Source: Blastopirellula marina DSM 3645
GTDB lineage: Bacteria > Planctomycetota > Planctomycetia > Pirellulales > Pirellulaceae
Direction of reading: 5' to 3'
DNA length: 64,000 bases
Assembly: GCF_000153105.1 (NCBI RefSeq)
Contig: NZ_CH672377.1
Location: forward strand, 1,582,405 to 1,646,404
Shown here: positions 1 to 64,000 of the stretch, piece by piece
How positions within the stretch are numbered: the stretch's first letter is position 1
How the letters are laid out: each line of letters starts with the position of its first letter
Notes under the pieces: generated by a model
What the model was told of the DNA's origin: nothing
Database searches by the model: none
Seen by the model: only the letters and a program-made list of their open reading frames with translations
Translations under genes and position numbers: made by a program

Positions 1-650
1 GTCAGAATACGCTCATTTTCGATCTGAATCGGCGCTGGAACATACTCGACCAACGTCTGCGGATGAGCGTCGCGGAATTCCATTTCCCACTTTTCTGGGA
101 GTCCTTCAATGTGGGCTTCGTGCGGCAGCGGCATATCCAACAACAGCAGCCGCGAACGCCCTGTCAGCGCGTGTCGATAAATCTCGAGACGTTCGATCGG
201 AATCTTTGCATCGCTCGCCATGGCCAGATAGGCCGCCAATTTGGGCAAATCGTCGTCACTAAACTGCGGATTGTCGACCGAAATTCGCAGGCCAGCGCCC
301 CCATATTCGTAGGAAGCGCCGAGCAACTCAATGTTCCCCAAAATTCCGGCGCGATGATTGTTGATCTGCAATTTGCGATCGTAGTTGGCGGCGGCAAAGA
401 AGAGAGCGATACAGGTCGATAGCGTCACCATCTCCGGCAGGCTGATGTGAAATCGCTTTTCTTCGGCCCAGCGGCGACGGATCTGTCCGATGATATAGAT
501 GGCGCCCCCTAGCAGAACCGACATGCTGAGGGGAAAACGCCAATAGAAATGGCCTGTTGCGACCCCCAAAATGGTGATCGCAACCGCCAGATTTAGCAGC
601 GCGACTGCGGCAGGCAGTCGCCAGGCATGGAAGTAGGTGGCATATCGCAT
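1..650 (-). CDS. Hypothetical membrane protein, 3' end outside window
   Basis: The reading frame opens at an ATG (650-648) and runs without a stop to base 1, giving at least 216 residues, so the C-terminus lies beyond the window. The first 90 residues hold hydrophobic stretches (around 13-32, 36-50 and 68-82) separated by an Arg-rich loop (IGQIRRRWAEEKR), which suggests a membrane anchor of two or three helices. The rest looks soluble and acidic, with no motif I recognise. The frames that are open on the other strand here show no protein-like composition. Function unknown. Confidence 0.6.
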   Translation of the reverse strand, partial: MRYATYFHAWRLPAAVALLNLAVAITILGVATGHFYWRFPLSMSVLLGGAIYIIGQIRRRWAEEKRFHISLPEMVTLSTCIALFFAAANYDRKLQINNHRAGILGNIELLGASYEYGGAGLRISVDNPQFSDDDLPKLAAYLAMASDAKIPIERLEIYRHALTGRSRLLLLDMPLPHEAHIEGLPEKWEMEFRDAHPQTLVEYVPAPIQIENERIL

Positions 651-709
651 AGCTCTTGTACCCAACAAAGCTGGCGCTCAAAAGCTTGTGACCGGCCGTC
701 GCCCCCCCC

Positions 710-1303
710 CTACTGGAAGGCAGCCTCTAGTTCTTTCAGCACCATTTCCTCTTTATCGGATATTCGCACGCCAAAACGTCCTAAGATTCCGCCAGTTGCG
801 TCGGCAACTTTGCGAGCGCGTCCGATCGTTTCGTCATGAAACGCTTTATCCTGCTCAGGCGACAAACTTTCGCGCAAGGCGCGAACGTAAACCTGCCAGA
901 CTTTCATGCTCTTTTCTTGCGGCTTGTGTTCCAGCCAGTTTTGCAGCACTTCGTAGCTGGGGTGCCCCTTTTCGACGTGAAATTCCAGTGCGGCCTGCAA
1001 AATCGCCGCTTTCTCTTCAACCTGCATAATTCCATCGGCCCAAGCGACGGCCATCAGCGGGAAAAGAGCCATCGCGGTTAGATTTTCCGCGGTCACGCCG
1101 ATGTCGACAAAGTGCTGCAATAGCGCAAGATCACTGACCCCAGTCGCCTTCTGCAGCGCCGCAATCTGCTCTTCCTTTTGGACCTGTTCCCACAGTTGGT
1201 CCCACAGTTCTTGGTTCTTGGGGACGAACATCGAATCCAACAAGGTTTTGAAGTTGGTCGATTCGTGGTGGTGCGGATGCAGCGGGTTGTTTGGTTGATT
1301 CAC
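710..1303 (-). CDS. TerB-like helical protein
   Basis: This is a 197-residue, cytoplasmic, mostly helical protein without signal peptide. Residues about 78-110 contain the pattern MAVAWADGIMQVEEK, the 'A-DG-...-E' signature of the TerB/DjlA-N type of helical fold that is linked to tellurite resistance and metal or stress responses. The N-terminal 20 residues are His/Asn/Pro rich. It stands alone between a membrane protein gene and a divergent nucleotidyltransferase gene, so context gives no further clue. The fold is suggested by the motif; the role is not known. Confidence 0.6.
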   Translation of the reverse strand: MNQPNNPLHPHHHESTNFKTLLDSMFVPKNQELWDQLWEQVQKEEQIAALQKATGVSDLALLQHFVDIGVTAENLTAMALFPLMAVAWADGIMQVEEKAAILQAALEFHVEKGHPSYEVLQNWLEHKPQEKSMKVWQVYVRALRESLSPEQDKAFHDETIGRARKVADATGGILGRFGVRISDKEEMVLKELEAAFQ

Positions 1304-1506
1304 GGGGCGCCTTCGCAGCTTACGTGCACAGAGAGGAGAGTTTCCATTACTACTCGCATTTTATCCCCATTGATCTGCGGGAACCACTACAAGGTTTCGG
1401 CTGTCCGAAAACAGTTCGCGGGCTGGAACCAAGACGCGGTTCGTGGGATATTGGCGACCCGCTCCATTCATTCGAATCGATGGCCGAAACCCCCTAAGAG
1501 CCGATA

Positions 1507-2253
1507 ATGAAAAGACTTGCAGTCGTCCTTGCCGCCGGCAAGGGAACCCGCATGAAGTCGGAGCTGCCCAAGGTTCTGGTTCCGGCTTTGGGGCGCCCGA
1601 TGATCGAGTATGTGCTCGACGCGCTGGCCAAAGTCGGCGTCGATCAGGTCTTGGTCGTAGTTGGACATCGCGCCGATCTGGTTCGCGAAACGTTGGCTCA
1701 TCGCCGCGGCGTCCGCTTTGTCGAGCAGACCGAACAACTGGGAACCGGGCACGCAGTGATGGTTTGCCGTGACGAACTGGCCGATTTTGACGGATCGGTC
1801 GTTGTGCTGACCGGAGATTCGCCGCTGGTGCAGACCAGTTCGCTAGAAAAGCTGCTGGCTCGGTTCGAGCAAGAGAAGATGGCCTGTTTGTTGGGGACCC
1901 TAGAAAAAGAAAATCCAACCGGTTTGGGACGGATTGTTCGCGATGCCGAGGGGAGATTTACCGGCATTGTGGAAGAAAAAGATGCGACTGAGCAGCAGCG
2001 GCAAATTCGGGAGGTGAATATGAGCACCTACGTCTTCGATTGTCAAAATATGCTGTCGGCGCTCGATAAATTAACCAATCAGAACCGTCAGCGTGAGTAC
2101 TACATCACCGACTGTCCCGCGATTTTGCGGCAGTTGGGCCTGCCGGTCGACGCTTCCCCGGTCCTGGAGCCCTGCGAGGCGCTCAGCGTGAATTCGATGG
2201 AGGATTTGCGTTTGGTGGAAGATCAAATGAGCCGTCTCGGTTACACTAATTGA
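1507..2253 (+). CDS. GlmU-type UDP-GlcNAc/NTP uridylyltransferase, N-terminal domain only
   Basis: The 248 residues form one sugar-nucleotide transferase domain like the N-terminal half of GlmU, which makes UDP-GlcNAc from GlcNAc-1-phosphate and UTP. Visible motifs are LAAGKGTRM followed by LPK (residues 8-22), QLGTGHA (77-83) and TGDSPL (102-107, with the metal-binding Asp). The left-handed beta-helix acetyltransferase half of GlmU (about 220 residues) is absent: a stop follows directly, and prs begins about 70 bases on. It precedes prs as glmU does in many bacteria, which supports a GlmU role. The acetyl step must be supplied by another protein, or the substrate differs. Confidence 0.85.
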   Translation: MKRLAVVLAAGKGTRMKSELPKVLVPALGRPMIEYVLDALAKVGVDQVLVVVGHRADLVRETLAHRRGVRFVEQTEQLGTGHAVMVCRDELADFDGSVVVLTGDSPLVQTSSLEKLLARFEQEKMACLLGTLEKENPTGLGRIVRDAEGRFTGIVEEKDATEQQRQIREVNMSTYVFDCQNMLSALDKLTNQNRQREYYITDCPAILRQLGLPVDASPVLEPCEALSVNSMEDLRLVEDQMSRLGYTN

Positions 2254-2321
2254 TTCTCGCTCGGCCCTTGCTGCCTGTACCAGACGCCCCTTCGGTTTAG
2301 ATCGTGCATTCCGCTTCGAAA

Positions 2322-3290
2322 ATGAGAGAGATCAAAATCTTTAGCGGTCGCGCGAATCCGCGTCTGGCCGGCGACATTTGCAAATTCCTGAACATACCGC
2401 TCGGGCGAATAACGCTGGGCGAGTTCCCCGATGGTGAGAACGCCTGCAAAATCGAAGAAGATGTCCGCGGTCGCGACGTCTTCTTGATTCAGCCGACCTG
2501 TCCTCCGGTCAACAACAACATCATGGAGTTGTTGATCATGATTGACAGTTGTCGCCGCGCCAGCGCCGAACGGATCACCGCCGTGATCCCCTACTTCGGC
2601 TATGCGCGTCAGGATCGCAAAGACGAAGGTCGCGTGCCGATCACCGCCAAGCTGGTCTCTGACGTCATCACCGCGGCCGGCGCCGATCGCGTGTTAACGA
2701 TGGATTTGCACGCCGCGCAGATCCAAGGATTTTTCAACGTGCCGGTTGACCACTTGTACGCCGCGCCCGTTTTGAATCATTTCTTCCAGGCGCTGAATAT
2801 CCCCGAAGACGAACTGGTGATCGTCAGCCCCGACGCCGGCAGCATTAAGCGTGCGGTCAGTCATCATCGCCGCTTGGGAGGACGCTTGGCGATTTGTGAC
2901 AAACGCCGTCATAGCGCCAGCGATACGACCCAAGAAAACATCATCGGCGGTCCGGTCGAAGGACGTACGGCGATCATCTTTGACGACATGATCAGCACCG
3001 CCGGCTCGATCTGCGGCGCCGCCAAGACAACTTTTGAAGCCGGCGCCAAAGAGATCTACATCGCGGCTACCCACGGCGTGTTGTGCGGAGACGCGATCGC
3101 TCGTCTGCAAGCGGCGCCGATCAAAGAGATCATTCTGACCGATACGATTCCGCATCAGTCAGGGCACTTGCTTCCCAATACGAAGATCTTGACCGTCGCG
3201 CCGCTCCTGGGGGAAGCGATCAAACGCATCCACAATGACGAGTCGATCAGCGCGATCTTCCGCGAAGATTTTGGCGCGTTCCAGGGTTAA
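2322..3290 (+). CDS. prs: Ribose-phosphate pyrophosphokinase (PRPP synthetase)
   Basis: The enzyme makes PRPP from ribose-5-phosphate and ATP for nucleotide, His and Trp synthesis. The 322-residue product begins MREIKIFSGRANP, the normal start of the family. A GTG at 2304 would add six unusual residues, so the ATG at 2322 is preferred. The ATP-binding region (YFGYARQDRK), the metal-binding DLHAAQIQGFF segment, the flexible-loop DKRRHS and the PRPP-binding loop FDDMISTAGS are all present. It probably shares a transcript with the nucleotidyltransferase gene about 70 bases upstream. Confidence 0.95.
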   Translation: MREIKIFSGRANPRLAGDICKFLNIPLGRITLGEFPDGENACKIEEDVRGRDVFLIQPTCPPVNNNIMELLIMIDSCRRASAERITAVIPYFGYARQDRKDEGRVPITAKLVSDVITAAGADRVLTMDLHAAQIQGFFNVPVDHLYAAPVLNHFFQALNIPEDELVIVSPDAGSIKRAVSHHRRLGGRLAICDKRRHSASDTTQENIIGGPVEGRTAIIFDDMISTAGSICGAAKTTFEAGAKEIYIAATHGVLCGDAIARLQAAPIKEIILTDTIPHQSGHLLPNTKILTVAPLLGEAIKRIHNDESISAIFREDFGAFQG

Positions 3291-3312
3291 GCGGCGACGC
3301 CAGCGAAGTTGA

Positions 3313-3825
3313 CTATTTGCTCTTCTTCGTTCGTTTCGCCAATTTCAAGATCGCGTCCCATTCCGACTTTTTGACCGGTTGCACCGAAAGCCGCGAACCT
3401 TTCCGCATCAATTCCATCTCGGCCAGCGCCGCGACGCCGCTCAGTTGATCCCGGCCCAGCGCCTCGTCGAAGATCTCGGTCAATTGAATGTCGACCATAA
3501 ACCAGCGAGGAGCGTCCGGCGTACTCTTCTCGTCAAAGTGATGGTTCTTCTTGTCCCAAGAGGTATGGTCGGGATAGCTTTCCTTGACGATCTTCGCCGT
3601 GCCGACAATCGCCGGCGGCTTGGCGTTGCTGTGATAGAAGAAGACCTCGTCCCCGACCTTCATATCGTCGCGCATGAAGTTGCGAGCCTGATAATTACGG
3701 ACTCCGCTCCAAAACGTCGTTTGTTTTTTTTCGTTGGCCAGATCGTCAATCGAATACGACTCAGGCTCGGTTTTCAACAACCAATAACGCTTTGCGGAGC
3801 TTGATTTTGCTGCTTTTTTGGCCAC
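3313..3825 (-). CDS. EVE domain protein
   Basis: This is a single-domain protein of about 170 residues with the EVE fold (PUA-like, THYN1 type): RYWLLKTEPESYSIDDL at the start of the domain, WSGVRNYQARNFMRDDMK, then GDEVFFYHSN and GTAKIVKESYPD. EVE proteins are thought to bind modified bases in DNA or RNA. The start is taken at the GTG giving MAKKAAKSSS; an upstream TTG (3834) would add three residues. The Lys-rich ends are typical. The gene is convergent with prs and not in an operon. Confidence 0.85.
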   Translation of the reverse strand: MAKKAAKSSSAKRYWLLKTEPESYSIDDLANEKKQTTFWSGVRNYQARNFMRDDMKVGDEVFFYHSNAKPPAIVGTAKIVKESYPDHTSWDKKNHHFDEKSTPDAPRWFMVDIQLTEIFDEALGRDQLSGVAALAEMELMRKGSRLSVQPVKKSEWDAILKLAKRTKKSK

Positions 3826-4008
3826 GACGTGCAACTTTCGGCGATAGCATGCCAGAAAACGGGTTGGGAGAGTTCTGTCTCATCATCTAAAATCAGCTAA
3901 TTGCCGCAAGATAGGAAACCGGACTCACCGGCCATTTCTTCTATCATTGGCCCCCTGAATTCAACCAATTTGCATGCGACTTTTGCGAATAACAAATAAC
4001 CAAAACCA

Positions 4009-4950
4009 ATGAACCAAACGCCTCCCAGCAAAACGATTCAGCTTGACCAGTTTATGGCCGTGCCGATGTTCTGCGCGTCGCTGCTGTTTCTGGTCTTGGT
4101 CGCGGCGGCGGTGCAAGAGTTCACTTCCGATTCGATTTACCAATCGAGCGAAATCAGCCTCTTTTTCTTTGGCTGCACGTTAGCGATGTTTCCGCTATTT
4201 TTAGGGGAGGCCATCGCCCACTATCGACTCGGCAGCCCCCACTGGAAGTCAGCTCTGAAACGCGCGTTTCTGCCCCCGCTGCGTCTGGCGGCTCGCGATC
4301 ATGAAACCGGCCGAACGATGTGGCTCCCGATGATGGGATGGCACGAAGTCGATGACGATTTGCATGAAGAAGTCGAGAAGGCCTTTAGCGGCCCCATGAT
4401 TGTCGTCGCGCTCATGATCTTGCCGCTGCTTTGTCTCGATTTCATGTCCCACTTCCGCTTCAACATCAACGAATATCCCTGGATCCAGGTCATTATCGAA
4501 ACCGGCTATAGCATCACCTGGCTGGCGTTTACCGCCGAGTTTATCGTGATGTTCTCGCTGGTCGACAAGAAATTTACCTACGTTAAGAAACATTGGGTCG
4601 ATCTCCTGATCATTTGCCTCCCGCTGGTCGCCTTCCTGCGGATGGTGCAATTTTCTCGGCTTCTGCGGTTGCAGCAAGTGACTAAAGCGACGCGCATTTA
4701 CCGACTGCGAGGACTGTCGCTGCGAGTTTGGCGCGGCATCGTGGCGCTCGACGTACTTTCGCGTCTAATGCGGATTGATCCGCAGCGTCGGATCGAATTA
4801 ATGGAAGAGTTGATTTCTGAAAAGGAAGATGAGATCAAAAAGATTCGTCTCCAGATAGCCGAACTACAGACGCGGCTCGATCTGAAATCGCCGATTTCGC
4901 CGTCGCACATTTCGTCAGCCGCGCCGGCCAAAGATACGGAAGCGGCCTAA
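4009..4950 (+). CDS. Voltage-sensor-like membrane protein with C-terminal coiled coil
   Basis: The 313-residue protein has about five hydrophobic segments. The last three resemble S2-S4 of bacterial voltage-gated channels: an acidic residue in a Trp/Phe-rich helix (WLAFTAEFIVMFSLVDKKF), then KKHWVDLLIICLP, then an Arg-rich helix FLRMVQFSRLLRLQQ followed by KATRIYRLRG. No pore helix or selectivity filter follows. Instead residues about 265-297 are a charged heptad-like coiled coil (ELISEKEDEIKKIRLQIAEL). This recalls Hv1-type proteins (sensor plus coiled coil), but the extra N-terminal helices differ. It overlaps bioF by one base (TAATG), so the two are co-transcribed. The channel function is inference. 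Confidence 0.6.
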   Translation: MNQTPPSKTIQLDQFMAVPMFCASLLFLVLVAAAVQEFTSDSIYQSSEISLFFFGCTLAMFPLFLGEAIAHYRLGSPHWKSALKRAFLPPLRLAARDHETGRTMWLPMMGWHEVDDDLHEEVEKAFSGPMIVVALMILPLLCLDFMSHFRFNINEYPWIQVIIETGYSITWLAFTAEFIVMFSLVDKKFTYVKKHWVDLLIICLPLVAFLRMVQFSRLLRLQQVTKATRIYRLRGLSLRVWRGIVALDVLSRLMRIDPQRRIELMEELISEKEDEIKKIRLQIAELQTRLDLKSPISPSHISSAAPAKDTEAA

Positions 4951-6125
4951 TGACGCGACGCCCTCTAGCTTGGATCGATGAAGAACTGCAAACGCTCGAT
5001 CAACTCGAACTCCGTCGGCGTTTGCGCACGCACGCCGGTCCGCAAACGGCCGAGATTGCGATCGACGGTCAGTCGCTGATCAACTTTGGCGGCAATGACT
5101 ATCTTGGTCTGGCGGCCGATCCCCGCATCGCTGCGGCGGCGACAGCCGCGATTCAGACTGAAGGCTGGGGATCCGGCGCAAGTCCGTTGGTGACGGGCCA
5201 TGGCCAATCGCATGCAGCGCTCGAAGCGGCGGTCGCCCAGTTGGAAGGAGCCGAAGCGGCGCTTCTCTTCTCCTCCGGTTTCGCCGCCAACGTCGGCGCC
5301 ATCACCGCTTTGGCCAGCAAAGGGGATGTGATCTTTAGCGACGCGAAGAACCATGCCAGCATCATCGACGGCGTCCGACTCTCCGGCGCTCGCCCCCAGA
5401 TTTATCAGCATCTCGACATAGATCATCTCGAAAAATTGATCGCCCAAGCGGCGCCGTTTCGGCGCCGACTGATCGTGACCGATTCGTTGTTCAGCATGGA
5501 TGGTGATTTCGCCCCACTGGTGGAACTGACCGAACTAGCCGCACAGTACGACGCGATGCTGCTGGTCGACGAAGCCCACGCAACCGGCGTTTTCGGCGAG
5601 CAGGGGCGCGGAGTTTGCGAGCAACTGGGAGTCGAAGACCAAGTCGACGTTCGCGTCGGCACGTTCAGCAAAGCGCTCGGCGGGCATGGCGGATTTGTGG
5701 TCGGCAGTCAGTCGCTGATTGATTGGCTGCTGAATCGGGCTCGCAGCTATATCTTTTCGACCGCGGCGCCGATGGCTTCGGCGGCGGCGATGGTCACCGC
5801 ATTGCAAATCGTGCGTGACGAACCGCAACGTCGCCAACTGCTGCTAGAGCGTGCGACGAAACTGCGTAACGATTTACGTTCTCAAGGCTGGCAAGTCGGC
5901 GGCGAAAGTCAGATCATTCCGATCCGCTTAGGCGAGCCTGAGCCGACGATGCAAGCCTCGCTGCGACTGCGCGAACAAGGTCTGTTCGTACCCGGCATTC
6001 GTCCTCCCAGCGTTCCCAGCGGCGAATCTCTGCTACGCATCAGTCTTAGTTTCGCTCATACTGTCGAACATCTTGAACAACTGGTCAGCGCGCTCGATCA
6101 ACTTCGCGACCAGCGGCGAATCTAA
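4950..6125 (+). CDS. bioF: 8-amino-7-oxononanoate synthase
   Basis: This PLP enzyme condenses pimeloyl-ACP (or -CoA) with L-alanine in biotin synthesis. The 391 residues match the alpha-oxoamine synthase family: FGGNDYLGLA near residue 46, VDEAHATG with Asp207 and His210, and TFSKALGGHGG with the PLP-binding Lys241. The length is normal for BioF. The ATG overlaps the stop of the preceding membrane protein gene, which implies translational coupling. Kbl (Thr degradation) or a sphingoid-type oxoamine synthase are the main alternatives. No other bio gene is in view. Confidence 0.85.
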   Translation: MTRRPLAWIDEELQTLDQLELRRRLRTHAGPQTAEIAIDGQSLINFGGNDYLGLAADPRIAAAATAAIQTEGWGSGASPLVTGHGQSHAALEAAVAQLEGAEAALLFSSGFAANVGAITALASKGDVIFSDAKNHASIIDGVRLSGARPQIYQHLDIDHLEKLIAQAAPFRRRLIVTDSLFSMDGDFAPLVELTELAAQYDAMLLVDEAHATGVFGEQGRGVCEQLGVEDQVDVRVGTFSKALGGHGGFVVGSQSLIDWLLNRARSYIFSTAAPMASAAAMVTALQIVRDEPQRRQLLLERATKLRNDLRSQGWQVGGESQIIPIRLGEPEPTMQASLRLREQGLFVPGIRPPSVPSGESLLRISLSFAHTVEHLEQLVSALDQLRDQRRI

Positions 6126-6146
6126 GTCCATGCTCGATAGGCGTCT

Positions 6147-7166
6147 ATGGCGAAATACTTTGTAACCGGCGCAACCGGTTTTATTGGAAGATATCTCTGC
6201 CGGCGGTTGGTCGCTGACGGTCATTCGCTGCGCTGCGCGGTGCGTCAGACTTCAGCAACCGAACCTCTGGAACAGTTGGGCGTAGAACTGGTCGAAGTCG
6301 ACCTGAGCAATCCACACGACCTAGAACAGGCGATCGAAGGTTGCGAAGCGATCTTTCATGTGGCGGGTCTCATCTGCGCCACGGCGCCGGAGAAACTATT
6401 CCACGTCAATCGTGACGGCACGCGACGAATTGTCGAAGCGGCGGCCGCTCAGACCAATCCTCCCACGGTCCTTTACATCTCCAGCCTGGCCGCCGTAGGT
6501 CCGTCGCGAACGGAACACAAGAAACGTCCCGACCACTTTCCGAAGCCGGTTTCCAACTATGGACGAAGCAAGCGAGCCGGCGAACGCCAAGCCGAGCTTG
6601 TCGCCGACCGCGTTCCGATCACAATTGTGCGGCCGAGCATCGTCTTTGGCGGAGAGAATCGTGAGATGCTGCCGATGTTTCAAGCAATTCACCGCTTTGG
6701 CGTCCATCCAATGCCCAGCGCTGAACTGCGTCTCTCCTTGATCCATGTCGACGATCTAATCGAACTAATGCTCATAGCGTTGGCTGCGGGGATGCGTATT
6801 CGGGCTCGCCGCGAAGCGAATGCGAAATACGACGGCGTCGGTTATTACTTTGCCGCCGATGAAGATCAGCCGACGTACGAAGAACTGGGAGGGCTGCTAG
6901 GGCAAGCGCTGGGAGTCGACAACGTTCGCACGCAGGAAATGCCAAAACTGGCTTTGTGGACGACGGCGACCCTCTCGGAATTGGCCGGCAATGCGATCGG
7001 TCATCCAAGTATTTTGAATCGTGACAAAATTCGCGAAGCGACTGCCGGCGATTGGATCTGCGACATTACCAACACGCAAGAGCAGCTCGGCTTTTCGCCG
7101 GCTCGTTCGCTGCAAGATCGACTGCGTCAAACGGCCGACTGGTATCGAGAAGCCGGTTGGTTATAA
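6147..7166 (+). CDS. NAD-dependent epimerase/dehydratase (extended SDR)
   Basis: The 339-residue protein has the extended short-chain dehydrogenase fold: nucleotide-binding GATGFIG at residues 8-14, Asp-rich strand end near residue 52, and the catalytic YGRSK (Tyr138, Lys142) after ISSLAAVGPS. The ending NTQEQLGFSPARSLQDRL is typical of the sugar epimerase/3-beta-HSD-like group, including hopanoid-associated sugar epimerases. It starts 21 bases after bioF on the same strand, so it is probably in the same operon. The substrate cannot be read from the sequence. Confidence 0.8.
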   Translation: MAKYFVTGATGFIGRYLCRRLVADGHSLRCAVRQTSATEPLEQLGVELVEVDLSNPHDLEQAIEGCEAIFHVAGLICATAPEKLFHVNRDGTRRIVEAAAAQTNPPTVLYISSLAAVGPSRTEHKKRPDHFPKPVSNYGRSKRAGERQAELVADRVPITIVRPSIVFGGENREMLPMFQAIHRFGVHPMPSAELRLSLIHVDDLIELMLIALAAGMRIRARREANAKYDGVGYYFAADEDQPTYEELGGLLGQALGVDNVRTQEMPKLALWTTATLSELAGNAIGHPSILNRDKIREATAGDWICDITNTQEQLGFSPARSLQDRLRQTADWYREAGWL

Positions 7167-7169
7167 CCG

Positions 7170-7529
7170 TTATCGCCTGCGCCGCAGTTCGCCCAGGATA
7201 GTCCGCTGATTCGCTAGACCGGCGAAGCCGATACCGAGCAGCATCCAGCCGAAAAAGAGCATCATCACCGGCGGGTGAACCCGGATAAACATCATCGCTC
7301 CGGCCGTAAAGACGCCGAGGCCAAACGTCGTCGCGGACAACACGCTGCAGGTCGTCCGCCAACCATCGGCCAGTTTGTGCAAATCGTCCGTCGGCGGCAG
7401 TACACGCAGTTCGACAATGGTCGAACCTGTTTCTTCGAGCTCACTGCGCGCCGCCTGTTCGTCATACGCATCGATCTCGCGGCGTTCGACCTTACCGGTC
7501 GAATCTCTCAAGTAGGCGGCGAATTGCAT
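7170..7529 (-). CDS. Small membrane protein with two helices
   Basis: The product has 119 residues. The N-terminal 45 residues (MQFAAYLRDSTGKVERRE, then EQAARSELEETGSTIVEL) resemble the short beta-rich start of GspF/PilC-type proteins, where a 'Gk...A.s...A...L...G' pattern recurs. Two hydrophobic helices follow (about 62-84 and 90-108) and the protein ends in Arg residues. It is convergent with the epimerase gene. The similarity to GspF is weak and may only reflect a shared small domain. Function unknown. Confidence 0.6.
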   Translation of the reverse strand: MQFAAYLRDSTGKVERREIDAYDEQAARSELEETGSTIVELRVLPPTDDLHKLADGWRTTCSVLSATTFGLGVFTAGAMMFIRVHPPVMMLFFGWMLLGIGFAGLANQRTILGELRRRR

Positions 7530-7705
7530 GCGGAAAATACCAGAGGAAAGCAGAGGCGTGAGTTTTGAAGTTGGGTTATTTGAAGTCGCCGGCGCCTATC
7601 ATTCTTCGTAGTATTTCTTAAATAGCCCCACTTCAAAAAGCGCAAGCGAGTGCGAAGCTCTATTCTACCGCTCGCTCTTCCGACTGCTATGCCCGCCGGT
7701 TATGA

Positions 7706-9226
7706 TTACGCCAGCGCGGCCCGCGTTCTTTCGACCAAGCTATTGTCGCGATCACCGGAGCCTGGCAGATTGAACATGCTCAATCCTAGATAAAGATCGC
7801 GCCATGGGGGCGAGACGTGATAATAGTCCTCTAAGACCGCTGAGCTAAACTTGTAGTCATGCGCGTCATTTCCCTTCAGGAACACAAGCACGCGGGCGGC
7901 ATCCAACAACTGCCGGCCTCCTGCCACCCCAGACTCGGCCAGGTAACCTCGCGTCTTTCGCGCAGCCGTCATGGGATCACGGCTGAGATCGGCGAAAATC
8001 TGCTCGGTCGCCGCCGCACTGGGATCCAGCTTTTCGGCCGTCAGGTCGTCGATGGTGACTTCTTTGATCTTGCCGCGACTCTTCATCGCACCGCGAAACA
8101 TCGGCAAAAAGGCGACGTTTTGCAGCAACATCAGCCGCCGTGTCTGATCGTCGCCCGAGGTTTGATACGCGTAGTGGAGCGCATTGGTCGAGGTCATCGC
8201 GTGCAGCACCACAATCCCCGGTTGCTGCATCAGCATCTCACCGGCCGTCAGGTGCAGCGCGTCCCAGATCGACTGCGGCGATGCACCGTGATTCAACAGA
8301 TCGACCGTCAAATCGCAGGCGTCATCGTTCGAGGCGCTGCGCATTGCGACGATCAGCTCTTCGGTCGCCGCTTTGTCGAGATCGCCATCTTGCCACTCAT
8401 TGCGAATCTTACTCGCTAGTTCGCTATTGCGGCGATAGGGACGATCGGCGTCATCATCCCGTTGAGCGGGGTTGCTTCCTTCGTGCATCAACAGCGCGTA
8501 GGCGAGCGAGCGCAGGACTGGCTCGGCATGTTCGCGGCCGACAAATTGCAACGTCCGCTGGCTGTTCGCAACGAAAATCGCCTTGTGACCGATCGAGCGA
8601 AAATCACGAGCGCCATAACGGTAGAACTGCTCGTAGATCTCGTTCATCCCGGCAGTGCGCGCCAACGCGGCGACCGCCGTATCCGCAGCCGCATCGTCCC
8701 AGTCGTCCATCGCGTCCGTAAACGATCGCTCCGCCGCATGCGGCCTCGGCAGCTTTCCTTCGGCGACCGCCGGCATGACCCAATCGCCCCGCTCTTGAAC
8801 GTCGCGCGCCGCCGCCGACTTGTAATAGTCGAGCGCCCAGAAAATCGGCAACCAGCGGTGCTCTGGCGGAGAAGCGATGCTGGCCAGATGGGCCGAGTTG
8901 ACCACGAGCACTGCGTGAAATTTATGACCGACCGAGGGGCGCGGTTCGACGTTTTTGACGCCGACCAACATGAGCGCCGCCAACAGATCGCGATAGCTGA
9001 GGCCGCCGTTAATCCGCGTGCCGATTTCTTCCAACAGGCGATCGCGCGGCGTCTCTTCAATCAACTTCACCAGCGGCTCGATCTCGGGCTGCAGATGAAC
9101 GTGCGACAAATTAACGTTCGCCTCTTCGGCCGAAACCGGGCGAAGCCCTTGGAGGAACGCCAAGTTGCCTAAACCAACGATAGCGCCCGTTTGTAGAAAT
9201 CCACGTCGCGATTGTTTGCCGAACAT
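7706..9226 (-). CDS. Tat-exported protein of unknown function
   Basis: The 506-residue protein starts MFGKQSRRGFLQTGAIVGL, a twin-arginine signal peptide ending near VSAEE, so it is exported folded. The body is helical and His/Asp/Trp rich, with repeated short motifs (for example ALLMHEGSNP, LNHGASPQSIWDAL, VVLHAMTSTNALHY) that suggest an all-helical metal or substrate site. No enzyme family is recognised. The RBS GGAGG sits about 6 bases before the ATG. The gene stands alone, downstream of nothing on its strand closer than the transaldolase terminator. Confidence 0.7.
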   Translation of the reverse strand: MFGKQSRRGFLQTGAIVGLGNLAFLQGLRPVSAEEANVNLSHVHLQPEIEPLVKLIEETPRDRLLEEIGTRINGGLSYRDLLAALMLVGVKNVEPRPSVGHKFHAVLVVNSAHLASIASPPEHRWLPIFWALDYYKSAAARDVQERGDWVMPAVAEGKLPRPHAAERSFTDAMDDWDDAAADTAVAALARTAGMNEIYEQFYRYGARDFRSIGHKAIFVANSQRTLQFVGREHAEPVLRSLAYALLMHEGSNPAQRDDDADRPYRRNSELASKIRNEWQDGDLDKAATEELIVAMRSASNDDACDLTVDLLNHGASPQSIWDALHLTAGEMLMQQPGIVVLHAMTSTNALHYAYQTSGDDQTRRLMLLQNVAFLPMFRGAMKSRGKIKEVTIDDLTAEKLDPSAAATEQIFADLSRDPMTAARKTRGYLAESGVAGGRQLLDAARVLVFLKGNDAHDYKFSSAVLEDYYHVSPPWRDLYLGLSMFNLPGSGDRDNSLVERTRAALA

Positions 9227-9361
9227 GTGCTCCGCCTCCTATGAGTTTTGCCTGGGATCCGCGCACGGTTCGCTTCCTTCTTTATCTCCGCTAAGACGCA
9301 AAGAAGCAAATGAAAAAGAGGAATGGAATACGGTCAAGTGGCGCAAACGACGGCCAGAATC

Positions 9362-9391
9362 AAAAAACGCTGGCCATTCGCATGGCCAGCG
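9362..9391 (-). terminator. Rho-independent terminator of the transaldolase gene
   Basis: A perfect 10-bp inverted repeat (CGCTGGCCAT / ATGGCCAGCG) with a 4-base loop is followed, on the minus strand, by six T residues. It lies 30 bases past the transaldolase stop codon. Confidence 0.9.
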
Positions 9392-9421
9392 TCTTGGATT
9401 GAACTGAAAATCTTGTCGTAA

Positions 9422-10477
9422 CTAGCCAACCTTGATCGCGGCTCGTTTTTCGCCGATCAGTTTCAGTAGGCCCTTTTGCGGATTCGCGAACTTCGCGATG
9501 CCTTCTTCCATCAGCGTCTTTTCGAGATGCTGATAGTCGACATGCTTGTCGAGATCGGCCAACACGACGGCGCTCGGCATCTCTTCAATTTCGCTGGTGA
9601 TCATCTTGCCGCTCTGTTGGACTTTGTCGTTGGTCCCCGGCGGGTTGGTTTCGATGTCGCTGCCGGCGAACGCTGCGACATACTTCCACGCGGGGTCTTC
9701 CGGTTTCTTGGTGCCGGTCGACGCAAAGATCATTTCCTGCTGCAACTTGACCGGCTTGTCGCTCCAGAACGCTTTGTTCGCTGCCCAAATCCGTTTGGCG
9801 TTGACGATCCCCAGTTGTCCTTGGGCGGCGTCGGTCAATTGCGATAAATGCTGTTCGGTATAGACATCGACCCGCGAAACGAAGATCGAGTAAACGCTCT
9901 TGAAGTCGTCGAGGTTCTCGCGACGTTGGGCTCCACGCCAGACAGCGTCACGCGCCGCTTCGTACTGACGCTCGGTAAAGATCAACGTCACGTTCAGCGT
10001 GATGCCGGCGGCGCACAGTTCTTCCAATGCATCGAGTCCCGCAGGCGTGGCCGGAACCTTGATCATGCGGTTCTTCTGCCCCTGGGCCCATTGCTTTCCT
10101 AGCTTAATGTACTGGGCGACCCGATCGGCATGCGGCATATCTGCATCGGGATCTTCTAGCAACGGATCGAGCTCGAAGCTGACATAGCCGTCGTTGCCGC
10201 TCGTCTTTTCCCAGACCGGCAGGAAGACGCTTTGGGCGTCGGAAACCAGATCATCGGTCAGTTTCCAGGCAAGGTCGCTGTCAGTGAGCCCCTGCTCTAA
10301 CAATGCGGCGATCTTGTCATCAAACCGGCCCGTCTTGATCAAGTCCGAGACGATCACGGGATTTGAGGTCGCCCCGGTGGCGCCAAGGGCGAAGTTCGAG
10401 CGAACCAGATCGGGATCGATTGAGTCGAGCCACAGTTTTGTACCGGCAGCGATCAGCGATTCAAGCGGTGAGGCCAC
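9422..10477 (-). CDS. tal: Transaldolase
   Basis: Transaldolase moves a dihydroxyacetone unit between sugar phosphates in the pentose phosphate pathway. The 351-residue protein has [12 protein letters not shown] at the start, the GATSNPVIV loop (residues 35-43) and [12 protein letters not shown], whose Lys140 is the Schiff-base lysine. Its length and the [18 protein letters not shown] segment fit the longer TalB-like/actinobacterial type of transaldolase. It is a single gene with its own terminator. An RBS (GGAGG) lies just before the ATG. Confidence 0.93.
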
Positions 10478-10716
10478 AGCGCCCTCCTTTGATTTGTATT
10501 GGCGGAAGCATTCTGCCCCATTCTAGCGGATTCCCGTGATCAGGCCAGCAAGGCATAGCGGGGCCCAACTGCCCAAAAAATGCTCACATGTGGAGATTTA
10601 GTTTCCATTAACAAGTTTTTCTCCAAACATTCGCCTTCACATTGATTTGCCGCGCCATATTCTGTATTTTGATCTCTCAAACTTTCACACAACAGTTGCA
10701 GAACATGGAGCCGGAA

Positions 10717-11772
10717 ATGAACCTTGATTCGAAAAGCTTTTCGCCCCCGCGTCGTAGACGCTTTGCCTTTACGCTGGTCGAGTTATTGGTGGTCATCGCG
10801 ATTATCGGCGTCTTGATCGCGCTGCTGTTGCCGGCCGTCCAACAGGCCCGCGAGTCCGCTCGCCGAATGCAATGCACCAACAACCTGAAGCAGATCGGCA
10901 TCGGCCTGCACAACTACCACGACACGCTTGGTTCATTCCCATCCGGCTACGTCTCGTACAACAAGTACGGCTCGATCAGCAGCTTGCCGTCTGGCGACTA
11001 TGACGCGACGACCTGGGACGCGGCGCCAGGCTGGGGTTGGGGAAAATTGATCCTGCCGTATGTCGAACAGACCAATATTGCCGATGCGCTCGACAATCGA
11101 GGGAGCGTCTGGGATGCGACGCATCAAGCCGCGGCGCAAACCAACGTCGAAATGTTTCTGTGTCCTTCTTCGGCAGGCCCGACCGAACCGCTGTTGGTAG
11201 TCGACGACTCTGGGGTCGCACTCGACAAAGGGGGCGGATCGATCTACCTCGGCCGCTCCCACTATGTCGCTAGCCATGGACAGGAAGAATGCTGGGGAGA
11301 CGCCAGCGGGCCCAGCGGCGGCTACAACGGAGACGCCGGCTTTATTGCGGACGGCCCCTTCTATCGTAATTCCAACACGCGCTTTCGAGACGTGATCGAC
11401 GGGCTGTCGAACAGCGTCTTTTGCGGTGAGCACACGTCGCGGCTAAGCGACAAAACATGGGTCGGCGTCGTGCCGGGCGCCTTTGTGCACCCGCGAATTA
11501 CCTCGCCCGACAACGGCGTCGAGTCTGCGGCGACGCTGGTGCTCGTCCATAGCGGTCCGGCGATCGGCGAGCAAGACGCGCTCGGCAATCCGATCATTCA
11601 TCCCCCTAATTTTCCGACACTGCATGTCGGCCAGATGCAGTCCGAACATACCGGCGGCGCCAACGTGCTGTTGGGCGACGGTTCGGTCCGCTTCATTTCC
11701 GAAGTCGTCAATCGGCAACAGTTCGCCGCGATGACCAGCATCGCCGAAGGAGAAGTGGTTTCTCATGAGTAA
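10717..11772 (+). CDS. DUF1559 protein with pilin-like N-terminus (copy 1)
   Basis: The 351-residue protein belongs to the large planctomycete DUF1559 family. After a basic leader (PPRRRR) it has FAFTLVELLVVIAIIGVL, a prepilin-type cleavage/methylation helix with the conserved Glu, then the QQARESARRMQCTNNLKQ continuation. The C-terminal GANVLLGDGSVRFISEVV is the family's other hallmark. It is probably cleaved by a prepilin peptidase and surface exposed. The ATG at 10717 is chosen because GGAG lies 6 bases upstream; an open frame extends further upstream from a TTG. The next gene overlaps it by 8 bases. Confidence 0.88.
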   Translation: MNLDSKSFSPPRRRRFAFTLVELLVVIAIIGVLIALLLPAVQQARESARRMQCTNNLKQIGIGLHNYHDTLGSFPSGYVSYNKYGSISSLPSGDYDATTWDAAPGWGWGKLILPYVEQTNIADALDNRGSVWDATHQAAAQTNVEMFLCPSSAGPTEPLLVVDDSGVALDKGGGSIYLGRSHYVASHGQEECWGDASGPSGGYNGDAGFIADGPFYRNSNTRFRDVIDGLSNSVFCGEHTSRLSDKTWVGVVPGAFVHPRITSPDNGVESAATLVLVHSGPAIGEQDALGNPIIHPPNFPTLHVGQMQSEHTGGANVLLGDGSVRFISEVVNRQQFAAMTSIAEGEVVSHE

Positions 11773-12070
11773 GTATTCTCGACTCTTCCTATTTGCGGCG
11801 CTGCTGCTAGTGCTCGGCTGCACACGCTATCCCGCAGTCAGCGGCGAAGCGTATGAAATGGCCGAAACCCTGTCGACCGTCTGCAATTTGCAAAACGGCA
11901 AGCAACTGCAAGAGTATCGCGATCTGATCAACGATCGAATGAACGCCAAACAGTTGAGTGAAAGCGAGCACGCGCTGCTCACTCGCATCGCCGACATCGC
12001 GGAAGCCGGCGATTGGCAATTGGCCGAGCAGGAGGCGCGGCAGTTGATGTTGGATCAAGCAGATAGATAG
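11765..12070 (+). CDS. Small lipoprotein
   Basis: The 101-residue product has a signal peptide ending in the lipobox LVLGC (Cys19), so it is predicted to be lipidated. The remainder is helical (QLQEYRDLINDRM, then LTRIADIAEAGDW) with no known domain. It overlaps the end of the DUF1559 gene by 8 bases and is surely co-transcribed and probably coupled with it. The pairing of DUF1559 with a small lipoprotein recurs twice more in this window, though this lipoprotein is unrelated to the other two. Confidence 0.8.
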   Translation: MSKYSRLFLFAALLLVLGCTRYPAVSGEAYEMAETLSTVCNLQNGKQLQEYRDLINDRMNAKQLSESEHALLTRIADIAEAGDWQLAEQEARQLMLDQADR

Positions 12071-12078
12071 AGGAAAGG

Positions 12079-12465
12079 CTACACCTCCCCATCCGATTTG
12101 ATCTCTTCATTAAACTGCAGCTGATTGCGGAACGGGTCGATCACCTTCATGCAGAGAGAATTGTAGAACGTCTTTTCGACGCTGGGGCGAATGTCGGCGT
12201 ATCCCTTCGCGGTGATTTCGGCATGGAGCGATTCGACGCCGGTCATCCAGATAAAGACATTCGCGCCGGGGCTGGCGTCGTTATGGTGCTCGCTCAGATG
12301 CAAGATCAGCCCACCTCGGGAGACCTGCATGTAAAGCGGTGCCGTCGGTTCAAACCGATGCTCCCAGTCGATGGCGAACCCCAAGAAGTCGACGTAAAAC
12401 TGCTTGGCCTTGTCGACATCAAAGATCCGTAGAATCGGGATCGTTTGTTGGAAGGCGATAGTCAT
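12079..12465 (-). CDS. VOC (glyoxalase/bleomycin-resistance) family protein
   Basis: The 128-residue protein begins TIAFQQTIPILRIFDVDKAK, followed by FYVDFLGFAIDWEHRF and GGLILHLSEH, the pattern of the bleomycin-resistance-protein branch of the vicinal oxygen chelate superfamily. The end (VIDPFRNQLQFNEE) also fits. A longer frame from 12564 would add 33 low-complexity residues and overlap the upstream gene, so the ATG at 12465 is preferred. Such proteins bind small molecules or metals; this one could bind a glycopeptide drug or have another ligand. Context does not help. Confidence 0.8.
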   Translation of the reverse strand: MTIAFQQTIPILRIFDVDKAKQFYVDFLGFAIDWEHRFEPTAPLYMQVSRGGLILHLSEHHNDASPGANVFIWMTGVESLHAEITAKGYADIRPSVEKTFYNSLCMKVIDPFRNQLQFNEEIKSDGEV

Positions 12466-12550
12466 GAGACCTGTCTGCGATCGCTTGAAGGGAGGAGTTG
12501 CCCCCATAGCCTCCGCCATTTTCGACCCGCTGTCAATTTTTGAAGAATCG

Positions 12551-12916
12551 TCACTCCTCGGCAAACATCTTCGCCAGCGTCACCAAATCCTCGAACGTCG
12601 CTTCCACCACTTGGCGACGTTCCGCTTTGTAGGCGGGCTCGGGATCCAGATCGTCGATCTGCTGATCATAGATCGCCAGAAAACGCTCGCGCCACGAATA
12701 GATCACCTCCAGATCAGGCGGCGCCGCATGACAGTTTTTCGCCAACAAGCTGATGACCGCGACAGCCGGCAACAGGACGGCGTCTCCCTCTTCTTCGAGA
12801 TCGGCGCTCCCATCCTCAAAACAAGTATTGATCTTGTCCGTCAACTGGCTGACCATTTCGCAGACAAAGTCGAGCGCCCCGTCGTTGTCAAATACGCCTG
12901 TGCCAAATGTCCCCAT
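12551..12916 (-). CDS. DUF4259 family protein
   Basis: The 121-residue protein begins MGTFGTGVFDNDGALDFV, the characteristic start of DUF4259 proteins (G-W/F-G-...-F-x-NDxA). It is soluble, acidic and helical. The start at 12916 is supported by GGAG 6 bases upstream; the frame stays open for another 108 codons upstream, but that part does not resemble a protein and lies in the region between divergent genes. Function of the family is unknown. The 294 bases up to the K+ channel gene hold no other gene I can support. Confidence 0.78.
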   Translation of the reverse strand: MGTFGTGVFDNDGALDFVCEMVSQLTDKINTCFEDGSADLEEEGDAVLLPAVAVISLLAKNCHAAPPDLEVIYSWRERFLAIYDQQIDDLDPEPAYKAERRQVVEATFEDLVTLAKMFAEE

Positions 12917-13210
12917 CTCAGGCTCCGCCTTTGTCTTGTTGGAAAATATCGCCCTCTTTGCTGGACGGCTATTTGCCGACCAGCGGAAAAGTTTGATTTT
13001 GTCGAGGCTTGACGGCAATTTCAACCCGGCGACTTCGTATTCGCTTTTTCGCAGGCTCGGTGCTAAACTGAACAAACTAGTTGGCAAAGCAGGCGGACTC
13101 TCTTTACCAGCGAAGTAACCGGCGGCCCCATCGTCAGGCAAGACGATCGCGGCAGCGGCGCTTCTAGCGATGCGCTTCACCTTCCACTTACCGTCCGCGA
13201 CTTTATATCT

Positions 13211-14332
13211 GTGGAAACTGACGATAGTTTCGACCATCACGTCGACCCCAAGCGTCCAAGTCCGCTGTCGGCGCCCATTCGCAAGATGGTCACCGGCGCC
13301 GTGCTGTTCGTATTGATCTGCGTGGTTGCCGTTATCGGTTATGTTTCGGCAGGCTGGGAGCTGGCCGATTCCATCTACATGGTGATCATCACCATTTTCG
13401 GCGTGGGCTACGGTGAAGTGCAGCCGGTCGAATCAATCCCGCTGCGAGCGTTGACGATCGTCGTCATCATCGCCGGCTATGGAGCCGTGATTTATACCGT
13501 GGGCGGGTTCATGCAAATGGTGGTCGATGGCGAATTGCAAAAGGCGTTGAGGTCGAGACGAATGACAAAAGACATTGAAAAATTGAGCGGTCACACCATC
13601 CTGTGCGGCGTCGGTCGAATGGGCTCGATCCTAGCGCGCGAACTGCACGCCGAAGGAAAGCCATTCGTCGTGATCGATGCCGACGACGCCCGCTTGCAAG
13701 CGGCCGACGCGATGGGCTACCTGATCGTTAAGGGAGATGCGACCGAGGAATTCGTCCTCGAGCAGGCCGGCATCCGCAAAGCCAGCGTCTTGGCGACGGT
13801 CCTCTCGGCGGACGCGACCAACGTCTTTGTGGCGGTCACCGCGCGCGAGATGAACCCCGACCTGATGATTATCGCGCGGGCCGAGAATCCGCGCACCGAG
13901 AAAAAGCTGATCGGCTGCGGCGCCAACAAGGTGGTCTTGCCGACGGCGATCGGCGCCAAAAAACTGGCCCAAATGATCATCCGCCCGTCGGCCGAAAACA
14001 TGCTTGAGCAGCTGACCCATCGTAGCGACATGAACGAAGAACTGGGACGCATCGGCCTGCAGTTTGATGAGCTGCAAGTCGCCGAAGGCTCGACGCTGGT
14101 CAACAAACAACTGGGCGACATCGAACTGCGCAGTAACCATGGTTTCTTGATCGTTGGAATCCGCCGGCTGGATGGCTCGACGATGCTCAATCCGCCGGCC
14201 AATACGGTTCTCGCCGCCGGCGACATCGTCATCGTGCTAGGACACGACGACGACATCCCGCAACTCGCCGAACGCTTCAGCGCGACCAAAGGCAAGATCA
14301 TGTACCGCGGCGCGATGATCGACGCGGATTAA
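13211..14332 (+). CDS. TrkA-type potassium channel (two TM helices plus RCK domain)
   Basis: The 373-residue protein has one TM helix (about 28-46), a pore loop TIFGVGYGE (61-69) as selectivity filter, a second TM helix (about 78-100), and a cytoplasmic RCK domain with Rossmann motif GVGRMGS (133-139) and VIDADD. A C-terminal TrkA-C-like domain (about 280-370) ends the chain. The filter reads GVGYGE where many channels have TVGYGD, a known bacterial variant. The start is a GTG at 13211; an ATG at 13286, next to the first helix, is possible. It should admit K+ and be gated by nucleotides or ions bound at RCK. Confidence 0.9.
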   Translation: METDDSFDHHVDPKRPSPLSAPIRKMVTGAVLFVLICVVAVIGYVSAGWELADSIYMVIITIFGVGYGEVQPVESIPLRALTIVVIIAGYGAVIYTVGGFMQMVVDGELQKALRSRRMTKDIEKLSGHTILCGVGRMGSILARELHAEGKPFVVIDADDARLQAADAMGYLIVKGDATEEFVLEQAGIRKASVLATVLSADATNVFVAVTAREMNPDLMIIARAENPRTEKKLIGCGANKVVLPTAIGAKKLAQMIIRPSAENMLEQLTHRSDMNEELGRIGLQFDELQVAEGSTLVNKQLGDIELRSNHGFLIVGIRRLDGSTMLNPPANTVLAAGDIVIVLGHDDDIPQLAERFSATKGKIMYRGAMIDAD

Positions 14333-14565
14333 GAAGAAAAGCGGAAAGCGGTGAAGAGCTTGGCCGTAGCCCATGGCGCGCTCTATTCAGGCAGGGTGGA
14401 ACGGGTCGCTTCGCTCAATTGACGTCACTCGCTGGCCTAACCCACCTTGGACTTGCCTGCCGAAGCCCGCTTGCACGGTTTCCGGTATACTTCCAGGGAA
14501 TTCCGGCAACTAGATTTTGGCGTTTGTACAAACGCAGAGACGCACGGCGAGACTGGCAAACTGAG

Positions 14566-15939
14566 ATGGACCTTCCCTTGAACTGGATGACGCTTTTATC
14601 TTCCGCACGAACCGCTTGGCGGAAAGAGGGGACAGCGACGGTTGCTAGCGGACCGCGACGCGTCGACAAGCGGACCCCGTTTGAGCGAGATTACGATCGC
14701 ATCGTCTTTTCGCTCCCGTTTCGTCGCTTGGCGAAAAAGACGCAGGTTCATCCGATGGCGCAGAATGATCATATCCATAATCGGCTGACCCACTCGATTG
14801 AAGTTGCTAGCGTCGCCCGCTCGTTCGCTCGCCGCGTCACCGATTTAATCGTGCAAACAGGAGAACTCACTCCCGATCAACTGATCCCTATCGATTGGAT
14901 CGTGCAATCCGCCTGCTTGATTCACGACATCGGCAATCCGCCGTTTGGTCACGCCGGCGAAGAGGTGATCCGGACCTGGGCGGCCAAGCACCGCGACTAT
15001 CTTTTCCCCGCATCAATTCATGCTGAACAACATGCCGCCGCGCAAGCCGAAATCGCATCTAGCCTGGCGGACTGGGAGCACTTTGAAGGCAACGCCCAGG
15101 GATTCCGCATCGCTTCGCGGGCCGACAATCCCCAAGCCGGCTATCTGCGGCTGACCTACGCTACGCTGGGCAGCGTGGTGAAGTATCCCTGGGGCTCGAC
15201 CGATGCACAGACCACGATCAAGCGCAAGCACAACTTTCATTCGCTGGAGAAGCAGGTATTTCACGATGTTTTTCAAACGCTGGGGCTGGTGCGCAGCGAC
15301 GGCGTCTACTGCCGGCATCCTTTGTCATTCTTGACCGAAGCGGCCGATGACATTTGTTATCGGATCCTCGATTTAGAAGATGCCGTCGCAATGCAGATCT
15401 TTGACAAGCAACGCGTCCACCACTTGATGCTTGACATCTCGGGCAATCCCAACAATGCGCATATGGGCATCTCCCAGCTTCGGGGCGAAGTGATCGAGCG
15501 AATGGTCGACCAGTTTTGGAAAGTGTTTGAGGACGACTACCACCGCATCATGCGTGGAGAACGCGTCGAGGACTTGAAGTCATCACTACCGACAGAGTTC
15601 AAAGATTACCTGGACAAGGTCGGCGAGATGTACGAAGAGATCTTTGGGCACCGCAAGAAGATTGTGACCGAACTAGGCGCCTACCATGTGTTGGGCAGGA
15701 TCTTAAAAACGTTGCTGAAAACGGTCGAAGAAATTAGCAAAGCGAGCCAATACGGCGAGCTCCATTTTCTGGCGAAGAACTGCGCCGAGCTCGCATGGGG
15801 AAAAGAATACGTCGAAGCGAATCTCGCGAAAGAACATCGCTGGTGGTTGGGCCAGGCGATGGATTTTGTCAGCGGGATGACTGACAACTATGCGACCCGG
15901 TTGTCACGTGAGTTGGACGGTTTGGCGTTTGAGCTGTAA
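14566..15939 (+). CDS. dgt: dGTP triphosphohydrolase (HD domain)
   Basis: The enzyme cleaves dGTP or other dNTPs to the nucleoside and triphosphate. The 457-residue protein has the HD-domain metal ligands in NRLTHSIEVASV (His76) and CLIHDIGNPPFGH (His120-Asp121), and the family-typical RRLAKKTQVHPM just before. The ATG at 14566 gives MDLPLNWMTLLSS, close to the usual start of this family; the open frame from 14419 is not preferred. It is a single gene followed by two short hairpins. Confidence 0.9.
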   Translation: MDLPLNWMTLLSSARTAWRKEGTATVASGPRRVDKRTPFERDYDRIVFSLPFRRLAKKTQVHPMAQNDHIHNRLTHSIEVASVARSFARRVTDLIVQTGELTPDQLIPIDWIVQSACLIHDIGNPPFGHAGEEVIRTWAAKHRDYLFPASIHAEQHAAAQAEIASSLADWEHFEGNAQGFRIASRADNPQAGYLRLTYATLGSVVKYPWGSTDAQTTIKRKHNFHSLEKQVFHDVFQTLGLVRSDGVYCRHPLSFLTEAADDICYRILDLEDAVAMQIFDKQRVHHLMLDISGNPNNAHMGISQLRGEVIERMVDQFWKVFEDDYHRIMRGERVEDLKSSLPTEFKDYLDKVGEMYEEIFGHRKKIVTELGAYHVLGRILKTLLKTVEEISKASQYGELHFLAKNCAELAWGKEYVEANLAKEHRWWLGQAMDFVSGMTDNYATRLSRELDGLAFEL

Positions 15940-15940
15940 G

Positions 15941-15997
15941 GTGCGTCTGGACGCACGAAATTGGGGCTGCGTCGATCTCGGTGCGTCCCGACGCGCC
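15941..15997. repeat. Two similar short hairpins after dgt
   Basis: Two near-identical palindromes, GTGCGTCTGGACGCAC (15941-15956) and GGTGCGTCCCGACGCGCC (15980-15997), stand 23 bases apart in the space between convergent dgt and smpB. Neither has a T-run, so they are not classic terminators. They may be copies of a short dispersed palindrome. Confidence 0.5.
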
Positions 15998-16007
15998 TAA
16001 CATTTTG

Positions 16008-16502
16008 CTAATCCCGGCTGCGCATCACCCGGGCGATATCCCGCTTGGCGTCCTGCTGTTTCAGCTTGTCTCGCTTGTCATGTTGCTTGCGTCCGCGGCC
16101 GATGCCTAACAGTACTTTGACGAGACCTCGTTTGAAGTACATCTTGAGCGGAACGATGCTCAGCCCTTTATCTTCGCTCTTGGCGGCGAACTTCACGATT
16201 TCGCTTTTACGCAACAACAGCTTGCGAGGGCGTTTCGGGACGTGATTGAGAAACATGCTGGTGTTGCGATACTCGGGAATCTCGCAATTCACCAAAAAGA
16301 CTTCGCCGCGCAGCACGCGGGCAAACGCTTCCCCCAACGAAACTTTGCCGTCGCGCAGCGTCTTCACTTCGCTGCCGACCAGTTGGATGCCGCATTCGAG
16401 CGTGTCGATGATTTCGTAATCATGCCGCGCTTTACGGTTCTCGCCGATCGGACGTTCGAGCTTCTTCTTTTCGTCTTCTTTGGAATCTTTTTTTTTCGCC
16501 AT
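16008..16502 (-). CDS. smpB: SsrA-binding protein SmpB
   Basis: SmpB carries tmRNA to stalled ribosomes in trans-translation. The 164-residue protein shows the OB-fold hallmarks: ENRKARHDYEIIDTLECGI, GSEVKTLRDGKVSLGEAF, YRNTSMFLNH-type segment, and the basic C-terminal tail KQHDKRDKLKQQDAKRDI that enters the decoding centre. The ATG at 16502 (MAKKKDSKED) is chosen; an upstream in-frame start would add 12 residues. No tmRNA gene was found beside it. The gap to lipB contains two 7-bp hairpins without T-runs. Confidence 0.95.
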   Translation of the reverse strand: MAKKKDSKEDEKKKLERPIGENRKARHDYEIIDTLECGIQLVGSEVKTLRDGKVSLGEAFARVLRGEVFLVNCEIPEYRNTSMFLNHVPKRPRKLLLRKSEIVKFAAKSEDKGLSIVPLKMYFKRGLVKVLLGIGRGRKQHDKRDKLKQQDAKRDIARVMRSRD

Positions 16503-16713
16503 GGGTGCTTTCGCATAGGCCGCTAGCGGCGTGCGCAATTTTTTGAATTGATCTTGCGAAGCGGAAAATCGCCGCTTCGACTGCTAGTCGTTATTTACTA
16601 CGGAGTTAGCTACCGTCCGGATCTCGGCTGGGCTTTTCCCCAGCCCAGGGAATTGCTACTCTCCCCGTCCTTGATCGCAGCCAGAAATTAGCCTCTTGCG
16701 GTGACGATAATCC

Positions 16714-17481
16714 GTGTCTTCTCGTACAAACGAACATTACGATTCGGCAGGCGTCGACTTCCACTACTTAGGAATGATCGACTTCGACCTGTGCCTCGCT
16801 TTACAGCGCCGATTGGTTTACGAAGCCAGCGGCCGTGATGACGAGCGCATCACCGTCCTGTTGTGCCAACATACGAGTATGATCACCGTCGGCCGAGCAG
16901 GTTCGCGGCAACATATTCGTTTGACGCAAGACGAGCTCGATTCGCTTCGCTGGCAAGTTCGCTGGGTCAGCCGGGGGGGCGGTTGCGTGCTGCACGGTCC
17001 CGGCCAACTCGCGATTTATCCCATTGTACCGCTACGAGCCCGAAATTGGACCGTCGGCGAATATTTGGAGCGATTGCAGCAAGCCCTTGTGACTTCAGCA
17101 GTTTCGCTCGGCGTGCCGGCCTATACCCGACCGGGGCGCTACGGCGTATGGGGAAAAAGCGGCCTCTTAGCCGCGGTTGGCGCCGCCGTGCAGAACTGGA
17201 TCACCAGCCACGGAGCGTTTCTCAACATCCACGCGAGCGGCGACTCCCAGTCATTTGTTGAAGCGAATCCCGCCGAATTGGCTGCGCCCGGCGACTCGCC
17301 CATTATGGGGAGCCTGCTGTCCGAAACGGATCGACCAGCTAGAATTGAGACTGTGGCCCGAATCGCAGCGCGACGGCTGGCTGATTCCTTTGACTGCGTC
17401 GACCGGCGTTGGTACGAAGGGCATCCTTTGCTATTTGAAATCTCCGAGCATCAACGTGAGCGACTCGCACGAGTTGGTTGA
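16714..17481 (+). CDS. LipB-like octanoyltransferase family protein lacking canonical catalytic residues
   Basis: The 255-residue protein has the LipB fold and the substrate loop SRGGGCVLHGPGQLAIYP (residues 86-103), and it overlaps lipA, so a role in lipoate supply is likely. However, the catalytic Lys of LipB, expected just before AAVG, is Leu151 here (GKSGLLAAVG), and the catalytic Cys in the NPCG-type motif after the HG-LN segment is absent: Cys occurs only at 27, 51, 91 and 228. It may be a lineage-specific variant using other residues, or a scaffold/ligase-like relative. The assignment to the family is firm; activity is uncertain. Confidence 0.8.
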   Translation: MSSRTNEHYDSAGVDFHYLGMIDFDLCLALQRRLVYEASGRDDERITVLLCQHTSMITVGRAGSRQHIRLTQDELDSLRWQVRWVSRGGGCVLHGPGQLAIYPIVPLRARNWTVGEYLERLQQALVTSAVSLGVPAYTRPGRYGVWGKSGLLAAVGAAVQNWITSHGAFLNIHASGDSQSFVEANPAELAAPGDSPIMGSLLSETDRPARIETVARIAARRLADSFDCVDRRWYEGHPLLFEISEHQRERLARVG

Positions 17482-18394
17482 ACTTCCGATTATCGACCTG
17501 CCGATTATCGACGCCCCGGCGGCGAGTTCCCATCCCAAACAACGTCTGCCGAAGTGGTTGAAGCGGAACGTCCCCAAGGGGAACGCCAACCACTTTACGC
17601 AAGAGCTCCTAGAAGAGCTGAAGCTCGAAACGGTCTGCGACAGCGCCAAGTGTCCGAATCGGATGGAGTGCTATTCGCAGAAAACCGCGACCTTCATGAT
17701 CTTAGGCAACATCTGCACGCGGGCATGCAGCTTCTGCTCGGTCCCCCGCGGCAAGCCGGAAGAATTGTCCAGCGATGAGCCTGAGCGTTTGGCCGAAGCT
17801 GCGTTCCGCTTGGGACTGAAGCATGTGGTCATCACGTCGGTAACCCGTGACGATTTGCCGGACGGCGGCGCCCAGCACTATATCCGCTGTATCGAAGCGG
17901 TCCGCGAGCGGACCGGCGCGACGGTCGAAGTGCTGACGCCGGACTTTATCCACAGCAAAGAGTCGCTCGATAAGATCATCGTCGACGCGTCGCCCGACGT
18001 CTTCAACCACAATACCGAAACGGTGCCGCGACTCTACAAACGGGTCCGCGGTCCGAAGTCAGAATATGCCTGGACGCTTGGTTTGCTTAAACGGGTTAAA
18101 GCGCTGAACCCCAAGGTCAAAACCAAAAGCGGTTTGATGCTAGGGCTGGGCGAGACGCACGAAGAGGTCTTTGCCGTCCTCGAAGACCTGCGAGCCAACG
18201 ACGTCGACTTCCTAACGCTTGGTCAGTATCTGCAACCTGACGAACAACGATTCTTACCGGTCGACCGCTACATTCCGCCGGAAGAGTTCGAGATGCTCGG
18301 CCGCAAGTCGAAAGAGCTCGGCTTCAAACAGGTCGCCAGCGGCCCGTTTGTCCGCAGTAGCTATCATGCCCGCGATATGGCCGAAGCGTACTAA
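17456..18394 (+). CDS. lipA: Lipoyl synthase
   Basis: This radical-SAM enzyme inserts two sulfurs into protein-bound octanoyl groups. The 312-residue protein has the auxiliary-cluster cysteines CDSAKCPNRMEC, the radical-SAM motif CTRACSFC, and the C-terminal RSSYHA motif with the catalytic Ser region. The start is taken at a GTG (17456) inside the end of the lipB-like gene, giving the normal LipA length; the longer open frame from 17177 is a shadow of that gene. The 26-base overlap implies coupled expression of the pair. Confidence 0.93.
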   Translation: MSDSHELVELPIIDLPIIDAPAASSHPKQRLPKWLKRNVPKGNANHFTQELLEELKLETVCDSAKCPNRMECYSQKTATFMILGNICTRACSFCSVPRGKPEELSSDEPERLAEAAFRLGLKHVVITSVTRDDLPDGGAQHYIRCIEAVRERTGATVEVLTPDFIHSKESLDKIIVDASPDVFNHNTETVPRLYKRVRGPKSEYAWTLGLLKRVKALNPKVKTKSGLMLGLGETHEEVFAVLEDLRANDVDFLTLGQYLQPDEQRFLPVDRYIPPEEFEMLGRKSKELGFKQVASGPFVRSSYHARDMAEAY

Positions 18395-18516
18395 GGCGAA
18401 AATGCCTAATTTCTAATGACGAATGTCTAATGCCAAAGGCGTAGAGTTCGCTGTGCGGACCAGGAAAAGCGCCACCGATTTTCGGTCCGCCCAAAGCGGC
18501 CCCTGCGGGAGACGAG

Positions 18517-18855
18517 ATGAGCGAATTGCCAAACTGCCCTGAATGCGCCTCTGAATTCACCTACGAAGACCGCGACCTGCTGATTTGCCCCAGCTGCGGT
18601 CATGAGTGGACCAAAGCCGCCGCCGCCGAAGCAGCCGACGCCGCCATCATCCGCGACGCGAACGGCAACGAGCTGCAAGATGGCGACACAGTAACCGTCG
18701 TCAAAGACTTGAAGGTCAAAGGCTCGTCGTTGGTCGTCAAAGTCGGGACCAAGGTCAAGAACATCCGGCTGGTCGACGGCGATCATGACATCGATTGCAA
18801 GATCGACGGCATCGGCGCGATGCAGCTGAAGTCGGAGTTTGTGAAGAAGGCTTAG
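18517..18855 (+). CDS. PhnA/YjdM-like zinc-ribbon protein
   Basis: The 112-residue protein begins [18 protein letters not shown] and has a second CPSCGHEW pair, forming an N-terminal zinc ribbon. The C-terminal half ([17 protein letters not shown] to [18 protein letters not shown]) is the conserved PhnA/YjdM domain. Despite the historical name, these proteins do not have a proven phosphonate function. It is a single gene convergent with pheT. Confidence 0.9.
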
Positions 18856-18872
18856 GCGTTGGGTTCCGCGAT

Positions 18873-20888
18873 TTAGCCCAACAGCTTCGCGTCCAACTGC
18901 TTCTCACACGCGGCGACGATGTTATCCCGCACTGCATCCGCTTCTTCGCCGGTCAGCGTGCGATCGGCGGCTCGTAGCGTGATGGTGAAGAGCACCCGTT
19001 TTTTACCGGCGCCATCTTTTTGCGTGTCGCGGAAGATCTCACGATACTCGACCTTCTCTAGCAGTTCGCCGGCCGAGGCGCTGACGGTCGCTTCTAGCTG
19101 ATCCCAGGTCAGCGTCTCGTCGACCACCAGATTCAGGTCGCGCGTCATTACCGGATAGGTGCTGAAATCGAAGTGCTGCGGAATCAGCACCGTCAGCTCT
19201 TCCAGCACGCTGAGATCCAACTCGGCGACGGTGGCCGGTTGTTGCAACTCAAACTGCTTTTGGGCCGAGGCGCTCAACAGGCCCAGGAACCCCAGCGTCT
19301 TGCCGTTGACCTTTAGCTCGCACGCTTGCTCCACATCGAGCAGCGAATCGGAGAACCGCGACGCCGTAACGCGAACAGTCGGGTTAAGCGAATGCACCAG
19401 CGTTTCGATCACTCCTTTGAGTCCGCGGAAATCGCGCCCGCTGGTCATGCTGACCATATAGCGTTCATCCGGCAGATCATCTTTGCGCGGCAGATAAACC
19501 TTGGCGACTTCGTACAACTCGATCGGCGAGTTGTCGAATTTCTCATTCATCCGTCGCGCGCCTAATAGGCTCGGCAGCACGCTTAAGCGGAGACAATCTT
19601 CGCCGCGGACCATTGGGATAGTGACGGTCAAAGCTTCCGACTGACTCCAACCATGGAACGCAGCCGACCACTCGCTGCTAACGACGCTGCGCGTGACGGC
19701 TTCATTCATGCCGGCGGCGATCATCAAGGACCGCACGCGCGAGCGAACCCGGTCGGCGTCGCTCCGATGCGAGGCCGACATCTTCACCGCGGCGTCTTGC
19801 GGGATCTTGTCGTAGCCATGGATCCGCGCAACTTCTTCGACCAGGTCGACCTCGCGATCGAGATCGCGGCGCCAACTGGGCGGGATGACGGTGATTTTTT
19901 GGCTGGCGACCGATTCGATTTCGTTGCCCAGACGCGACAAGATCCGCTCGACCTCGTCGGCGGGAACTTCGATCCCCAGGATCCGTTTCAATTGACCGAG
20001 CCGCAGCGTGACCGACTTGCGCGGCTGCGGTTGGCTGCCGGCGTAGATCGAGCCTTCGGCGAGTTCGCCGCCGGCCATGTCCAGGATCAGCTCGCAGCAG
20101 CGGCGGCTCGCCCAATCGATCATCTCGGGATCGACGCCGCGCTCGAAGCGGTAGGACGAATCGCTTTTTAGCTTCAAGCGGCGCGAGGTCGTGCGAACCG
20201 GCAACGCGGCGAACTGAGCCGCTTCGATCAACAGATCGGTCGTCGCTTCGGTCACTTCCGAGTCAGCTCCCCCCATGACGCCGGCGATCGCGACGGCGCC
20301 AACTTCGTCAGCGACGACATAATCGCCCAGCTCCAGGTCGTACGTCTTGTGATCGATCGCCATGAACTTTTCGCCGGCGTGAGCCTGACGCACGGTGATG
20401 CCGGATCCATCGATCTTGGCCAAGTCAAACGCGTGCAGCGGCTGGCCGATCTCCATCAACACATAGTTGGTGATGTCGACCACGTTGTTGATGACGCTGA
20501 TGCCGAGGGTATCGAGCCGACGCGCGAGCCACTGGGGACTGGGGCCGACCGTCACTCCTTTGATCGTGCGGGCGATGTAGCGTGGGCAAAACGATTCGTC
20601 CGCGATCGTGACGCTTAGATAGTCGCTGATCGCTGGGCCGGTTGCGGTGACTTGGGCCGGCGGAATTTGCAGATCAAGGTCGAACAACACCGACGCTTCG
20701 CGCGCAATGCCGATATGGCCGAGCCAATCAGGGCGATTGCTGGTCACTTCCAGATCAAGCTGGCGATCATCGCCAACCGACTCGGAACCGTCGTAGTTGA
20801 GACCCGCCATCGTGACGCGGTCGCAGAATTCCGCTTCCGAAACGTCAAGTTGCAGATAATCGTTGAGCCACTTCCAGGAAACTAACAT
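18873..20888 (-). CDS. pheT: Phenylalanyl-tRNA synthetase beta subunit, short form
   Basis: With PheS it charges tRNA-Phe. The 671-residue protein starts MLVSWKWLNDYLQL and goes directly to VTSNRPDWLGHIGIARE, so the approximately 110-residue tRNA-binding (EMAP II-like OB) insertion of the usual 790-residue bacterial subunit is missing. The B3/B4 editing domain (VINNVVDITNYVLMEIGQPLHAFD region), B5 domain and C-terminal ferredoxin-like anticodon-binding domain (FDFSTYPVMTRDLNLVV) are present. It follows pheS by 21 bases in one operon. Confidence 0.93.
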   Translation of the reverse strand: MLVSWKWLNDYLQLDVSEAEFCDRVTMAGLNYDGSESVGDDRQLDLEVTSNRPDWLGHIGIAREASVLFDLDLQIPPAQVTATGPAISDYLSVTIADESFCPRYIARTIKGVTVGPSPQWLARRLDTLGISVINNVVDITNYVLMEIGQPLHAFDLAKIDGSGITVRQAHAGEKFMAIDHKTYDLELGDYVVADEVGAVAIAGVMGGADSEVTEATTDLLIEAAQFAALPVRTTSRRLKLKSDSSYRFERGVDPEMIDWASRRCCELILDMAGGELAEGSIYAGSQPQPRKSVTLRLGQLKRILGIEVPADEVERILSRLGNEIESVASQKITVIPPSWRRDLDREVDLVEEVARIHGYDKIPQDAAVKMSASHRSDADRVRSRVRSLMIAAGMNEAVTRSVVSSEWSAAFHGWSQSEALTVTIPMVRGEDCLRLSVLPSLLGARRMNEKFDNSPIELYEVAKVYLPRKDDLPDERYMVSMTSGRDFRGLKGVIETLVHSLNPTVRVTASRFSDSLLDVEQACELKVNGKTLGFLGLLSASAQKQFELQQPATVAELDLSVLEELTVLIPQHFDFSTYPVMTRDLNLVVDETLTWDQLEATVSASAGELLEKVEYREIFRDTQKDGAGKKRVLFTITLRAADRTLTGEEADAVRDNIVAACEKQLDAKLLG

Positions 20889-20909
20889 GGCGCCCTAGAC
20901 TCTCCGCTT

Positions 20910-21938
20910 TTAAAACTGCGACAGGAATCGCACGTTGTTGTTGTACAAATGCCGAATATCGTTCACCCCATGGCGACGCATGCAGAGCCGCTCGACCCCC
21001 AAGCCAAAGGCGAAACCGGTGACGACTTCAGGATCGTAACCGACCGCGCGCAAGACGTTGGGATCGACCATGCCGGCGCCCCCGAATTCGAGCCAAGTGT
21101 CGTTCCATCGCATGTCGACTTCGACACTCGGTTCGGTGAACGGGAAAAACGAGGGACGAAAACGAATCTCGACGTCTTGTCCCAAATAGGTCTTGGCGAA
21201 CAGATGGAGCACGCTCTTTAGGTCGGCCATCGTGACGTCGGTGTCGATCATCAGACCTTCGATCTGATGGAACATCGCGTAATGCGTCGCGTCAATCTCG
21301 TCAGGACGATAGACGCGGCCGAGCGAAACGATCCGGATCGGCGGCTGCGTTTCTTCCATGACGCGAATCTGCACGGTGCTGGTTTGGCTGCGCAGCAACA
21401 TGTCGCCGCCGGCCGCTTTCGCTCCGGCGTGCAAATAGAAATTGTCGAGCGGATCGCGCGCCGGGTGCTCCATAGGAATGTTGAGCGCCTCGAAGTTGTG
21501 CCAGTCATCTTCGATCTCGGGGCCTTCGACCGCCGCGAAGCCAAGCCGGCCCATGATGTCTTTCAGCTCTTCGATCGTTTGCGTGATCGGGTGGACGTGA
21601 CCGACCGGCAGCAACGCGCCAGGCAAGCTGACGTCGAACGCTTCCGACGCAGGACCGCCGCCGCTGGATTGGCTCAGCTTGGCGACCGCCGATTCAAACA
21701 GCTCTTCGATTCGCTGCTTGACTTCGTTGAAGCGTTTGCCGGCCGCCGGCTTGTCGTCTTTGCCGACCTTGCCGAGCCCCTTTTGCGCCGACTTGAGCTT
21801 GCCGCTCTTGGCGCCCAGAAACTCGACGCGGGCCGCTTCTAGCACATCGCCGTCGAACTTATCGACCGCTTCATTGAAGCGCTCGACAGCCGAGTCGACC
21901 AAGGTATCCAAATCGCGAATGAAATCGTTTAGCGACAT
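20910..21938 (-). CDS. pheS: Phenylalanyl-tRNA synthetase alpha subunit
   Basis: The 342-residue catalytic subunit shows the class II motifs: [17 protein letters not shown], the motif 2 region (RTMEETQ-like [12 protein letters not shown]), and the C-terminal motif 3 [14 protein letters not shown]. The N-terminal coiled coil is present (residues about 1-90). An RBS-like GAGAGAG precedes the ATG. It lies between an attenuator-like terminator upstream and pheT downstream, an arrangement resembling enterobacterial rplT-pheST. Confidence 0.95.
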
Positions 21939-21971
21939 CGCTCTCTCGCTCGCGGGTACTTCCTAGAAAGT

Positions 21972-21999
21972 AAAAAAGCCGCCGAGAAGTCCCGGCGGC
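21972..21999 (-). terminator. Terminator between rplT and pheS (possible attenuator)
   Basis: On the minus strand a 7-bp GC stem (GCCGCCG / CGGCGGC) with an 8-base loop is followed by six T residues. It sits 39 bases after the rplT stop and 33 bases before the pheS start. Either it ends the ribosomal-protein transcript or it acts as an attenuator for pheST, as in enterobacteria; there is no room for a PheM-like leader peptide gene before it. Confidence 0.88.
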
Positions 22000-22037
22000 T
22001 CATGTTGTTTCGGCATCGATTGCACGTGACGTGCGCC

Positions 22038-22394
22038 TTACGCGGCCAGGGCGGTTTTCACCAACTCGGTCACTTCGTCAAAGGCGCGCGGGTCATGGAT
22101 GGCCATTTCCGACAGCGTCTTTCGATCAAGCTCGAGACCCGCTTTGCGCAGTCCATAGATGAACTGGCTATAGCGGATGCCGCGCTGACGTGCGGCGGCG
22201 TTCAAGCGCACGATCCACAGCTTGCGGAATTCGCGTTTGCGCACCTTACGGTCGCGATAGGCGTAAACGCCGGCGCGAATCAAGGTTTCCTTCACCGTTC
22301 GCAGCAACTTGCCGCGACCGCCGCGGAAACCGCGGGCCTTCTTAAACAGTCGCTTCTTCGACTTGTGCCGTGCGGCGCCGTAAGTCGTTCTCAT
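22038..22394 (-). CDS. rplT: 50S ribosomal protein L20
   Basis: The 118-residue product begins [19 protein letters not shown] and carries the family segment [14 protein letters not shown] and [10 protein letters not shown]. It binds 23S rRNA early in 50S assembly. It is downstream of rpmI, spaced about 115 bases, and upstream of a terminator. Confidence 0.97.
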
Positions 22395-22509
22395 TTTGTC
22401 ACCTCGTTTCGTCCACTAGGCCCTCCGCCGATGTTTGGCGAAGCGTTTTTGCCCGTGCACTGGGAATAAATCAAGCTCGAATCCACAATTCCGACGAGGA
22501 TATCGCTAC

Positions 22510-22713
22510 CTAGTAGCTGTATCCACAAAGCGCTTTGGTCAGCATCACTTCGTCCACTTCGGCCAGCACGCGAGTGCCGCGCAGATTGCGAACACGCTTG
22601 GTGCTAAGGCGAGTGGCCAAGTGGCTCGTACCGCACTGGCGGTGCTTGACGTGCCCGTTGGCGGTCAGTCGGAACCGTTTCTTCGTTCCCTTGTGCGTCT
22701 TCATCTTTGGCAT
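22510..22713 (-). CDS. rpmI: 50S ribosomal protein L35
   Basis: The 67-residue product begins MPKMKTHKGTKKRFRLTANG, the standard start of L35; an upstream GTG would add four residues. It lies directly before rplT as in most bacteria. The usual upstream partner infC is not in view: divergent rsfS lies on that side instead. Confidence 0.93.
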   Translation of the reverse strand: MPKMKTHKGTKKRFRLTANGHVKHRQCGTSHLATRLSTKRVRNLRGTRVLAEVDEVMLTKALCGYSY

Positions 22714-23151
22714 CTTTAGACCCACTTTCTCTATGGAAGGTTTGGAAACGGTCGAAAACCCAAGATTGTACGCCCTAATTAGCGACTTCGTAAGGGGGAT
22801 GTGAAAAAAACGAGGGTAGTTCGCCGTGAATCCAAAAATGCCGTAAGCGGTTTAATAGCAAAGCGTTACTGATTTTCTATCGAGCCGGTCCGGCCGGCAA
22901 TTTTCGCCGATCGGCCCCGGGAAAGTGAACCTGCCGGCGGCGGACTGCGCCTTTCCCTGGCGGTTCGCGCCTAGCCGCCCCGGAGATCGCCAGTAGAATG
23001 CAGTGCTAGGAAACGCCGTTTTCTAGGTATTGGCGCCATGCTTGCGATTCGCAGGCATGACTTCTCGTCGCTGGCTTCGGCCGTGCTTACGTGAACCAAG
23101 CGGCGATTCCATCCGCAGATTTTTCAGCTTTCGACCCCACAGAGGAACTAC
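22714..23151. promoter_or_regulatory. Divergent intergenic region (rpmI / rsfS) with two palindromes
   Basis: This 438-base gap between divergent rpmI and rsfS must hold both promoters. It contains two near-perfect palindromes: CTAGGAAACGcCGTTTTCTAG (23006-23026) and an 11-bp-arm palindrome centred at 23048 (23037-23059, arms CATGCTTGCGA / TCGCAGGCATG), each with one mismatch. They could be operators or RNA hairpins in the rsfS leader. No open frame in the gap looks coding. Confidence 0.45.
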
Positions 23152-23613
23152 GTGTCGGAGACGACTTCCCCCCACAAACGGCCCGATGCGCAGACGACCG
23201 CCAGCAGTCTTGAGTTGGCGCACGCTGCGGCCCAAGTTTCCGAGGACAATCGCGCCAAGAATATCGTCGTCCTCGACATGCGCAAGTTGACGTCCGCGTT
23301 CGATTACTTTGTGATCGTCACCGGCGCCAGCCGGCGGCAGTTGCACGCGATCAGCGACGAAATCGACAACAAGTTTGAGAAAGAACTGGGCGACACGCGT
23401 CTCGGCCGTGAAGGCTACGACGACTCGCGCTGGATCCTGCTCGACTACGGCGATGTCGTCATTCACATCTTTGACGACGTGACGCGCGATTACTTCTCGC
23501 TCGAAGAGTTATGGGCCGAAGCGCCGCGCGTTGATCTGAGCCAAGTGCTGCACGACCATGCCGCCAACGAAGCGTCAAAATCGGCGCCGTTGTCGTCGGA
23601 AAATCAATTCTAA
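23152..23613 (+). CDS. rsfS: Ribosomal silencing factor RsfS
   Basis: RsfS binds L14 of the large subunit and blocks subunit joining when nutrients are scarce. The 153-residue product has the family core: KNIVVLDMRKLTSAFDYFVI, GASRRQLHAISDEI and WILLDYGDVVIHIF, FSLEELW. The start is a GTG with GAGGA 6 bases upstream. It is longer than average because of extra N- and C-terminal tails. It overlaps the convergent secreted-protein gene by four bases. Confidence 0.93.
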   Translation: MSETTSPHKRPDAQTTASSLELAHAAAQVSEDNRAKNIVVLDMRKLTSAFDYFVIVTGASRRQLHAISDEIDNKFEKELGDTRLGREGYDDSRWILLDYGDVVIHIFDDVTRDYFSLEELWAEAPRVDLSQVLHDHAANEASKSAPLSSENQF

Positions 23614-24869
23614 GGCGACTCGAGCGCCGCTTTGTCGTCTGAGAAAAGCTGCTTGATCGTCTCTTCTTGCGAATAGCCGACCGGACATGCGGCGCTGCGC
23701 GTATTCGCGCGATAGTTGCCGCCCGTCTCGTTGGGGCACGTGATCATCCGATTAACCGGCAACTGCAAATGCCCGTTGGGATCGTGTTGGCGAATCCAGC
23801 GATGCGCGTAGACGAGCCAAGCGTTGCGATAGGTCTCGTCTTGTTGCGCAAACCAGGAGATCTCGTCCCAGCCCCAGACGAAGATCGACTTGGTGTCGGC
23901 GACGTTTGCGTTGCGGCTGCGACCGTAGTTATCCAATTCGACCAGATAAGGGAGACTTTCGCACTTCCAACCGCTGGGAGAAATGCAGCCGCGACTGCGA
24001 CCAAAGATCGCGTCGAGATAGCCAACCTCCAATTCGCCTTCATACGGCTTATCGACAATCTCTTTGATCCGCAGCGGAAACGAGTTGAAGTCAAGCAGGC
24101 TCTTGCCGTCGACGATCATGCCTCCCTTGGGGACGTGCGCATCTAGAAGAACCCAATGTCGTCGTCCCTGTTTTGCGGCGTGAGCTCGAATCCGCGAAAT
24201 CAAATGGGACCAATGCGTGAAATCAGGATCATTCATGCCGATCAAGCTGACTTGCCCTAGATGGAGCGCCTCGCAGCCTAAGTCGATGTAGGCGCCTGCG
24301 AGATAGTAGAACCACATTTGCGACTCCAGCCGACTGATGTCGGGCACGCTGCTGCGCCCCCAATGGCGAACAAATTTCCCCTGTTCGTTGAGCATCGCGT
24401 CGTACGAAAAGTTGCGATCTTCGACCGGCAGTTGAAATTCGGCGAAGACCCACGGCGGGATCTTTACCTGGTTCACTTCGAGACTGATCGTCTCGAACAA
24501 ACAGCCTTGAAAGATCACCTGATCGTCGCTCGCATGGACGCGCTCGATGATCTCTTTGGCGCTGCTCCAAAACGTCGGCTCGTTTAAACGACTTTCCCCA
24601 TTCCAACGATAGATGGCGCGGCCAATCAGTTTTGGCCGGATGTTCCGAATCAACCGCAGGTCATCGTCTGGGTAGTCATAGTCGCGTGAGCCTTCGACCT
24701 GTCCCGTCACCAACAAGCAGGTCATCGTCACGCTACGTTCGAGATAGTTCTCTAGCACGGTGCGCGAGATCGGGCCGTCAAAGTCAAAGTTGGGTTCGGC
24801 TGCGGAAACGGCGTGCGCCATGCACAGGACCGTGAAACAGGCGAAGAATGACCAGTAGAGAGATCGCAT
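23610..24869 (-). CDS. Secreted protein, possibly glycoside-hydrolase-like
   Basis: The ATG at 24869 gives a compact signal peptide (MRSLYWSFFACFTVLCMA, cleavage near VSAAEP); an ATG at 24899 would add ten residues. The mature part (about 395 residues) has alternating segments such as IGRAIYRWNGESR, DDQVIFQGCLFETISLEV, EALHLGQVSLIGMND and RHWVLLDAHVP, which read like a TIM-barrel with acidic residues at strand ends. Nothing identifies a specific family. Six or so Cys may form disulfides outside the cytoplasm. Function unknown. Confidence 0.7.
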   Translation of the reverse strand: MRSLYWSFFACFTVLCMAHAVSAAEPNFDFDGPISRTVLENYLERSVTMTCLLVTGQVEGSRDYDYPDDDLRLIRNIRPKLIGRAIYRWNGESRLNEPTFWSSAKEIIERVHASDDQVIFQGCLFETISLEVNQVKIPPWVFAEFQLPVEDRNFSYDAMLNEQGKFVRHWGRSSVPDISRLESQMWFYYLAGAYIDLGCEALHLGQVSLIGMNDPDFTHWSHLISRIRAHAAKQGRRHWVLLDAHVPKGGMIVDGKSLLDFNSFPLRIKEIVDKPYEGELEVGYLDAIFGRSRGCISPSGWKCESLPYLVELDNYGRSRNANVADTKSIFVWGWDEISWFAQQDETYRNAWLVYAHRWIRQHDPNGHLQLPVNRMITCPNETGGNYRANTRSAACPVGYSQEETIKQLFSDDKAALESP

Positions 24870-24991
24870 GAGAGCTTTCGGGAAAGACGTGTCGCGCATC
24901 CTCCAATACCAGAGGAACTCTCGATTCTAAGGGGTCGTGCGACCGACTTCCACTTCTTTCCCCGGCGAAGCAGACTTTCGCTCGGCGCGCT

Positions 24992-26290
24992 CTAACGCAT
25001 CACTTTTGGCGTCGGTTCCAACACCAGTTGCGAAGACGACTGCGCTTCGCTCGAAGCCGCGCCATCTGCGCGATCCGTCCGCCATCCCAGGGCGATCAAA
25101 CCGATCGCCAGCACCACCACACCGGCGCTGACCAACGGAGTCGCTCCTAGTCCGAGCGGCGATGCGACCACCTGACCGCCGATCACGGCGCCCAGCGCGA
25201 TTCCCAGATTGAAGGCCGATTGGTTGAGCCCCGCGGCGACGTCGACTGCGCCTGACTTCCAGCGACGCGCCTGATTGACGACTAACATTTGCAGCCCGGC
25301 GCCGGGGCTAAACATGAACAGGCCAAAGAAGATGACCGCGACGATCATCCCAATTTTGAACGGCGCGGCCAACCATAGCCCGAGCATTGCGACCACCACC
25401 AAGGCGAACAGACCAGCCAGCGCCGGGTAAATATTTCGATCGGCCGCTTTGCCGCCGATGATATTGCCGATCGTGATACAGACGCCGAGGACTCCTAAGA
25501 TCAACGTCACGGCGACCGCGTGGAAGCCGGAGATCTCTTCGAGAATCGCGGTCAGGTAAGTGAACGTCGCGAACGTACCGGCATAGCCGAGCGTCGTCAT
25601 GCTGAGGGCGAGCAAGACGCGCGGTTGCTTCAACACCATCGCCTGACCGGCGAGCGTTAATCGTTTGGTCGGCGCCGGCAGCTTTGGCAGATAGCGAGCT
25701 TGCGCGATCATCGCGAACAGCCCCAAGAAGGCCGTGCCGGCAAAAGCGACGCGCCAGCCCAAGGTTTGGCCGAGCAGCGAGCCAAGCGGAACGATCGTCG
25801 CCATCGCGACCGATAGTCCGGCGAAGATCACGCCGATCGCATGCGCCTCTTTCCCCTTGGGAACAAGTGAGGTCGCGACGGTTGTCGCCGCGGCCAGGAA
25901 GACGCCGTGCGAGATCGCTGTAAAAAATCGGACGCCGAGCAAAATGCCGTAGCTGGGCGCCAAGGCGCACAGCAAGTTGGTCACAAAAAAGAGCCCCATC
26001 AAGCTGATCAGCATCCCTTTGCGCGGCAAACCAGAAAACATCGCCGACAAAATCGGCGTTAGCAGCGTGACTCCCAACGCATAGCCTGAGACCAACAGCC
26101 CAGCCGCCGGAAGCGACACTTCCAGATCTGCGCCGATTGTCGGCAGCAGCGCGACCGGCAGGAATTCGGTCGTTCCGATCGCAAAGGCGCCCATGCAAAG
26201 CGCCAACAGCGCGGCGCCAGAGTTGCGCGGCGTGTCGCAAGCAGGCCCAATCGTCGATTCAAAGGCAGCAGCAGCGGACGCGTCGATCAT
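24992..26290 (-). CDS. MFS transporter (DHA1/AraJ-like)
   Basis: The 432-residue protein has 12 predicted TM helices. The first reads LLALCMGAFAIGTTEFLPVA, close to AraJ/YdhP-type major facilitator proteins, followed by the PTIGADLEVSLPAAGLLVSGYALGV region and the loop-2/3 stretch GLPRKGML. Members export sugars or drugs by proton antiport. The open frame extends 49 codons upstream, but that part is not membrane protein-like, so the ATG at 26290 is used. Downstream, no gene follows for about 90 bases. Confidence 0.88.
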   Translation of the reverse strand: MIDASAAAAFESTIGPACDTPRNSGAALLALCMGAFAIGTTEFLPVALLPTIGADLEVSLPAAGLLVSGYALGVTLLTPILSAMFSGLPRKGMLISLMGLFFVTNLLCALAPSYGILLGVRFFTAISHGVFLAAATTVATSLVPKGKEAHAIGVIFAGLSVAMATIVPLGSLLGQTLGWRVAFAGTAFLGLFAMIAQARYLPKLPAPTKRLTLAGQAMVLKQPRVLLALSMTTLGYAGTFATFTYLTAILEEISGFHAVAVTLILGVLGVCITIGNIIGGKAADRNIYPALAGLFALVVVAMLGLWLAAPFKIGMIVAVIFFGLFMFSPGAGLQMLVVNQARRWKSGAVDVAAGLNQSAFNLGIALGAVIGGQVVASPLGLGATPLVSAGVVVLAIGLIALGWRTDRADGAASSEAQSSSQLVLEPTPKVMR

Positions 26291-26348
26291 ACGACCAAAG
26301 TTCCAGGGTAAAAGTAGTGGGCGATTCGCAGGCGTGAAATCGGCAGGG

Positions 26349-26490
26349 GTGGGAAAGTCTCCTTGGATTCTCACGAGAGATATCCGAGTCGACAAGTTGA
26401 GTTCTGGCATTTGGGTGCGAATTGCGCCAATCCTCACGAGTTATTGCAAAATAAGGGGGACTATTTCCCTTGCGTCTGTTGGACAGAAAG
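26349..26490 (+). repeat. Diverged direct repeat, copy A
   Basis: About 140 bases match copy B at 28562-28705 in the same orientation with scattered substitutions; identical stretches include GATTCTCACGAGAGAT, GACAAGTTGAGTT and TTTGGGTGCGAATTGCGCC. It lies in the 428-base gap between the MFS gene and the lipoprotein gene. Short open frames cross it but they encode no recognisable protein; the rest of the gap shows nothing else. Confidence 0.85.
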
Positions 26491-26718
26491 AGCCCTCGCG
26501 ATCGGGAAGGTTAAAATCGAATCCCCTTTGAGCAGATTTTGAAGTCGGATTTCGCCTTGCGACAAATACGCCGGGGAGAAGCGACTTTTCAAGCCAAGCA
26601 GGTGGGCAAAGAAGTAGCGGAGGCAGGGGTAAGATCAGCCCGCTCGCTGGAATCGGAAATTATTGCCGCGGAGCAGACGCGTCCGCGACAAGTATCCGGC
26701 GTTGCGCAAGAGTGCGCA

Positions 26719-27303
26719 CTAACGCCCTGATTGGAGATCAAAATCGGCTTGGTTGTCGCCGCTCGCTTTGACGGTAAATTCCAGCTCGGTCTGAGAGTTA
26801 TACTTGGCTGGCAGCGTTTCTTTGGGCGCCACCACTCGCACAACGTCACTGAGGTAGTTGTTCACCATTTCCTCTGTGATCTCTGCGTTAGGATTGCCGC
26901 CTTCGGTCTCCTGCTTCTGCAGGAGTGCCCTGGCTTTTGATCTCTGCGCGTCGGTATACGTCGGCAATCTCGTTGTCACAATTCGCACGCGGTGCTGGCC
27001 GATCGCGGCCCCATCTTGATCGGCGATCGGGCAATGAAGCGAATATTGCCCTGACGCATCGGTGCGACCGTACGAAGGCCTGCCGCTCGTATTGCCCTGG
27101 GAGTCGCCGATGGGCTCAAAAATCAGTTTGGCGTCTTCGAGTGGTTGGCCATCTAGCAGTACTGTGCCAGAGACAGGCAAATAAGGATTGCTTCCACAGC
27201 CGATCAGCGCGATGAGACAACAACTGCCTGCCGCTAATTGCAGCAATGCGGTCAAGTGGGACTTTGCACGATTGACTGCGATGGCGTTCTGCAGGGGATT
27301 CAT
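26719..27303 (-). CDS. Lipoprotein with carboxypeptidase-regulatory-like fold
   Basis: The 194-residue protein has a signal peptide ending in the lipobox LIGCGSNP. The mature part has the transthyretin-like pattern VSGTVLLDGQPLEDAKLIFEP, then TDASGQYSL and GQHRVRIVT, typical of the small planctomycete lipoproteins paired with DUF1559 genes. It follows the DUF1559 gene by 75 bases on the same strand. The role is likely in an exported surface structure, but it is not known. Confidence 0.82.
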   Translation of the reverse strand: MNPLQNAIAVNRAKSHLTALLQLAAGSCCLIALIGCGSNPYLPVSGTVLLDGQPLEDAKLIFEPIGDSQGNTSGRPSYGRTDASGQYSLHCPIADQDGAAIGQHRVRIVTTRLPTYTDAQRSKARALLQKQETEGGNPNAEITEEMVNNYLSDVVRVVAPKETLPAKYNSQTELEFTVKASGDNQADFDLQSGR

Positions 27304-27377
27304 GGGGCTCTCAAAGGAATACCTGGACTTAAATCGCTGGTAACTCGGGTCAGAGATTACTTCTCTATTGGCAATGA

Positions 27378-28316
27378 CTAGGGAAGTACTTCGCTACCAG
27401 ATGCCGTCGCATGACCGCCTAAGATGGCTTGGTCGATCGTTTCAGAAGTGAAGCTGACGCTGCCATCGGCCCGCGCAAATTGAACGCCGCCGGTGTGCAT
27501 TGAACCGAGATACCGCTTGCAGGCGTCTACACCAACTCCCTGGTCGTTAGCGACGGCAACGCAATTGGAATAATCAGTAATCCCAAAGGTCGGGGCTGGA
27601 TAGCCAACCGTGATTGAACCGAGCGCGTACGAAGTAAACGTATGAGCCCAGAAGGTGCTTCGTTCAGGCGATCCAGTAGCATGTGCCTCACCTACCAAAA
27701 AGGTATTGCTAGTACCGTCCGTAATATCTGCGAATCGGGATGCTCGTCCCCCTTCCTCTAGTGCGGTGAGGATTCCCCCGTCTTCCTTCTTTGCTACGCG
27801 GATATGGCGAATATCATCGAAGTAATTAACCCCCTCGGAGCGGCCAGAAATACCGCGGTACGAGCTACTGGCAAACTTGCGTCCACAGCAGGCCCCTGTG
27901 GCGGGCTCGAAGAGTTGGCCCGCGTTGGGATCACTTGGGCAGTTGTAGGTAGAAATCACGCTCTCTCGAACAAATTGGTTTACCGAGGAGAGAGAGCCAT
28001 TCGACGAGTCATAGCGATCAAATAAGTTTTGTTGCTCAATGAATCCCAGAATACCAATCGACCAGCCCATGAATGCGCGATTCGTATAGAAACCGCTTGC
28101 ATCAAACTGATAAGTGCCGATTGGAAAGTACTGATAGGTGTCGTGGTAGTTGTGCATCGCCAACGCCATCTGCTTCAGATTGTTGGAGCACTGCATCCGC
28201 CGTGCGGCTTCACGCGCCTGTTGCACGGCGGGTAGCAAGAGTGCGATCAGAACTCCAATGATTGCGATGACTACGAGTAATTCGACCAGGGTGAAAGCAA
28301 ATCTTTTACGGGGCAT
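27378..28316 (-). CDS. DUF1559 protein with pilin-like N-terminus (copy 2)
   Basis: The 312-residue protein begins MPRKRFAFTLVELLVVIAI, a prepilin-type N-terminus without a longer leader, then QQAREAARRMQCSNNLKQ. Near the C-terminus is HTGGVQFARADGSVSF, the family's conserved H-...-DG motif. It is predicted to be processed like a pseudopilin and exposed. With the lipoprotein gene downstream it forms a two-gene cassette framed by direct repeats A and B. Confidence 0.9.
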   Translation of the reverse strand: MPRKRFAFTLVELLVVIAIIGVLIALLLPAVQQAREAARRMQCSNNLKQMALAMHNYHDTYQYFPIGTYQFDASGFYTNRAFMGWSIGILGFIEQQNLFDRYDSSNGSLSSVNQFVRESVISTYNCPSDPNAGQLFEPATGACCGRKFASSSYRGISGRSEGVNYFDDIRHIRVAKKEDGGILTALEEGGRASRFADITDGTSNTFLVGEAHATGSPERSTFWAHTFTSYALGSITVGYPAPTFGITDYSNCVAVANDQGVGVDACKRYLGSMHTGGVQFARADGSVSFTSETIDQAILGGHATASGSEVLP

Positions 28317-28561
28317 GTATCGAAGCCTGAAAATTAGATTATTAAAAAAATATCGGTCCCGATACTACCTATTGGCAGGGACTGTGTCAACCAATTTCGC
28401 CGGCGCAAGGAAATTGGGAAATTGACTTCGCGTCAAGGACCGATTTACGCGGCGATATTCTTGATTGATCCAATTGTCTCCCCAAAACGCTGGCAATCGC
28501 ACTACCATGAACACTGGAATTTTGTACACTGTCGATCGGCGTGATATCGGCAAGCAGCACG

Positions 28562-28705
28562 GTGGGAGAGTCTGCATTGATTCTCACGAGAGATCACCGA
28601 GCCGACAAGTTGAGTTTCGTCGTTTGGGTGCGAATTGCGCCAATCCTCGCAAGATATTGCGAAGCAAGGGGGCGGATTTCCCTTACGCCCGTTGACGAAA
28701 ATCAG
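28562..28705 (+). repeat. Diverged direct repeat, copy B
   Basis: This is the second copy of the roughly 140-base repeat at 26349-26490, same orientation. It lies in the 504-base gap between the DUF1559 gene and DinB. The two copies frame the DUF1559/lipoprotein cassette, about 2.07 kb between them. The gap also holds the motif TTTTGTACACTGTCG at about 28519 and a similar TTTGTACACTATCG at about 28740, and nothing coding. Confidence 0.85.
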
Positions 28706-28820
28706 CCGTCGCCGCGCCTATTGGTATTTTCAATGAAAATTTGTACACTATCGCGAGCCGTGGCTTTCCATTGTCAGAACCTTCTCCATCACAAGCAACT
28801 TCTTTCGAGAGAGTAGACCC

Positions 28821-29321
28821 ATGACGATCGCAGAATCACTTTTGCCGGAATTCGACGAAGAGATGTCGCTCACTCGCAAGACGCTGGAAGCGATTCCGAA
28901 TGACAAGCTCGATTGGAAGCCGCACAAGAAGTCGAACACGATCGGCTGGAACGCGAACCATCTGGCCGACATTCCGAACTGGATCGAGTTCATGCTGGAT
29001 CACGATTCGCTCGACATTGCGCCGGTCGACGGCCCGGCCTGGAAATCGCCCAGTTTAGAATCGATTGAAGAGATCCTCGCGTTGTTCGATAAGAACGTGG
29101 CGACCGCTCGCGCGGTGTTGGCGAAGACGCCTGACGATGTCTTTGCGCAAGACTGGGCGTTCATGATGGGCGGTCAGGTCATGTTCACGATGACCAAAGG
29201 CGCGACGCTGCGAAAATGGGCGCTCAGCCATATGATCCATCACCGCGCAACGGTCCGCGTTTACTTACGGATGAACGATATTCCGGTGCCCGGCGTCTAT
29301 GGACCTTCCGGCGACGAATAA
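28821..29321 (+). CDS. DinB family protein
   Basis: The 166-residue protein is a four-helix-bundle DinB/YfiT-like protein. It has TIGWNANHLADIPNW, with the first metal-binding His, and ALSHMIHHRATVRVYLRMND, with the other two, the standard triad. It also shows PVPGVYGPSGDE, common at the end of this subgroup. Such proteins are metal-dependent thiol transferases or of unknown substrate. It is a single gene followed by a hairpin. Confidence 0.88.
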   Translation: MTIAESLLPEFDEEMSLTRKTLEAIPNDKLDWKPHKKSNTIGWNANHLADIPNWIEFMLDHDSLDIAPVDGPAWKSPSLESIEEILALFDKNVATARAVLAKTPDDVFAQDWAFMMGGQVMFTMTKGATLRKWALSHMIHHRATVRVYLRMNDIPVPGVYGPSGDE

Positions 29322-29339
29322 TTGATCGCTTCTAGCCAG

Positions 29340-29367
29340 AAAAAACGCCAGCGAATCTAGCTGGCGT
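29340..29367 (-). terminator. Minus-strand terminator next to the repeat array
   Basis: An 8-bp stem (ACGCCAGC / GCTGGCGT) with a 7-base loop is followed by a T-run only when read on the minus strand (six A residues at 29340-29345 on the plus strand). DinB is on the plus strand, so this signal belongs to a leftward transcript coming from the repeat array region or from the PfpI operon. Confidence 0.8.
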
Positions 29368-29618
29368 TGAGCGATGCGGGACCTTTCTCACCGCAGCCCG
29401 CGACGCGCGATTTGAAGCTGCGCTGTTTCCCATGGTTGGCGCCGTCGATGGTCCAAGATTATCCGTTGACAAAGCGCACGGACTCGTGGTCGATTGCCGT
29501 ACAGCGAGCTGAAAAATCGGCGCTGCCTACGAATCCGCCTGCGTCTGAGACGAGCATCCGTCTCCAGCTCTGTTGCAGCTCCGCTGCTCTTTGACAATTC
29601 GCGTTTTTCCCTGCGCTG

Positions 29619-29995
29619 GCGGTCCGGTCCCACGCGCCAGCGGCCCCATGCTAAACCCGCCCAGCTTAACTCTCAGGCTGTTTGGATAATTGGATAGAAA
29701 ATTTTCGCTGCGGTCCGGTCCAGTCCGACTTGAGTGCCAAACCTCCCAGATTACCCCTCAGGCGATTTGGGGAAGCTGATAAAAAAAACGCAGCGGTCCG
29801 GTCCAAGGGTCCGGTGCGGTTTGGACGTTAAACAAGACGGTCAAACCACCCAGTCTAACTCTCGGGCACACGGGATAAGTTCATAAAAAACCACGGCAGT
29901 CCGGTCCTTCTTGGCCGGCGGGGGAGGCCAGCAAACCTCCTAAATCAACATTCGGAAAATCTGAGTGCCGCGAAAAAATCGTCGCGGTCCGGTCC
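29619..29995. repeat. Tandem array of about 90-bp units
   Basis: The 12-mer GCGGTCCGGTCC occurs at 29619, 29710, 29793, 29896 (GCAGTCCGGTCC) and 29984, spaced 91, 83, 103 and 88 bases. Each copy is preceded by an A-rich run (for example GATAAAAAAAACG) and, further upstream, by a conserved block of the type AAACCxCCCAGxxTAACTCTCxGGC (from about 29652, 29740, 29843 and, weaker, 29931). Between the 12-mer and the next block lie 16-37 bases that differ in each unit. It fills part of a 970-base gene-free stretch. Confidence 0.88.
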
Positions 29996-30294
29996 TACGT
30001 CAGCGATTCCCAATTTCAAGCGGCGGTTTTGAAGTTGCCGTTTTTGCAGTAAGAGAAGAATAGAACACGGCAAAGCCACGGATCAAGAACGGTAAAACAG
30101 CGGCGGAAAGAAAGCACTAAGACCATGCAAAAGGACCGGGCGAAATGCATTTTCATGACTCGCAAACGGAATTGCGACTCGTTGAGCAAGTCGGCATGAT
30201 CTCGTTTCTTACCCTGTCTTTCCGTCCTTTCTCCGTGGCGTCGGTGTTCTATTTCTGGCGAACCTGCCAAAAATCGCAACTTCAGAACGTGCGT
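29996..30294. other. Gene-free stretch between array and PfpI gene
   Basis: About 300 bases with no convincing gene. A minus-strand frame (30016-30279) reads RRHGERTERQGKKRD, a composition I associate with degenerate noncoding dispersed repeats rather than a protein. The 29368-29618 stretch left of the array likewise shows only a 6-bp hairpin (GAGACG / CGTCTC near 29550). Confidence 0.4.
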
Positions 30295-30924
30295 TTACGA
30301 ATGGACCCCGTTGGTGGTCAATCGAGCCGCTCCGCTGGCATCGGTCGATTTGCCGTTGCGCCGTGCGTCACGAGCTTCGTCCAGTTGTTTCATGAACGCG
30401 CCAAAGTAACGCCCATTGTCGTGAAACGTTCGCCCGCTGACGATGTTGCCGTCAACAACGCAGGGCTCGTCGACAAAGACGCCGCCGCGAACTTCGAGAT
30501 CGAACTTGCACTTGGGAACGGTCGCCATGCGGCGGCCGCGGACGCAATCGGCATAGGCCAAAATCTCGACTCCATGGCAAACCGAAGCGACCGGTTTGCC
30601 TGATTCCACAAAGTACCGCGTCGCGTTGACCAGGTGTTCGTCATAACGAATATATTCGGGCGCTCGACCGCCGCTCAGCATGATGCCGGCGTAATCTTGC
30701 GGCACGATATCGGCGAAGGCGATCTCGGCCTTCAGCGAGTAGCCTTCCCATTCTTTGGTGATCGTCCAGCCCGGCTTCACTTCATGCATCACCATCTGAT
30801 ACAGGCGCTGCTCCGGTGCGGCGACAACCGGTTGGTAGCCCCCCTCTTGCAGACGATAGTAGGGATAGAGCGTGTCGAGCGTTTCCGACGCGTCGCCGAT
30901 GATGATTAAAACTTTGTTCGACAC
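30295..30924 (-). CDS. DJ-1/PfpI family protein
   Basis: The 209-residue protein has the class I glutamine amidotransferase-like fold: NKVLIIIGDASETLDTLYP at the start, IMLSGGRAPEYIRYD, and the nucleophile elbow VASVCHGVEILAYA with the reactive Cys. Family members include proteases, glyoxalases and deglycases. The start is a GTG one base after the upstream stop codon, with AAAGGGA as RBS, so it is translated from the same message as the sugar-isomerase-like gene. An upstream in-frame start inside the previous gene is less likely. Confidence 0.88.
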   Translation of the reverse strand: MSNKVLIIIGDASETLDTLYPYYRLQEGGYQPVVAAPEQRLYQMVMHEVKPGWTITKEWEGYSLKAEIAFADIVPQDYAGIMLSGGRAPEYIRYDEHLVNATRYFVESGKPVASVCHGVEILAYADCVRGRRMATVPKCKFDLEVRGGVFVDEPCVVDGNIVSGRTFHDNGRYFGAFMKQLDEARDARRNGKSTDASGAARLTTNGVHS

Positions 30925-30925
30925 G

Positions 30926-31873
30926 TTAATTCCCTTTCGCCAGTTGGGCGACAATTTGATCTAAATAGTTGCGCCCCCGAGCGATTTCGGCGGTCGTTTC
31001 TGAAACGGTAGGTAAAATCGGCACGCCGCGCGGAACGGGGTGCATAAAGACTTCGGTCCAGCCTTGGTATTGTATCGATGCAAGCGCGGCGACCAAGGGT
31101 TGAAAATCGAGCGGACCGCGACCCGGCATTTGCAACAGTTGACGCTCGGTCGGCAGCGGGTCATGCGCGCCGTCGCCATGTTGCCAGGCGTAGAACATTT
31201 GCATCCCCTCGGCCAACTCATGAATCAGTTGCGCGAGAAGCTTTTCGTCTTGCGGCAGATGGTAAGGAGCGAACGCGATCGCCAAATGCTTCGACGGACG
31301 CAGCTCCAGCAGCCAACGGAGCGAATCGGGCGATTCAATCAGATTGTTCGCATGGTTCTCGATCGCAATCGTTACGCCGGTTTCTTCGGCGACTTCCAAA
31401 TGCGGTTTCATCTTTTCGACGAAACCGGCGACCGCTTTTTTGAGCTCGGCGCCTTTCAGACCGCGGGGACCGGCGCCTCCGGTCACCATCAGTTGGCAGC
31501 CAAATCGCTGGGCCAGACGCATCTCGTCCTGCAGACCAAACGGGCCGAGCTTGTACTGCGTGATGCAGCCCAGCTGAACGTGGTTCTGCTTGAGAAGGTC
31601 GGCGAACTTATCGGCGCCCAAAGCGTCGATCTGTTCACGCTGATCACCGTGCACTTTGGGCCACACGTCAATCTGCGCAGCGCCAATCTTCTGCGCTTCC
31701 GGTAAGATCTCTTCCAGCTTGGCGTAGCCGTACATGCAGGAAGGAAGCATGTAGTTGAGCTGGAAGCTGTCGCTCGTCGGCTTGGCGGAACTTGCGCCGG
31801 CCCAACCAGCGCTTAAAGCGCCAGCGGCCAACACGTGAAATGTACGACGACTAAGTCGTGTCGATTCGGTCAT
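30926..31873 (-). CDS. Tat-exported sugar isomerase/epimerase-like TIM-barrel protein
   Basis: The 315-residue protein starts with a twin-arginine signal (RLSRRTFHVLAAGAL). The body is a xylose-isomerase-like TIM barrel: IDVWPKVHG, ELKKAVAGFVEKMKP, TIAIENHANNLIESPDSL with the acidic/His metal ligands, and MFYAWQHGDG. It probably acts on a sugar or inositol outside the cytoplasm together with the Gfo/Idh/MocA enzyme 35 bases upstream. The substrate is not readable from sequence. Confidence 0.85.
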   Translation of the reverse strand: MTESTRLSRRTFHVLAAGALSAGWAGASSAKPTSDSFQLNYMLPSCMYGYAKLEEILPEAQKIGAAQIDVWPKVHGDQREQIDALGADKFADLLKQNHVQLGCITQYKLGPFGLQDEMRLAQRFGCQLMVTGGAGPRGLKGAELKKAVAGFVEKMKPHLEVAEETGVTIAIENHANNLIESPDSLRWLLELRPSKHLAIAFAPYHLPQDEKLLAQLIHELAEGMQMFYAWQHGDGAHDPLPTERQLLQMPGRGPLDFQPLVAALASIQYQGWTEVFMHPVPRGVPILPTVSETTAEIARGRNYLDQIVAQLAKGN

Positions 31874-31908
31874 GATGGGGTCTCACAAGTAATTTGGAAT
31901 GAGAAAAT

Positions 31909-33204
31909 CTAGCCAACTTCGTAACCGGCGCGTTGTTCGCGGCTCAGATGTTGGTTCGCTTCGTCGTCACCGACGAACTTTTCGCTCTTCGGATCCCAAG
32001 TCAGTTTGCGGCCCAGCCTCATCGAAATGTTCCCCAAATGGCACGTGCTCACGCTGCGGTGCTGTCCCTCAATGTCGGAGATCGGCGTCTTGCGAGCAGC
32101 GACGCAGTCAAAGAAGTTGCCCATGTGATTGATGATCGCGTCGAGCTTGCCGGCTCGTTCGGGGCGCTCTTGATTGTCAAAGTCGTACAGGACGAAATCC
32201 TCACGCGGCAACGGCTTTTCGGTCGGCGCGCCATCCAGTGAGCCGCGATTGACGAAGATGCGGCCTTTGTCGCCGGTAAACATCACGCCGTTGCGGCCGT
32301 TGTCGGAAACCGTCATTTCGACGCCGTTGTCCAACTTGTAACGAACATGAAAGTCGACTGCGACATTGTAGCCATCGGCCAAATCCGGCATCTTGGCGGT
32401 CCCTTCAATCTCGACCGGCAGCGCGCCAGCGCCCCATTGGCCGATGTCGATATGGTGGGCTCCCCAGTCGGTCATCTGGCCGCCGCTATATTCGTACCAC
32501 CAGCGGAACGTATAGTGCGAGCGCTCTGGAATATAAGCGACGTTCGGCGTTTGACCTTGCCACATGTCCCAGTTGAGATTCTTCGGGACCGGCTGCTTGG
32601 CGAAGGGTCCGCCGGTTTTGTTCTTACCAAGGACGATATCAACACGTTGCAGATCGCCGACCCATCCTTGCCGCACCATTTCGACCGCGGTGCGAAAGCG
32701 GCTATCGCTGCGTTGCCAAGATCCAACTTGAACGACGCGGCCCGTTTCGCGAACGACGTCACGAATTTTCTTGCCTTCGTCAATCGTGAGGGTCAGCGGC
32801 TTTTCGCAATAGACGTCTTTGCCGGCGCGACAAGCGTCGATCACCATCTTCGAGTGCCAATGGTCCGGCGTACCGATCATCACCACATCGACGTCGTCGC
32901 GGGAGAGTAAATCGCGATAGTCTTCTAGCAGGGCCGATTTGCCGCCAAAGTCGGCGTTCGCTTTTTCGAGGATTTCACGATCGACGTCGGCCAACGCGAC
33001 GATGTCGCCATGGGCGGCCGACTTTTCGGTGATGACCGAACCTTGATACCGCAACCCAATGGCGCCGATGCCGATACGCGAGTTGGCGTCGCGCGGCTTT
33101 TCGTCAGCCGACGCCGAGGAGAGACCGCCAAAGACCAGCGCGGAAGAAGCGGCGGCGGAAACTTGCGTGATCCAGTCACGACGATGGATGTTGGGAGAAG
33201 TCAT
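31909..33204 (-). CDS. Tat-exported Gfo/Idh/MocA family oxidoreductase
   Basis: The 431-residue protein starts with a Tat-type signal (HRRDWITQVSAAASSALV). It then has the Rossmann region IGIGAIGLRYQG, the VMIGTPDHWHSKM strand, and the family-defining CEKPLTLT with the catalytic Lys, followed by a C-terminal substrate-binding domain (WWYEYSGGQMTDWGAHHID). It would oxidise or reduce a sugar with NAD(P), exported with bound cofactor. It lies in a minus-strand series with a XylR-like regulator, which supports a sugar role. Confidence 0.9.
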   Translation of the reverse strand: MTSPNIHRRDWITQVSAAASSALVFGGLSSASADEKPRDANSRIGIGAIGLRYQGSVITEKSAAHGDIVALADVDREILEKANADFGGKSALLEDYRDLLSRDDVDVVMIGTPDHWHSKMVIDACRAGKDVYCEKPLTLTIDEGKKIRDVVRETGRVVQVGSWQRSDSRFRTAVEMVRQGWVGDLQRVDIVLGKNKTGGPFAKQPVPKNLNWDMWQGQTPNVAYIPERSHYTFRWWYEYSGGQMTDWGAHHIDIGQWGAGALPVEIEGTAKMPDLADGYNVAVDFHVRYKLDNGVEMTVSDNGRNGVMFTGDKGRIFVNRGSLDGAPTEKPLPREDFVLYDFDNQERPERAGKLDAIINHMGNFFDCVAARKTPISDIEGQHRSVSTCHLGNISMRLGRKLTWDPKSEKFVGDDEANQHLSREQRAGYEVG

Positions 33205-33248
33205 ATTTTACTCCAAGAGTGGTGGGTAAAGGTGCGGGGAACTTTTGT

Positions 33249-33674
33249 CTAGCGACGGCCAGCGGTGGTAGGAACGACGATATCTCGCGAGCGGTCGTCA
33301 TCGGCGACTTCGATCAAAGTGACATATTCGTCAAACAGCGGATGGCCTAAGAATTCAACTCCCGGCGCATCGGCCGGATCAATTTCAAAAGGTTGGGGCG
33401 CTGCGCCGTCATAGCCGGCGATCCGTACGTTGTACTGACCCGGCGCTGGCCCGGCGTCGGCGGGCAACTGGTAGCCGCCGTTTTCAATTTTTGCGCTCAC
33501 AACGGCGACATGCATGGTGGAACTGCTTGGTTCAAACGAGATTCGCCCTTTAGGAATCGGTTGACCGTCGTAGGTGACCAATCCTTTCACCGCGACACCC
33601 GGGGATGCAGGACCGCAACCCGTCAGAAAGATCCCCGCCGCCAAGGCGAGTGAAAGGAAAATTTTGCATTGCAT
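33249..33674 (-). CDS. Small lipoprotein with transthyretin-like domain
   Basis: The 141-residue product has a signal peptide ending in the lipobox FLTGCGPA. The mature part reads VKGLVTYDGQPIPKGRISFEP and ends in a GQYNVRIAGYDG segment, the same carboxypeptidase-regulatory-like fold as the lipoprotein at 26719-27303. It follows a DUF1559 gene by 65 bases, repeating the same two-gene cassette arrangement. Confidence 0.82.
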   Translation of the reverse strand: MQCKIFLSLALAAGIFLTGCGPASPGVAVKGLVTYDGQPIPKGRISFEPSSSTMHVAVVSAKIENGGYQLPADAGPAPGQYNVRIAGYDGAAPQPFEIDPADAPGVEFLGHPLFDEYVTLIEVADDDRSRDIVVPTTAGRR

Positions 33675-33739
33675 GAGAGGTTCTCTCCAAGGAGATGAAT
33701 GATCCGAAGAAGACTGCTTATGGCTCGACGACGATGCGA

Positions 33740-34681
33740 TTAGGGAAACGCAACCGCTTGTCCATCTTGACGATCGCCAAGTAGGCGAAAGATGTCGACA
33801 TTCAACGTTTCGGCGACAAAACGAACCGAGCCATCGGCCAAAGCGACCTGAGCGCCCCCTGGATGACCGCTAAACAGCGTGCGATGCATATAGGCGAGAT
33901 TCGAAGAGCAGCATTTCGTGTTGATCGAATCGACCGCGGCCAGCAAGATGCCGCCGCTGCCAAAACCATCGCTGCCGCGCGGACCAGAAGACCAACTGTA
34001 GGCTGGCGAGACTTCCCAATTTTCGCCAAGCAACAGAGTGTTCGAAGAACCGTCGGAGATGGCTCCAAAAGAAAGCTTTCCATTAACAATAAGCACGCCG
34101 TTCGTATAGATCAGACGTTCGTCACTGATGTACTTACATTTGGCGTTGGCGACGACTCCGCCGCCCATGACCCCGGCGTAACTTGTCGAGAAGTCGACTT
34201 GCGAGCTATTCGGATTCGAGGGGCACTGAAACGCTTTATTTTGCGTAGTGGACATCGCCAGATTTTTCGGATCGATGGGCCAACCGCGGGACGAAAGCTG
34301 GCAAGTCGTACAGCCGATAAGATGGTTGAAGCTGCCGCCAAAATTGAAGAGATCATGCGAGTTCGACTGTTCAAGAAACGGCAAAATCAACACCGACCAC
34401 GGCGCCCGCGCCGTTCCATACGTGTTGCTGCCGGTAATGCAGGTCTCGGGCATGGAACTGATCTGCACTGCGCCGCAGGGAAAGACAAGATGCGTATCGT
34501 GATAGTTGTGGACCGCCAGCGCCATCTGCTTCATTTTGTTGCTGCAATCCATTCGCCGAGCCGCTTCGCGAGCTTGTTGCACAGCCGGCAACAACAGCGC
34601 GATTAAGACCCCGATAATGGCGATAACAACCAATAGTTCGACCAGTGTGAACGCGCGATTGGAAAAATAATTACGTTGCAT
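33740..34681 (-). CDS. DUF1559 protein with pilin-like N-terminus (copy 3)
   Basis: The 313-residue protein begins MQRNYFSNRAFTLVELLVV, then the same helix and QQAREAARRMDCSNKMKQ as the other two copies. The C-terminal part has HPGGAQVALADGSVRFVAET. It is the first gene after the XylR-like regulator on the minus strand and may be under its control through a structured leader at 34700-34762. Confidence 0.9.
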   Translation of the reverse strand: MQRNYFSNRAFTLVELLVVIAIIGVLIALLLPAVQQAREAARRMDCSNKMKQMALAVHNYHDTHLVFPCGAVQISSMPETCITGSNTYGTARAPWSVLILPFLEQSNSHDLFNFGGSFNHLIGCTTCQLSSRGWPIDPKNLAMSTTQNKAFQCPSNPNSSQVDFSTSYAGVMGGGVVANAKCKYISDERLIYTNGVLIVNGKLSFGAISDGSSNTLLLGENWEVSPAYSWSSGPRGSDGFGSGGILLAAVDSINTKCCSSNLAYMHRTLFSGHPGGAQVALADGSVRFVAETLNVDIFRLLGDRQDGQAVAFP

Positions 34682-34699
34682 GAGAAGAGCCTATGAGGA

Positions 34700-34762
34700 G
34701 AAGAGATAGGTGCATCAAGCAGAATTTATCCTGCTTCTCAATGATTATTTCCTATCCTCTTC
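34700..34762 (-). promoter_or_regulatory. Nested hairpins upstream of DUF1559 copy 3
   Basis: In the 153-base gap after the regulator gene, an inner perfect 6-bp hairpin (AAGCAG / CTGCTT, 34717-34736) lies inside an outer near-perfect stem (GAAGAGATAGG at 34700-34710 with CCTATCCTCTTC at 34751-34762, one extra base). It may be an operator, a terminator remnant or a leader structure; there is no clear T-run. Confidence 0.5.
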
Positions 34763-34834
34763 GAGCAGGCCCCCCGCAACAATCCGCAAATACGTAGAAT
34801 CACTCCGTTATATTGTCAACGACTGCGGGAGAGC

Positions 34835-36001
34835 TTACGCTTTTCGCCGTTCTCGGCGGTATTGGCCCGGAGGAGTTCTGAAGAGCTCGCGAAATGTTTC
34901 GGCCAGATGTTGCGTCCGGCGAAAGCCGCACTTCTCGGCGATGGCCGCAAGGGTGAGGTCGGTATGCGTTAGCAGTTCTTCGGCGCGATTCAGTTTCAGG
35001 CGGAGCAGTTCCTGGTTGGGAGAGCGTCCCAGCAGCTTGCGCAGCCCGCGTTCGAGCGAACTACGTGAGATTGCGACGGCGCGCAACACGTCCGAAACCG
35101 AAATTCCATCGCAGGCATGTTCGCGCATGAACAGGAGCGCCGCGGCGAGTTCCGGTTCGTCCACCGCTACCACGTCGGACGAAAGCCGGGTCACCACGCC
35201 CAGCGGTTCAATCAAGATCGGTTTTTTGGGCGGTTTGCCTCCGCGCATGAGATGCTCCAGAAGTTCGGCGGCGCGATAGCCAATCGCGACTCCGTTCAGC
35301 TCGATGCTCGACAGCGGCGTGCTGGCCATGTTGCAGAGCGATGCGTCATTCTCGACGCCGACGACGGCGACTTCTTCCGGCACAATTGCTCCGCACCGCC
35401 GGCATGCATCCAAGAGCCAAAAGCCAAGCTGATCGGTGCAGGCCATCACGCCGACCGGCTTCGGAAGTTGATCGACCCAGTCGGCCAGTTCCTGTTGTGC
35501 TTGTTCCCATTCGGTCGGTTGCTCACGACGATTGCGGGGATGATAGCGCGACGCTTCATAGCCGTTGTCGGCGACGGTCTGGACAAAGTTTTCGCAGCGC
35601 TGTTGAAAATACTCTTCGGCGCCGAGCTGATAGACGGCAAAGTGTCGAAACCCCCGGCTGAGAAAGTGCTCGGCGACCGATTTTCCTAGCGACCGATTGT
35701 CGACGCCGACAAACGGAAAGGAGTGCTGGAGTCGTGTCGAACGCAGCTCAACCGTCGGCAACTTGGCGCGACTGACTGCGTCGGCCATCGCTTGCGAACC
35801 GCTACGGGTCAGAATGCCGTTCCCTTTCCAGGCTGGCAGCCACGGAGGGGGCGGCGACTCCAGCGAACGGGATTCGACCAACAGCGACCAGGGGCCATGT
35901 TCGGCGACGTACTTGCGGACTCCATGCAACAACTCACGCCCGTAGGTGCGCGACGTTTCAATCAACAGCGCGACATGCGGAGAGGAAGCCTTGGACGGCA
36001 T
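34835..36001 (-). CDS. XylR-like transcriptional regulator (LacI-type sensor plus AraC HTH)
   Basis: The 388-residue protein has a sugar-sensing periplasmic-binding-protein-like domain (residues about 8-270; HVALLIETSRTYGRELL, GVMACTDQLGF, VAVVGVENDASLCNM) and a C-terminal AraC-type HTH with both helices visible (VLRAVAISRSSLERGL and LTLAAIAEKCGFRRTQHLAETF, about 300-385). This is the XylR architecture common in planctomycetes. The genes downstream on the same strand are a DUF1559/lipoprotein cassette and two sugar-type enzymes, which it may control. The start needs no alternative. Confidence 0.92.
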   Translation of the reverse strand: MPSKASSPHVALLIETSRTYGRELLHGVRKYVAEHGPWSLLVESRSLESPPPPWLPAWKGNGILTRSGSQAMADAVSRAKLPTVELRSTRLQHSFPFVGVDNRSLGKSVAEHFLSRGFRHFAVYQLGAEEYFQQRCENFVQTVADNGYEASRYHPRNRREQPTEWEQAQQELADWVDQLPKPVGVMACTDQLGFWLLDACRRCGAIVPEEVAVVGVENDASLCNMASTPLSSIELNGVAIGYRAAELLEHLMRGGKPPKKPILIEPLGVVTRLSSDVVAVDEPELAAALLFMREHACDGISVSDVLRAVAISRSSLERGLRKLLGRSPNQELLRLKLNRAEELLTHTDLTLAAIAEKCGFRRTQHLAETFRELFRTPPGQYRRERRKA

Positions 36002-36094
36002 AAGTCATTGGGGAAAGAAGCGCAGAGAGATGGGTAAGCCCTTGATTCTAGTTTCGCGCTGCGAGAATTGAAATCAGGAAACGCAACGCCTTTA

Positions 36095-38209
36095 CTACGT
36101 CCGCTTGGCGAGATCGCCGGACGCAAGGTGAGCCGCATGATAGTGGCTCTCGATCTGCGAGATCAGGTGAACGCGCTGGATCGGCTTGGAAGCGAAGTCA
36201 TCGCAACCTGCTTCTAAGCACTTGGCCCGTTCTCCCGCCATCGCATGCGCGGTGAGCGCTACGATTCGACCGGTATAGCCGGCGGCCCGCAGGCGGGCGG
36301 TCGCTTCGTAACCGTCGACTACCGGCATCTGGATGTCGGTCAGGATAACGTGAAATGGCTCGTTCTGCCGGAGCGCCTCCAACGCGGCGTCGATCGCTAG
36401 TTGACCATTTTCGACCATGGTCACGGCGGCGCCTGCTTTTTCGAGGAAATAGCGAATCAGCCGTTGATTGTCAGGACCATCTTCGGCAACCAAAATGCGA
36501 CAGCCTTGCAAACAATTGGGGGCGTTTGCTTTCGCCGTCGAGACGACGCTGCCGTTGGACTCATCGCAAGCGTCTTGCGGATGGACCATCGCAGGACTCT
36601 CCAGCGATCCGACGCCAACGCGAAATCGGAAAGTGCTGCCTGTTCCCGGCGTCGACTGAACAAGCGACACGTCGCCGCCGAGCAAACCGGCTAAACGGAG
36701 ACTGATCGCCAGCCCCAAGCCGCTCCCCCCAAACCGACGCGACATCGACGAGTCGGCCTGCGAGAAGGGTTGAAATAGATTCTGTTGATGCTCGAGCGTC
36801 ATGCCGATACCGGTATCGATCACGTCAAACTCCAACATCGGCCATTCAGGCGATTCGATAAATCGAACCGCGAGCGTTACGCTTCCTTCTTCTGTAAACT
36901 TGATCGCATTGCCGATCAGATTCATCAAGATCTGTCGCAAGCGCGTCGGGTCGGAAAGGATCTCTTGCGGAGTTTCAGTTTCGTAGCGCAGTTTCAACTC
37001 GACCTGACTCTGCTCTGCGCGTACTTGCATCAACGAGAGCACTTCTTTGATGATCGCAGCGGGCCGACATTGGACTTGCTCGACCGCGAGTTTGCCCGCT
37101 TCGATTTTGGATACGTCCAGGATGTCATTGATCAGGCCAAGTAGATGGATTCCGTTTCTTTGAATGGTGCGGATCACATCAATGCGACTCTTCGGCGCTT
37201 TCTGGATATCGCCATCTTCCAACAGGACGTCGGCGAAACCGAGCATCGCGGTCATCGGCGTCCGGATTTCGTGGCTCATGTTCGCAAGAAACTCGCTTTT
37301 CGCCAGATTGCTCGCTTCAGCGCGGCGACGCGATTCTTCCAGTTCATGATTCTTGACTTCCAGTTCCGCGGCGTACTCTTGTACGCGACTGCGCTGTTCG
37401 ACCAATTCGTCCAGCGTGTCCCACAAACGCTCTTCAGTCGCGAGTCGCGAACGTTCGTTCTTCATTGCTACAATCAATTGAGCAACGGTGGTCAACAGCG
37501 GGCGCAGCTCGTCGATCAACGTGTCATCATATCCGCGCGACCGATTGGCGATGCCGATCATACCCACGACCAATTCGCCGCTAATCAACGGCAACCCCAA
37601 AAATGAAGACAGCGGCGGATGCCCCGGCGGAAGCTCTCCCAAACGCGAATCGGTCGCCGGCGAATTGGAGGTGATGAATTCGCGACGATGAATCGCCGCG
37701 CCGAATAGGTTATTCAATGAATCGGAATCAAAATCCTTTTTCATTTGCGATTCCCGCAGAAGCCGAGTCTCCGAACTCCAGGCCATGTTGATGATGCTGT
37801 CGACTCGCAAGTGCGGAAGGCCCGCATCGGTCGGCACGACTTCTCCGACAAAGCCAAATTTGCTTTCGGTGAAGTCCAGGACGAACTGGAGCAGTTGATC
37901 AGACAGTTGCAGCGGATTGTCGCCAGAGATATAGGACTTTTGCAGTTGAGCGACGAAGGTCAACAAGACCGATTTTCGTTGACTCTGGCGTTTCGCTGAA
38001 TTCACCGCTTCGGTCGTCTTGCGCAACGCCGCGATATGCTCTTTTCGACGCTTGCGATCACGTCGTTGCCGTCGCTGCAAGACCGCTAATCGTAACGGGG
38101 AAGCGATCGACCAGCGACCTCGATAGGCGATTCCCAGAAGCAGCGAGAGCGCAGCGACTAGCGCAACGAACAGGCATATCAAGTGGAGCGTACTGATTGT
38201 GAACGTCAT
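36095..38209 (-). CDS. Hybrid sensor histidine kinase/response regulator
   Basis: The 704-residue protein has an N-terminal TM helix (about 5-29), a charged linker, a GAF-like sensor domain (about 80-250), a coiled coil, a HisKA dimerisation domain with SHEIRTPM (phospho-His), an HATPase with N, G1 and G2 boxes ([26 protein letters not shown]), and a C-terminal receiver with [13 protein letters not shown] (phospho-Asp). No output domain follows, so it probably passes phosphate to a separate Hpt or regulator. The ATG at 38209 starts right before the TM helix; an earlier in-frame ATG exists at 38239. Confidence 0.9.
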
Positions 38210-38454
38210 GCTGCGCAACCTTGTCGTGCCGCAGCGCAAGATCGAAGTGATCCGTCGCCGGCAATTCGGTGCAAACGTGCTCGAGTTTCAAGGCCATCGA
38301 GAAATTGATTGCGCTGAAGCATAGATTGCGGAATTGCGCGAAAATGCAATCGCACGTAATCCAGTCGAATCGTTCGCGCCAACTGCGCGGTTTCTAACGG
38401 TGTTAACGACTGAAAGCTTCGCTGGAAACCGAATTGGGCGGCGCTGACGCAACG

Positions 38455-38486
38455 AAAAAAGCCGCCCAGAATCTACTCAAGGCGGC
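38455..38486 (-). terminator. Rho-independent terminator of the esterase gene
   Basis: On the minus strand a 6-bp GC stem (GCCGCC / GGCGGC) with a 14-base loop is followed by six T residues, 22 bases after the stop of the esterase gene. Confidence 0.8.
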
Positions 38487-38507
38487 TTTGGCGATTGGTC
38501 GCTAGGG

Positions 38508-39779
38508 CTATTTGCTCGTGAGCTGTTTGTCGGCGAAGTCGAGGTAGGCTTCCCAGTCACTCAACGTAACATCGTGTTTGCCGGGACGGATCCGGTAGCC
38601 GATACGGCTGTTGACCAACTGGTCAAGCGGCGGCATTTCTTCGACCGCCAGGCCGTCGGTTCCCAGCAAGCGATAAACCGGATCGGCGTAAAGGCCCGCC
38701 AGAAATTCACCATGCGGATCGGCCCAACGATCTTCCTCGGCGCTGCAGATCAAAACGGGACGAGGCGCAATCAGTGCGATCAACTCGTGCTGATCGACCG
38801 GGCAAGCGTCTTCGTTGTCGTCGTACTTCACGAAGTTGTCGCAGAACCAATGCGGAAACGACTTGTTAATGCGGCGGACCGATTCTCCAAATCGTCGGCG
38901 GCTGAGCGCTGCGCCTCCACAGCCGGAGTTGTTCGAGATCACCAACGCAAAACGTTCGTCAGTCGCACCTGCCCATAGCGAAGTCTTGCCGAGACGCGAA
39001 TGTCCCATGACGATCATGCGATCGTGATCAATTGCGTCTTGTTGCTCGAGGTAGTCGACAATCCGCGACAAGCCAAACGCCCAAGCGGCGATACTGCCCC
39101 ACTCGTCAGCGGCCGGTTTCGTTTGTCCTTCGGCATAGAACGCAGCATGAACGCCGTTTTGAAATTGGTCGTCAAAGTCGGGATCGATATCGCCGTAGTA
39201 GGCGGTCGCCACGGCGTAACCGCGATCGACGATCCGCTCGATCGGCCAACGTGACTTTGCAGCGCCTCGCGACTTTTCTGTCGCGGTATGGTTTTTGATT
39301 CCATCGGCGTCGTTGGCTCGCATCCATGACTTGGGCAACAAGATCTCTGGATCATCGCTCGTCGAATGGTTTCCTTTGAAGTTGAGAGCCGCGACAACCG
39401 GAACCGGAGAACCGCTTTTGGGCAGATAAAGCAGCAGGTCGGTATGCGGGCCAGCTTCTTCGCCGGTCAAAAAGATCCGGACCTGGCGACGCGTCGCTTT
39501 GCCGCCAAACGCATCTCCTTCACTTAAAACGCGACTGCTAATTTTTTGCGGACTTGGCGACTTTCCGTAGACTTCGGCCTCAAACATGGCGAGCAGCTCG
39601 GGACGGCGAATTTTTCGCCAGGCTTCGGCCGATGTGATCTTGGTTCCATCGGCGGCGACAAGCGGATCGGGGAGCGTGAACTGGGGGAGTTCGGCCTCGT
39701 CATACAAAACTTTGATCTCTTGGCCGAACAAGGGCATGGCGAGCACCAGCGCAAAAAATAGCGAAGTTAGTTGTCGCAT
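38508..39779 (-). CDS. CE15-like glucuronoyl esterase (secreted)
   Basis: The 423-residue product has a signal peptide (MRQLTSLFFALVLAMPLFGQ). The alpha/beta-hydrolase motif GHSRLGKTSLWAGATDERF matches the GxSRxGK signature of carbohydrate esterase family 15; the following NNSGCGGAALSRR, and GKHDVTLSDWEAYLDFAD with the catalytic His near the end, fit as well. CE15 enzymes cut the ester linking glucuronoxylan to lignin, or related esters in algal glycans. The start at 39779 places the signal peptide first; the frame open further upstream is not used. Confidence 0.9.
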   Translation of the reverse strand: MRQLTSLFFALVLAMPLFGQEIKVLYDEAELPQFTLPDPLVAADGTKITSAEAWRKIRRPELLAMFEAEVYGKSPSPQKISSRVLSEGDAFGGKATRRQVRIFLTGEEAGPHTDLLLYLPKSGSPVPVVAALNFKGNHSTSDDPEILLPKSWMRANDADGIKNHTATEKSRGAAKSRWPIERIVDRGYAVATAYYGDIDPDFDDQFQNGVHAAFYAEGQTKPAADEWGSIAAWAFGLSRIVDYLEQQDAIDHDRMIVMGHSRLGKTSLWAGATDERFALVISNNSGCGGAALSRRRFGESVRRINKSFPHWFCDNFVKYDDNEDACPVDQHELIALIAPRPVLICSAEEDRWADPHGEFLAGLYADPVYRLLGTDGLAVEEMPPLDQLVNSRIGYRIRPGKHDVTLSDWEAYLDFADKQLTSK

Positions 39780-39931
39780 CGGTGAGTCTCTGGAAGCTAG
39801 GCGGGAAATAATAAGAGCTGCGTGGGAGCGAGAAGATCGCCCCACGCAGCTTCAAGATAGTCGAACGTCGATCCCCAAGCCACCTAACGGGGCCGGAATT
39901 TCCCTTGAAAAGTCGACCTACGGTTAGGCGT

Positions 39932-41275
39932 TTACAGGAGTTCGCTCGCCAGATCGGCAAGATCCGAGCGTTCCCCTTTTTCTAGGCTAATATGCGCGTA
40001 AAGAGGTTGCCCAACCATGCGGTTGATCAAATAAGACAGGCCGTTGGAGAGCGAATCCAGGTAAGGATGATCAATCTGTTGAATGTCGCCGGTCAATATG
40101 ACCTTCGTTCCTTCGCCGGCGCGGGTGATAATCGTTTTCACTTCGTGCGGAGTCAGGTTTTGCGCTTCGTCAACGATCATGTACATCCGTTGCAAACTTC
40201 GGCCGCGAATATAGGCCAGCGGCGTGATGACCAGCTTTTCCATTTCGAGCATGCGGTTGATCTTTTGCGCTTGCTTATCATTCTCGCCAAACTGATGTCG
40301 AATGACCGAGAGATTGTCGAACAACGGTTGCATGTAAGGATCAAGCTTGGCCGAAATGTCGCCGGGTAAATAACCAAGATCTTTGTTCGACAGCGGCACG
40401 ACCGGACGAGCCAAAAGTATCTGTCGATAGTTAGAAGAACATTCGAGCGCGGAAGCGAGCGCCAGCAAGGTTTTGCCGGTGCCGGCTTTGCCGGCCAACG
40501 TGACCAGTTTTATGTCGTCATCAAGCAGCGCCTTGATTGCGAACAACTGTTCGGCGTTGCGCGGCTTGATCCCGTAGGGGGAGTATTTTTCGACGCGTTG
40601 CAAGAGTTGATTGTCGGCGTTAAACGTTGCCAGCACCGATTTGGAGCCGTTGCGGAGCACGAAATTCTCATTGGCGGTCGGTTGTTGCACCTCCGGGAAA
40701 TCGACGGCGTTGACAACGCCGCCATTTTGGAAGAAGCGATCGATCTGTTCCGTCGAGATGTTTTCGACGATGCGTCGCCCTGTGTAGAGCTTGTCGAAAC
40801 TCTCTATCTTGTCGTTGATATAGTCTTGAGCTTGCAACCCAAGACTCTTCGCCTTCATGCGAAGGTTGGTGTCCTTCGAGATCAAGATCACGCGCCGCTC
40901 GGGCGCGGTGCGCTGCAAAAAGAGGCCGGTGTTAAGAATGCGGTTGTCGGGGGAATCCGAAATAAAGACGCGGTTCAAGCGAGCGTCTTGTTCATGGCAA
41001 AAAACGACGCGTAACTTGCCGTGGTCATCGCCGAGCGATGCGCCCGCTTCTGAGAGAATGTCGCCTGTCAGTACGTCGATTTGGCGGAGAAACTCGCGAG
41101 CTTGGAAATGAATGTCTTCATTTCCTTTTTTGAATCGGTCCAGCTCTTCTAAGACCGTGATTGGAATGACAACGTCGTTGTCTTCAAAATTGCGGAAACT
41201 TTTGGCGTCGTGAAGAAGGACATTGGTGTCCAGCACAAACAGCTTGGGAAGCTGTTGGCCCACGTGATCAATCAT
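39932..41275 (-). CDS. PIN-PhoH family ATPase/RNA helicase-nuclease
   Basis: The 447-residue protein fuses an N-terminal PIN nuclease domain ([17 protein letters not shown], with Asp16, and [10 protein letters not shown] / [16 protein letters not shown] acidic residues) to a PhoH ATPase domain (Walker [15 protein letters not shown] around 260, Walker [12 protein letters not shown], then [12 protein letters not shown]). This is the PhoH2 (YlaK-type) architecture, thought to unwind and cut RNA. It is a single gene divergent from the FHIPEP-like gene. Confidence 0.93.
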
Positions 41276-41757
41276 GCGGTTTTGATCCTGAGCGAAACTA
41301 GATTGACAAATCTCAGACGGTCAAAACTCGGTTTCACCCGGATAATCGAAGGATCGCCATTTCGCCTCCCTTCATCGTCCAAAGACGACGCTACGTCCAT
41401 GCGGGTCGCCTGTCCAAAGACAGGCCTAATCAGGCGGCTCGGTAAAGCGCCAGCAAAGTCGCAAGCGAACGACGGAAAGCCGTATCCCTTGATGACTTCG
41501 GCTGCATGCCTTTGTTCTAAATCGATGCGGCGGCAATTGTCCATACGAACCGTGAAAATTCTTTGTATCTTTTTTAACCATGCTCGTCGTCGGAATCGTC
41601 GTATTCGGAACGCAATCTTCCTGAATCTGCCGCTCCACGCCGTTTTTGGCTCATGCAAAAGGTTGCCGCTTGCTTCGACTTGTAACTACAATCACGGTGA
41701 ACGCTTTGCTCGCGAAACGATTGCAGAATTCTCCTCGGATCAGGTAGGGGCGCTTCG
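41276..41757. promoter_or_regulatory. Divergent intergenic region (phoH / FHIPEP-like)
   Basis: This 482-base gap contains the promoters of two divergent genes. A 7-bp hairpin GCCTGTC-CAAA-GACAGGC lies at about 41408-41425. A minus-strand frame of 128 codons (41272-41658) is open, but begins at TTG, lacks an RBS and shows no protein-like composition, so I do not call it. Confidence 0.35.
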
Positions 41758-43227
41758 ATGGATTACTCCTCGATTCTTTCACGTTATATCGGCAGAGAAG
41801 TCTGCGTTTCGACTTTCGGTCACATCAAACTGCGAGGAGAGGTCGCGGCGATCTATGAAGATTGCGTTCGACTGATCAACGCCAGCTCGCAGGGGGACGC
41901 CGAAGAAGCCGCCTGGAACATCGATCCCGAGCATCACGGTCAGGAAGCGCTTGTTCATTTTCACCATATTGTCGCGATCAGCTGCGGCGACGAAGATTTA
42001 CTCGATATTCCAGTCGTCGCCGACCATGGCAAGTCGCCGTGGTACGCCGAGCCAGAAGAGAAAGTCGAAGCGAGCCTGCCCGATTCAACCGAACCATGGC
42101 GCTCCTATTTAGCCATGGATCGACTCTCGCTGGAGGTGGGGCAATCGCTGATCTCGATCGTCGCGCCGGAGTCGAAAGACTTTTTCGATCGGATGACGGC
42201 CGTGCGTTGTCAGCTGGCCGATTCGCTGGGGATTGTCGTGCCGAACATCCGCATGCGCGACAATCGACAACTGAGCGACAACGAATATCGCATCCTGATC
42301 GATGAGAACGAACTTGCCCGCGCTCGCTTTGGCCCCGGCAAATATATCGCGCTCGATATGGGTACCGCGACCGAAACCTTGGACGGTTCGCCAGGCGTCG
42401 ACCCGACTTTTGGCGGACCTGGAATCTGGATTCGGGCCGATCAACAACACGAAGCCGAAAAAGCAGGGTACCTGGTGATCGAGCCGAGCATGTTGCTGGT
42501 CACCCATTTGCAAGAAACCTTGCGTCGCCACTCGCACGAGATGCTGACGTTGGACGACGTGCGTCGATTGATCGAGATGCAGCGCGATGATCAAGCGGCC
42601 GAAGTCGAAGAACTGCGGGCCAGCCCGTTGTCGTTGTCGACCATCCACGCCGTGCTCGTGCGTCTGCTGGAAGAAGGGGTCTCGATCAAGAACTTTTCCC
42701 GCGTCCTGGAAACGCTCGTGCGACATGGCGCTCGGACCGGCGATGTAGAACTGCTGGTTGCGGCGGTGCGCGTCCGCTTGGGACGCCAAATCTGTCAGCG
42801 TTATCTGGATCGCGATGGTCGCGTCCATGCAATTGGTCTAGAGCCTGATCTGGAAGACCGTTTGCTGGAACTCAACGACGCCGGAGCCGGTCGCAAGGCT
42901 CGCCCTTGGGTCGAGCGTCTGATCGACAACCTGGCCGACAGTTTTCAGCAACTCGAAGAACAGCAACAGCCAACCGCACTGGTGACGTCGATCGATTTGC
43001 GCTGCAACTTGTGGCGGATGATCACGGCGCAGTTGCCGCGGGTTGCGGTGCTGAGCTTTGCCGAAGTCCCGCGCAATACCGAGATTTACTGGGAGATGCG
43101 AGTAGCGTCTGACGATATCGGGCTTCCCGAAGGGGGGGCGCGAACCGGCGCCGGCGCCAAGCCGTATACCAAAACAGCTCACTTGATTGAGAAGTTGGGG
43201 GAGAAAATGCCGCGTCAGCCTCGCTAA
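41758..43227 (+). CDS. Soluble FHIPEP (FlhA/SctV cytoplasmic-domain-like) protein with Sm-like N-terminus
   Basis: The 489-residue protein has no TM helix. Residues about 119-355 follow the soluble domain of FlhA/SctV export-gate proteins: DRLSLEVGQSLISIV, RMTAVRCQLADSLGIVVPN, IRMRDNRQLSDNEYRI, DPTFGGPGIWI, GYLVIEPSMLLVTHLQETL, and LLEEGVSIKNFSRVLETL. The roughly 300-residue membrane half that normally precedes it is replaced by residues 1-85, whose YIGREVCVSTFGHIKLRGEV and ALVHFHHIVAIS strands read like an Sm/LSm-type small beta-barrel. The C-terminal 130 residues are extra. It is clearly not a truncated gene: the start is clean and the frame intact. The role is unknown; no flagellar or type III secretion gene is nearby. 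Confidence 0.85.
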   Translation: MDYSSILSRYIGREVCVSTFGHIKLRGEVAAIYEDCVRLINASSQGDAEEAAWNIDPEHHGQEALVHFHHIVAISCGDEDLLDIPVVADHGKSPWYAEPEEKVEASLPDSTEPWRSYLAMDRLSLEVGQSLISIVAPESKDFFDRMTAVRCQLADSLGIVVPNIRMRDNRQLSDNEYRILIDENELARARFGPGKYIALDMGTATETLDGSPGVDPTFGGPGIWIRADQQHEAEKAGYLVIEPSMLLVTHLQETLRRHSHEMLTLDDVRRLIEMQRDDQAAEVEELRASPLSLSTIHAVLVRLLEEGVSIKNFSRVLETLVRHGARTGDVELLVAAVRVRLGRQICQRYLDRDGRVHAIGLEPDLEDRLLELNDAGAGRKARPWVERLIDNLADSFQQLEEQQQPTALVTSIDLRCNLWRMITAQLPRVAVLSFAEVPRNTEIYWEMRVASDDIGLPEGGARTGAGAKPYTKTAHLIEKLGEKMPRQPR

Positions 43228-43321
43228 TTGCGGCGGCGGAGTATTCTGGATTGCCCTCGAGCAGGTGAATGCGTAGGATTGGATTGTCACGTTTTTCTCG
43301 TTTCTATATGTCTGGATCTTG

Positions 43322-43783
43322 ATGATTCGTTTCGCCGCCACTTTGCTGACGATGTTGGGGCTCGCTTTGGGCTCAACAACCAGCGTGGTTTTTTCCGCTC
43401 CGCTCTGTGCGGCGCCGGGCGAAACGACTTGTAGCTGTGCGAAAGCGGCGACTTCTCTGGACGGGACGACACAGTCCTGCTGCAGCGTGGCCCAACCTGC
43501 ATGTTGCGGCGGTTCGCAAGGGAATTGCTGTCAGCAATCCTCCAGCGAGACGAGGATTACGGCTCCTTCCTGCGACGGTTGCTCTTGTTGCATCGAGCCA
43601 AGCGAGACGCCGCTTATTCCGGCAACGTCTAGCGAAACGCACACGCCGGTTGATTTGCTCACGTGGTCCGCTCCCCTCGCTCCCGAATATGCTTCTCCCC
43701 CGTTGTCTGCGTGTGATCGAGAAGATCTGCGTGCGGCGCGGACGGTTTCTTTGCAAGTTCTCCATTGTCGTTGGCTGAATTAA
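43322..43783 (+). CDS. Cysteine-rich exported protein 1
   Basis: The 153-residue product has a signal peptide (MIRFAATLLTMLGLALGS, cleavage near VFSAP). Fifteen Cys follow, many in pairs (SCCSV, ACCGG, NCCQQ, CSCCIE), suggesting metal binding or dense disulfides. The C-terminal third lacks Cys except two near the end. It starts at the ATG at 43322. It is 67 bases upstream of a second Cys-rich exported protein on the same strand. Confidence 0.68.
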   Translation: MIRFAATLLTMLGLALGSTTSVVFSAPLCAAPGETTCSCAKAATSLDGTTQSCCSVAQPACCGGSQGNCCQQSSSETRITAPSCDGCSCCIEPSETPLIPATSSETHTPVDLLTWSAPLAPEYASPPLSACDREDLRAARTVSLQVLHCRWLN

Positions 43784-43849
43784 ATCGAACGCTGCTGATA
43801 TTACTTCGATTTCAATTCAGTTTTTACGATTTCTATTGGAGATTCATCC

Positions 43850-44203
43850 ATGAAAAGTTTATTGGTTTTGGCTGCGCTCTTTTCGTTTTCGCTGGGCATG
43901 ATTACCTGGGCGTCGGCCGAATCGGCGCCGGTTGACAAGACCGCAGCGAAGACGTGCGAGTGCGTCAACTGCGCTTGCCCTGATTGCGACGGCGAAACGT
44001 GCTCGTGCGAAGTTTGCGAGTGCGAGAAGTGCGGTTGCAGCGAGAAAGCCGCCGCGGCCACGGCTTGTGCGGCCGGCACGGCGTCGGAAACCGCTTGTGC
44101 ATGCGACGCGGGATGTGAGTGCGAAGCTGGGTGCAAATGCTGCACCGGCGACGTTTGCACGTGCCAAGCATGTGAGTGCACCGCTTGCGACTGCGTTCTC
44201 TAA
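43850..44203 (+). CDS. Cysteine-rich exported, metallothionein-like protein
   Basis: The 117-residue protein has a signal peptide (MKSLLVLAALFSFSLGMITW, cleavage near ASAES). Beyond residue 35 there are 25 Cys, mostly in CxC and CxxC spacing (CECVNCACPDC, CSCEVCECEKCGC, CECEAGCKCC, CTCQACECTACDC), with acidic residues between. This is metallothionein-like in spacing but not a member of a family I recognise, and it is exported. A strong RBS-like GGAG is 13 bases before the ATG and a terminator follows, so it is a real transcript end. Confidence 0.78.
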   Translation: MKSLLVLAALFSFSLGMITWASAESAPVDKTAAKTCECVNCACPDCDGETCSCEVCECEKCGCSEKAAAATACAAGTASETACACDAGCECEAGCKCCTGDVCTCQACECTACDCVL

Positions 44204-44240
44204 TTCGCGTGTTGCGATAGCGCAACGATGAATCGACTTT

Positions 44241-44275
44241 GGCGCCCTTCTCTGCGGACGAGGGCGCCTTTTTTT
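44241..44275 (+). terminator. Rho-independent terminator after the Cys-rich pair
   Basis: A 7-bp GC stem (GGCGCCC / GGGCGCC) with a 13-base loop is followed by seven T residues on the plus strand. It lies 38 bases after the stop codon of the Cys-rich gene and touches the end of the convergent YihY-like gene. Confidence 0.9.
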
Positions 44276-45152
44276 ATGTCGCAGATTCGTCAGTCGACGG
44301 CGGAAGCGGATCTTCGAGAAACCGGACGTAAGAGCAGCCGAACAAAATGATCCAGATCGCATAGTAAAGCCAGAGCATGCTGGCGATCAAAAAACCGATC
44401 ATCCCAAACGTCGACATCTTACCGGTGACCACAAATATGTCGATCGGAATGCGGCAGATCTCCCACATGACGGTGCAAAGGAGCGCTCCGCGGAGGGCAT
44501 GCCAGAAACTGACATTGGTGCGGGGAACCTGCCAAAAGACGAGCGTGATTAGAAGCCAGTTAAACATCAGACTGGCCGCATATTGGGTCGGCAGAAAAAT
44601 CGAGAGTCCCCAAGCCGATCCATTGCGGATGAGAAACTGCTTCCAAGCAAAGAGAAAAGCCAACGCGGCGACGCCGACAAAGCCGAGCGCCATCACAAAG
44701 ACGTAGGCTCTGAGACGGTAGAAGACGATTCGCCAGAGCAGTTGCCGCCAGGTCTCGCTGCTTGGGTACTCGAGATCGAAGATTCGGGAAAAGGCCCTTT
44801 CGAGCCAAGCGAAAGCAGTCGCTCCGACCAGCAACAGTCCCAGCAAGCCAAAACCGATGACCGCCGTGTCGCTTTGGGCGCCTTCACGCACAAAATTCAT
44901 AAAAGCGGCGGCGGTCTCATCCGAACTTTCCGAAGCGATCCAGTTGCGAAGTTCGAGCCGTAAATCTTGTTCCGTAATGGATTCGCGCACTAACGATCTG
45001 GCCGTCGCAAAGAAGACGATCCCGGCGAGCAACATCCACATATAAACGTAAAACGCAATGCAGGCAGCAAATACGTCGGCGTCGCGGGTAGTCGAATGCT
45101 GGACGGCGTTCCAAAAACGTACTCCCCAGCGAGTAGCAAAACGATGAATCAC
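44274..45152 (-). CDS. YihY/BrkB family membrane protein
   Basis: The 292-residue protein has six predicted TM helices. The first (DVFAACIAFYVYMWMLLAGIV) includes the family's 'AaaiAfy' start; later come TWRQLLWRIVFYRLRAYV and LPTQYAASLMFNWLLITLVFWQVP, followed by WHALRGALLCTVMWEI, typical of YihY (formerly called RNase BN). Its function is not established. It is a single gene, convergent with the Cys-rich pair. Confidence 0.85.
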   Translation of the reverse strand: MIHRFATRWGVRFWNAVQHSTTRDADVFAACIAFYVYMWMLLAGIVFFATARSLVRESITEQDLRLELRNWIASESSDETAAAFMNFVREGAQSDTAVIGFGLLGLLLVGATAFAWLERAFSRIFDLEYPSSETWRQLLWRIVFYRLRAYVFVMALGFVGVAALAFLFAWKQFLIRNGSAWGLSIFLPTQYAASLMFNWLLITLVFWQVPRTNVSFWHALRGALLCTVMWEICRIPIDIFVVTGKMSTFGMIGFLIASMLWLYYAIWIILFGCSYVRFLEDPLPPSTDESAT

Positions 45153-45413
45153 AAATCACCCGCGTTGCGCGAAGACCTAGTTTGGACGGCTCGCATTATA
45201 CGTGACGCGGCAAACAGCGTCGTTGTGGGTAAATTTCCAAAAACATGGCGTAACTTCGACAAAAGTGGTGGGTTTAACTAAATCGTCGCGGCCAGCGGTG
45301 CGTTCCGGCGTTCACTTGCAGCGCGATCTTTCTGATCAAAATGATCGGCGGTCGCAGTTCACGCGGGCGCCACCCTCCCTTTTCCCTTGCTCTCGATTAT
45401 TTAGGAACCGAAC

Positions 45414-46202
45414 ATGAACGTGTGGAAAAATCAATGGTTGGCCGGTCTGGCCGCGGTTTGCTTGATTGCGGCGATGGCCCAAATCAGCGTTGCTCAAGGT
45501 CCCGGCGGACGGGGCGGTCGCGGTGCTGGCGGCTTTGGCGGCGCGAATAGCTCGATGCTGCTGGGGACCGAGCAAGTCCAGACTTTGCTGAAGCTGACGG
45601 ACGAACAAAAAGCAGAGATCAAGACGATCACGGACGAATCCCGCTCGGCGATGCGTGAAATGTTTCAAGGCGGCGGCGACGATACCGACCGCGCCGCGAT
45701 GCGTGAGAAAATGACCAAAATGGCCGCCGAAACTTCGGAAAAGGTCGGCGGCGTTTTGACCGCTGCGCAAAAATCGCAGTTGGTCGGAATCCTGCTGAAG
45801 ACCGATCTCGGTTCCGCGCTCAACGACTCGATGGTCAAATCCGAACTAGGCGTTACCGAAGAGCAATCGAAGAAGATCGCCGCCGCTCGTGAAACGGCCA
45901 ACGCCGAATTGCGTGGATCGTTCCAGGGGATGCGTGACGCTTCGCCCGAAGAACGCCGCGAAATGATGGCCAAGATGACCGAAGCTCGCACCGCCGCCGC
46001 AGGCAAAGTCAAAGAAGAACTGACCGCGGAGCAAATCGCCAAAATCGAAAAGCTGACGGCGATCGACTTCGAACTGGATCGCTCGCAGATGCGCGGCGGA
46101 CAACGGGGCCAGCAAGGTCAACGCGGTCAGCGTGGACAAGGCGGCCAACGTGGACAGCGCGGGAATAACAATAGCGCCGAAAACGATGACGACGCGATCT
46201 AG
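45414..46202 (+). CDS. Exported Gly/Arg-rich helical protein (Spy/CpxP-like layout)
   Basis: The 262-residue protein has a signal peptide (WLAGLAAVCLIAAMAQISVAQ), a GGRGGRGAGGFGG linker, then two helical repeats that resemble each other (VQTLLKLTDEQKAEIKTI and SELGVTEEQSKKIAAARE), like LTxxQ-type periplasmic chaperones (Spy/CpxP). The C-terminus is a GQRGQQGQRGQRGQGG low-complexity tail. Such proteins are frequent in planctomycetes with unknown role. It has its own terminator. Confidence 0.75.
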   Translation: MNVWKNQWLAGLAAVCLIAAMAQISVAQGPGGRGGRGAGGFGGANSSMLLGTEQVQTLLKLTDEQKAEIKTITDESRSAMREMFQGGGDDTDRAAMREKMTKMAAETSEKVGGVLTAAQKSQLVGILLKTDLGSALNDSMVKSELGVTEEQSKKIAAARETANAELRGSFQGMRDASPEERREMMAKMTEARTAAAGKVKEELTAEQIAKIEKLTAIDFELDRSQMRGGQRGQQGQRGQRGQGGQRGQRGNNNSAENDDDAI

Positions 46203-46234
46203 TCTTCGCTCGCTCGGCTGAAAAAAAGAGAAGA

Positions 46235-46267
46235 GCCCCTGCTGTCGAATGACGCGGGGGCTTTTTT
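46235..46267 (+). terminator. Rho-independent terminator after the Gly/Arg-rich protein
   Basis: A stem of eight pairs (GCCCCTGC / GCGGGGGC, with one T-G pair) and an 11-base loop is followed by six T residues, 33 bases past the stop codon. Confidence 0.85.
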
Positions 46268-46292
46268 CGTATTCTAGGGACGCCGAGTTGGG

Positions 46293-46766
46293 TTAATCTT
46301 CTTTGCGAGCTTCGACCACATAAGAATCGAGGATCTCCGTATCAGGAGCCGGCGAAGGGGGCGAATCCGTTGTGAACCCATCGACCGTCGCAGAGGTCGT
46401 AAGATGAAAGTGTTTTTTCCCCCACTCGATTAGCCAAGCTTTGATCGGCTTGCGTAAGAAGGGAATCAGCAATGCAAACCCGGTGAGATCGGTCAGAATG
46501 CCCGGCGTGATTAACAGCACGCCGGCCAGCGAGATCAAAATCGCGTCAAACAGCGAATCGGTCGGCATCCGGCCTTGGGCGAATTCGCTCTGAATTCGGC
46601 GGTAGGTCGCAAATCCTTGATTTCGTGCTAGCATCGATCCGATCACGCCGGTGACCACGACCAGCGCTAACGTAAACAGCGGATCGGTTGCGCCAGCCAG
46701 AAACAGCAGCAGCGCCAACTCGGTCGTGGGGATCAAGATAAAAAGTAACAGTAGGATTCCCAGCAC
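46293..46766 (-). CDS. FxsA family membrane protein
   Basis: The 157-residue protein has three or four TM helices in the FxsA order: LLLLFILIPTTELALLLFLA, FTLALVVVTGVIGSMLARNQG, LFDAILISLAGVLLITPGIL, LTDLTGFALLIPFLRKPIKA. FxsA was first described as affecting phage exclusion in E. coli; its biochemical role is unknown. A soluble Pro-rich tail of about 40 residues ends the protein. Confidence 0.9.
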   Translation of the reverse strand: MLGILLLLFILIPTTELALLLFLAGATDPLFTLALVVVTGVIGSMLARNQGFATYRRIQSEFAQGRMPTDSLFDAILISLAGVLLITPGILTDLTGFALLIPFLRKPIKAWLIEWGKKHFHLTTSATVDGFTTDSPPSPAPDTEILDSYVVEARKED

Positions 46767-46948
46767 TCGTTTTCTCTCAAAAAATTGGAAACGTCGTTTC
46801 CGTCCAGTTTTGTCTGACTACTTCTAAGTTTAGAACGTTGTCGGTAAAGGGGAATTTGCGGCAGCGAGTTCACTCTCGCGCCGCGGCCCCCTAGAATGAA
46901 TTCGCTGCTGACGGCCTGATCTTACGCCCACACCGACGCGACTATCGG

Positions 46949-49162
46949 ATGAATTTGGAACGGACCGAACTGCAAACTGACGGCGACTTAAAAGCATCGG
47001 AGGAACTGAGCCTCCGTCGCACGCGCCCTCCCAAGGAAATCCCGGGTTACTCGATCGAACGTTTTCTGGGCGCCGGCGCCTATGGTGAGGTCTGGTATGC
47101 CGTCGCCTCCAACACTGGTCGACGCGTTGCGATCAAATTCTACAATCATCGGGCTTCGCTAGAGGACAGTTTGATCGCCCGAGAGGTCGAAAAGCTCGTT
47201 TTTCTTTCGGCGGACCGTTATGTGGTGCAACTACTGGACGTTGGTTGGGACTCGGATCCCCCCTACTATGTGATGGAGTACGTCGAGAGCGGGTCGTTAG
47301 AAGACCTGCTGAAAGTGAGCGGTCCCCTGCCGGTGGATCGCGCCGTTGAGATCTTCCACGATATCGTTGTCGGCCTGCTGCATGCCCATGCGAAGGGGAT
47401 TTTGCACTGTGACTTGAAACCGGCGAACATTTTGCTGGATCAAGATGGCAAAGCCCGACTCGCCGATTTTGGACAGTCACGACTTTCGCACGAACAGAAA
47501 CCAGCGCTCGGGACTTTGTTTTACATGGCGCCCGAACAGGCCGAACTGAGCGCTGTGCCGGACGTCAGTTGGGATGTCTACGCGCTCGGTTCCATATTGT
47601 ACACGATGCTAACGGGAGATCCCCCGTTTCGCAGCGCCGGTGCGATCGGCGAGATCGACTCTGCGGCAGGACTTACTTCGCGTCTGGATCGTTATCGCCA
47701 GATTATCCAACACGCGGATCTACCAGTCGCTCATCGCGACGTGCCGGGCGTCGATCGCGAACTGGTCGACATTATCGATCGGCAATTAGCAGTCAATCCG
47801 CGGCGACGCTATCCGAACGTCCAGGCCGTGCTTGATGCGCTGGGCGTTCGCCAGCGAAATCGAGAACGTCGCCCTTTGGTTTGGCTAGGCATGATCGCTC
47901 CTGCCGTCTTGTTGGCGATCATGCTGGCGTTTGGTTTTTGGGGCTATTCGGCGGCAGTCAGCGACTCGGCCAAAGCGCTCTCGTCAAAAAGCTGGATCAG
48001 CAATCAGTTCGCCGCCGAATTAGCAGCGACCAACGTCGCGCACGATATCGAATCGCTGTTTGATGACGCCGAACGTTTTGCGAAACGCCCTGACGTGCTT
48101 GCGACGCTGCAATCGACGCTGGATACACCCGAACTAAAAGAGTTGTTATCGCGGCTGCACGACCCCAATTTAGGCATGAGCGAGCGTGCCCAACTGGTTC
48201 GCGAGTTTCAGGATCATGCGGCTCGGGAACCGCTGCAAGACCTTGTCACCGAGCGCTGGGCGGCCGGCGCTGGACGCTACGCCAGCTGGTTTCTGCTCGA
48301 CAAATATGGCTTCCATATTGCATCGTCGGCCGGCAAATCGGTCGACTCGCCAGTGGGCGGTTACTATGGTTACCGTTCCTACTTTCATGGGGGAGAAGAG
48401 GATTTTGCGCACCCGGCGATCGATCCTCGCTTTCATGCTTCGGTTCCGCCGCAGGGAGGAATCTATCCGACTGCTACCGATAAGACGCATCTCTCGGCGG
48501 TCTTTTTAAGTACGGCCAGCAATACGTGGAAGTGCGCTATCTCAGCGCCGATACAGGTCGATGGCGAAACGATCGCCGTCGCTTCGCTCACCATTAACGT
48601 AGGCAATTTTCCTCGCTTCGAAGGTTCGCCGGAGCAGTTCGCCGTGTTGATCGATGAACGGCCGGGTCCGAATAGCGGGATGATTTTGCAGCATCCGCTT
48701 TTTGACGAACTGCTGCAAAACGAGTCTCGGCTGCCGGATCAATTTTGCGAAGACCCGGAACTTCGCGTCGGCGTTGAATCGATCGGCAACCGGGAAATGT
48801 ATGACTACATCGATCCATTGTCGCATGACCCGGCCGGCGCGGCTTTGGCGGGGCCTTGGATCGCCGCAAGCCAGTCCGTGCGGATTACTCCCGGGGACGA
48901 AACCGCTTCGCGATCGACAGGTCTGGTCGTCCTGGTGCAAGAGAAGCAAGCGTCGGCCGTGGGACCGATTCATTCGCTCGGCAAGAAACTGGCGACCGCT
49001 GGCGTCACCGCGATGGCGATTATTACCGCGCTCGCCGGAGCGATGTGGGGATTTGTGTTGCGGAGCGGCTCACGCAGTTCCCGCGGCAGTTTTCTCGGCA
49101 GCGGGGCCAGCGCAACGCCGATTCATGACCAGGCGACGGTCGTTTTACCCAAAAAGCATTGA
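46949..49162 (+). CDS. Membrane Ser/Thr protein kinase with extracellular sensor domain
   Basis: The 737-residue protein has a kinase domain (about 34-300): GAGAYGEV P-loop (41-48), catalytic Lys63 in VAIKFYN, HCDLKPANILL (Asp155, in place of HRD), and ADFGQS with Asp173. A TM helix (about 312-336), a roughly 350-residue extracytoplasmic domain with Cache-like strands (GYYGYRSYFHGG, IYPTATDKTHLSAVF, KCAISAPIQVDGETIAVASL), and a second TM helix near residue 700 follow. So it is a Hanks-type kinase whose activity should respond to an external ligand. HCD instead of HRD suggests altered activation-loop control. Confidence 0.92.
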   Translation: MNLERTELQTDGDLKASEELSLRRTRPPKEIPGYSIERFLGAGAYGEVWYAVASNTGRRVAIKFYNHRASLEDSLIAREVEKLVFLSADRYVVQLLDVGWDSDPPYYVMEYVESGSLEDLLKVSGPLPVDRAVEIFHDIVVGLLHAHAKGILHCDLKPANILLDQDGKARLADFGQSRLSHEQKPALGTLFYMAPEQAELSAVPDVSWDVYALGSILYTMLTGDPPFRSAGAIGEIDSAAGLTSRLDRYRQIIQHADLPVAHRDVPGVDRELVDIIDRQLAVNPRRRYPNVQAVLDALGVRQRNRERRPLVWLGMIAPAVLLAIMLAFGFWGYSAAVSDSAKALSSKSWISNQFAAELAATNVAHDIESLFDDAERFAKRPDVLATLQSTLDTPELKELLSRLHDPNLGMSERAQLVREFQDHAAREPLQDLVTERWAAGAGRYASWFLLDKYGFHIASSAGKSVDSPVGGYYGYRSYFHGGEEDFAHPAIDPRFHASVPPQGGIYPTATDKTHLSAVFLSTASNTWKCAISAPIQVDGETIAVASLTINVGNFPRFEGSPEQFAVLIDERPGPNSGMILQHPLFDELLQNESRLPDQFCEDPELRVGVESIGNREMYDYIDPLSHDPAGAALAGPWIAASQSVRITPGDETASRSTGLVVLVQEKQASAVGPIHSLGKKLATAGVTAMAIITALAGAMWGFVLRSGSRSSRGSFLGSGASATPIHDQATVVLPKKH

Positions 49163-49331
49163 CAACCGGCAATAGCTTGTCCAGGTTGACATGAATACGG
49201 GTTTCTCGTAGTTTGAGCAGTTCTCTACTTGGCTCCCGGGGACTTCCTACTCGCGGAAGACGCATCAACCGGATTGCAGCCGGGCCCCGCCGGCAATTCT
49301 TCACCGTCGAAATTGTTTGGAAGGAAAAGTC

Positions 49332-50273
49332 ATGCCACGCGGCAAGTCTTATGACGATGCTTGCTCCGCCATCGGTGATACGCCGATGATCAAGATCAAT
49401 CGCTTGGTTCCTGAGGGGCACGCGACCGTCTTTGCGAAATGCGAGTTTTTCAATCCGCTCAACAGCGTCAAAGATCGCATTGGTTACGCCATGATTGCAG
49501 ACGCCGAGAAAAGCGGCAAAATCAACCAATACACGCATATTATTGAGCCGACCAGCGGCAACACCGGCATCGCGCTGGCGTTTGTCTGCGCCGCCAAGGG
49601 TTACAAGCTGACGCTGACGATGCCCGAGTCGATGTCGCTCGAACGTCGCGCGCTGCTTCGCGTGATGGGCGCCAATCTGGTGCTCACGCCTGCGGCCGAA
49701 GGGATGAAAGGCGCGATCAACACCGCTCACGAAATGGTCGAGAAAGAGTCTGGCGCCTGGCTCGCGGGGCAGTTTGACAACCCGGCCAATCCGGCGATTC
49801 ACGAAGCGACGACCGGTCCCGAAATCTGGGAAGACTCGGGCGAGAATATCGACGCTATCGTCGCAGGCGTCGGCACCGGCGGCACGATCACCGGCGTCGC
49901 ACGGTACATCAAATCCAAGAACCCCGATTTCAAAGCAGTCGCGGTCGAACCGACGAGCTCGCCGGTCATCAGCGGCGGAGCGCCGGGCAAGCATCGCATC
50001 CAGGGAATCGGCGCCGGGTTCGTGCCCAAGAATCTCGACACGTCGGTCTTGGACGAAGTGATCAAAGTAGATGACGAGGACGCGTTTGAATGGGGACGCC
50101 AACTTGCCAAGCAAGAAGGTATCGTCGCCGGCATCAGTAGCGGCGCCACCATGTGGGCAGCCGCCCAATTGGCCGCACGTCCCGAAATGAAAGGGAAACG
50201 GATCGCCGTGATTATGGCGAGCCTGGGCGAACGCTATATCTCGACTCCGCTGTTCGGCGGTCTCGACGGCTAA
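49332..50273 (+). CDS. cysK: Cysteine synthase (O-acetylserine sulfhydrylase)
   Basis: This PLP enzyme makes Cys from O-acetylserine and sulfide. The 313-residue protein has NPLNSVKDRIG with PLP-Lys47, the TSGNTGIALA loop, GVGTGGTITGVARY and GISSGATMWAA. The ATG at 49332 follows an AAGGA RBS by 7 bases; an in-frame start five codons earlier is not preferred. It is a single gene with a terminator downstream. No riboswitch was recognised in the 169-base leader. Confidence 0.95.
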   Translation: MPRGKSYDDACSAIGDTPMIKINRLVPEGHATVFAKCEFFNPLNSVKDRIGYAMIADAEKSGKINQYTHIIEPTSGNTGIALAFVCAAKGYKLTLTMPESMSLERRALLRVMGANLVLTPAAEGMKGAINTAHEMVEKESGAWLAGQFDNPANPAIHEATTGPEIWEDSGENIDAIVAGVGTGGTITGVARYIKSKNPDFKAVAVEPTSSPVISGGAPGKHRIQGIGAGFVPKNLDTSVLDEVIKVDDEDAFEWGRQLAKQEGIVAGISSGATMWAAAQLAARPEMKGKRIAVIMASLGERYISTPLFGGLDG

Positions 50274-50307
50274 TCGCTTTCTCTTCACGCAAGCAGCATC
50301 CCAAAAA

Positions 50308-50338
50308 GAGTCGCGAGTCCACTCGCGGCTCTTTTTTT
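50308..50338 (+). terminator. Rho-independent terminator of cysK
   Basis: A 10-bp stem (GAGTCGCGAG / CTCGCGGCTC, one G-T pair) with a 4-base loop is followed by seven T residues, 34 bases past the cysK stop. Confidence 0.93.
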
Positions 50339-50559
50339 GTCTTGATCGCTGCGAATGTTGGCCGCGCATAGGTCCCGCTGCGCGGATTCGAACCAGCCCC
50401 GGAAGTCGCCGCTATCGCTTTTCTGGCCGGCGGCAGTCTTCTGTAAGCCCTTTCTGTTAAACGTCTTGTGATCAAAGTTGCCGAAATCTGAAATCTCGGC
50501 ATGCCGACTGCGTTACAGCCCTAACAGGAAAATGAGTGAACGTCGCAGGGAGGCAAATC

Positions 50560-50697
50560 ATGTTTCATTTATGGATGCTGATCGCGTTGGGATTGACGCT
50601 GTTGGGCGTGATACCCGGAACGGCGAGTTGGCGAATTCCATCAGGCGTCTTTGGGCTATTGGTTGTCCTGATGGTCGTCATGATTCTTTTGTTTTAA
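50560..50697 (+). CDS. 45-residue hydrophobic membrane protein
   Basis: This short gene begins ATG with a strong GGGAGG RBS 7 bases upstream, and encodes 45 residues: MFHLWMLIALGLTLLGVIPG then ASWRIPSGVFGLLVVLMVV and an ILLF end, that is, two TM helices joined by a short loop. The layout resembles small DUF3309-type membrane proteins, but the sequence match is only general. It ends 14 bases before the DUF4112 gene and is probably co-transcribed with it. Confidence 0.7.
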   Translation: MFHLWMLIALGLTLLGVIPGTASWRIPSGVFGLLVVLMVVMILLF

Positions 50698-50711
50698 CCA
50701 GGCGGCTTGTC

Positions 50712-51164
50712 ATGCCCGCAGATCCAAACCAGCCAGTGAAGCCACCGTCGTCGCGGATGCAACGCATGCGACGATTTGTTGACATCATGGAGAATGCGGT
50801 TCGCATACCCGGCACGCGATACCGCATTGGCCTCGACGCGTTGTTGGGGCTCGTCCCAGGTGTCGGCGATTTTGTCACCGCGACGGCGGCTTTTGTATTA
50901 CTGTGGGAGGCGCGACGCCTAGGGATCCCGTTTGGCAAACGGGCCAAAATGGTGGGCTATATCTTCTTTGATATGCTGATCGGCATCGTGCCGTTGGTAG
51001 GAGATCTGTTTGATGTCGCCTACAAGTCGAATACGCGGATCCTGAAAATGATCGAAGAGCATATCGCTCAGCATGGCGACGCGACGGTGAATCCGGCGAG
51101 CCGAATCAATGTGCCGAAATTCTTACAGCGGCCCCATGCCGCTAAACCGCGACGAGCCGATTAG
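50712..51164 (+). CDS. DUF4112 family protein
   Basis: The 150-residue protein has the family pattern VDIMENAVRIPGTRYRIGLD, LLGLVPGVGDFVTATAAFVLL, and the repeated IGIVPLVGDLFDVAYKSN, with short hydrophobic hairpins that likely dip into the membrane. The ATG at 50712 is chosen after an AGGCGG-like RBS; the open frame upstream overlaps the 45-residue gene in another frame. Function unknown. Confidence 0.88.
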   Translation: MPADPNQPVKPPSSRMQRMRRFVDIMENAVRIPGTRYRIGLDALLGLVPGVGDFVTATAAFVLLWEARRLGIPFGKRAKMVGYIFFDMLIGIVPLVGDLFDVAYKSNTRILKMIEEHIAQHGDATVNPASRINVPKFLQRPHAAKPRRAD

Positions 51165-51254
51165 AAGTCTCGTGCCTGGGGAGCGAGTCGCTCGCATTTT
51201 TAGCGAGCGGACAAACCTGTTGCGGTTACGATCAAAGCGCCTTCCGATTGGTGA

Positions 51255-51318
51255 TTTTGACCCGGATCAATCCATCGATTACGATCGGGGGGCGGGACAT
51301 TGCAGCCAGCAGTCCCGG
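51255..51318. repeat. Upstream block of SHD1 gene 1, duplicated before gene 2
   Basis: This block shares TTTTGACCCGG, an ATCGAT, TTACGATCGG and then CGGGACA followed by GCCAGC with the block at 54580-54640, in the same order and at similar spacing before the start codon of the paralogous gene. It indicates that the duplication included upstream DNA; a promoter or leader role is likely. Confidence 0.7.
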
Positions 51319-51347
51319 CGTCGCTTCTCTAACCACTTCCAGGGGCA

Positions 51348-54300
51348 ATGGCAGTGCGCGGCTTTCTCCTAGCTCTACTCGTGCTTGGCTTCGCCGCACC
51401 GATTGCGGCTCACGAATGGCATGCTCGCACCGGGGGCTTTTCGGTCAAAGCCCAATTGGTCGAGCTGCGCGGCGGCGCAGTCGTCTTGAAACGAGACGAC
51501 AACGGTCAGGAGATATCGGTTCCGCTCGACAAGCTGAGTCTCGATGACATCCGCTTTGTGCATGCCGAATTGGCCCGTCGGAACGAGACGATCAACAACG
51601 GCGGCCCAGCCAAAATGCCGGCGACGGCGCCAGAGTCGAAGCCAACATCGTCGTTTGCGCCTCCTCGTCGCCCCACGACGCGACCATCTGCGGATCCGTC
51701 CGTCTCAACGACCGCGCAGGCTTCCACCGCTCGCCTGGACAGCAACGGCTATCCCATAACGCCGGCCAGCAACGCCGCAGCGCCTCGTGTCGCGATTGCT
51801 TCGCAGCAAGGATGGCAAGTTTCCGCCGATCCCAGCCCATTCGAATATGAAATGCCGAAAGACATGCAGGTGCAAGTAACCCTGCCGCAAGATCTCCGTA
51901 GCGCTGCACCGGTATACTCCGAACATCTGGGCCATTTCATTTTTTTTAGCGAGTCGTCCAACGCTTACCATGCGTTTCACCTCCCTACGAATAAGTTCAC
52001 CGGAACGATTCAGTTTGGTACCTATGGACCGCAACAGATCGCTTATAGCGCCGATGGTCGTTATCTGGCGGTTGTGATTCGCAACGATCCGACGGCTGTT
52101 CTGACTGCGGAGATTTGGTCCTTTGCGACAGGGCAGTTGGTACGCAGTTTCCCGATGGACGACAATCTGGCGACGATCTCGGCAATTCGTTTCGCGGGCC
52201 CAGATCACATCGTCATCGTCAAGAAGCAAATCGATCTGCTGGAATGCTATGACATCGCCACCGGTCGCCTGATCAGCGAAAGCACCGTTCCGGACTTCTA
52301 CAATAATACTTCAATGGCCGTCAGCCCCAGCGGCGCCTATGCGGCGATCTACGAATCAAAATCGAAGATGGTGCATTTGATTGATTTGCGTTCGGGGGTC
52401 GAAGCAGGCGTTGTCGGCGGTGAAGATCAGATCCCGAAAAATGCATCGCTTGTTCGCCTCTGTTTCTCACCAGATGGCGAAGAACTGCTCTTTTATTCGT
52501 CCGATCGATTCCGCCGACACCTGATCACTTGGGATATGCGCAGCGGCGAACCATTGGTGGATCTGAATTTTGAGGAAGATCCAAGCAAAAGGGGCATCCG
52601 AACCTATTCCTATGGAGGCCGTCCGATCGAATGGCGACCCGATCGAAGCGGTTGGCTGATTGCTGGTCGAGTGCTTGTCGAACGCAATCGGCCAGAAGTC
52701 GTTTGGGCTGACGAATCGCCCCATGGCAATTTCGATCTTCGCTCGTCCCGACGTTTCATCGACAACGACCGGCTACTGGTTCATTTCCAGAAAACCTATA
52801 CCGAGACGACTTTGTCCCTGATGAAACTTCCGATTGAGGAGATCGAAGCGACTCGGTCTCTCATCGCCAAAGGGGGTTCGGCAGTCGACCTTGGCTTGCC
52901 GCCGTTGACGCAAATCTTTGTCGGCCAGGCGCGAGAAATTGCCCCCAGTACGCAATGGAGCTATCAGCCCGACGTAGCGCCGCAGGTCGCCACAGCCGAC
53001 CTGAAGAGCAGCATTGACGTGCAAGCGACCTACCGCCGGTTGAAGAGTCTGAACATCTGCCGTGCGTCCAATCGCGCCGTCGTCGGTTTGGGTGAATTGG
53101 ACGCCAAACAACGGAAGCAGGGTTTCAATTCAAGCGACGCGCAGTATTTGGAACTGATCGATTTGGCGGAGGGAAAATCGATTCATCGCATGACGCTTCC
53201 GTTCGCTGCGCGCTTGATGGCGGTTGCCGGAACCGGCGACTGGGCTGCATTTGCGTCGTCCGGCAAGCGAGATCGCGTCGACCTGTTTGATCTGACGAGC
53301 GGCGACTCGGTTGTCGCATTTCGTCCCTTTGGAAACGGCGATGGCCAAATCAAACAAATGGCCTTTGGGTCTGATCGTGCGCTGCTGTGGATCTTGACCG
53401 ACGAAGGCGAATTGACGCAGTGGCGCTTGCCTGAATGCCGGGCCGTAGCGCGGCGCGATTATGGCAAAGGAGCCAGCATTCAGGCGTCTCCCAGCGGCCG
53501 CACTTTGTGCGTCGCTGCGTCAAAATCGTACGAGCTGATTGACGCCGATACCGGAAAAATGCTCGGCACCCTCGCTAGTCCGGATCGCTCGTTTCACCAT
53601 CATGCAGGTTATGTCGCATTCTCTGAAGATGGTCGCAAATTAGCGATTGCCCGCAAGTCGGGACGCCAACCGCAAGAGGTGATTCTGTGGAATCTGATGA
53701 CGAACGCCGCTGCGCATAAGTTCAATCTGCCGTACACGCCGTATGGACTTTCGTGGGGTTCCGACCTTGTGTTGCTGATTGACGTCGTTACGCCGATGGA
53801 CGAAGAGCAGGAACCGCGTCATCTAATAGCGGTCGATCTGCTGTCCAACCGCGTCGCATGGCACTACCGGCTGCTCATGGAAGGACAACATGGTTTTCGT
53901 GGATCGGACGGGCGCCATTGGTATATCGCCGGCGATCAGAGGCGTCGAGACTCGGTGTTGCACGCCGTTCAATTGCCGCAGCGGGACGAGCTGGCGAGAT
54001 TTGGCGGTTTGCAGCCGCTTGCGGCGCTGTTGGGCCCAGGCGATGCGATCAACGTTCGGATCGCTGCGTCAATTCCTTCCGTCGATCCGAAGCGGCCGAA
54101 TGTGAAGCAGGAACTACTCGAATCGTTGCAAGAGAGAGCGGTCGCACTGGGCTATCGACTTGATCCAGCGGCCGAATATTCATTTGTTCTGGAAGCGAGA
54201 GAGTCGGGGACTTCCCAATCGGTGAAAGTACAAGAGGTGGGAAAACGATCCGCCGTGCAGACAATTCCCATCTCCGAGGTGAATGTGTCGGCCAAGATCG

Positions 54301-54557
54301 TCAATCGCAGCGGCGCCACCGTTTGGACAGAGAAAAGCAGCTTCAAAACCAATGTCGGCTACTTCGCCGCCGTCCCTCAAGGGACGAGTCCGGCCGCCTA
54401 CTTTCGAAACCAGCAGTGGGAATCGGTGATCGGCTGGATGTTCGGCGCGCCGTTTCCCGGCGTCATTTTGAGCCCGGCCGCGTCGACCGGCGCCGGCGTC
54501 TCCTCTCTGTCGGCGTTGGGGGCGCGAATCGAGAGCGTTGCGCCACAATCAAACTAG
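51348..54557 (+). CDS. Secreted SHD1 / WD40-like propeller protein, paralog 1
   Basis: The 1,069-residue protein has a signal peptide (MAVRGFLLALLVLGFAAPIA), then an SHD1 domain (about residues 22-80: HEWHARTGGFSVKAQLVEL, LKRDDNGQEISVPLDKLS), a Ser/Pro/Thr-rich linker, and a long region of repeats resembling beta-propeller blades (YSADGRYLAVVIRND, LCFSPDGEELLFYSSD, AFSEDGRKLAIARKSG). A C-terminal domain (about 900-1069) follows with no known fold. SHD1 is mostly known from eukaryotic Sla1 and is widespread in planctomycetes. RBS AGGGG precedes the ATG. The next gene is a full-length paralog. Confidence 0.85.
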   Translation: MAVRGFLLALLVLGFAAPIAAHEWHARTGGFSVKAQLVELRGGAVVLKRDDNGQEISVPLDKLSLDDIRFVHAELARRNETINNGGPAKMPATAPESKPTSSFAPPRRPTTRPSADPSVSTTAQASTARLDSNGYPITPASNAAAPRVAIASQQGWQVSADPSPFEYEMPKDMQVQVTLPQDLRSAAPVYSEHLGHFIFFSESSNAYHAFHLPTNKFTGTIQFGTYGPQQIAYSADGRYLAVVIRNDPTAVLTAEIWSFATGQLVRSFPMDDNLATISAIRFAGPDHIVIVKKQIDLLECYDIATGRLISESTVPDFYNNTSMAVSPSGAYAAIYESKSKMVHLIDLRSGVEAGVVGGEDQIPKNASLVRLCFSPDGEELLFYSSDRFRRHLITWDMRSGEPLVDLNFEEDPSKRGIRTYSYGGRPIEWRPDRSGWLIAGRVLVERNRPEVVWADESPHGNFDLRSSRRFIDNDRLLVHFQKTYTETTLSLMKLPIEEIEATRSLIAKGGSAVDLGLPPLTQIFVGQAREIAPSTQWSYQPDVAPQVATADLKSSIDVQATYRRLKSLNICRASNRAVVGLGELDAKQRKQGFNSSDAQYLELIDLAEGKSIHRMTLPFAARLMAVAGTGDWAAFASSGKRDRVDLFDLTSGDSVVAFRPFGNGDGQIKQMAFGSDRALLWILTDEGELTQWRLPECRAVARRDYGKGASIQASPSGRTLCVAASKSYELIDADTGKMLGTLASPDRSFHHHAGYVAFSEDGRKLAIARKSGRQPQEVILWNLMTNAAAHKFNLPYTPYGLSWGSDLVLLIDVVTPMDEEQEPRHLIAVDLLSNRVAWHYRLLMEGQHGFRGSDGRHWYIAGDQRRRDSVLHAVQLPQRDELARFGGLQPLAALLGPGDAINVRIAASIPSVDPKRPNVKQELLESLQERAVALGYRLDPAAEYSFVLEARESGTSQSVKVQEVGKRSAVQTIPISEVNVSAKIVNRSGATVWTEKSSFKTNVGYFAAVPQGTSPAAYFRNQQWESVIGWMFGAPFPGVILSPAASTGAGVSSLSALGARIESVAPQSN

Positions 54558-54579
54558 GGCAGGTGCGACGCGCCCCCTC

Positions 54580-54640
54580 TTTTGACCCGGCGAGATCGAT
54601 GGGTTACGATCGGTCACGGGACAACGCCGCCAGCGGTACC
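54580..54640. repeat. Upstream block of SHD1 gene 2, copy of the block at 51255
   Basis: See the block at 51255-51318: the order and spacing of TTTTGACCCGG, ATCGAT, TTACGATCGG and CGGGACA is retained here about 36 bases before the GTG start of the second paralog. Confidence 0.7.
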
Positions 54641-54675
54641 CACTTTTCTTAACTTCTCGTTTTAGGGCTTCAGCT

Positions 54676-57600
54676 GTGCGAACGTTCTTATGTTCTCTGC
54701 TTGTTGTTCTTTTCGCCGCGCCGGCGCCGGCTCGCGAATGGCATGCTCGCCAAGGCGGATTCTCGGTCAAAGCGGAGCTTGTCGATTTACGCGATGGATC
54801 GGTGTTTTTAAAACGAGACGATAACGGTCAGGAGGTTGTAGTTCCACTCGACAAACTGAGTCTCGAGGATGTCCGGTTTGTCCATGCCGAACTGGCCCGA
54901 TTGACCAACGCGATCAAAGGAAGCAGTCCCGTCGAGATGAATCGTACCGAGGCGGCGACGCGCTCACCCTTTAAACCGCCGCGTACGCCGACGAAGTCTG
55001 CGCCACCCAGTTCTGCTTCGTCCGTTGTCGCCGCACCCGAAAAGGATCTAGACAACTATCCCAGCATGCCGGCCAGCGGCGCTAAAGCGCCCCCGTTGCC
55101 GGTCGCAGGGCAACTAAATTGGCAGGCGGCGCCAGATCCGAGCCCTTATGACTATCGCCTGGTCGAGTCCGTTCAGGTCAACGCGGCTGCTCCGAACGAG
55201 AGCTATTCGCTGCATCCGAAATTCGCTGAGCATCCCAGCCACTTTGTGTTTTTTGAGGAAAGCTCGAAGAACTTCTCCGCATTTCATCTCCCTACGCAAA
55301 GACTCGTCGGCGAACTCAAATTCGATGAATATGGACTTCGAAACGTAGAGTACAGCCCTGACGGCCGCTACCTGGCGGTTTCTGCGCGGAACAAAGACAC
55401 CCACCAGATGGAAGTGCAGGTCTGGTCGTTCGTCACCGGCAAGCTCGTGCATTCGTTCGCCCCAGACGGCACGACCAGATTGATTACGGCGGTTCGCTTC
55501 GCCGGCTCGGATCGCATTGTGATCGCGTGTTCGGGGGATCGATTGATCTCCTGTTTTGATATTGCCACCGGTCGCAAAATCAGTGAAGCGAGCCTGCCTC
55601 TATTCACAAACGACGAGTCCTTGGCCATCAGCCCCGGCGGTTCTTACGCGGCGATATTTTCTTCCCTCGACAAGAATGCCCGGCTGATCGATTTGCGCAA
55701 CGGCGTCGAAGCAGGAGTCGTCGGCGGCAAGAGCGAGTTGCCGGCGTCATCCAGCTTGAAACAAATCAGCTTCTCGCCCGACGGTGAAGAACTGTTGGTC
55801 TATTCGACCGCGGGAGGAGGCCGGCATTTGGCGACCTGGGATATGAGCAGCGGGAAGCGACTGCTCGATCTAAATTTCCAAGAAGACCCCAGCAAAAGTC
55901 TCTCGCAGAGCTCTTCGTACCGGGATCGGCCGTTGGAATGGCGTCACGATCGTAGCGGCTGGCTCATCACGGGGGGCGCGTTGGTCGAACGCGGTTCCGC
56001 CGATATTGTGTGGATTGATCGTTCGCAAGGGGGCCCAGGCTTTTCGCACGAATCCCGCCGATTTGTCGACAATGATCGATTGCTGGTTTTTTCGAATGCG
56101 AACGATCGCCGCATGCGGATGTCGCTGCTGACGATATCGGCGGAGGATATCGCAGCGAACAGGGCGCTGCTCGCTAAGGGAGCGACCGCCGCGGACCATG
56201 GCTTACCACCGCTCACGCCGATCGCTGACGCAGAAGTGGAAGAAATCGAGACCAGCATCCAGTGGAATTATCAGCCCGACGTCGCGCCGCAGGTCGCCGC
56301 TAAATCCATGACATCAAAACTGAGGATCTCGGCGCCTTTGCTGCAACTTGGGCACGTGTATCAATGCCGCTCGTCGAATCGCGTCTTGATCGGATTGCGC
56401 GAGCCAGAGGAGAGCCGGCGATTGCACGGGCTCTCCACGATCGAGGAACAATATTTTGATTTGATGGATCTCGCAACAGGCAAACCGATGCAACGGACTT
56501 CGATTCCGTTCCCCACTCTGTTGAAGGCCGTGGCGCCAACCGGAGATTGGGCCGCATTTGTGACGAAGGAGAGCAAAGACCGCGTCGATCTTTTTGATCT
56601 GACGACCGGCAAGCCGGCGGTAGCGTTTCGCCCTTTTGCCAGCGGCGGCGACAAGATTGGAGCGCTGGCGTTTGGCTCTGATCGGACGATGTTGTGGGTC
56701 TTGTCGGAAGCAGGCGAACTAACGCAGTGGAAGCTGCCGGAATGCCGCGCTTTGGCGAGACGAAATTATGGAAGGTCGACCCGGCTTCAGTCGTCTCCCA
56801 GCGGCAGCACCTTGTGCGTGATAGCGCCAAGTCAGACCGAATTGCTGGACGCCGATTCGGGCAAAATGCTAGGTACGCTCGCCAGTCCGACCGACGAGCA
56901 GGTCAGCGGATACGGCCATGTTGCCTTCTCGGACGATGGGCGGCAATTGGCTTCTTGCCGCTTTTCGACCAGCGGGCCGCAACATGTGGTTCTTTGGAAC
57001 CTGACGGATAATCGCGTGGAAAAGACGTTTGAGATCCCGTTCAAACCCTCTTTTGTGGCGTGGGGATCCGCTGACGTGCTGTTGATCCGCGTTATGCACG
57101 ACGGCAAAAGTAAAGTGGTTATCGCCGACCATCTAGCAGCGGTCCACTTGCCGTCGGAGCGCGTCGTCTGGAATTATTTAATGCCCCATGGAGCCTTTGG
57201 CTCTCTCGGATCGGACGGGCGACAATGGTACGCAGCCAGCGCTTTGACACGTGCCGATTCGACCCTCGTCGCCGCCGAGATGCCCAGTCAGGCAGAGCAA
57301 GAGAGTTTCCGTGATTTGCGCCCCGTCGCTCCGCTGTTGACCCGTGGCGACGCGATCGCAATCAAGGTGGACGCCGAGGTCCCCTCGCTCGATTTGCAAC
57401 GTAAAGACCTGTCCAAAGATTTGCAGGAAGGATATGTCGCCAAAGCGCTGTTGTCCGGCTATCAGCCGGATCCCGATGCGGAGTATGTTTTGTCCGTGGA
57501 AGTGAGCGAAAAGCTGACGCCAGATACGCTCCGCCTGCGCGTGTTGGGGCAACTCTATATTGAGTCCGTTCAAGTCACGGAAGTGACCGGTCGGTTGCGA

Positions 57601-57888
57601 CTAGCCGATCGCAATGGGAATGTTGTCTGGCTCGAGGAGATCCGCGAAAAAACGAACGCCAACTCGGCTCGGCGAGGCTTGCCGCGAGGAATGAAGGCCG
57701 CGGACTTCCTGCGTCTGCAGCAGTGGCACAGCGTGGTTGAATGGCTCTTCAAAACTCCGATTCCGGCGACTTTCTTCGAACCTAGTTCTGCCGACGCCGC
57801 CGGCATCTCGGTGCTTACGCCTGAGGGGATTGATGTCCGCAAGCCGATGACGAAATCGAACGATAAGCCGGCCGATCAAGCCATCTAG
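54676..57888 (+). CDS. Secreted SHD1 / WD40-like propeller protein, paralog 2
   Basis: The 1,070-residue protein is collinear with the preceding one: signal peptide MRTFLCSLLVVLFAAPAPA, SHD1 (REWHARQGGFSVKAELVDL, LKRDDNGQEVVVPLDKLS), propeller-like blades (YSPDGRYLAVSARNK, ISFSPDGEELLVYS, AFSDDGRQLASCRFST) and the same C-terminal domain. Whole blocks such as GVEAGVVGG, NYQPDVAPQVA and RVDLFDLT are identical or nearly so, while linkers diverge. It starts at a GTG. It was formed by tandem duplication that included the upstream block. Confidence 0.85.
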   Translation: MRTFLCSLLVVLFAAPAPAREWHARQGGFSVKAELVDLRDGSVFLKRDDNGQEVVVPLDKLSLEDVRFVHAELARLTNAIKGSSPVEMNRTEAATRSPFKPPRTPTKSAPPSSASSVVAAPEKDLDNYPSMPASGAKAPPLPVAGQLNWQAAPDPSPYDYRLVESVQVNAAAPNESYSLHPKFAEHPSHFVFFEESSKNFSAFHLPTQRLVGELKFDEYGLRNVEYSPDGRYLAVSARNKDTHQMEVQVWSFVTGKLVHSFAPDGTTRLITAVRFAGSDRIVIACSGDRLISCFDIATGRKISEASLPLFTNDESLAISPGGSYAAIFSSLDKNARLIDLRNGVEAGVVGGKSELPASSSLKQISFSPDGEELLVYSTAGGGRHLATWDMSSGKRLLDLNFQEDPSKSLSQSSSYRDRPLEWRHDRSGWLITGGALVERGSADIVWIDRSQGGPGFSHESRRFVDNDRLLVFSNANDRRMRMSLLTISAEDIAANRALLAKGATAADHGLPPLTPIADAEVEEIETSIQWNYQPDVAPQVAAKSMTSKLRISAPLLQLGHVYQCRSSNRVLIGLREPEESRRLHGLSTIEEQYFDLMDLATGKPMQRTSIPFPTLLKAVAPTGDWAAFVTKESKDRVDLFDLTTGKPAVAFRPFASGGDKIGALAFGSDRTMLWVLSEAGELTQWKLPECRALARRNYGRSTRLQSSPSGSTLCVIAPSQTELLDADSGKMLGTLASPTDEQVSGYGHVAFSDDGRQLASCRFSTSGPQHVVLWNLTDNRVEKTFEIPFKPSFVAWGSADVLLIRVMHDGKSKVVIADHLAAVHLPSERVVWNYLMPHGAFGSLGSDGRQWYAASALTRADSTLVAAEMPSQAEQESFRDLRPVAPLLTRGDAIAIKVDAEVPSLDLQRKDLSKDLQEGYVAKALLSGYQPDPDAEYVLSVEVSEKLTPDTLRLRVLGQLYIESVQVTEVTGRLRLADRNGNVVWLEEIREKTNANSARRGLPRGMKAADFLRLQQWHSVVEWLFKTPIPATFFEPSSADAAGISVLTPEGIDVRKPMTKSNDKPADQAI

Positions 57889-57973
57889 ATCGACGGCCTT
57901 CGGACCTTTCAGCGGTTGCCGAATCGCAGCGTGATTTCGGAAAGCTCTTCGCTCAGAAACCAGCGGCGGAAAC

Positions 57974-58393
57974 GTGACGACAGAACCCAACGCCGAAACG
58001 ACGGAACAGCCCAATAAATCGTCGTCAGATCAATCGATATGGCGACGAGTGTGGTCGTATTGCTTCACGCTTGGGCAACATCTGCTGATCTTCTTCCTTG
58101 TCTTCACAGTATTGCTGCAAGCGGCGCCCCCTTTTCTCGATTTCTTCGACGACAACGAGGTAGATCTTCCTCCATCGACAATGCTTGTATGGACGATCAG
58201 CCGGAGTTGGGCGAACTATTCGCTTTACTACGTTATTATTGGCTTGGGACTGGACGCCAGTTTGTTGGCGATTTTGACCTTCGCTTTGCCGCCGCGGCTT
58301 CAACTCAGCTCTTTCTACGCCCAGGGGTGCCTCTGGATGACGATCTTGATGCTAGTTTTTGTGATCCTGTCCCTTTCGCTTCCGTTCCGTTAA
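57974..58393 (+). CDS. Small membrane protein of unknown function
   Basis: The 139-residue protein has a hydrophilic N-terminal 25 residues and three hydrophobic helices (about 35-52, 80-105, 115-136), with FDDNEVDLPPSTMLVWTISR between the first two. This 'LP-.T...S' stretch resembles segments of GspF/PulF-like proteins, but the rest is too short for that family. The start is a GTG. It lies 85 bases after the SHD1 gene and about 110 bases before the ABC ATPase gene. Confidence 0.55.
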   Translation: MTTEPNAETTEQPNKSSSDQSIWRRVWSYCFTLGQHLLIFFLVFTVLLQAAPPFLDFFDDNEVDLPPSTMLVWTISRSWANYSLYYVIIGLGLDASLLAILTFALPPRLQLSSFYAQGCLWMTILMLVFVILSLSLPFR

Positions 58394-58502
58394 AAAACCT
58401 CCGCCAACGGCCTCAACTCGGAGATGCCCCCTGCCTCACGGTCGCGTCTGACCTAAACTGTTAGAGATTCCATATCTCTCCGGTTTTCGCTTGTCCTCCA
58501 CC

Positions 58503-59243
58503 ATGATTCAACTTTCCGCGGTCACTAAATCGTTTGCCGAACAGCAGGTGATCGCCGCTACCGACCTGACGATCGAGCGCGGAGAGTTCGTCTCGCTCGT
58601 CGGCCCTTCGGGCTGCGGCAAGTCGACCCTTTTACGGCTGATCGCCGGACTTGAGACCGCCACCAGCGGCGAGGTCACCATCAACCAGCATGTCCCCGCC
58701 AACGCCGAAACCGCGTTTGTCTTTCAAGATCCGACGCTACTGCCGTGGCGCACCACATACGACAATATTCGCTTGCCGTTGGAACTGTTGGGCCGAACCG
58801 GCGCAGAACCGCTCGCCAAAATTCCGGCGGCGATCGATTTAGTGGGGCTGCGGCACGAAGACGCGCGCAAACTGCCGCGAATGCTTTCTGGCGGAATGCG
58901 AATGCGGGTCTCGCTGGCCCGGGCGCTGGTGACCGATCCGCAAGTCTTGCTGTTAGACGAACCATTCGCCGCACTCGATGACATCTTGCGGCAGCAATTG
59001 AACGAAGAGCTGTTGGCGATATGGGGCCAACGAAAATGGACCGGCGTCTTTATCACGCACAACGTCGCCGAAGCGGTTTTCCTGAGCCAGCGCGTGTTGG
59101 TCATGTCGGCTCGACCGGGCCAAATTGTGGCTGATGTGCCGATCCAGTTCGATCTGCCGCGCGGCGCCGAACTACGCGCTTCTGGCGCGTTCGCCGCTCA
59201 ATGCGGCGTGGTCTCGCACCACTTGCGTCAAGGAGCCGCCTAA
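58503..59243 (+). CDS. ABC transporter ATP-binding protein (NitT/TauT type)
   Basis: The 246-residue ATPase has Walker A GPSGCGKST (about 35-43), Q-loop FVFQDPTLLPWRT, the ABC signature LSGGMRMRVSLARAL, Walker B VLLLDEPFAALDD and the H-loop HN. The PTLLPWRT and TSGEV-type segments place it with nitrate/sulfonate/taurine-type importers (SsuB/TauB). The ATG at 58503 is chosen; a TTG four codons earlier is possible. Its stop overlaps the start of the permease gene, so both are coupled. No substrate-binding protein gene adjoins. Confidence 0.92.
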   Translation: MIQLSAVTKSFAEQQVIAATDLTIERGEFVSLVGPSGCGKSTLLRLIAGLETATSGEVTINQHVPANAETAFVFQDPTLLPWRTTYDNIRLPLELLGRTGAEPLAKIPAAIDLVGLRHEDARKLPRMLSGGMRMRVSLARALVTDPQVLLLDEPFAALDDILRQQLNEELLAIWGQRKWTGVFITHNVAEAVFLSQRVLVMSARPGQIVADVPIQFDLPRGAELRASGAFAAQCGVVSHHLRQGAA

Positions 59244-60010
59244 TGCGTGAGACCTTGCAGCGCGTTTTGTTGCCAACGGCGACGCTGTTGATCGCACTGG
59301 CGATCTGGCAGACTTGCGTGACAAAGGGGAAGATCCCTCCCTATTTGCTCCCGAGCCCGGCGGCGGTCGGTGCGGCGTTTTACCGTAACGGCGCCGATTT
59401 GTGGAGCGGGACGCTGCTGACAGGCGTCGCAGCGCTTGCGGGATTTGCAGCGGCGGTCGTGTTGGGCACCCTGGTCGCGCTCCTCTTCTCGCAGTCGCGA
59501 CTGATTCGACTCAGCGGATATCCCTATGCGATCTTCTTTCAAACCGTGCCGATCGTTGCGATCGCTCCTTGGATCGTCACCCTGACCGGATATGGTTTGC
59601 CGAGCGTGATTGTGGTCGCGACAATTATCAGCCTCTTTCCGATCATCACCAGCGCCACCACGGGAATGCTGTCGGTCGATCACAGTTTGGTCGAATTGTT
59701 TCGATTGCATCGGGCCTCCCGCTGGCAGACGCTATGGAAGCTGCAGTTTCCGACAGCGATTCGCTACCTGGTGACCGGAATGAAATCGAGTAGCGGGCTG
59801 GCGGTGGTCGGAGCGATTGTCGGCGAGTTTTTTGTCGGCTATAGCGGCGCTCAGCATGGGCTGGGATATTACATCCGCAGTTCTAGCGACAACTTAAAAA
59901 CGGACGAACTGTTCGCAGCGATGATTTGCTGCACGTTGCTGGGGGTGGTCGTCTTCGCCGCGATCAATTTGCTGGAACGGTTTGCGCTGCGACGGTGGAC
60001 CGAATCGTAG
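59243..60010 (+). CDS. ABC transporter permease (NitT/TauT type)
   Basis: The 255-residue protein has six TM helices in the SsuC/TauC pattern, with YLLPSPAAVGAAFYRNG after the first helix, FQTVPIVAIAPWIVT, and the EAA loop around LVELFRLHRASRWQTLWKLQFPTA (about 150-173). It is coupled to the ATPase by a TAATG overlap. A substrate could be a sulfonate, nitrate, thiamine precursor or similar; the sequence does not decide. Downstream is a small exported protein gene not clearly related. Confidence 0.88.
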   Translation: MRETLQRVLLPTATLLIALAIWQTCVTKGKIPPYLLPSPAAVGAAFYRNGADLWSGTLLTGVAALAGFAAAVVLGTLVALLFSQSRLIRLSGYPYAIFFQTVPIVAIAPWIVTLTGYGLPSVIVVATIISLFPIITSATTGMLSVDHSLVELFRLHRASRWQTLWKLQFPTAIRYLVTGMKSSSGLAVVGAIVGEFFVGYSGAQHGLGYYIRSSSDNLKTDELFAAMICCTLLGVVVFAAINLLERFALRRWTES

Positions 60011-60125
60011 GGGGGGGGAGGGGAACGCCGCCCCATAATCTCCTTCGTTGACAGCCGCCGCTACGAGAACTAAGGTTACAAAGTCGTCTCCGATCAGCGT
60101 TTTCGTCGCTTTTCCGCCAAGCACT

Positions 60126-60512
60126 ATGATTCGCATCGTCCACATCACGCTTGTCTGTCTGCTGCTGCTCTCGATGCAGACGCAGCTGCCGTGGGCGCAT
60201 CGTCATGAATCGCTTGCGCCGCTGGAATTGGCGGCCCATCTACAGCAATTTCATGCAGGGACACCGGCGACGAATATCCCCCATGGTTGGCACGTTCATC
60301 GTGCATCGGCAATGCTAGTCGATCCCGCGCTTGAGCGAACCGAGGATTTCGCGGGGCTGGACGCCGGTGCAAACTGCGGCGGCCTCGCCGCATGGCGGCG
60401 CCAAATCAGTTCTAGCGCCGATCAGTTGGGTCGAAACGCGGCCCAACAGACGTTCTGTAGGCAATCGACGCCGCTCCCTCTTTTTCAGGTCTATCAGTCG
60501 CTACTGATTTAG
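60126..60512 (+). CDS. Small exported protein of unknown function
   Basis: The 128-residue product starts MIRIVHITLVCLLLLSMQTQ, a signal peptide or TM anchor. The rest is His-rich in its first half (WAHRHESL, LQQFH, HGWHVHRA) with two Cys later, which would suit metal binding. I recognise no family. It is 115 bases after the permease and 89 bases before the cytochrome gene, all on one strand, so they may share a transcript. The longer open frame from 60048 adds a polar, unlikely leader. Confidence 0.5.
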   Translation: MIRIVHITLVCLLLLSMQTQLPWAHRHESLAPLELAAHLQQFHAGTPATNIPHGWHVHRASAMLVDPALERTEDFAGLDAGANCGGLAAWRRQISSSADQLGRNAAQQTFCRQSTPLPLFQVYQSLLI

Positions 60513-60601
60513 ACGCGCGAACTTCTTGACTGGATGGTTATGGCGCTGGCTGCTGCGCTGGCGCCAATGATTTTTGCTTTTTCTGCTAGGAGAATTCTGC
60601 G

Positions 60602-61042
60602 ATGAAATTTCGAATGCACTTGCTGAGCTACGCCGCACTTTCGGTTGTTTTATCCCTGGTGAGCGGCGCTACCGCCGCCGAACCGAAACCGGTGGAAGAG
60701 GACATGCACGAGTTTATGGAATATGTCTTTCAACCAACTTACAAACGGTTAAAGCCGGCGATGGCGAGCCAGCCGAAAGACAATGGAGTCTGGAAAGAGA
60801 TCAAGTCGACGTCGTTGATTATGGCCGAGGGGGGCAACTTGCTTTTGATTCGTGCTCCCGAAAAAGACGTGTCCGCATGGAACGAATACTCGGTCGCTGT
60901 GCGCGATCTGGGGGGCGATCTCTATCGCGCCGCCCAGAAAAAAGATTACGCCGCCGCGACGACGCACTACAAAGCGATGCTGACCAAGTGCAATAGCTGT
61001 CACGACAAGTTCGCGCATGGTGAACATCAACTCTCGCCGTAA
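60602..61042 (+). CDS. Periplasmic cytochrome c'-like protein
   Basis: The 146-residue protein has a signal peptide (cleavage near GATAAEP) and one haem-binding CNSCH at residues 130-134, near the C-terminus, with a helical body (DMHEFMEYVFQPTYKRL, KDYAAATTHYKAM). A single C-terminal CxxCH on a helical bundle is the layout of the cytochrome c'/c'' family, which binds NO or transfers electrons outside the cytoplasm. AGGAG precedes the ATG by about 9 bases and a strong terminator follows. Confidence 0.85.
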   Translation: MKFRMHLLSYAALSVVLSLVSGATAAEPKPVEEDMHEFMEYVFQPTYKRLKPAMASQPKDNGVWKEIKSTSLIMAEGGNLLLIRAPEKDVSAWNEYSVAVRDLGGDLYRAAQKKDYAAATTHYKAMLTKCNSCHDKFAHGEHQLSP

Positions 61043-61063
61043 CTTTTTTTGCGCCGACCAATC

Positions 61064-61108
61064 AAGGCCGACGGATGCGAGAAAACCGCTCCGCCGGCCT
61101 TTTCTTTT
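61064..61108 (+). terminator. Rho-independent terminator of the cytochrome gene
   Basis: A 12-bp stem with one mismatch (AAGGCCGACGGA / TCCGCCGGCCTT) and a 14-base loop is followed by a T-rich run (TTTCTTTT), 22 bases past the stop codon. Confidence 0.88.
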
Positions 61109-61329
61109 GGCGTGCGCTACGCCACGATAGACGAGCCCCCAATGCGATTCGCAGCCCGGCAGCGCAAGCGAGGAAAGTGTGGCGGACCGAATGCCGAAAC
61201 TACTTCGCGATAAATCTTTCGCGCTTCGACATTCGTCATTTGCTTGCGGCCGCATTTCCCTTGCTGGCGCAACGGGCTACGAAGAGAAAAATCTCTCGCG
61301 CTCGCGCAACATCCCAGGTTACTTGCAAA

Positions 61330-62247
61330 TTGAATAGCTCCTCCGCTTCCTCTCCTGCACATCTTTACCGCAGCGCGACTCGCGCCGCTTGGTTAGGGTT
61401 GTTCGTGAACTTGACGCTGGGAATTGTGAAGCTTGCCGGAGGCGTTTTAGGGGGTTCGTTTGCGCTCATCTCTGACGCTATTAATTCTCTCGGCGATTCG
61501 TTAACTTCGATCGTCGTTATATTTGGACTCTGGTATGCGCAACGCCCGGCCGATGAAGAGCATCCCTATGGCCATACCCGGGCCGAAGCCGTCGCCGCGT
61601 CGAACGTCTCGATGTTGATTATGATATCGGCGGTTTTTGTCGGCTGGGAAGCGATCCGCCGCTTGGGAACCGTGCACGCGACGCCGCCGGTTTGGACGAT
61701 GTGGATCGCGGCGATCAACATGGTGATTAAAGAATCTCTCTTCTGGTACAAGCTGACGATTAGTCGCCAGACAAAATCGCTGTCGATCGCCGCTAGCGCA
61801 TGGGATCATCGCAGCGATGCGCTCTGCTCATTAGCGGTGCTGCTGGGTCTGGCGATCGTCCGTTGGGGCGGCCCTTCGTACATGTGGGCCGATGAGACCG
61901 CAGCGATCGTCGTCGTGCTGGCGATTTTGATCAACACCAGCCGAATGTTTCGCCAAAGCACCAGTGAGCTGTTGGATCCGCAAGCGGACGAAGAACTGAT
62001 TCAACAGATTCGCGCCGCCGCTGAGTCCGTTCCCGGCGTCTGCGCCGTTGAGAAACTCTGGGTCCGCAAAACCGGCATCGAGTTTCTGGCCGACATCCAT
62101 ATCGAAGTCGACGCCCAACTCACCGTCGAAGCAGGACATCGGATCGGACATCGCGTCAAAGACAAGCTGATCGAGCAGTTCGCCCAACTACGCGACGTGC
62201 TGGTCCACCTAGAACCTTATCCGCACGAACCACCTCCCTCGCCGTAG
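61330..62247 (+). CDS. Cation diffusion facilitator (CDF) metal transporter
   Basis: The 305-residue protein (starting at a TTG, since earlier frame sequence is not protein-like) has six TM helices and the CDF metal-site motifs: SFALISDAINSLGDSL, HPYGHTRAEAVAA, AWDHRSDALCSLAVLLG with the second D/H pair. A C-terminal cytoplasmic metal-binding domain (GVCAVEKLWVRKTG, ADIHIEVDAQLTVEAGHRIG) is complete. It should export Zn2+, Fe2+, Mn2+ or Co2+ by proton antiport. The 85 codons upstream (from 61075) are in frame but look like intergenic sequence. Confidence 0.88.
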   Translation: MNSSSASSPAHLYRSATRAAWLGLFVNLTLGIVKLAGGVLGGSFALISDAINSLGDSLTSIVVIFGLWYAQRPADEEHPYGHTRAEAVAASNVSMLIMISAVFVGWEAIRRLGTVHATPPVWTMWIAAINMVIKESLFWYKLTISRQTKSLSIAASAWDHRSDALCSLAVLLGLAIVRWGGPSYMWADETAAIVVVLAILINTSRMFRQSTSELLDPQADEELIQQIRAAAESVPGVCAVEKLWVRKTGIEFLADIHIEVDAQLTVEAGHRIGHRVKDKLIEQFAQLRDVLVHLEPYPHEPPPSP

Positions 62248-62369
62248 TCGGCAGGGCGTCTCGAATTTGCTCTATTTCCTTGGTTGGCCGCGATAGCGGA
62301 ACTATCTGGGCCAACCAGACGCGGTTCGGCAAAATGACGAACGTCGATTGAAGCACGACGATCGCAACG

Positions 62370-64000
62370 TCATTCCGTCTGCGCCCGCGCATCTGGGTGA
62401 CAATAGCAACTAGCGACCGGCTTGACGTCGGCTCGCGCCCAGGCGGCTTGAACCTGCTCGTTCATTGCATCGGCTTCTTCGATTCTGCCTTGGCGACCGA
62501 TCGCTTGTTGCAGGCCCAGCAGCGACCAGGCGTTGTTGGGATGATCTGCGAGATCGGCCTGATAAACCGCTTCCGCTTCCGCCGCTTGCCCATCGGCCAA
62601 AAGGAGCGCACCTAACGCATGTCGAACCGGCTGCATCCAGCCAGGCGGTTCGTCGTAGGTCAGGTTTTCTTCCAGTTCGACGGCGGCGCGAAGCTCGGCG
62701 AAGGCCTCGTCGGTGCGGCCCTCGCGAAAAGCGAGTTCGCCGACCGCCATTTTCCGCGCGATCGCCAGCACGTCCTTTGCCGGGTTGTTCCCCATGACCC
62801 ACTCGTCTCCCAGCTTGCTGACGACCTGATCCAGCTGATCAATCTCCTGCTGGGCTTTGTCGGTTCGCCCCAGTGCTGAATAAGCAACCGAGCGGGCGAA
62901 GTGTCGTTCAGCGCAGCTGAACATCCGCCAATCTTCGGGCGCCGGCTCGGCGAGAATTTCTTTCCACTTGCCAAACCGAATCATGACATGCAGCGTGGTC
63001 GGCATGAACCCGTCCGCCATCGCGACGTAGTTTTTCAAAAACTCCGGCGGGATGACCGCTTCAATTTTCCGCGCGGCGTCGATGGCCGTTTGATAACGGC
63101 CATCCATCATCGCCGCGTAGGCGAGAAAGTGCACGTTGTGCATGAAGTACAAGCTGTAGAAATCAGGCTTCGGCGCTTTGGCGAAATAGGCTTCGTCGGC
63201 GGCGATCGCTCCAGCGTTAGCGTCGGTCGCTTCGGCGTACATTCCGGTCCGGATGTAGATATGCGACGGCATGTGAACCAGGTGACCCGAGCCTGGGACG
63301 AGTTGGCTAAGCCGCTTGGCGGCGTCCAGTCCTTTTTCGGGCCAGGGCGAAGCTTCGATCGCGTGAATGTAAAAGTGATTGGCGCCGGGATGCTGCGGCG
63401 CTTTGGAGAGCGTATCTTCGAGGACCGCTAGAATCTCAAAGACGCGTCCTTTGGGCGCCGCATCGGCCGTCCATAGGTCCCACGGTTGCAAGTTCATCAG
63501 CGACTCGGCGTAAAGGGCGCCAACGTCAGCGTCGTCGGGAAATTGTCGCCAAACCTTGTTCATCGCTTGCGCGTATGCTTCGTCCAACGGTTTGCGATCT
63601 TCCGGGACCGGCATTGCATAGCGCGTACGAACGGCGCGAACCAACGCCTGTTCGACCGGCGATTCTTGATCGAGCGCGGCGATCGCCTTAGCGGCCGCCG
63701 CGTCGGCCAGTTTGCTTTGCTCAACTTCCATTTGCGGATTGTTGATATGCAAACCGCGAGCATAGGCTGAGCCCCACCAGGCCATCGCGCACGAAGGGTC
63801 CAACTCCGCCGCTTTTTCGAACGATCGAATCGCTTCGTCGTGATTGAAACCGTACAGCAGTTGAATCCCTTGGTTGAACCACTGTTGCGCCTCGGCCGAA
63901 TCGGTCGTGACGTCGCGCTGGTAACCTTGAAAGCCGTCGTAGAGCTGGAGCGGCGGAACCTGATCTGGCTGCGGTTCGGCTGCCGCGACAAAAGAAAGTG
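62370..64000 (-). CDS. TPR-repeat protein, start outside window
   Basis: The frame is open from the window end (64000), where a signal-peptide-like LSFVAAAEPQPDQ is being read, to the stop at 62370, giving at least 543 residues with the start missing. The body is full of tetratricopeptide-like helical pairs, for example EAQQWFNQGIQLLYGFNHDE, IRSFEKAAELDPSCAMAWWG, AAEAEAVYQADLADHPNNAW. HxC-like CYCHPDARAQ ends it. Such proteins in planctomycetes are exported, of unknown function. Confidence 0.85.
   Translation of the reverse strand, partial: LSFVAAAEPQPDQVPPLQLYDGFQGYQRDVTTDSAEAQQWFNQGIQLLYGFNHDEAIRSFEKAAELDPSCAMAWWGSAYARGLHINNPQMEVEQSKLADAAAAKAIAALDQESPVEQALVRAVRTRYAMPVPEDRKPLDEAYAQAMNKVWRQFPDDADVGALYAESLMNLQPWDLWTADAAPKGRVFEILAVLEDTLSKAPQHPGANHFYIHAIEASPWPEKGLDAAKRLSQLVPGSGHLVHMPSHIYIRTGMYAEATDANAGAIAADEAYFAKAPKPDFYSLYFMHNVHFLAYAAMMDGRYQTAIDAARKIEAVIPPEFLKNYVAMADGFMPTTLHVMIRFGKWKEILAEPAPEDWRMFSCAERHFARSVAYSALGRTDKAQQEIDQLDQVVSKLGDEWVMGNNPAKDVLAIARKMAVGELAFREGRTDEAFAELRAAVELEENLTYDEPPGWMQPVRHALGALLLADGQAAEAEAVYQADLADHPNNAWSLLGLQQAIGRQGRIEEADAMNEQVQAAWARADVKPVASCYCHPDARAQTE

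Follow-up and report, generated by a model that had tools for sequence, protein, structure and literature searches.

An intact gene in the planctomycete Blastopirellula marina DSM 3645 encodes a soluble, 489-residue paralogue of the cytosolic domain (FlhA_C) of the flagellar export-gate protein FlhA, fused to an N-terminal domain of predicted Sm-like fold. The gene starts from ATG and occupies positions 41758–43227 of the forward strand in the window analysed here (the whole stretch of 64,000 nucleotides), and the preliminary description of this DNA, made from the letters alone, was right about both its exact limits and its integrity. FlhA_C is the docking ring beneath flagellar and injectisome export gates. 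The reading that we tentatively favour, and the simplest model that uses all of the conserved features, is that the soluble paralogue may still dock flagellar chaperone–substrate complexes and that the Sm-like barrel may take the place of the membrane domain as a module for assembly or targeting. Should the docking and ring residues be functional, a selected, membrane-free FlhA_C would mean that docking and export have been separated in vivo, and could open to testing whether the FlhA_C ring can act independently of the gate, for instance as a depot for cargo in the cytosol; should the function have moved elsewhere, a part of type III secretion would have been reused in the planctomycete cytosol. 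The FlhA_C domain and the Sm fold are known already. The membrane-free paralogue and the Sm–FlhA fusion are not described in the open PMC literature, as distinct from subscription papers and preprints, among the matches listed (titles and the starts of abstracts).

The FlhA-like part of the protein

The product had been read in the preliminary description as the cytosolic domain of FlhA or SctV without any membrane part, and this is borne out by Pfam, by hydropathy and by a fold search on the predicted model. The Pfam FHIPEP family matches residues 103–441 with an E-value of 1.3e-78, covering positions 313–656 of the 657 in the profile. The NCBIfam FlhA model (TIGR01398) matches at E 7.5e-85, and its 285.6 bits fall below the equivalog cut-off of 772.1, as is expected since the match is of half length; the hrcV (SctV) model of NCBIfam gives a weaker match than FlhA (E 2.7e-42). 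Comparison with solved structures by phmmer covered FlhA_C up to residue 443, and a Foldseek search with the middle region of the predicted model, a check that the preliminary description had proposed, placed solved FlhA_C on top (6ch1, E 3.2e-30). The region assigned from these searches, residues 113–443 (42094–43086, forward strand), takes in the end of FlhA_L and all four subdomains of the cytosolic domain, D1–D4. The membrane domain of FlhA, with its approximately eight helices and its FHIPEP loop, is missing: the match begins at position 313 of the profile and no hydrophobic segment is present. No membrane helix was found by hydropathy in the 489 residues, the top 19-residue Kyte–Doolittle mean being 1.18 versus 3.32 in the full FlhA of the same genome, and the number of windows above 1.6 was 0 versus 72 in that FlhA.

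The FHIPEP family occurs in two places in the 6.66 Mb genome (three contigs), namely the soluble gene, at profile positions 313–656, and a full-length FlhA on contig C2 (positions 2–655), which shares 34% identity with the soluble protein and lies beside an open reading frame that we take to be FlhF-like. Since the genome holds this complete second FlhA, the gene at 41758–43227 is a paralogue and not one half of a split gene. A membrane half lying nearby, which the preliminary description had named as the finding that would undo its reading, was looked for and is absent; with the full-length FlhA as the sole other FHIPEP place in the genome, a split FlhA gene was rejected. An injectisome origin was also rejected, because the match to FlhA is far better than that to SctV and because the soluble group does not fall among the second FHIPEP copies of the family in the tree of FlhA_C regions. 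The injectisome gate proteins SctV, YscV and InvA have the same fold, but the match to them is weaker than that to FlhA, and no injectisome gene is seen among the window reading frames that were scanned.

With FlhA, including FlhA_L, the soluble protein has in common the four subdomains, the linker tryptophan and the Asp/Phe/Thr docking dimple. It differs in lacking the membrane domain and FHIPEP loop, in possessing the Sm-like N-terminal domain and a 46-residue tail that ends in PRxPR, in being encoded away from flagellar genes, and in coexisting with a full FlhA in the same genome. The nearest precedent in principle is FlhX for FlhB. In Campylobacterota, FlhX is a soluble protein paralogous to the C-terminal domain of FlhB and so likewise a membrane-free paralogue of the cytosolic domain of a gate protein, although it belongs to the FlhB family and is not known to have an Sm-like domain. 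FlhX is also listed among flagellar secretion proteins (PMC9321776).

The Sm-like domain, spacer and tail

Residues 1–84 (41758–42009, forward strand) are the most conserved part of the protein and are predicted to form a small beta-barrel of the Sm/LSm type. In the full AlphaFold model, built with 17 homologues (pLDDT 75.5, with residues 46–60, 79–119 and 460–489 under 50), the N-terminus consists of a helix (3–8) and strands at 14–19, 23–32, 36–45, 63–67 and 71–76, and the FlhA_C part, which comes after a low-confidence spacer, is well predicted; modelling of the N-terminal domain alone gave about the same elements (21 sequences, pLDDT 76.1). The alpha helix and five-stranded bent barrel of the Sm/LSm fold are thus present as a prediction. 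In a Foldseek search of the PDB, 10 matches had E <= 0.001, and the leading ones, with a probability of 1.00 and E from 2.9e-4 to 8e-4, are Lsm1-7, a spliceosome chain, Lsm2-8 and archaeal Sm proteins. Judged by title, the 50 PDB matches listed are Sm, LSm or SmAP, spliceosome or snRNP chains, apart from two chains of the NatC complex; a match to a 'C* complex' is presumably spliceosomal as well. Among viral models, one match at E <= 0.001 was obtained, to a Gordonia phage protein named 'RNA binding protein' (6.2e-4). With Sm/LSm chains leading the PDB fold matches, the N-terminal barrel of this type that the preliminary description had proposed finds support on predicted models.

Kinship to Sm proteins at the level of sequence is weak. 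The Sm1/Sm2 signature (Pfam LSM) has no match in the window protein at E up to 1 and matches 2 of 21 relatives, with a best E-value of 4.2e-4. The uridine pocket of Sm proteins is made by an Asn of loop 3 and an Arg-Gly of loop 5; by eye, V37 stands at the place of the former and H67/F68 at that of the latter. Because these residues are missing by eye, canonical RNA binding is not supported for the predicted Sm-like domain, and the suggestion in the preliminary description that the protein might bind RNA gains nothing from the residues. In comparison with Lsm2, SmAP, Sm G and Hfq-like barrels, the helix and five-strand barrel are shared by prediction (Foldseek E 2.9e-4), but the sequence match is weak, the uridine-pocket residues are absent by eye and the domain is fused to FlhA_C.

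Among the 14 core proteins (described below), 45 of the 84 N-domain positions are invariant, versus 119 of 331 in FlhA_C, 1 of 28 in the variable, low-confidence spacer (residues 85–112; 42010–42093, forward strand) and 7 of 46 in the C-terminal tail (residues 444–489; 43087–43224, forward strand), which is likewise variable and of low confidence. The tail of the window protein ends in PRQPR, and PRxPR ends it in all 14 core members and in the divergent member G058. An arrival as mobile-element cargo was rejected, residues 1–121 having no match at E up to 0.01 in plasmid and phage collections. Relatives of the N-domain also exist as stand-alone proteins of about 95 amino acids in other Planctomycetota (L089:4335–4610, forward strand; L090:9339–9623, reverse; L088:3181–3477, forward), matching the N-domain profile at E 5e-7 to 2e-4 and having no FlhA_C part. 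The neighbours of the L089 and L090 proteins would appear to be dxr, rseP (site-2 protease) and a UbiA-like prenyltransferase, as we read them.

Distribution and descent

The N-domain profile matches 19 of the 241 genomes of the family, in 8 of its 68 genera. The core carriers number 14, comprising all four genomes examined of the own genus (g1), all nine of g43 (the nine g43 genomes of the family sample used), each with the whole protein, and one of g20. The architecture is accordingly present in 14 of the 14 genomes examined of three genera, which fall within one family, presumably at the level of Pirellulaceae to judge from the MAG names of relatives (Blastopirellula, Pirellulaceae, Planctomycetaceae and one 'bacterium'). 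The other 13 core proteins are 53–94% identical to the window protein. Divergent versions occur in four more genera: g58, g61 (cut by a contig end), g68 and g23. The g23 version (G108; L112:355–1782, reverse strand) is a very divergent protein of 475 amino acids in which the tryptophan and two of the three dimple residues are changed to unlike ones, possibly a sign of a later change of function. In g11 (G597), there is an N-domain fragment with a stop, and by eye no listed reading frame in its 3.3 kb reads like FlhA_C. Among 392 Planctomycetota genomes, N-domain matches occur in 10, these being seven core members and the three stand-alone small proteins; 242 match the full profile, and among the matches listed just the seven core members start at profile position 1. 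When a contig collection was scanned with the N-domain, 4 of the 82 pattern matches could be confirmed as loci (three in planctomycete MAGs and one in a MAG named 'bacterium'). The fused architecture was not found outside g1, g20, g43 and the divergent genera in the family genomes, the 392 Planctomycetota genomes and the contig collection.

By the look of the trees, the soluble FlhA_C would have split off from FlhA long ago and been kept by vertical descent in this Pirellulaceae group. A tree was built from 74 FlhA_C regions. The soluble copies of g1, g20 and g43 cluster in it as one group (95/99), and so do the flagellar FlhA proteins of these three genera (100/100), which is the pattern that vertical descent should give. 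A single branch has all 18 soluble copies to one side of it, with weak support for a common origin (71/49; 70% of 200 bootstrap trees) and with long branches. The soluble copy diverges faster than its flagellar counterpart, the identity between g1 and g43 being 59% for the former and 81% for the FlhA of the same genomes. The gene is open over its full length in the four own-genus, nine g43 and one g20 genomes, and dN/dS, calculated for six pairs from 7 of the 14 core genes, came to 0.063, 0.088, 0.069, 0.070, 0.068 and 0.070. Within the soluble protein, D4 diverges the most between g1 and g43 (53% identity) and D2 the least (69%), with the limits of D1–D4 taken from PMC7911332.

Other genera of the family contain second FHIPEP copies (L118, L120 and L122–L127) with open frames of 706–765 amino acids, and L128 is the sole copy of genome G117. 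L118 and L120 cluster within flagellar FlhA in the tree, and L122–L127 together with L128 make up a group of their own (91/72); the second copies are possible components of second flagellar or type III systems. In a further Planctomycetota genome, a FHIPEP match runs over several frames with many stops (L095, L100 and L101; G286:C1:618126–620040) and reads as a broken FlhA gene, through decay or sequence error.

Docking residues, neighbours and possible function

The residues by which FlhA_C rings assemble and dock chaperones have been mapped in Salmonella, where E351, W354 and D356 of the FlhA linker stabilise the ring and D456, F459 and T490 are the dimple that docks FlgN, FliS and FliT complexes (PMC8166844). 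The linker tryptophan (W350) of the Vibrio cryo-EM ring sits in a groove of its neighbour (PMC8213127), and L461 of Salmonella FlhA is essential for FliT docking (PMC5932034). In the phmmer alignment, W354 corresponds to W114 of the soluble protein (42097–42099), D456 and F459 to D215 and F218 (42400–42411) and T490 to T249 (42502–42504, all on the forward strand), and none of these four residues varies among the 14 core soluble proteins. Invariance at four sites of four has a chance probability of 0.016, a value not corrected for the choice of sites (background 119 of 331 FlhA_C positions). The longest stretch of invariant residues within FlhA_C is DPTFGGPG (215–222; permutation P 0.054), which holds D215 and F218. 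Of the four subdomains, D2 is proportionally the richest in invariant positions (23/49, versus 35/92 in D1, 31/80 in D3 and 27/101 in D4).

In 44 rows of flagellar FlhA (one locus being counted twice and one row coming from another family), the dimple reads D in 43 (E in one), F in 40 (Y in four, the FlhA of the own genome included) and T in all 44, and the W354 position is I in 29, V in 13 and L in two. The two other linker residues are not kept: E351 corresponds to D109, which varies among S, D, E, P and T in the core, and the flagellar rows likewise lack the E, reading K, P, R or Q there; D356 corresponds to S116 (A, S, P or T in the core), with D in 40 of the 44 flagellar rows. L461 is replaced by G220, and M641 and L642 are changed too, all three being mostly not kept in the flagellar FlhA rows. 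P442 and K548, as well as M641 and L642, differ in the core, and most of these four also differ in the family's own FlhA. At the tryptophan and the three dimple sites, the divergent members read L/E/Y/V (G058), P/E/S/G (G108), S/D/F/T (G068) and W/E/F/T (G061).

FlhA is present in 194 of 199 family genomes, and nearly all of the relatives are flagellated without the soluble gene; because of this prevalence of FlhA, co-occurrence with flagella is uninformative. The carriers also have FlhA, which in G058 is a contig-end fragment only. FliS was found in all 13 carriers tested and in 13 of 14 non-carriers, thus in 26 of 27 genomes, and the reading frame that precedes it in the own genome presumably encodes a FliD-like protein. 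FlgN matches were obtained in all 13 carriers tested, 12 of them over the cut-off; the FlgN profile also matches, under the cut-off, in the control Sulfolobus.

Since the linker tryptophan and the dimple are invariant in the core, and carriers have FliS and FlgN matches, a new role is no likelier than one still linked to flagellar export. The preliminary description had suggested that the ring fold of FlhA_C was reused for another purpose: the fold has stood up to prediction and fold search, whereas the ring is putative and another purpose is only a candidate beside a flagellar one. In the docking model that we tentatively prefer, the dimple (D215, F218 and T249) would bind substrate-loaded chaperones in the cytosol, that is, FliS with flagellin and FlgN with hook-associated proteins, and W114 would help the subunits to associate, with each other or with the gate's own FlhA_C ring. 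The Sm-like domain would stand in for the membrane domain as a module for oligomerisation or targeting, and the protein might thereby hold, queue or meter late export cargo ahead of the real gate. We infer such binding and ring formation, the role of the N-domain and any effect on motility.

The main rival to a docking platform is a protein repurposed outside the flagellum, in which the FlhA_C fold would be a cytosolic hub for non-flagellar partners and the Sm-like domain would bind RNA or protein, possibly with the PIN-PhoH protein encoded next to it; we regard this as a serious possibility, if on the whole an unlikely one. The PIN-PhoH gene (39932–41275, reverse strand; 447 amino acids; Pfam PIN_4 5e-36 and PhoH 3e-49) is the divergent neighbour of the soluble gene, which otherwise stands by itself, and its family is one of RNA helicase/RNase-type proteins. 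It adjoins the soluble gene in 14 of 14 core loci, and within about 9 kb the only reading-frame clusters common to the g1 and g43 loci are the soluble gene, PIN-PhoH and an FxsA-family membrane protein, a pattern that speaks for the hub. Divergent gene pairs can, however, persist in related genera without a shared function, and PIN-PhoH is also present, with other neighbours, in G011 and G097, two genomes in which FlhA alone matches the window protein. In G058, PIN-PhoH again has other neighbours and is not beside the soluble gene, and on account of these three genomes it was rejected as an ancestral neighbour. The FxsA-family gene (46293–46766, reverse strand) is found downstream in 12 of 14 core loci, 4.5 kb from the soluble gene in the own genus, and the contig ends in one of the two loci that are without it; no functional link to the soluble gene is assumed.

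FlhA genes usually, though not by strict definition, lie among flagellar genes. The preliminary description had seen no flagellar or secretion gene nearby, which holds for the 35 other window reading frames scanned: none matches any family of flagellar or type III proteins at E <= 0.001, and 29 have some Pfam match. These 35 are 31 of the 33 other frames of at least 260 amino acids (two overlapping longer ones were omitted) and four smaller ones. Upstream of the gene, a search for consensus pairs found a sigma-70-type promoter-like site, TTGCCG-N18-TACAAT (41663–41692, forward strand). When the 140 upstream bases are scored for sigma-70-type sites, the form TTGNCN-N18-TANAAT (9 of 12) comes out best in all 14 core genomes, the pair beginning 94–110 bases ahead of the start codon; taken by itself, the window has such sites at chance level (1 found versus 0.9 expected). 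Consensus sites for sigma-28 or sigma-54, in a form not calibrated to planctomycete flagellar promoters, are absent from the 300 bases upstream at 17 of 17 loci when up to two mismatches are allowed.

This housekeeping-type promoter, the lack of a flagellar neighbour among the frames scanned and the erosion of docking sites in some divergent members argue against a flagellar role. The conserved sigma-70-type site and the loss of docking residues in G058 and G108 suit the hub in particular, as do an N-domain more conserved than FlhA_C (45/84 versus 119/331 invariant positions) and an RNA binding protein of a phage as its sole viral fold match at E <= 0.001. The hub is set back by V37 and H67/F68 standing, by eye, in place of the uridine-pocket residues, and by a dimple and linker tryptophan that stay invariant throughout the core.

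It is also conceivable, though quite improbable in our estimation, that the protein is no free platform but a gate subunit or regulator, which would join or cap the flagellar FlhA_C ring, either in a mixed ring or as a competitor that tunes hook-to-filament switching. The kept ring-linker tryptophan is compatible with this, and when both copies were compared in 10 matched genomes, 57 positions of the FlhA_C part proved to be fixed and identical in the two. Another 41 are fixed but different, among them W114 (I in flagellar FlhA), and the mean identity between the copies is 31%, which tells against membership of a common ring. A more elaborate form of the docking model makes the Sm-like barrel a ring-former, giving a free cytosolic FlhA_C ring that would gather flagellar chaperones and perhaps also mRNAs of flagellar genes, transcripts on which PIN-PhoH would act too, so that cargo supply would be coupled to export away from the basal body; we hold this combination to be doubtful. 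That the gene is a degenerating duplicate without function is scarcely credible, as its faster divergence than FlhA and patchy spread (any N-domain match in 8 of 68 genera) are outweighed by dN/dS values of 0.06–0.09, which rule it out for the core group if purifying selection is accepted, by full-length open frames in the 4 own-genus, 9 g43 and 1 g20 genomes, and by the invariant sites of the core.

A hidden RNA element at the 5' end of the gene was considered and rejected. Rfam has no match in 40800–43400 at E up to 1. Fourfold-site divergence over the first 20 codons in the nine g43 genomes is 0.07 in the soluble gene and 0.06 in PIN-PhoH, rising to about 0.3–0.7 further on in both genes; in g1 the first 20 codons give 0.33 for the soluble gene versus 0.07 for PIN-PhoH. 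The low g43 value is therefore found equally in PIN-PhoH and not in the g1 gene, and because PIN-PhoH has it as well, it is taken to be, in all probability, an ordinary constraint on the start region.

Just downstream of the soluble gene, two small Cys-rich, secreted-looking proteins are encoded on the forward strand (43319–43783 and 43850–44203), neither with a Pfam match at 0.001; the first is present in the four own-genus loci, and the two are possibly metal-binding. Elsewhere in the window, two adjoining genes on the forward strand (51348–54557 and 54676–57888) encode proteins of about 1070 amino acids, each with an SHD1 domain, which takes its name from yeast Sla1, and with matches to WD40/beta-propeller families, most of them under the curated cut-off.
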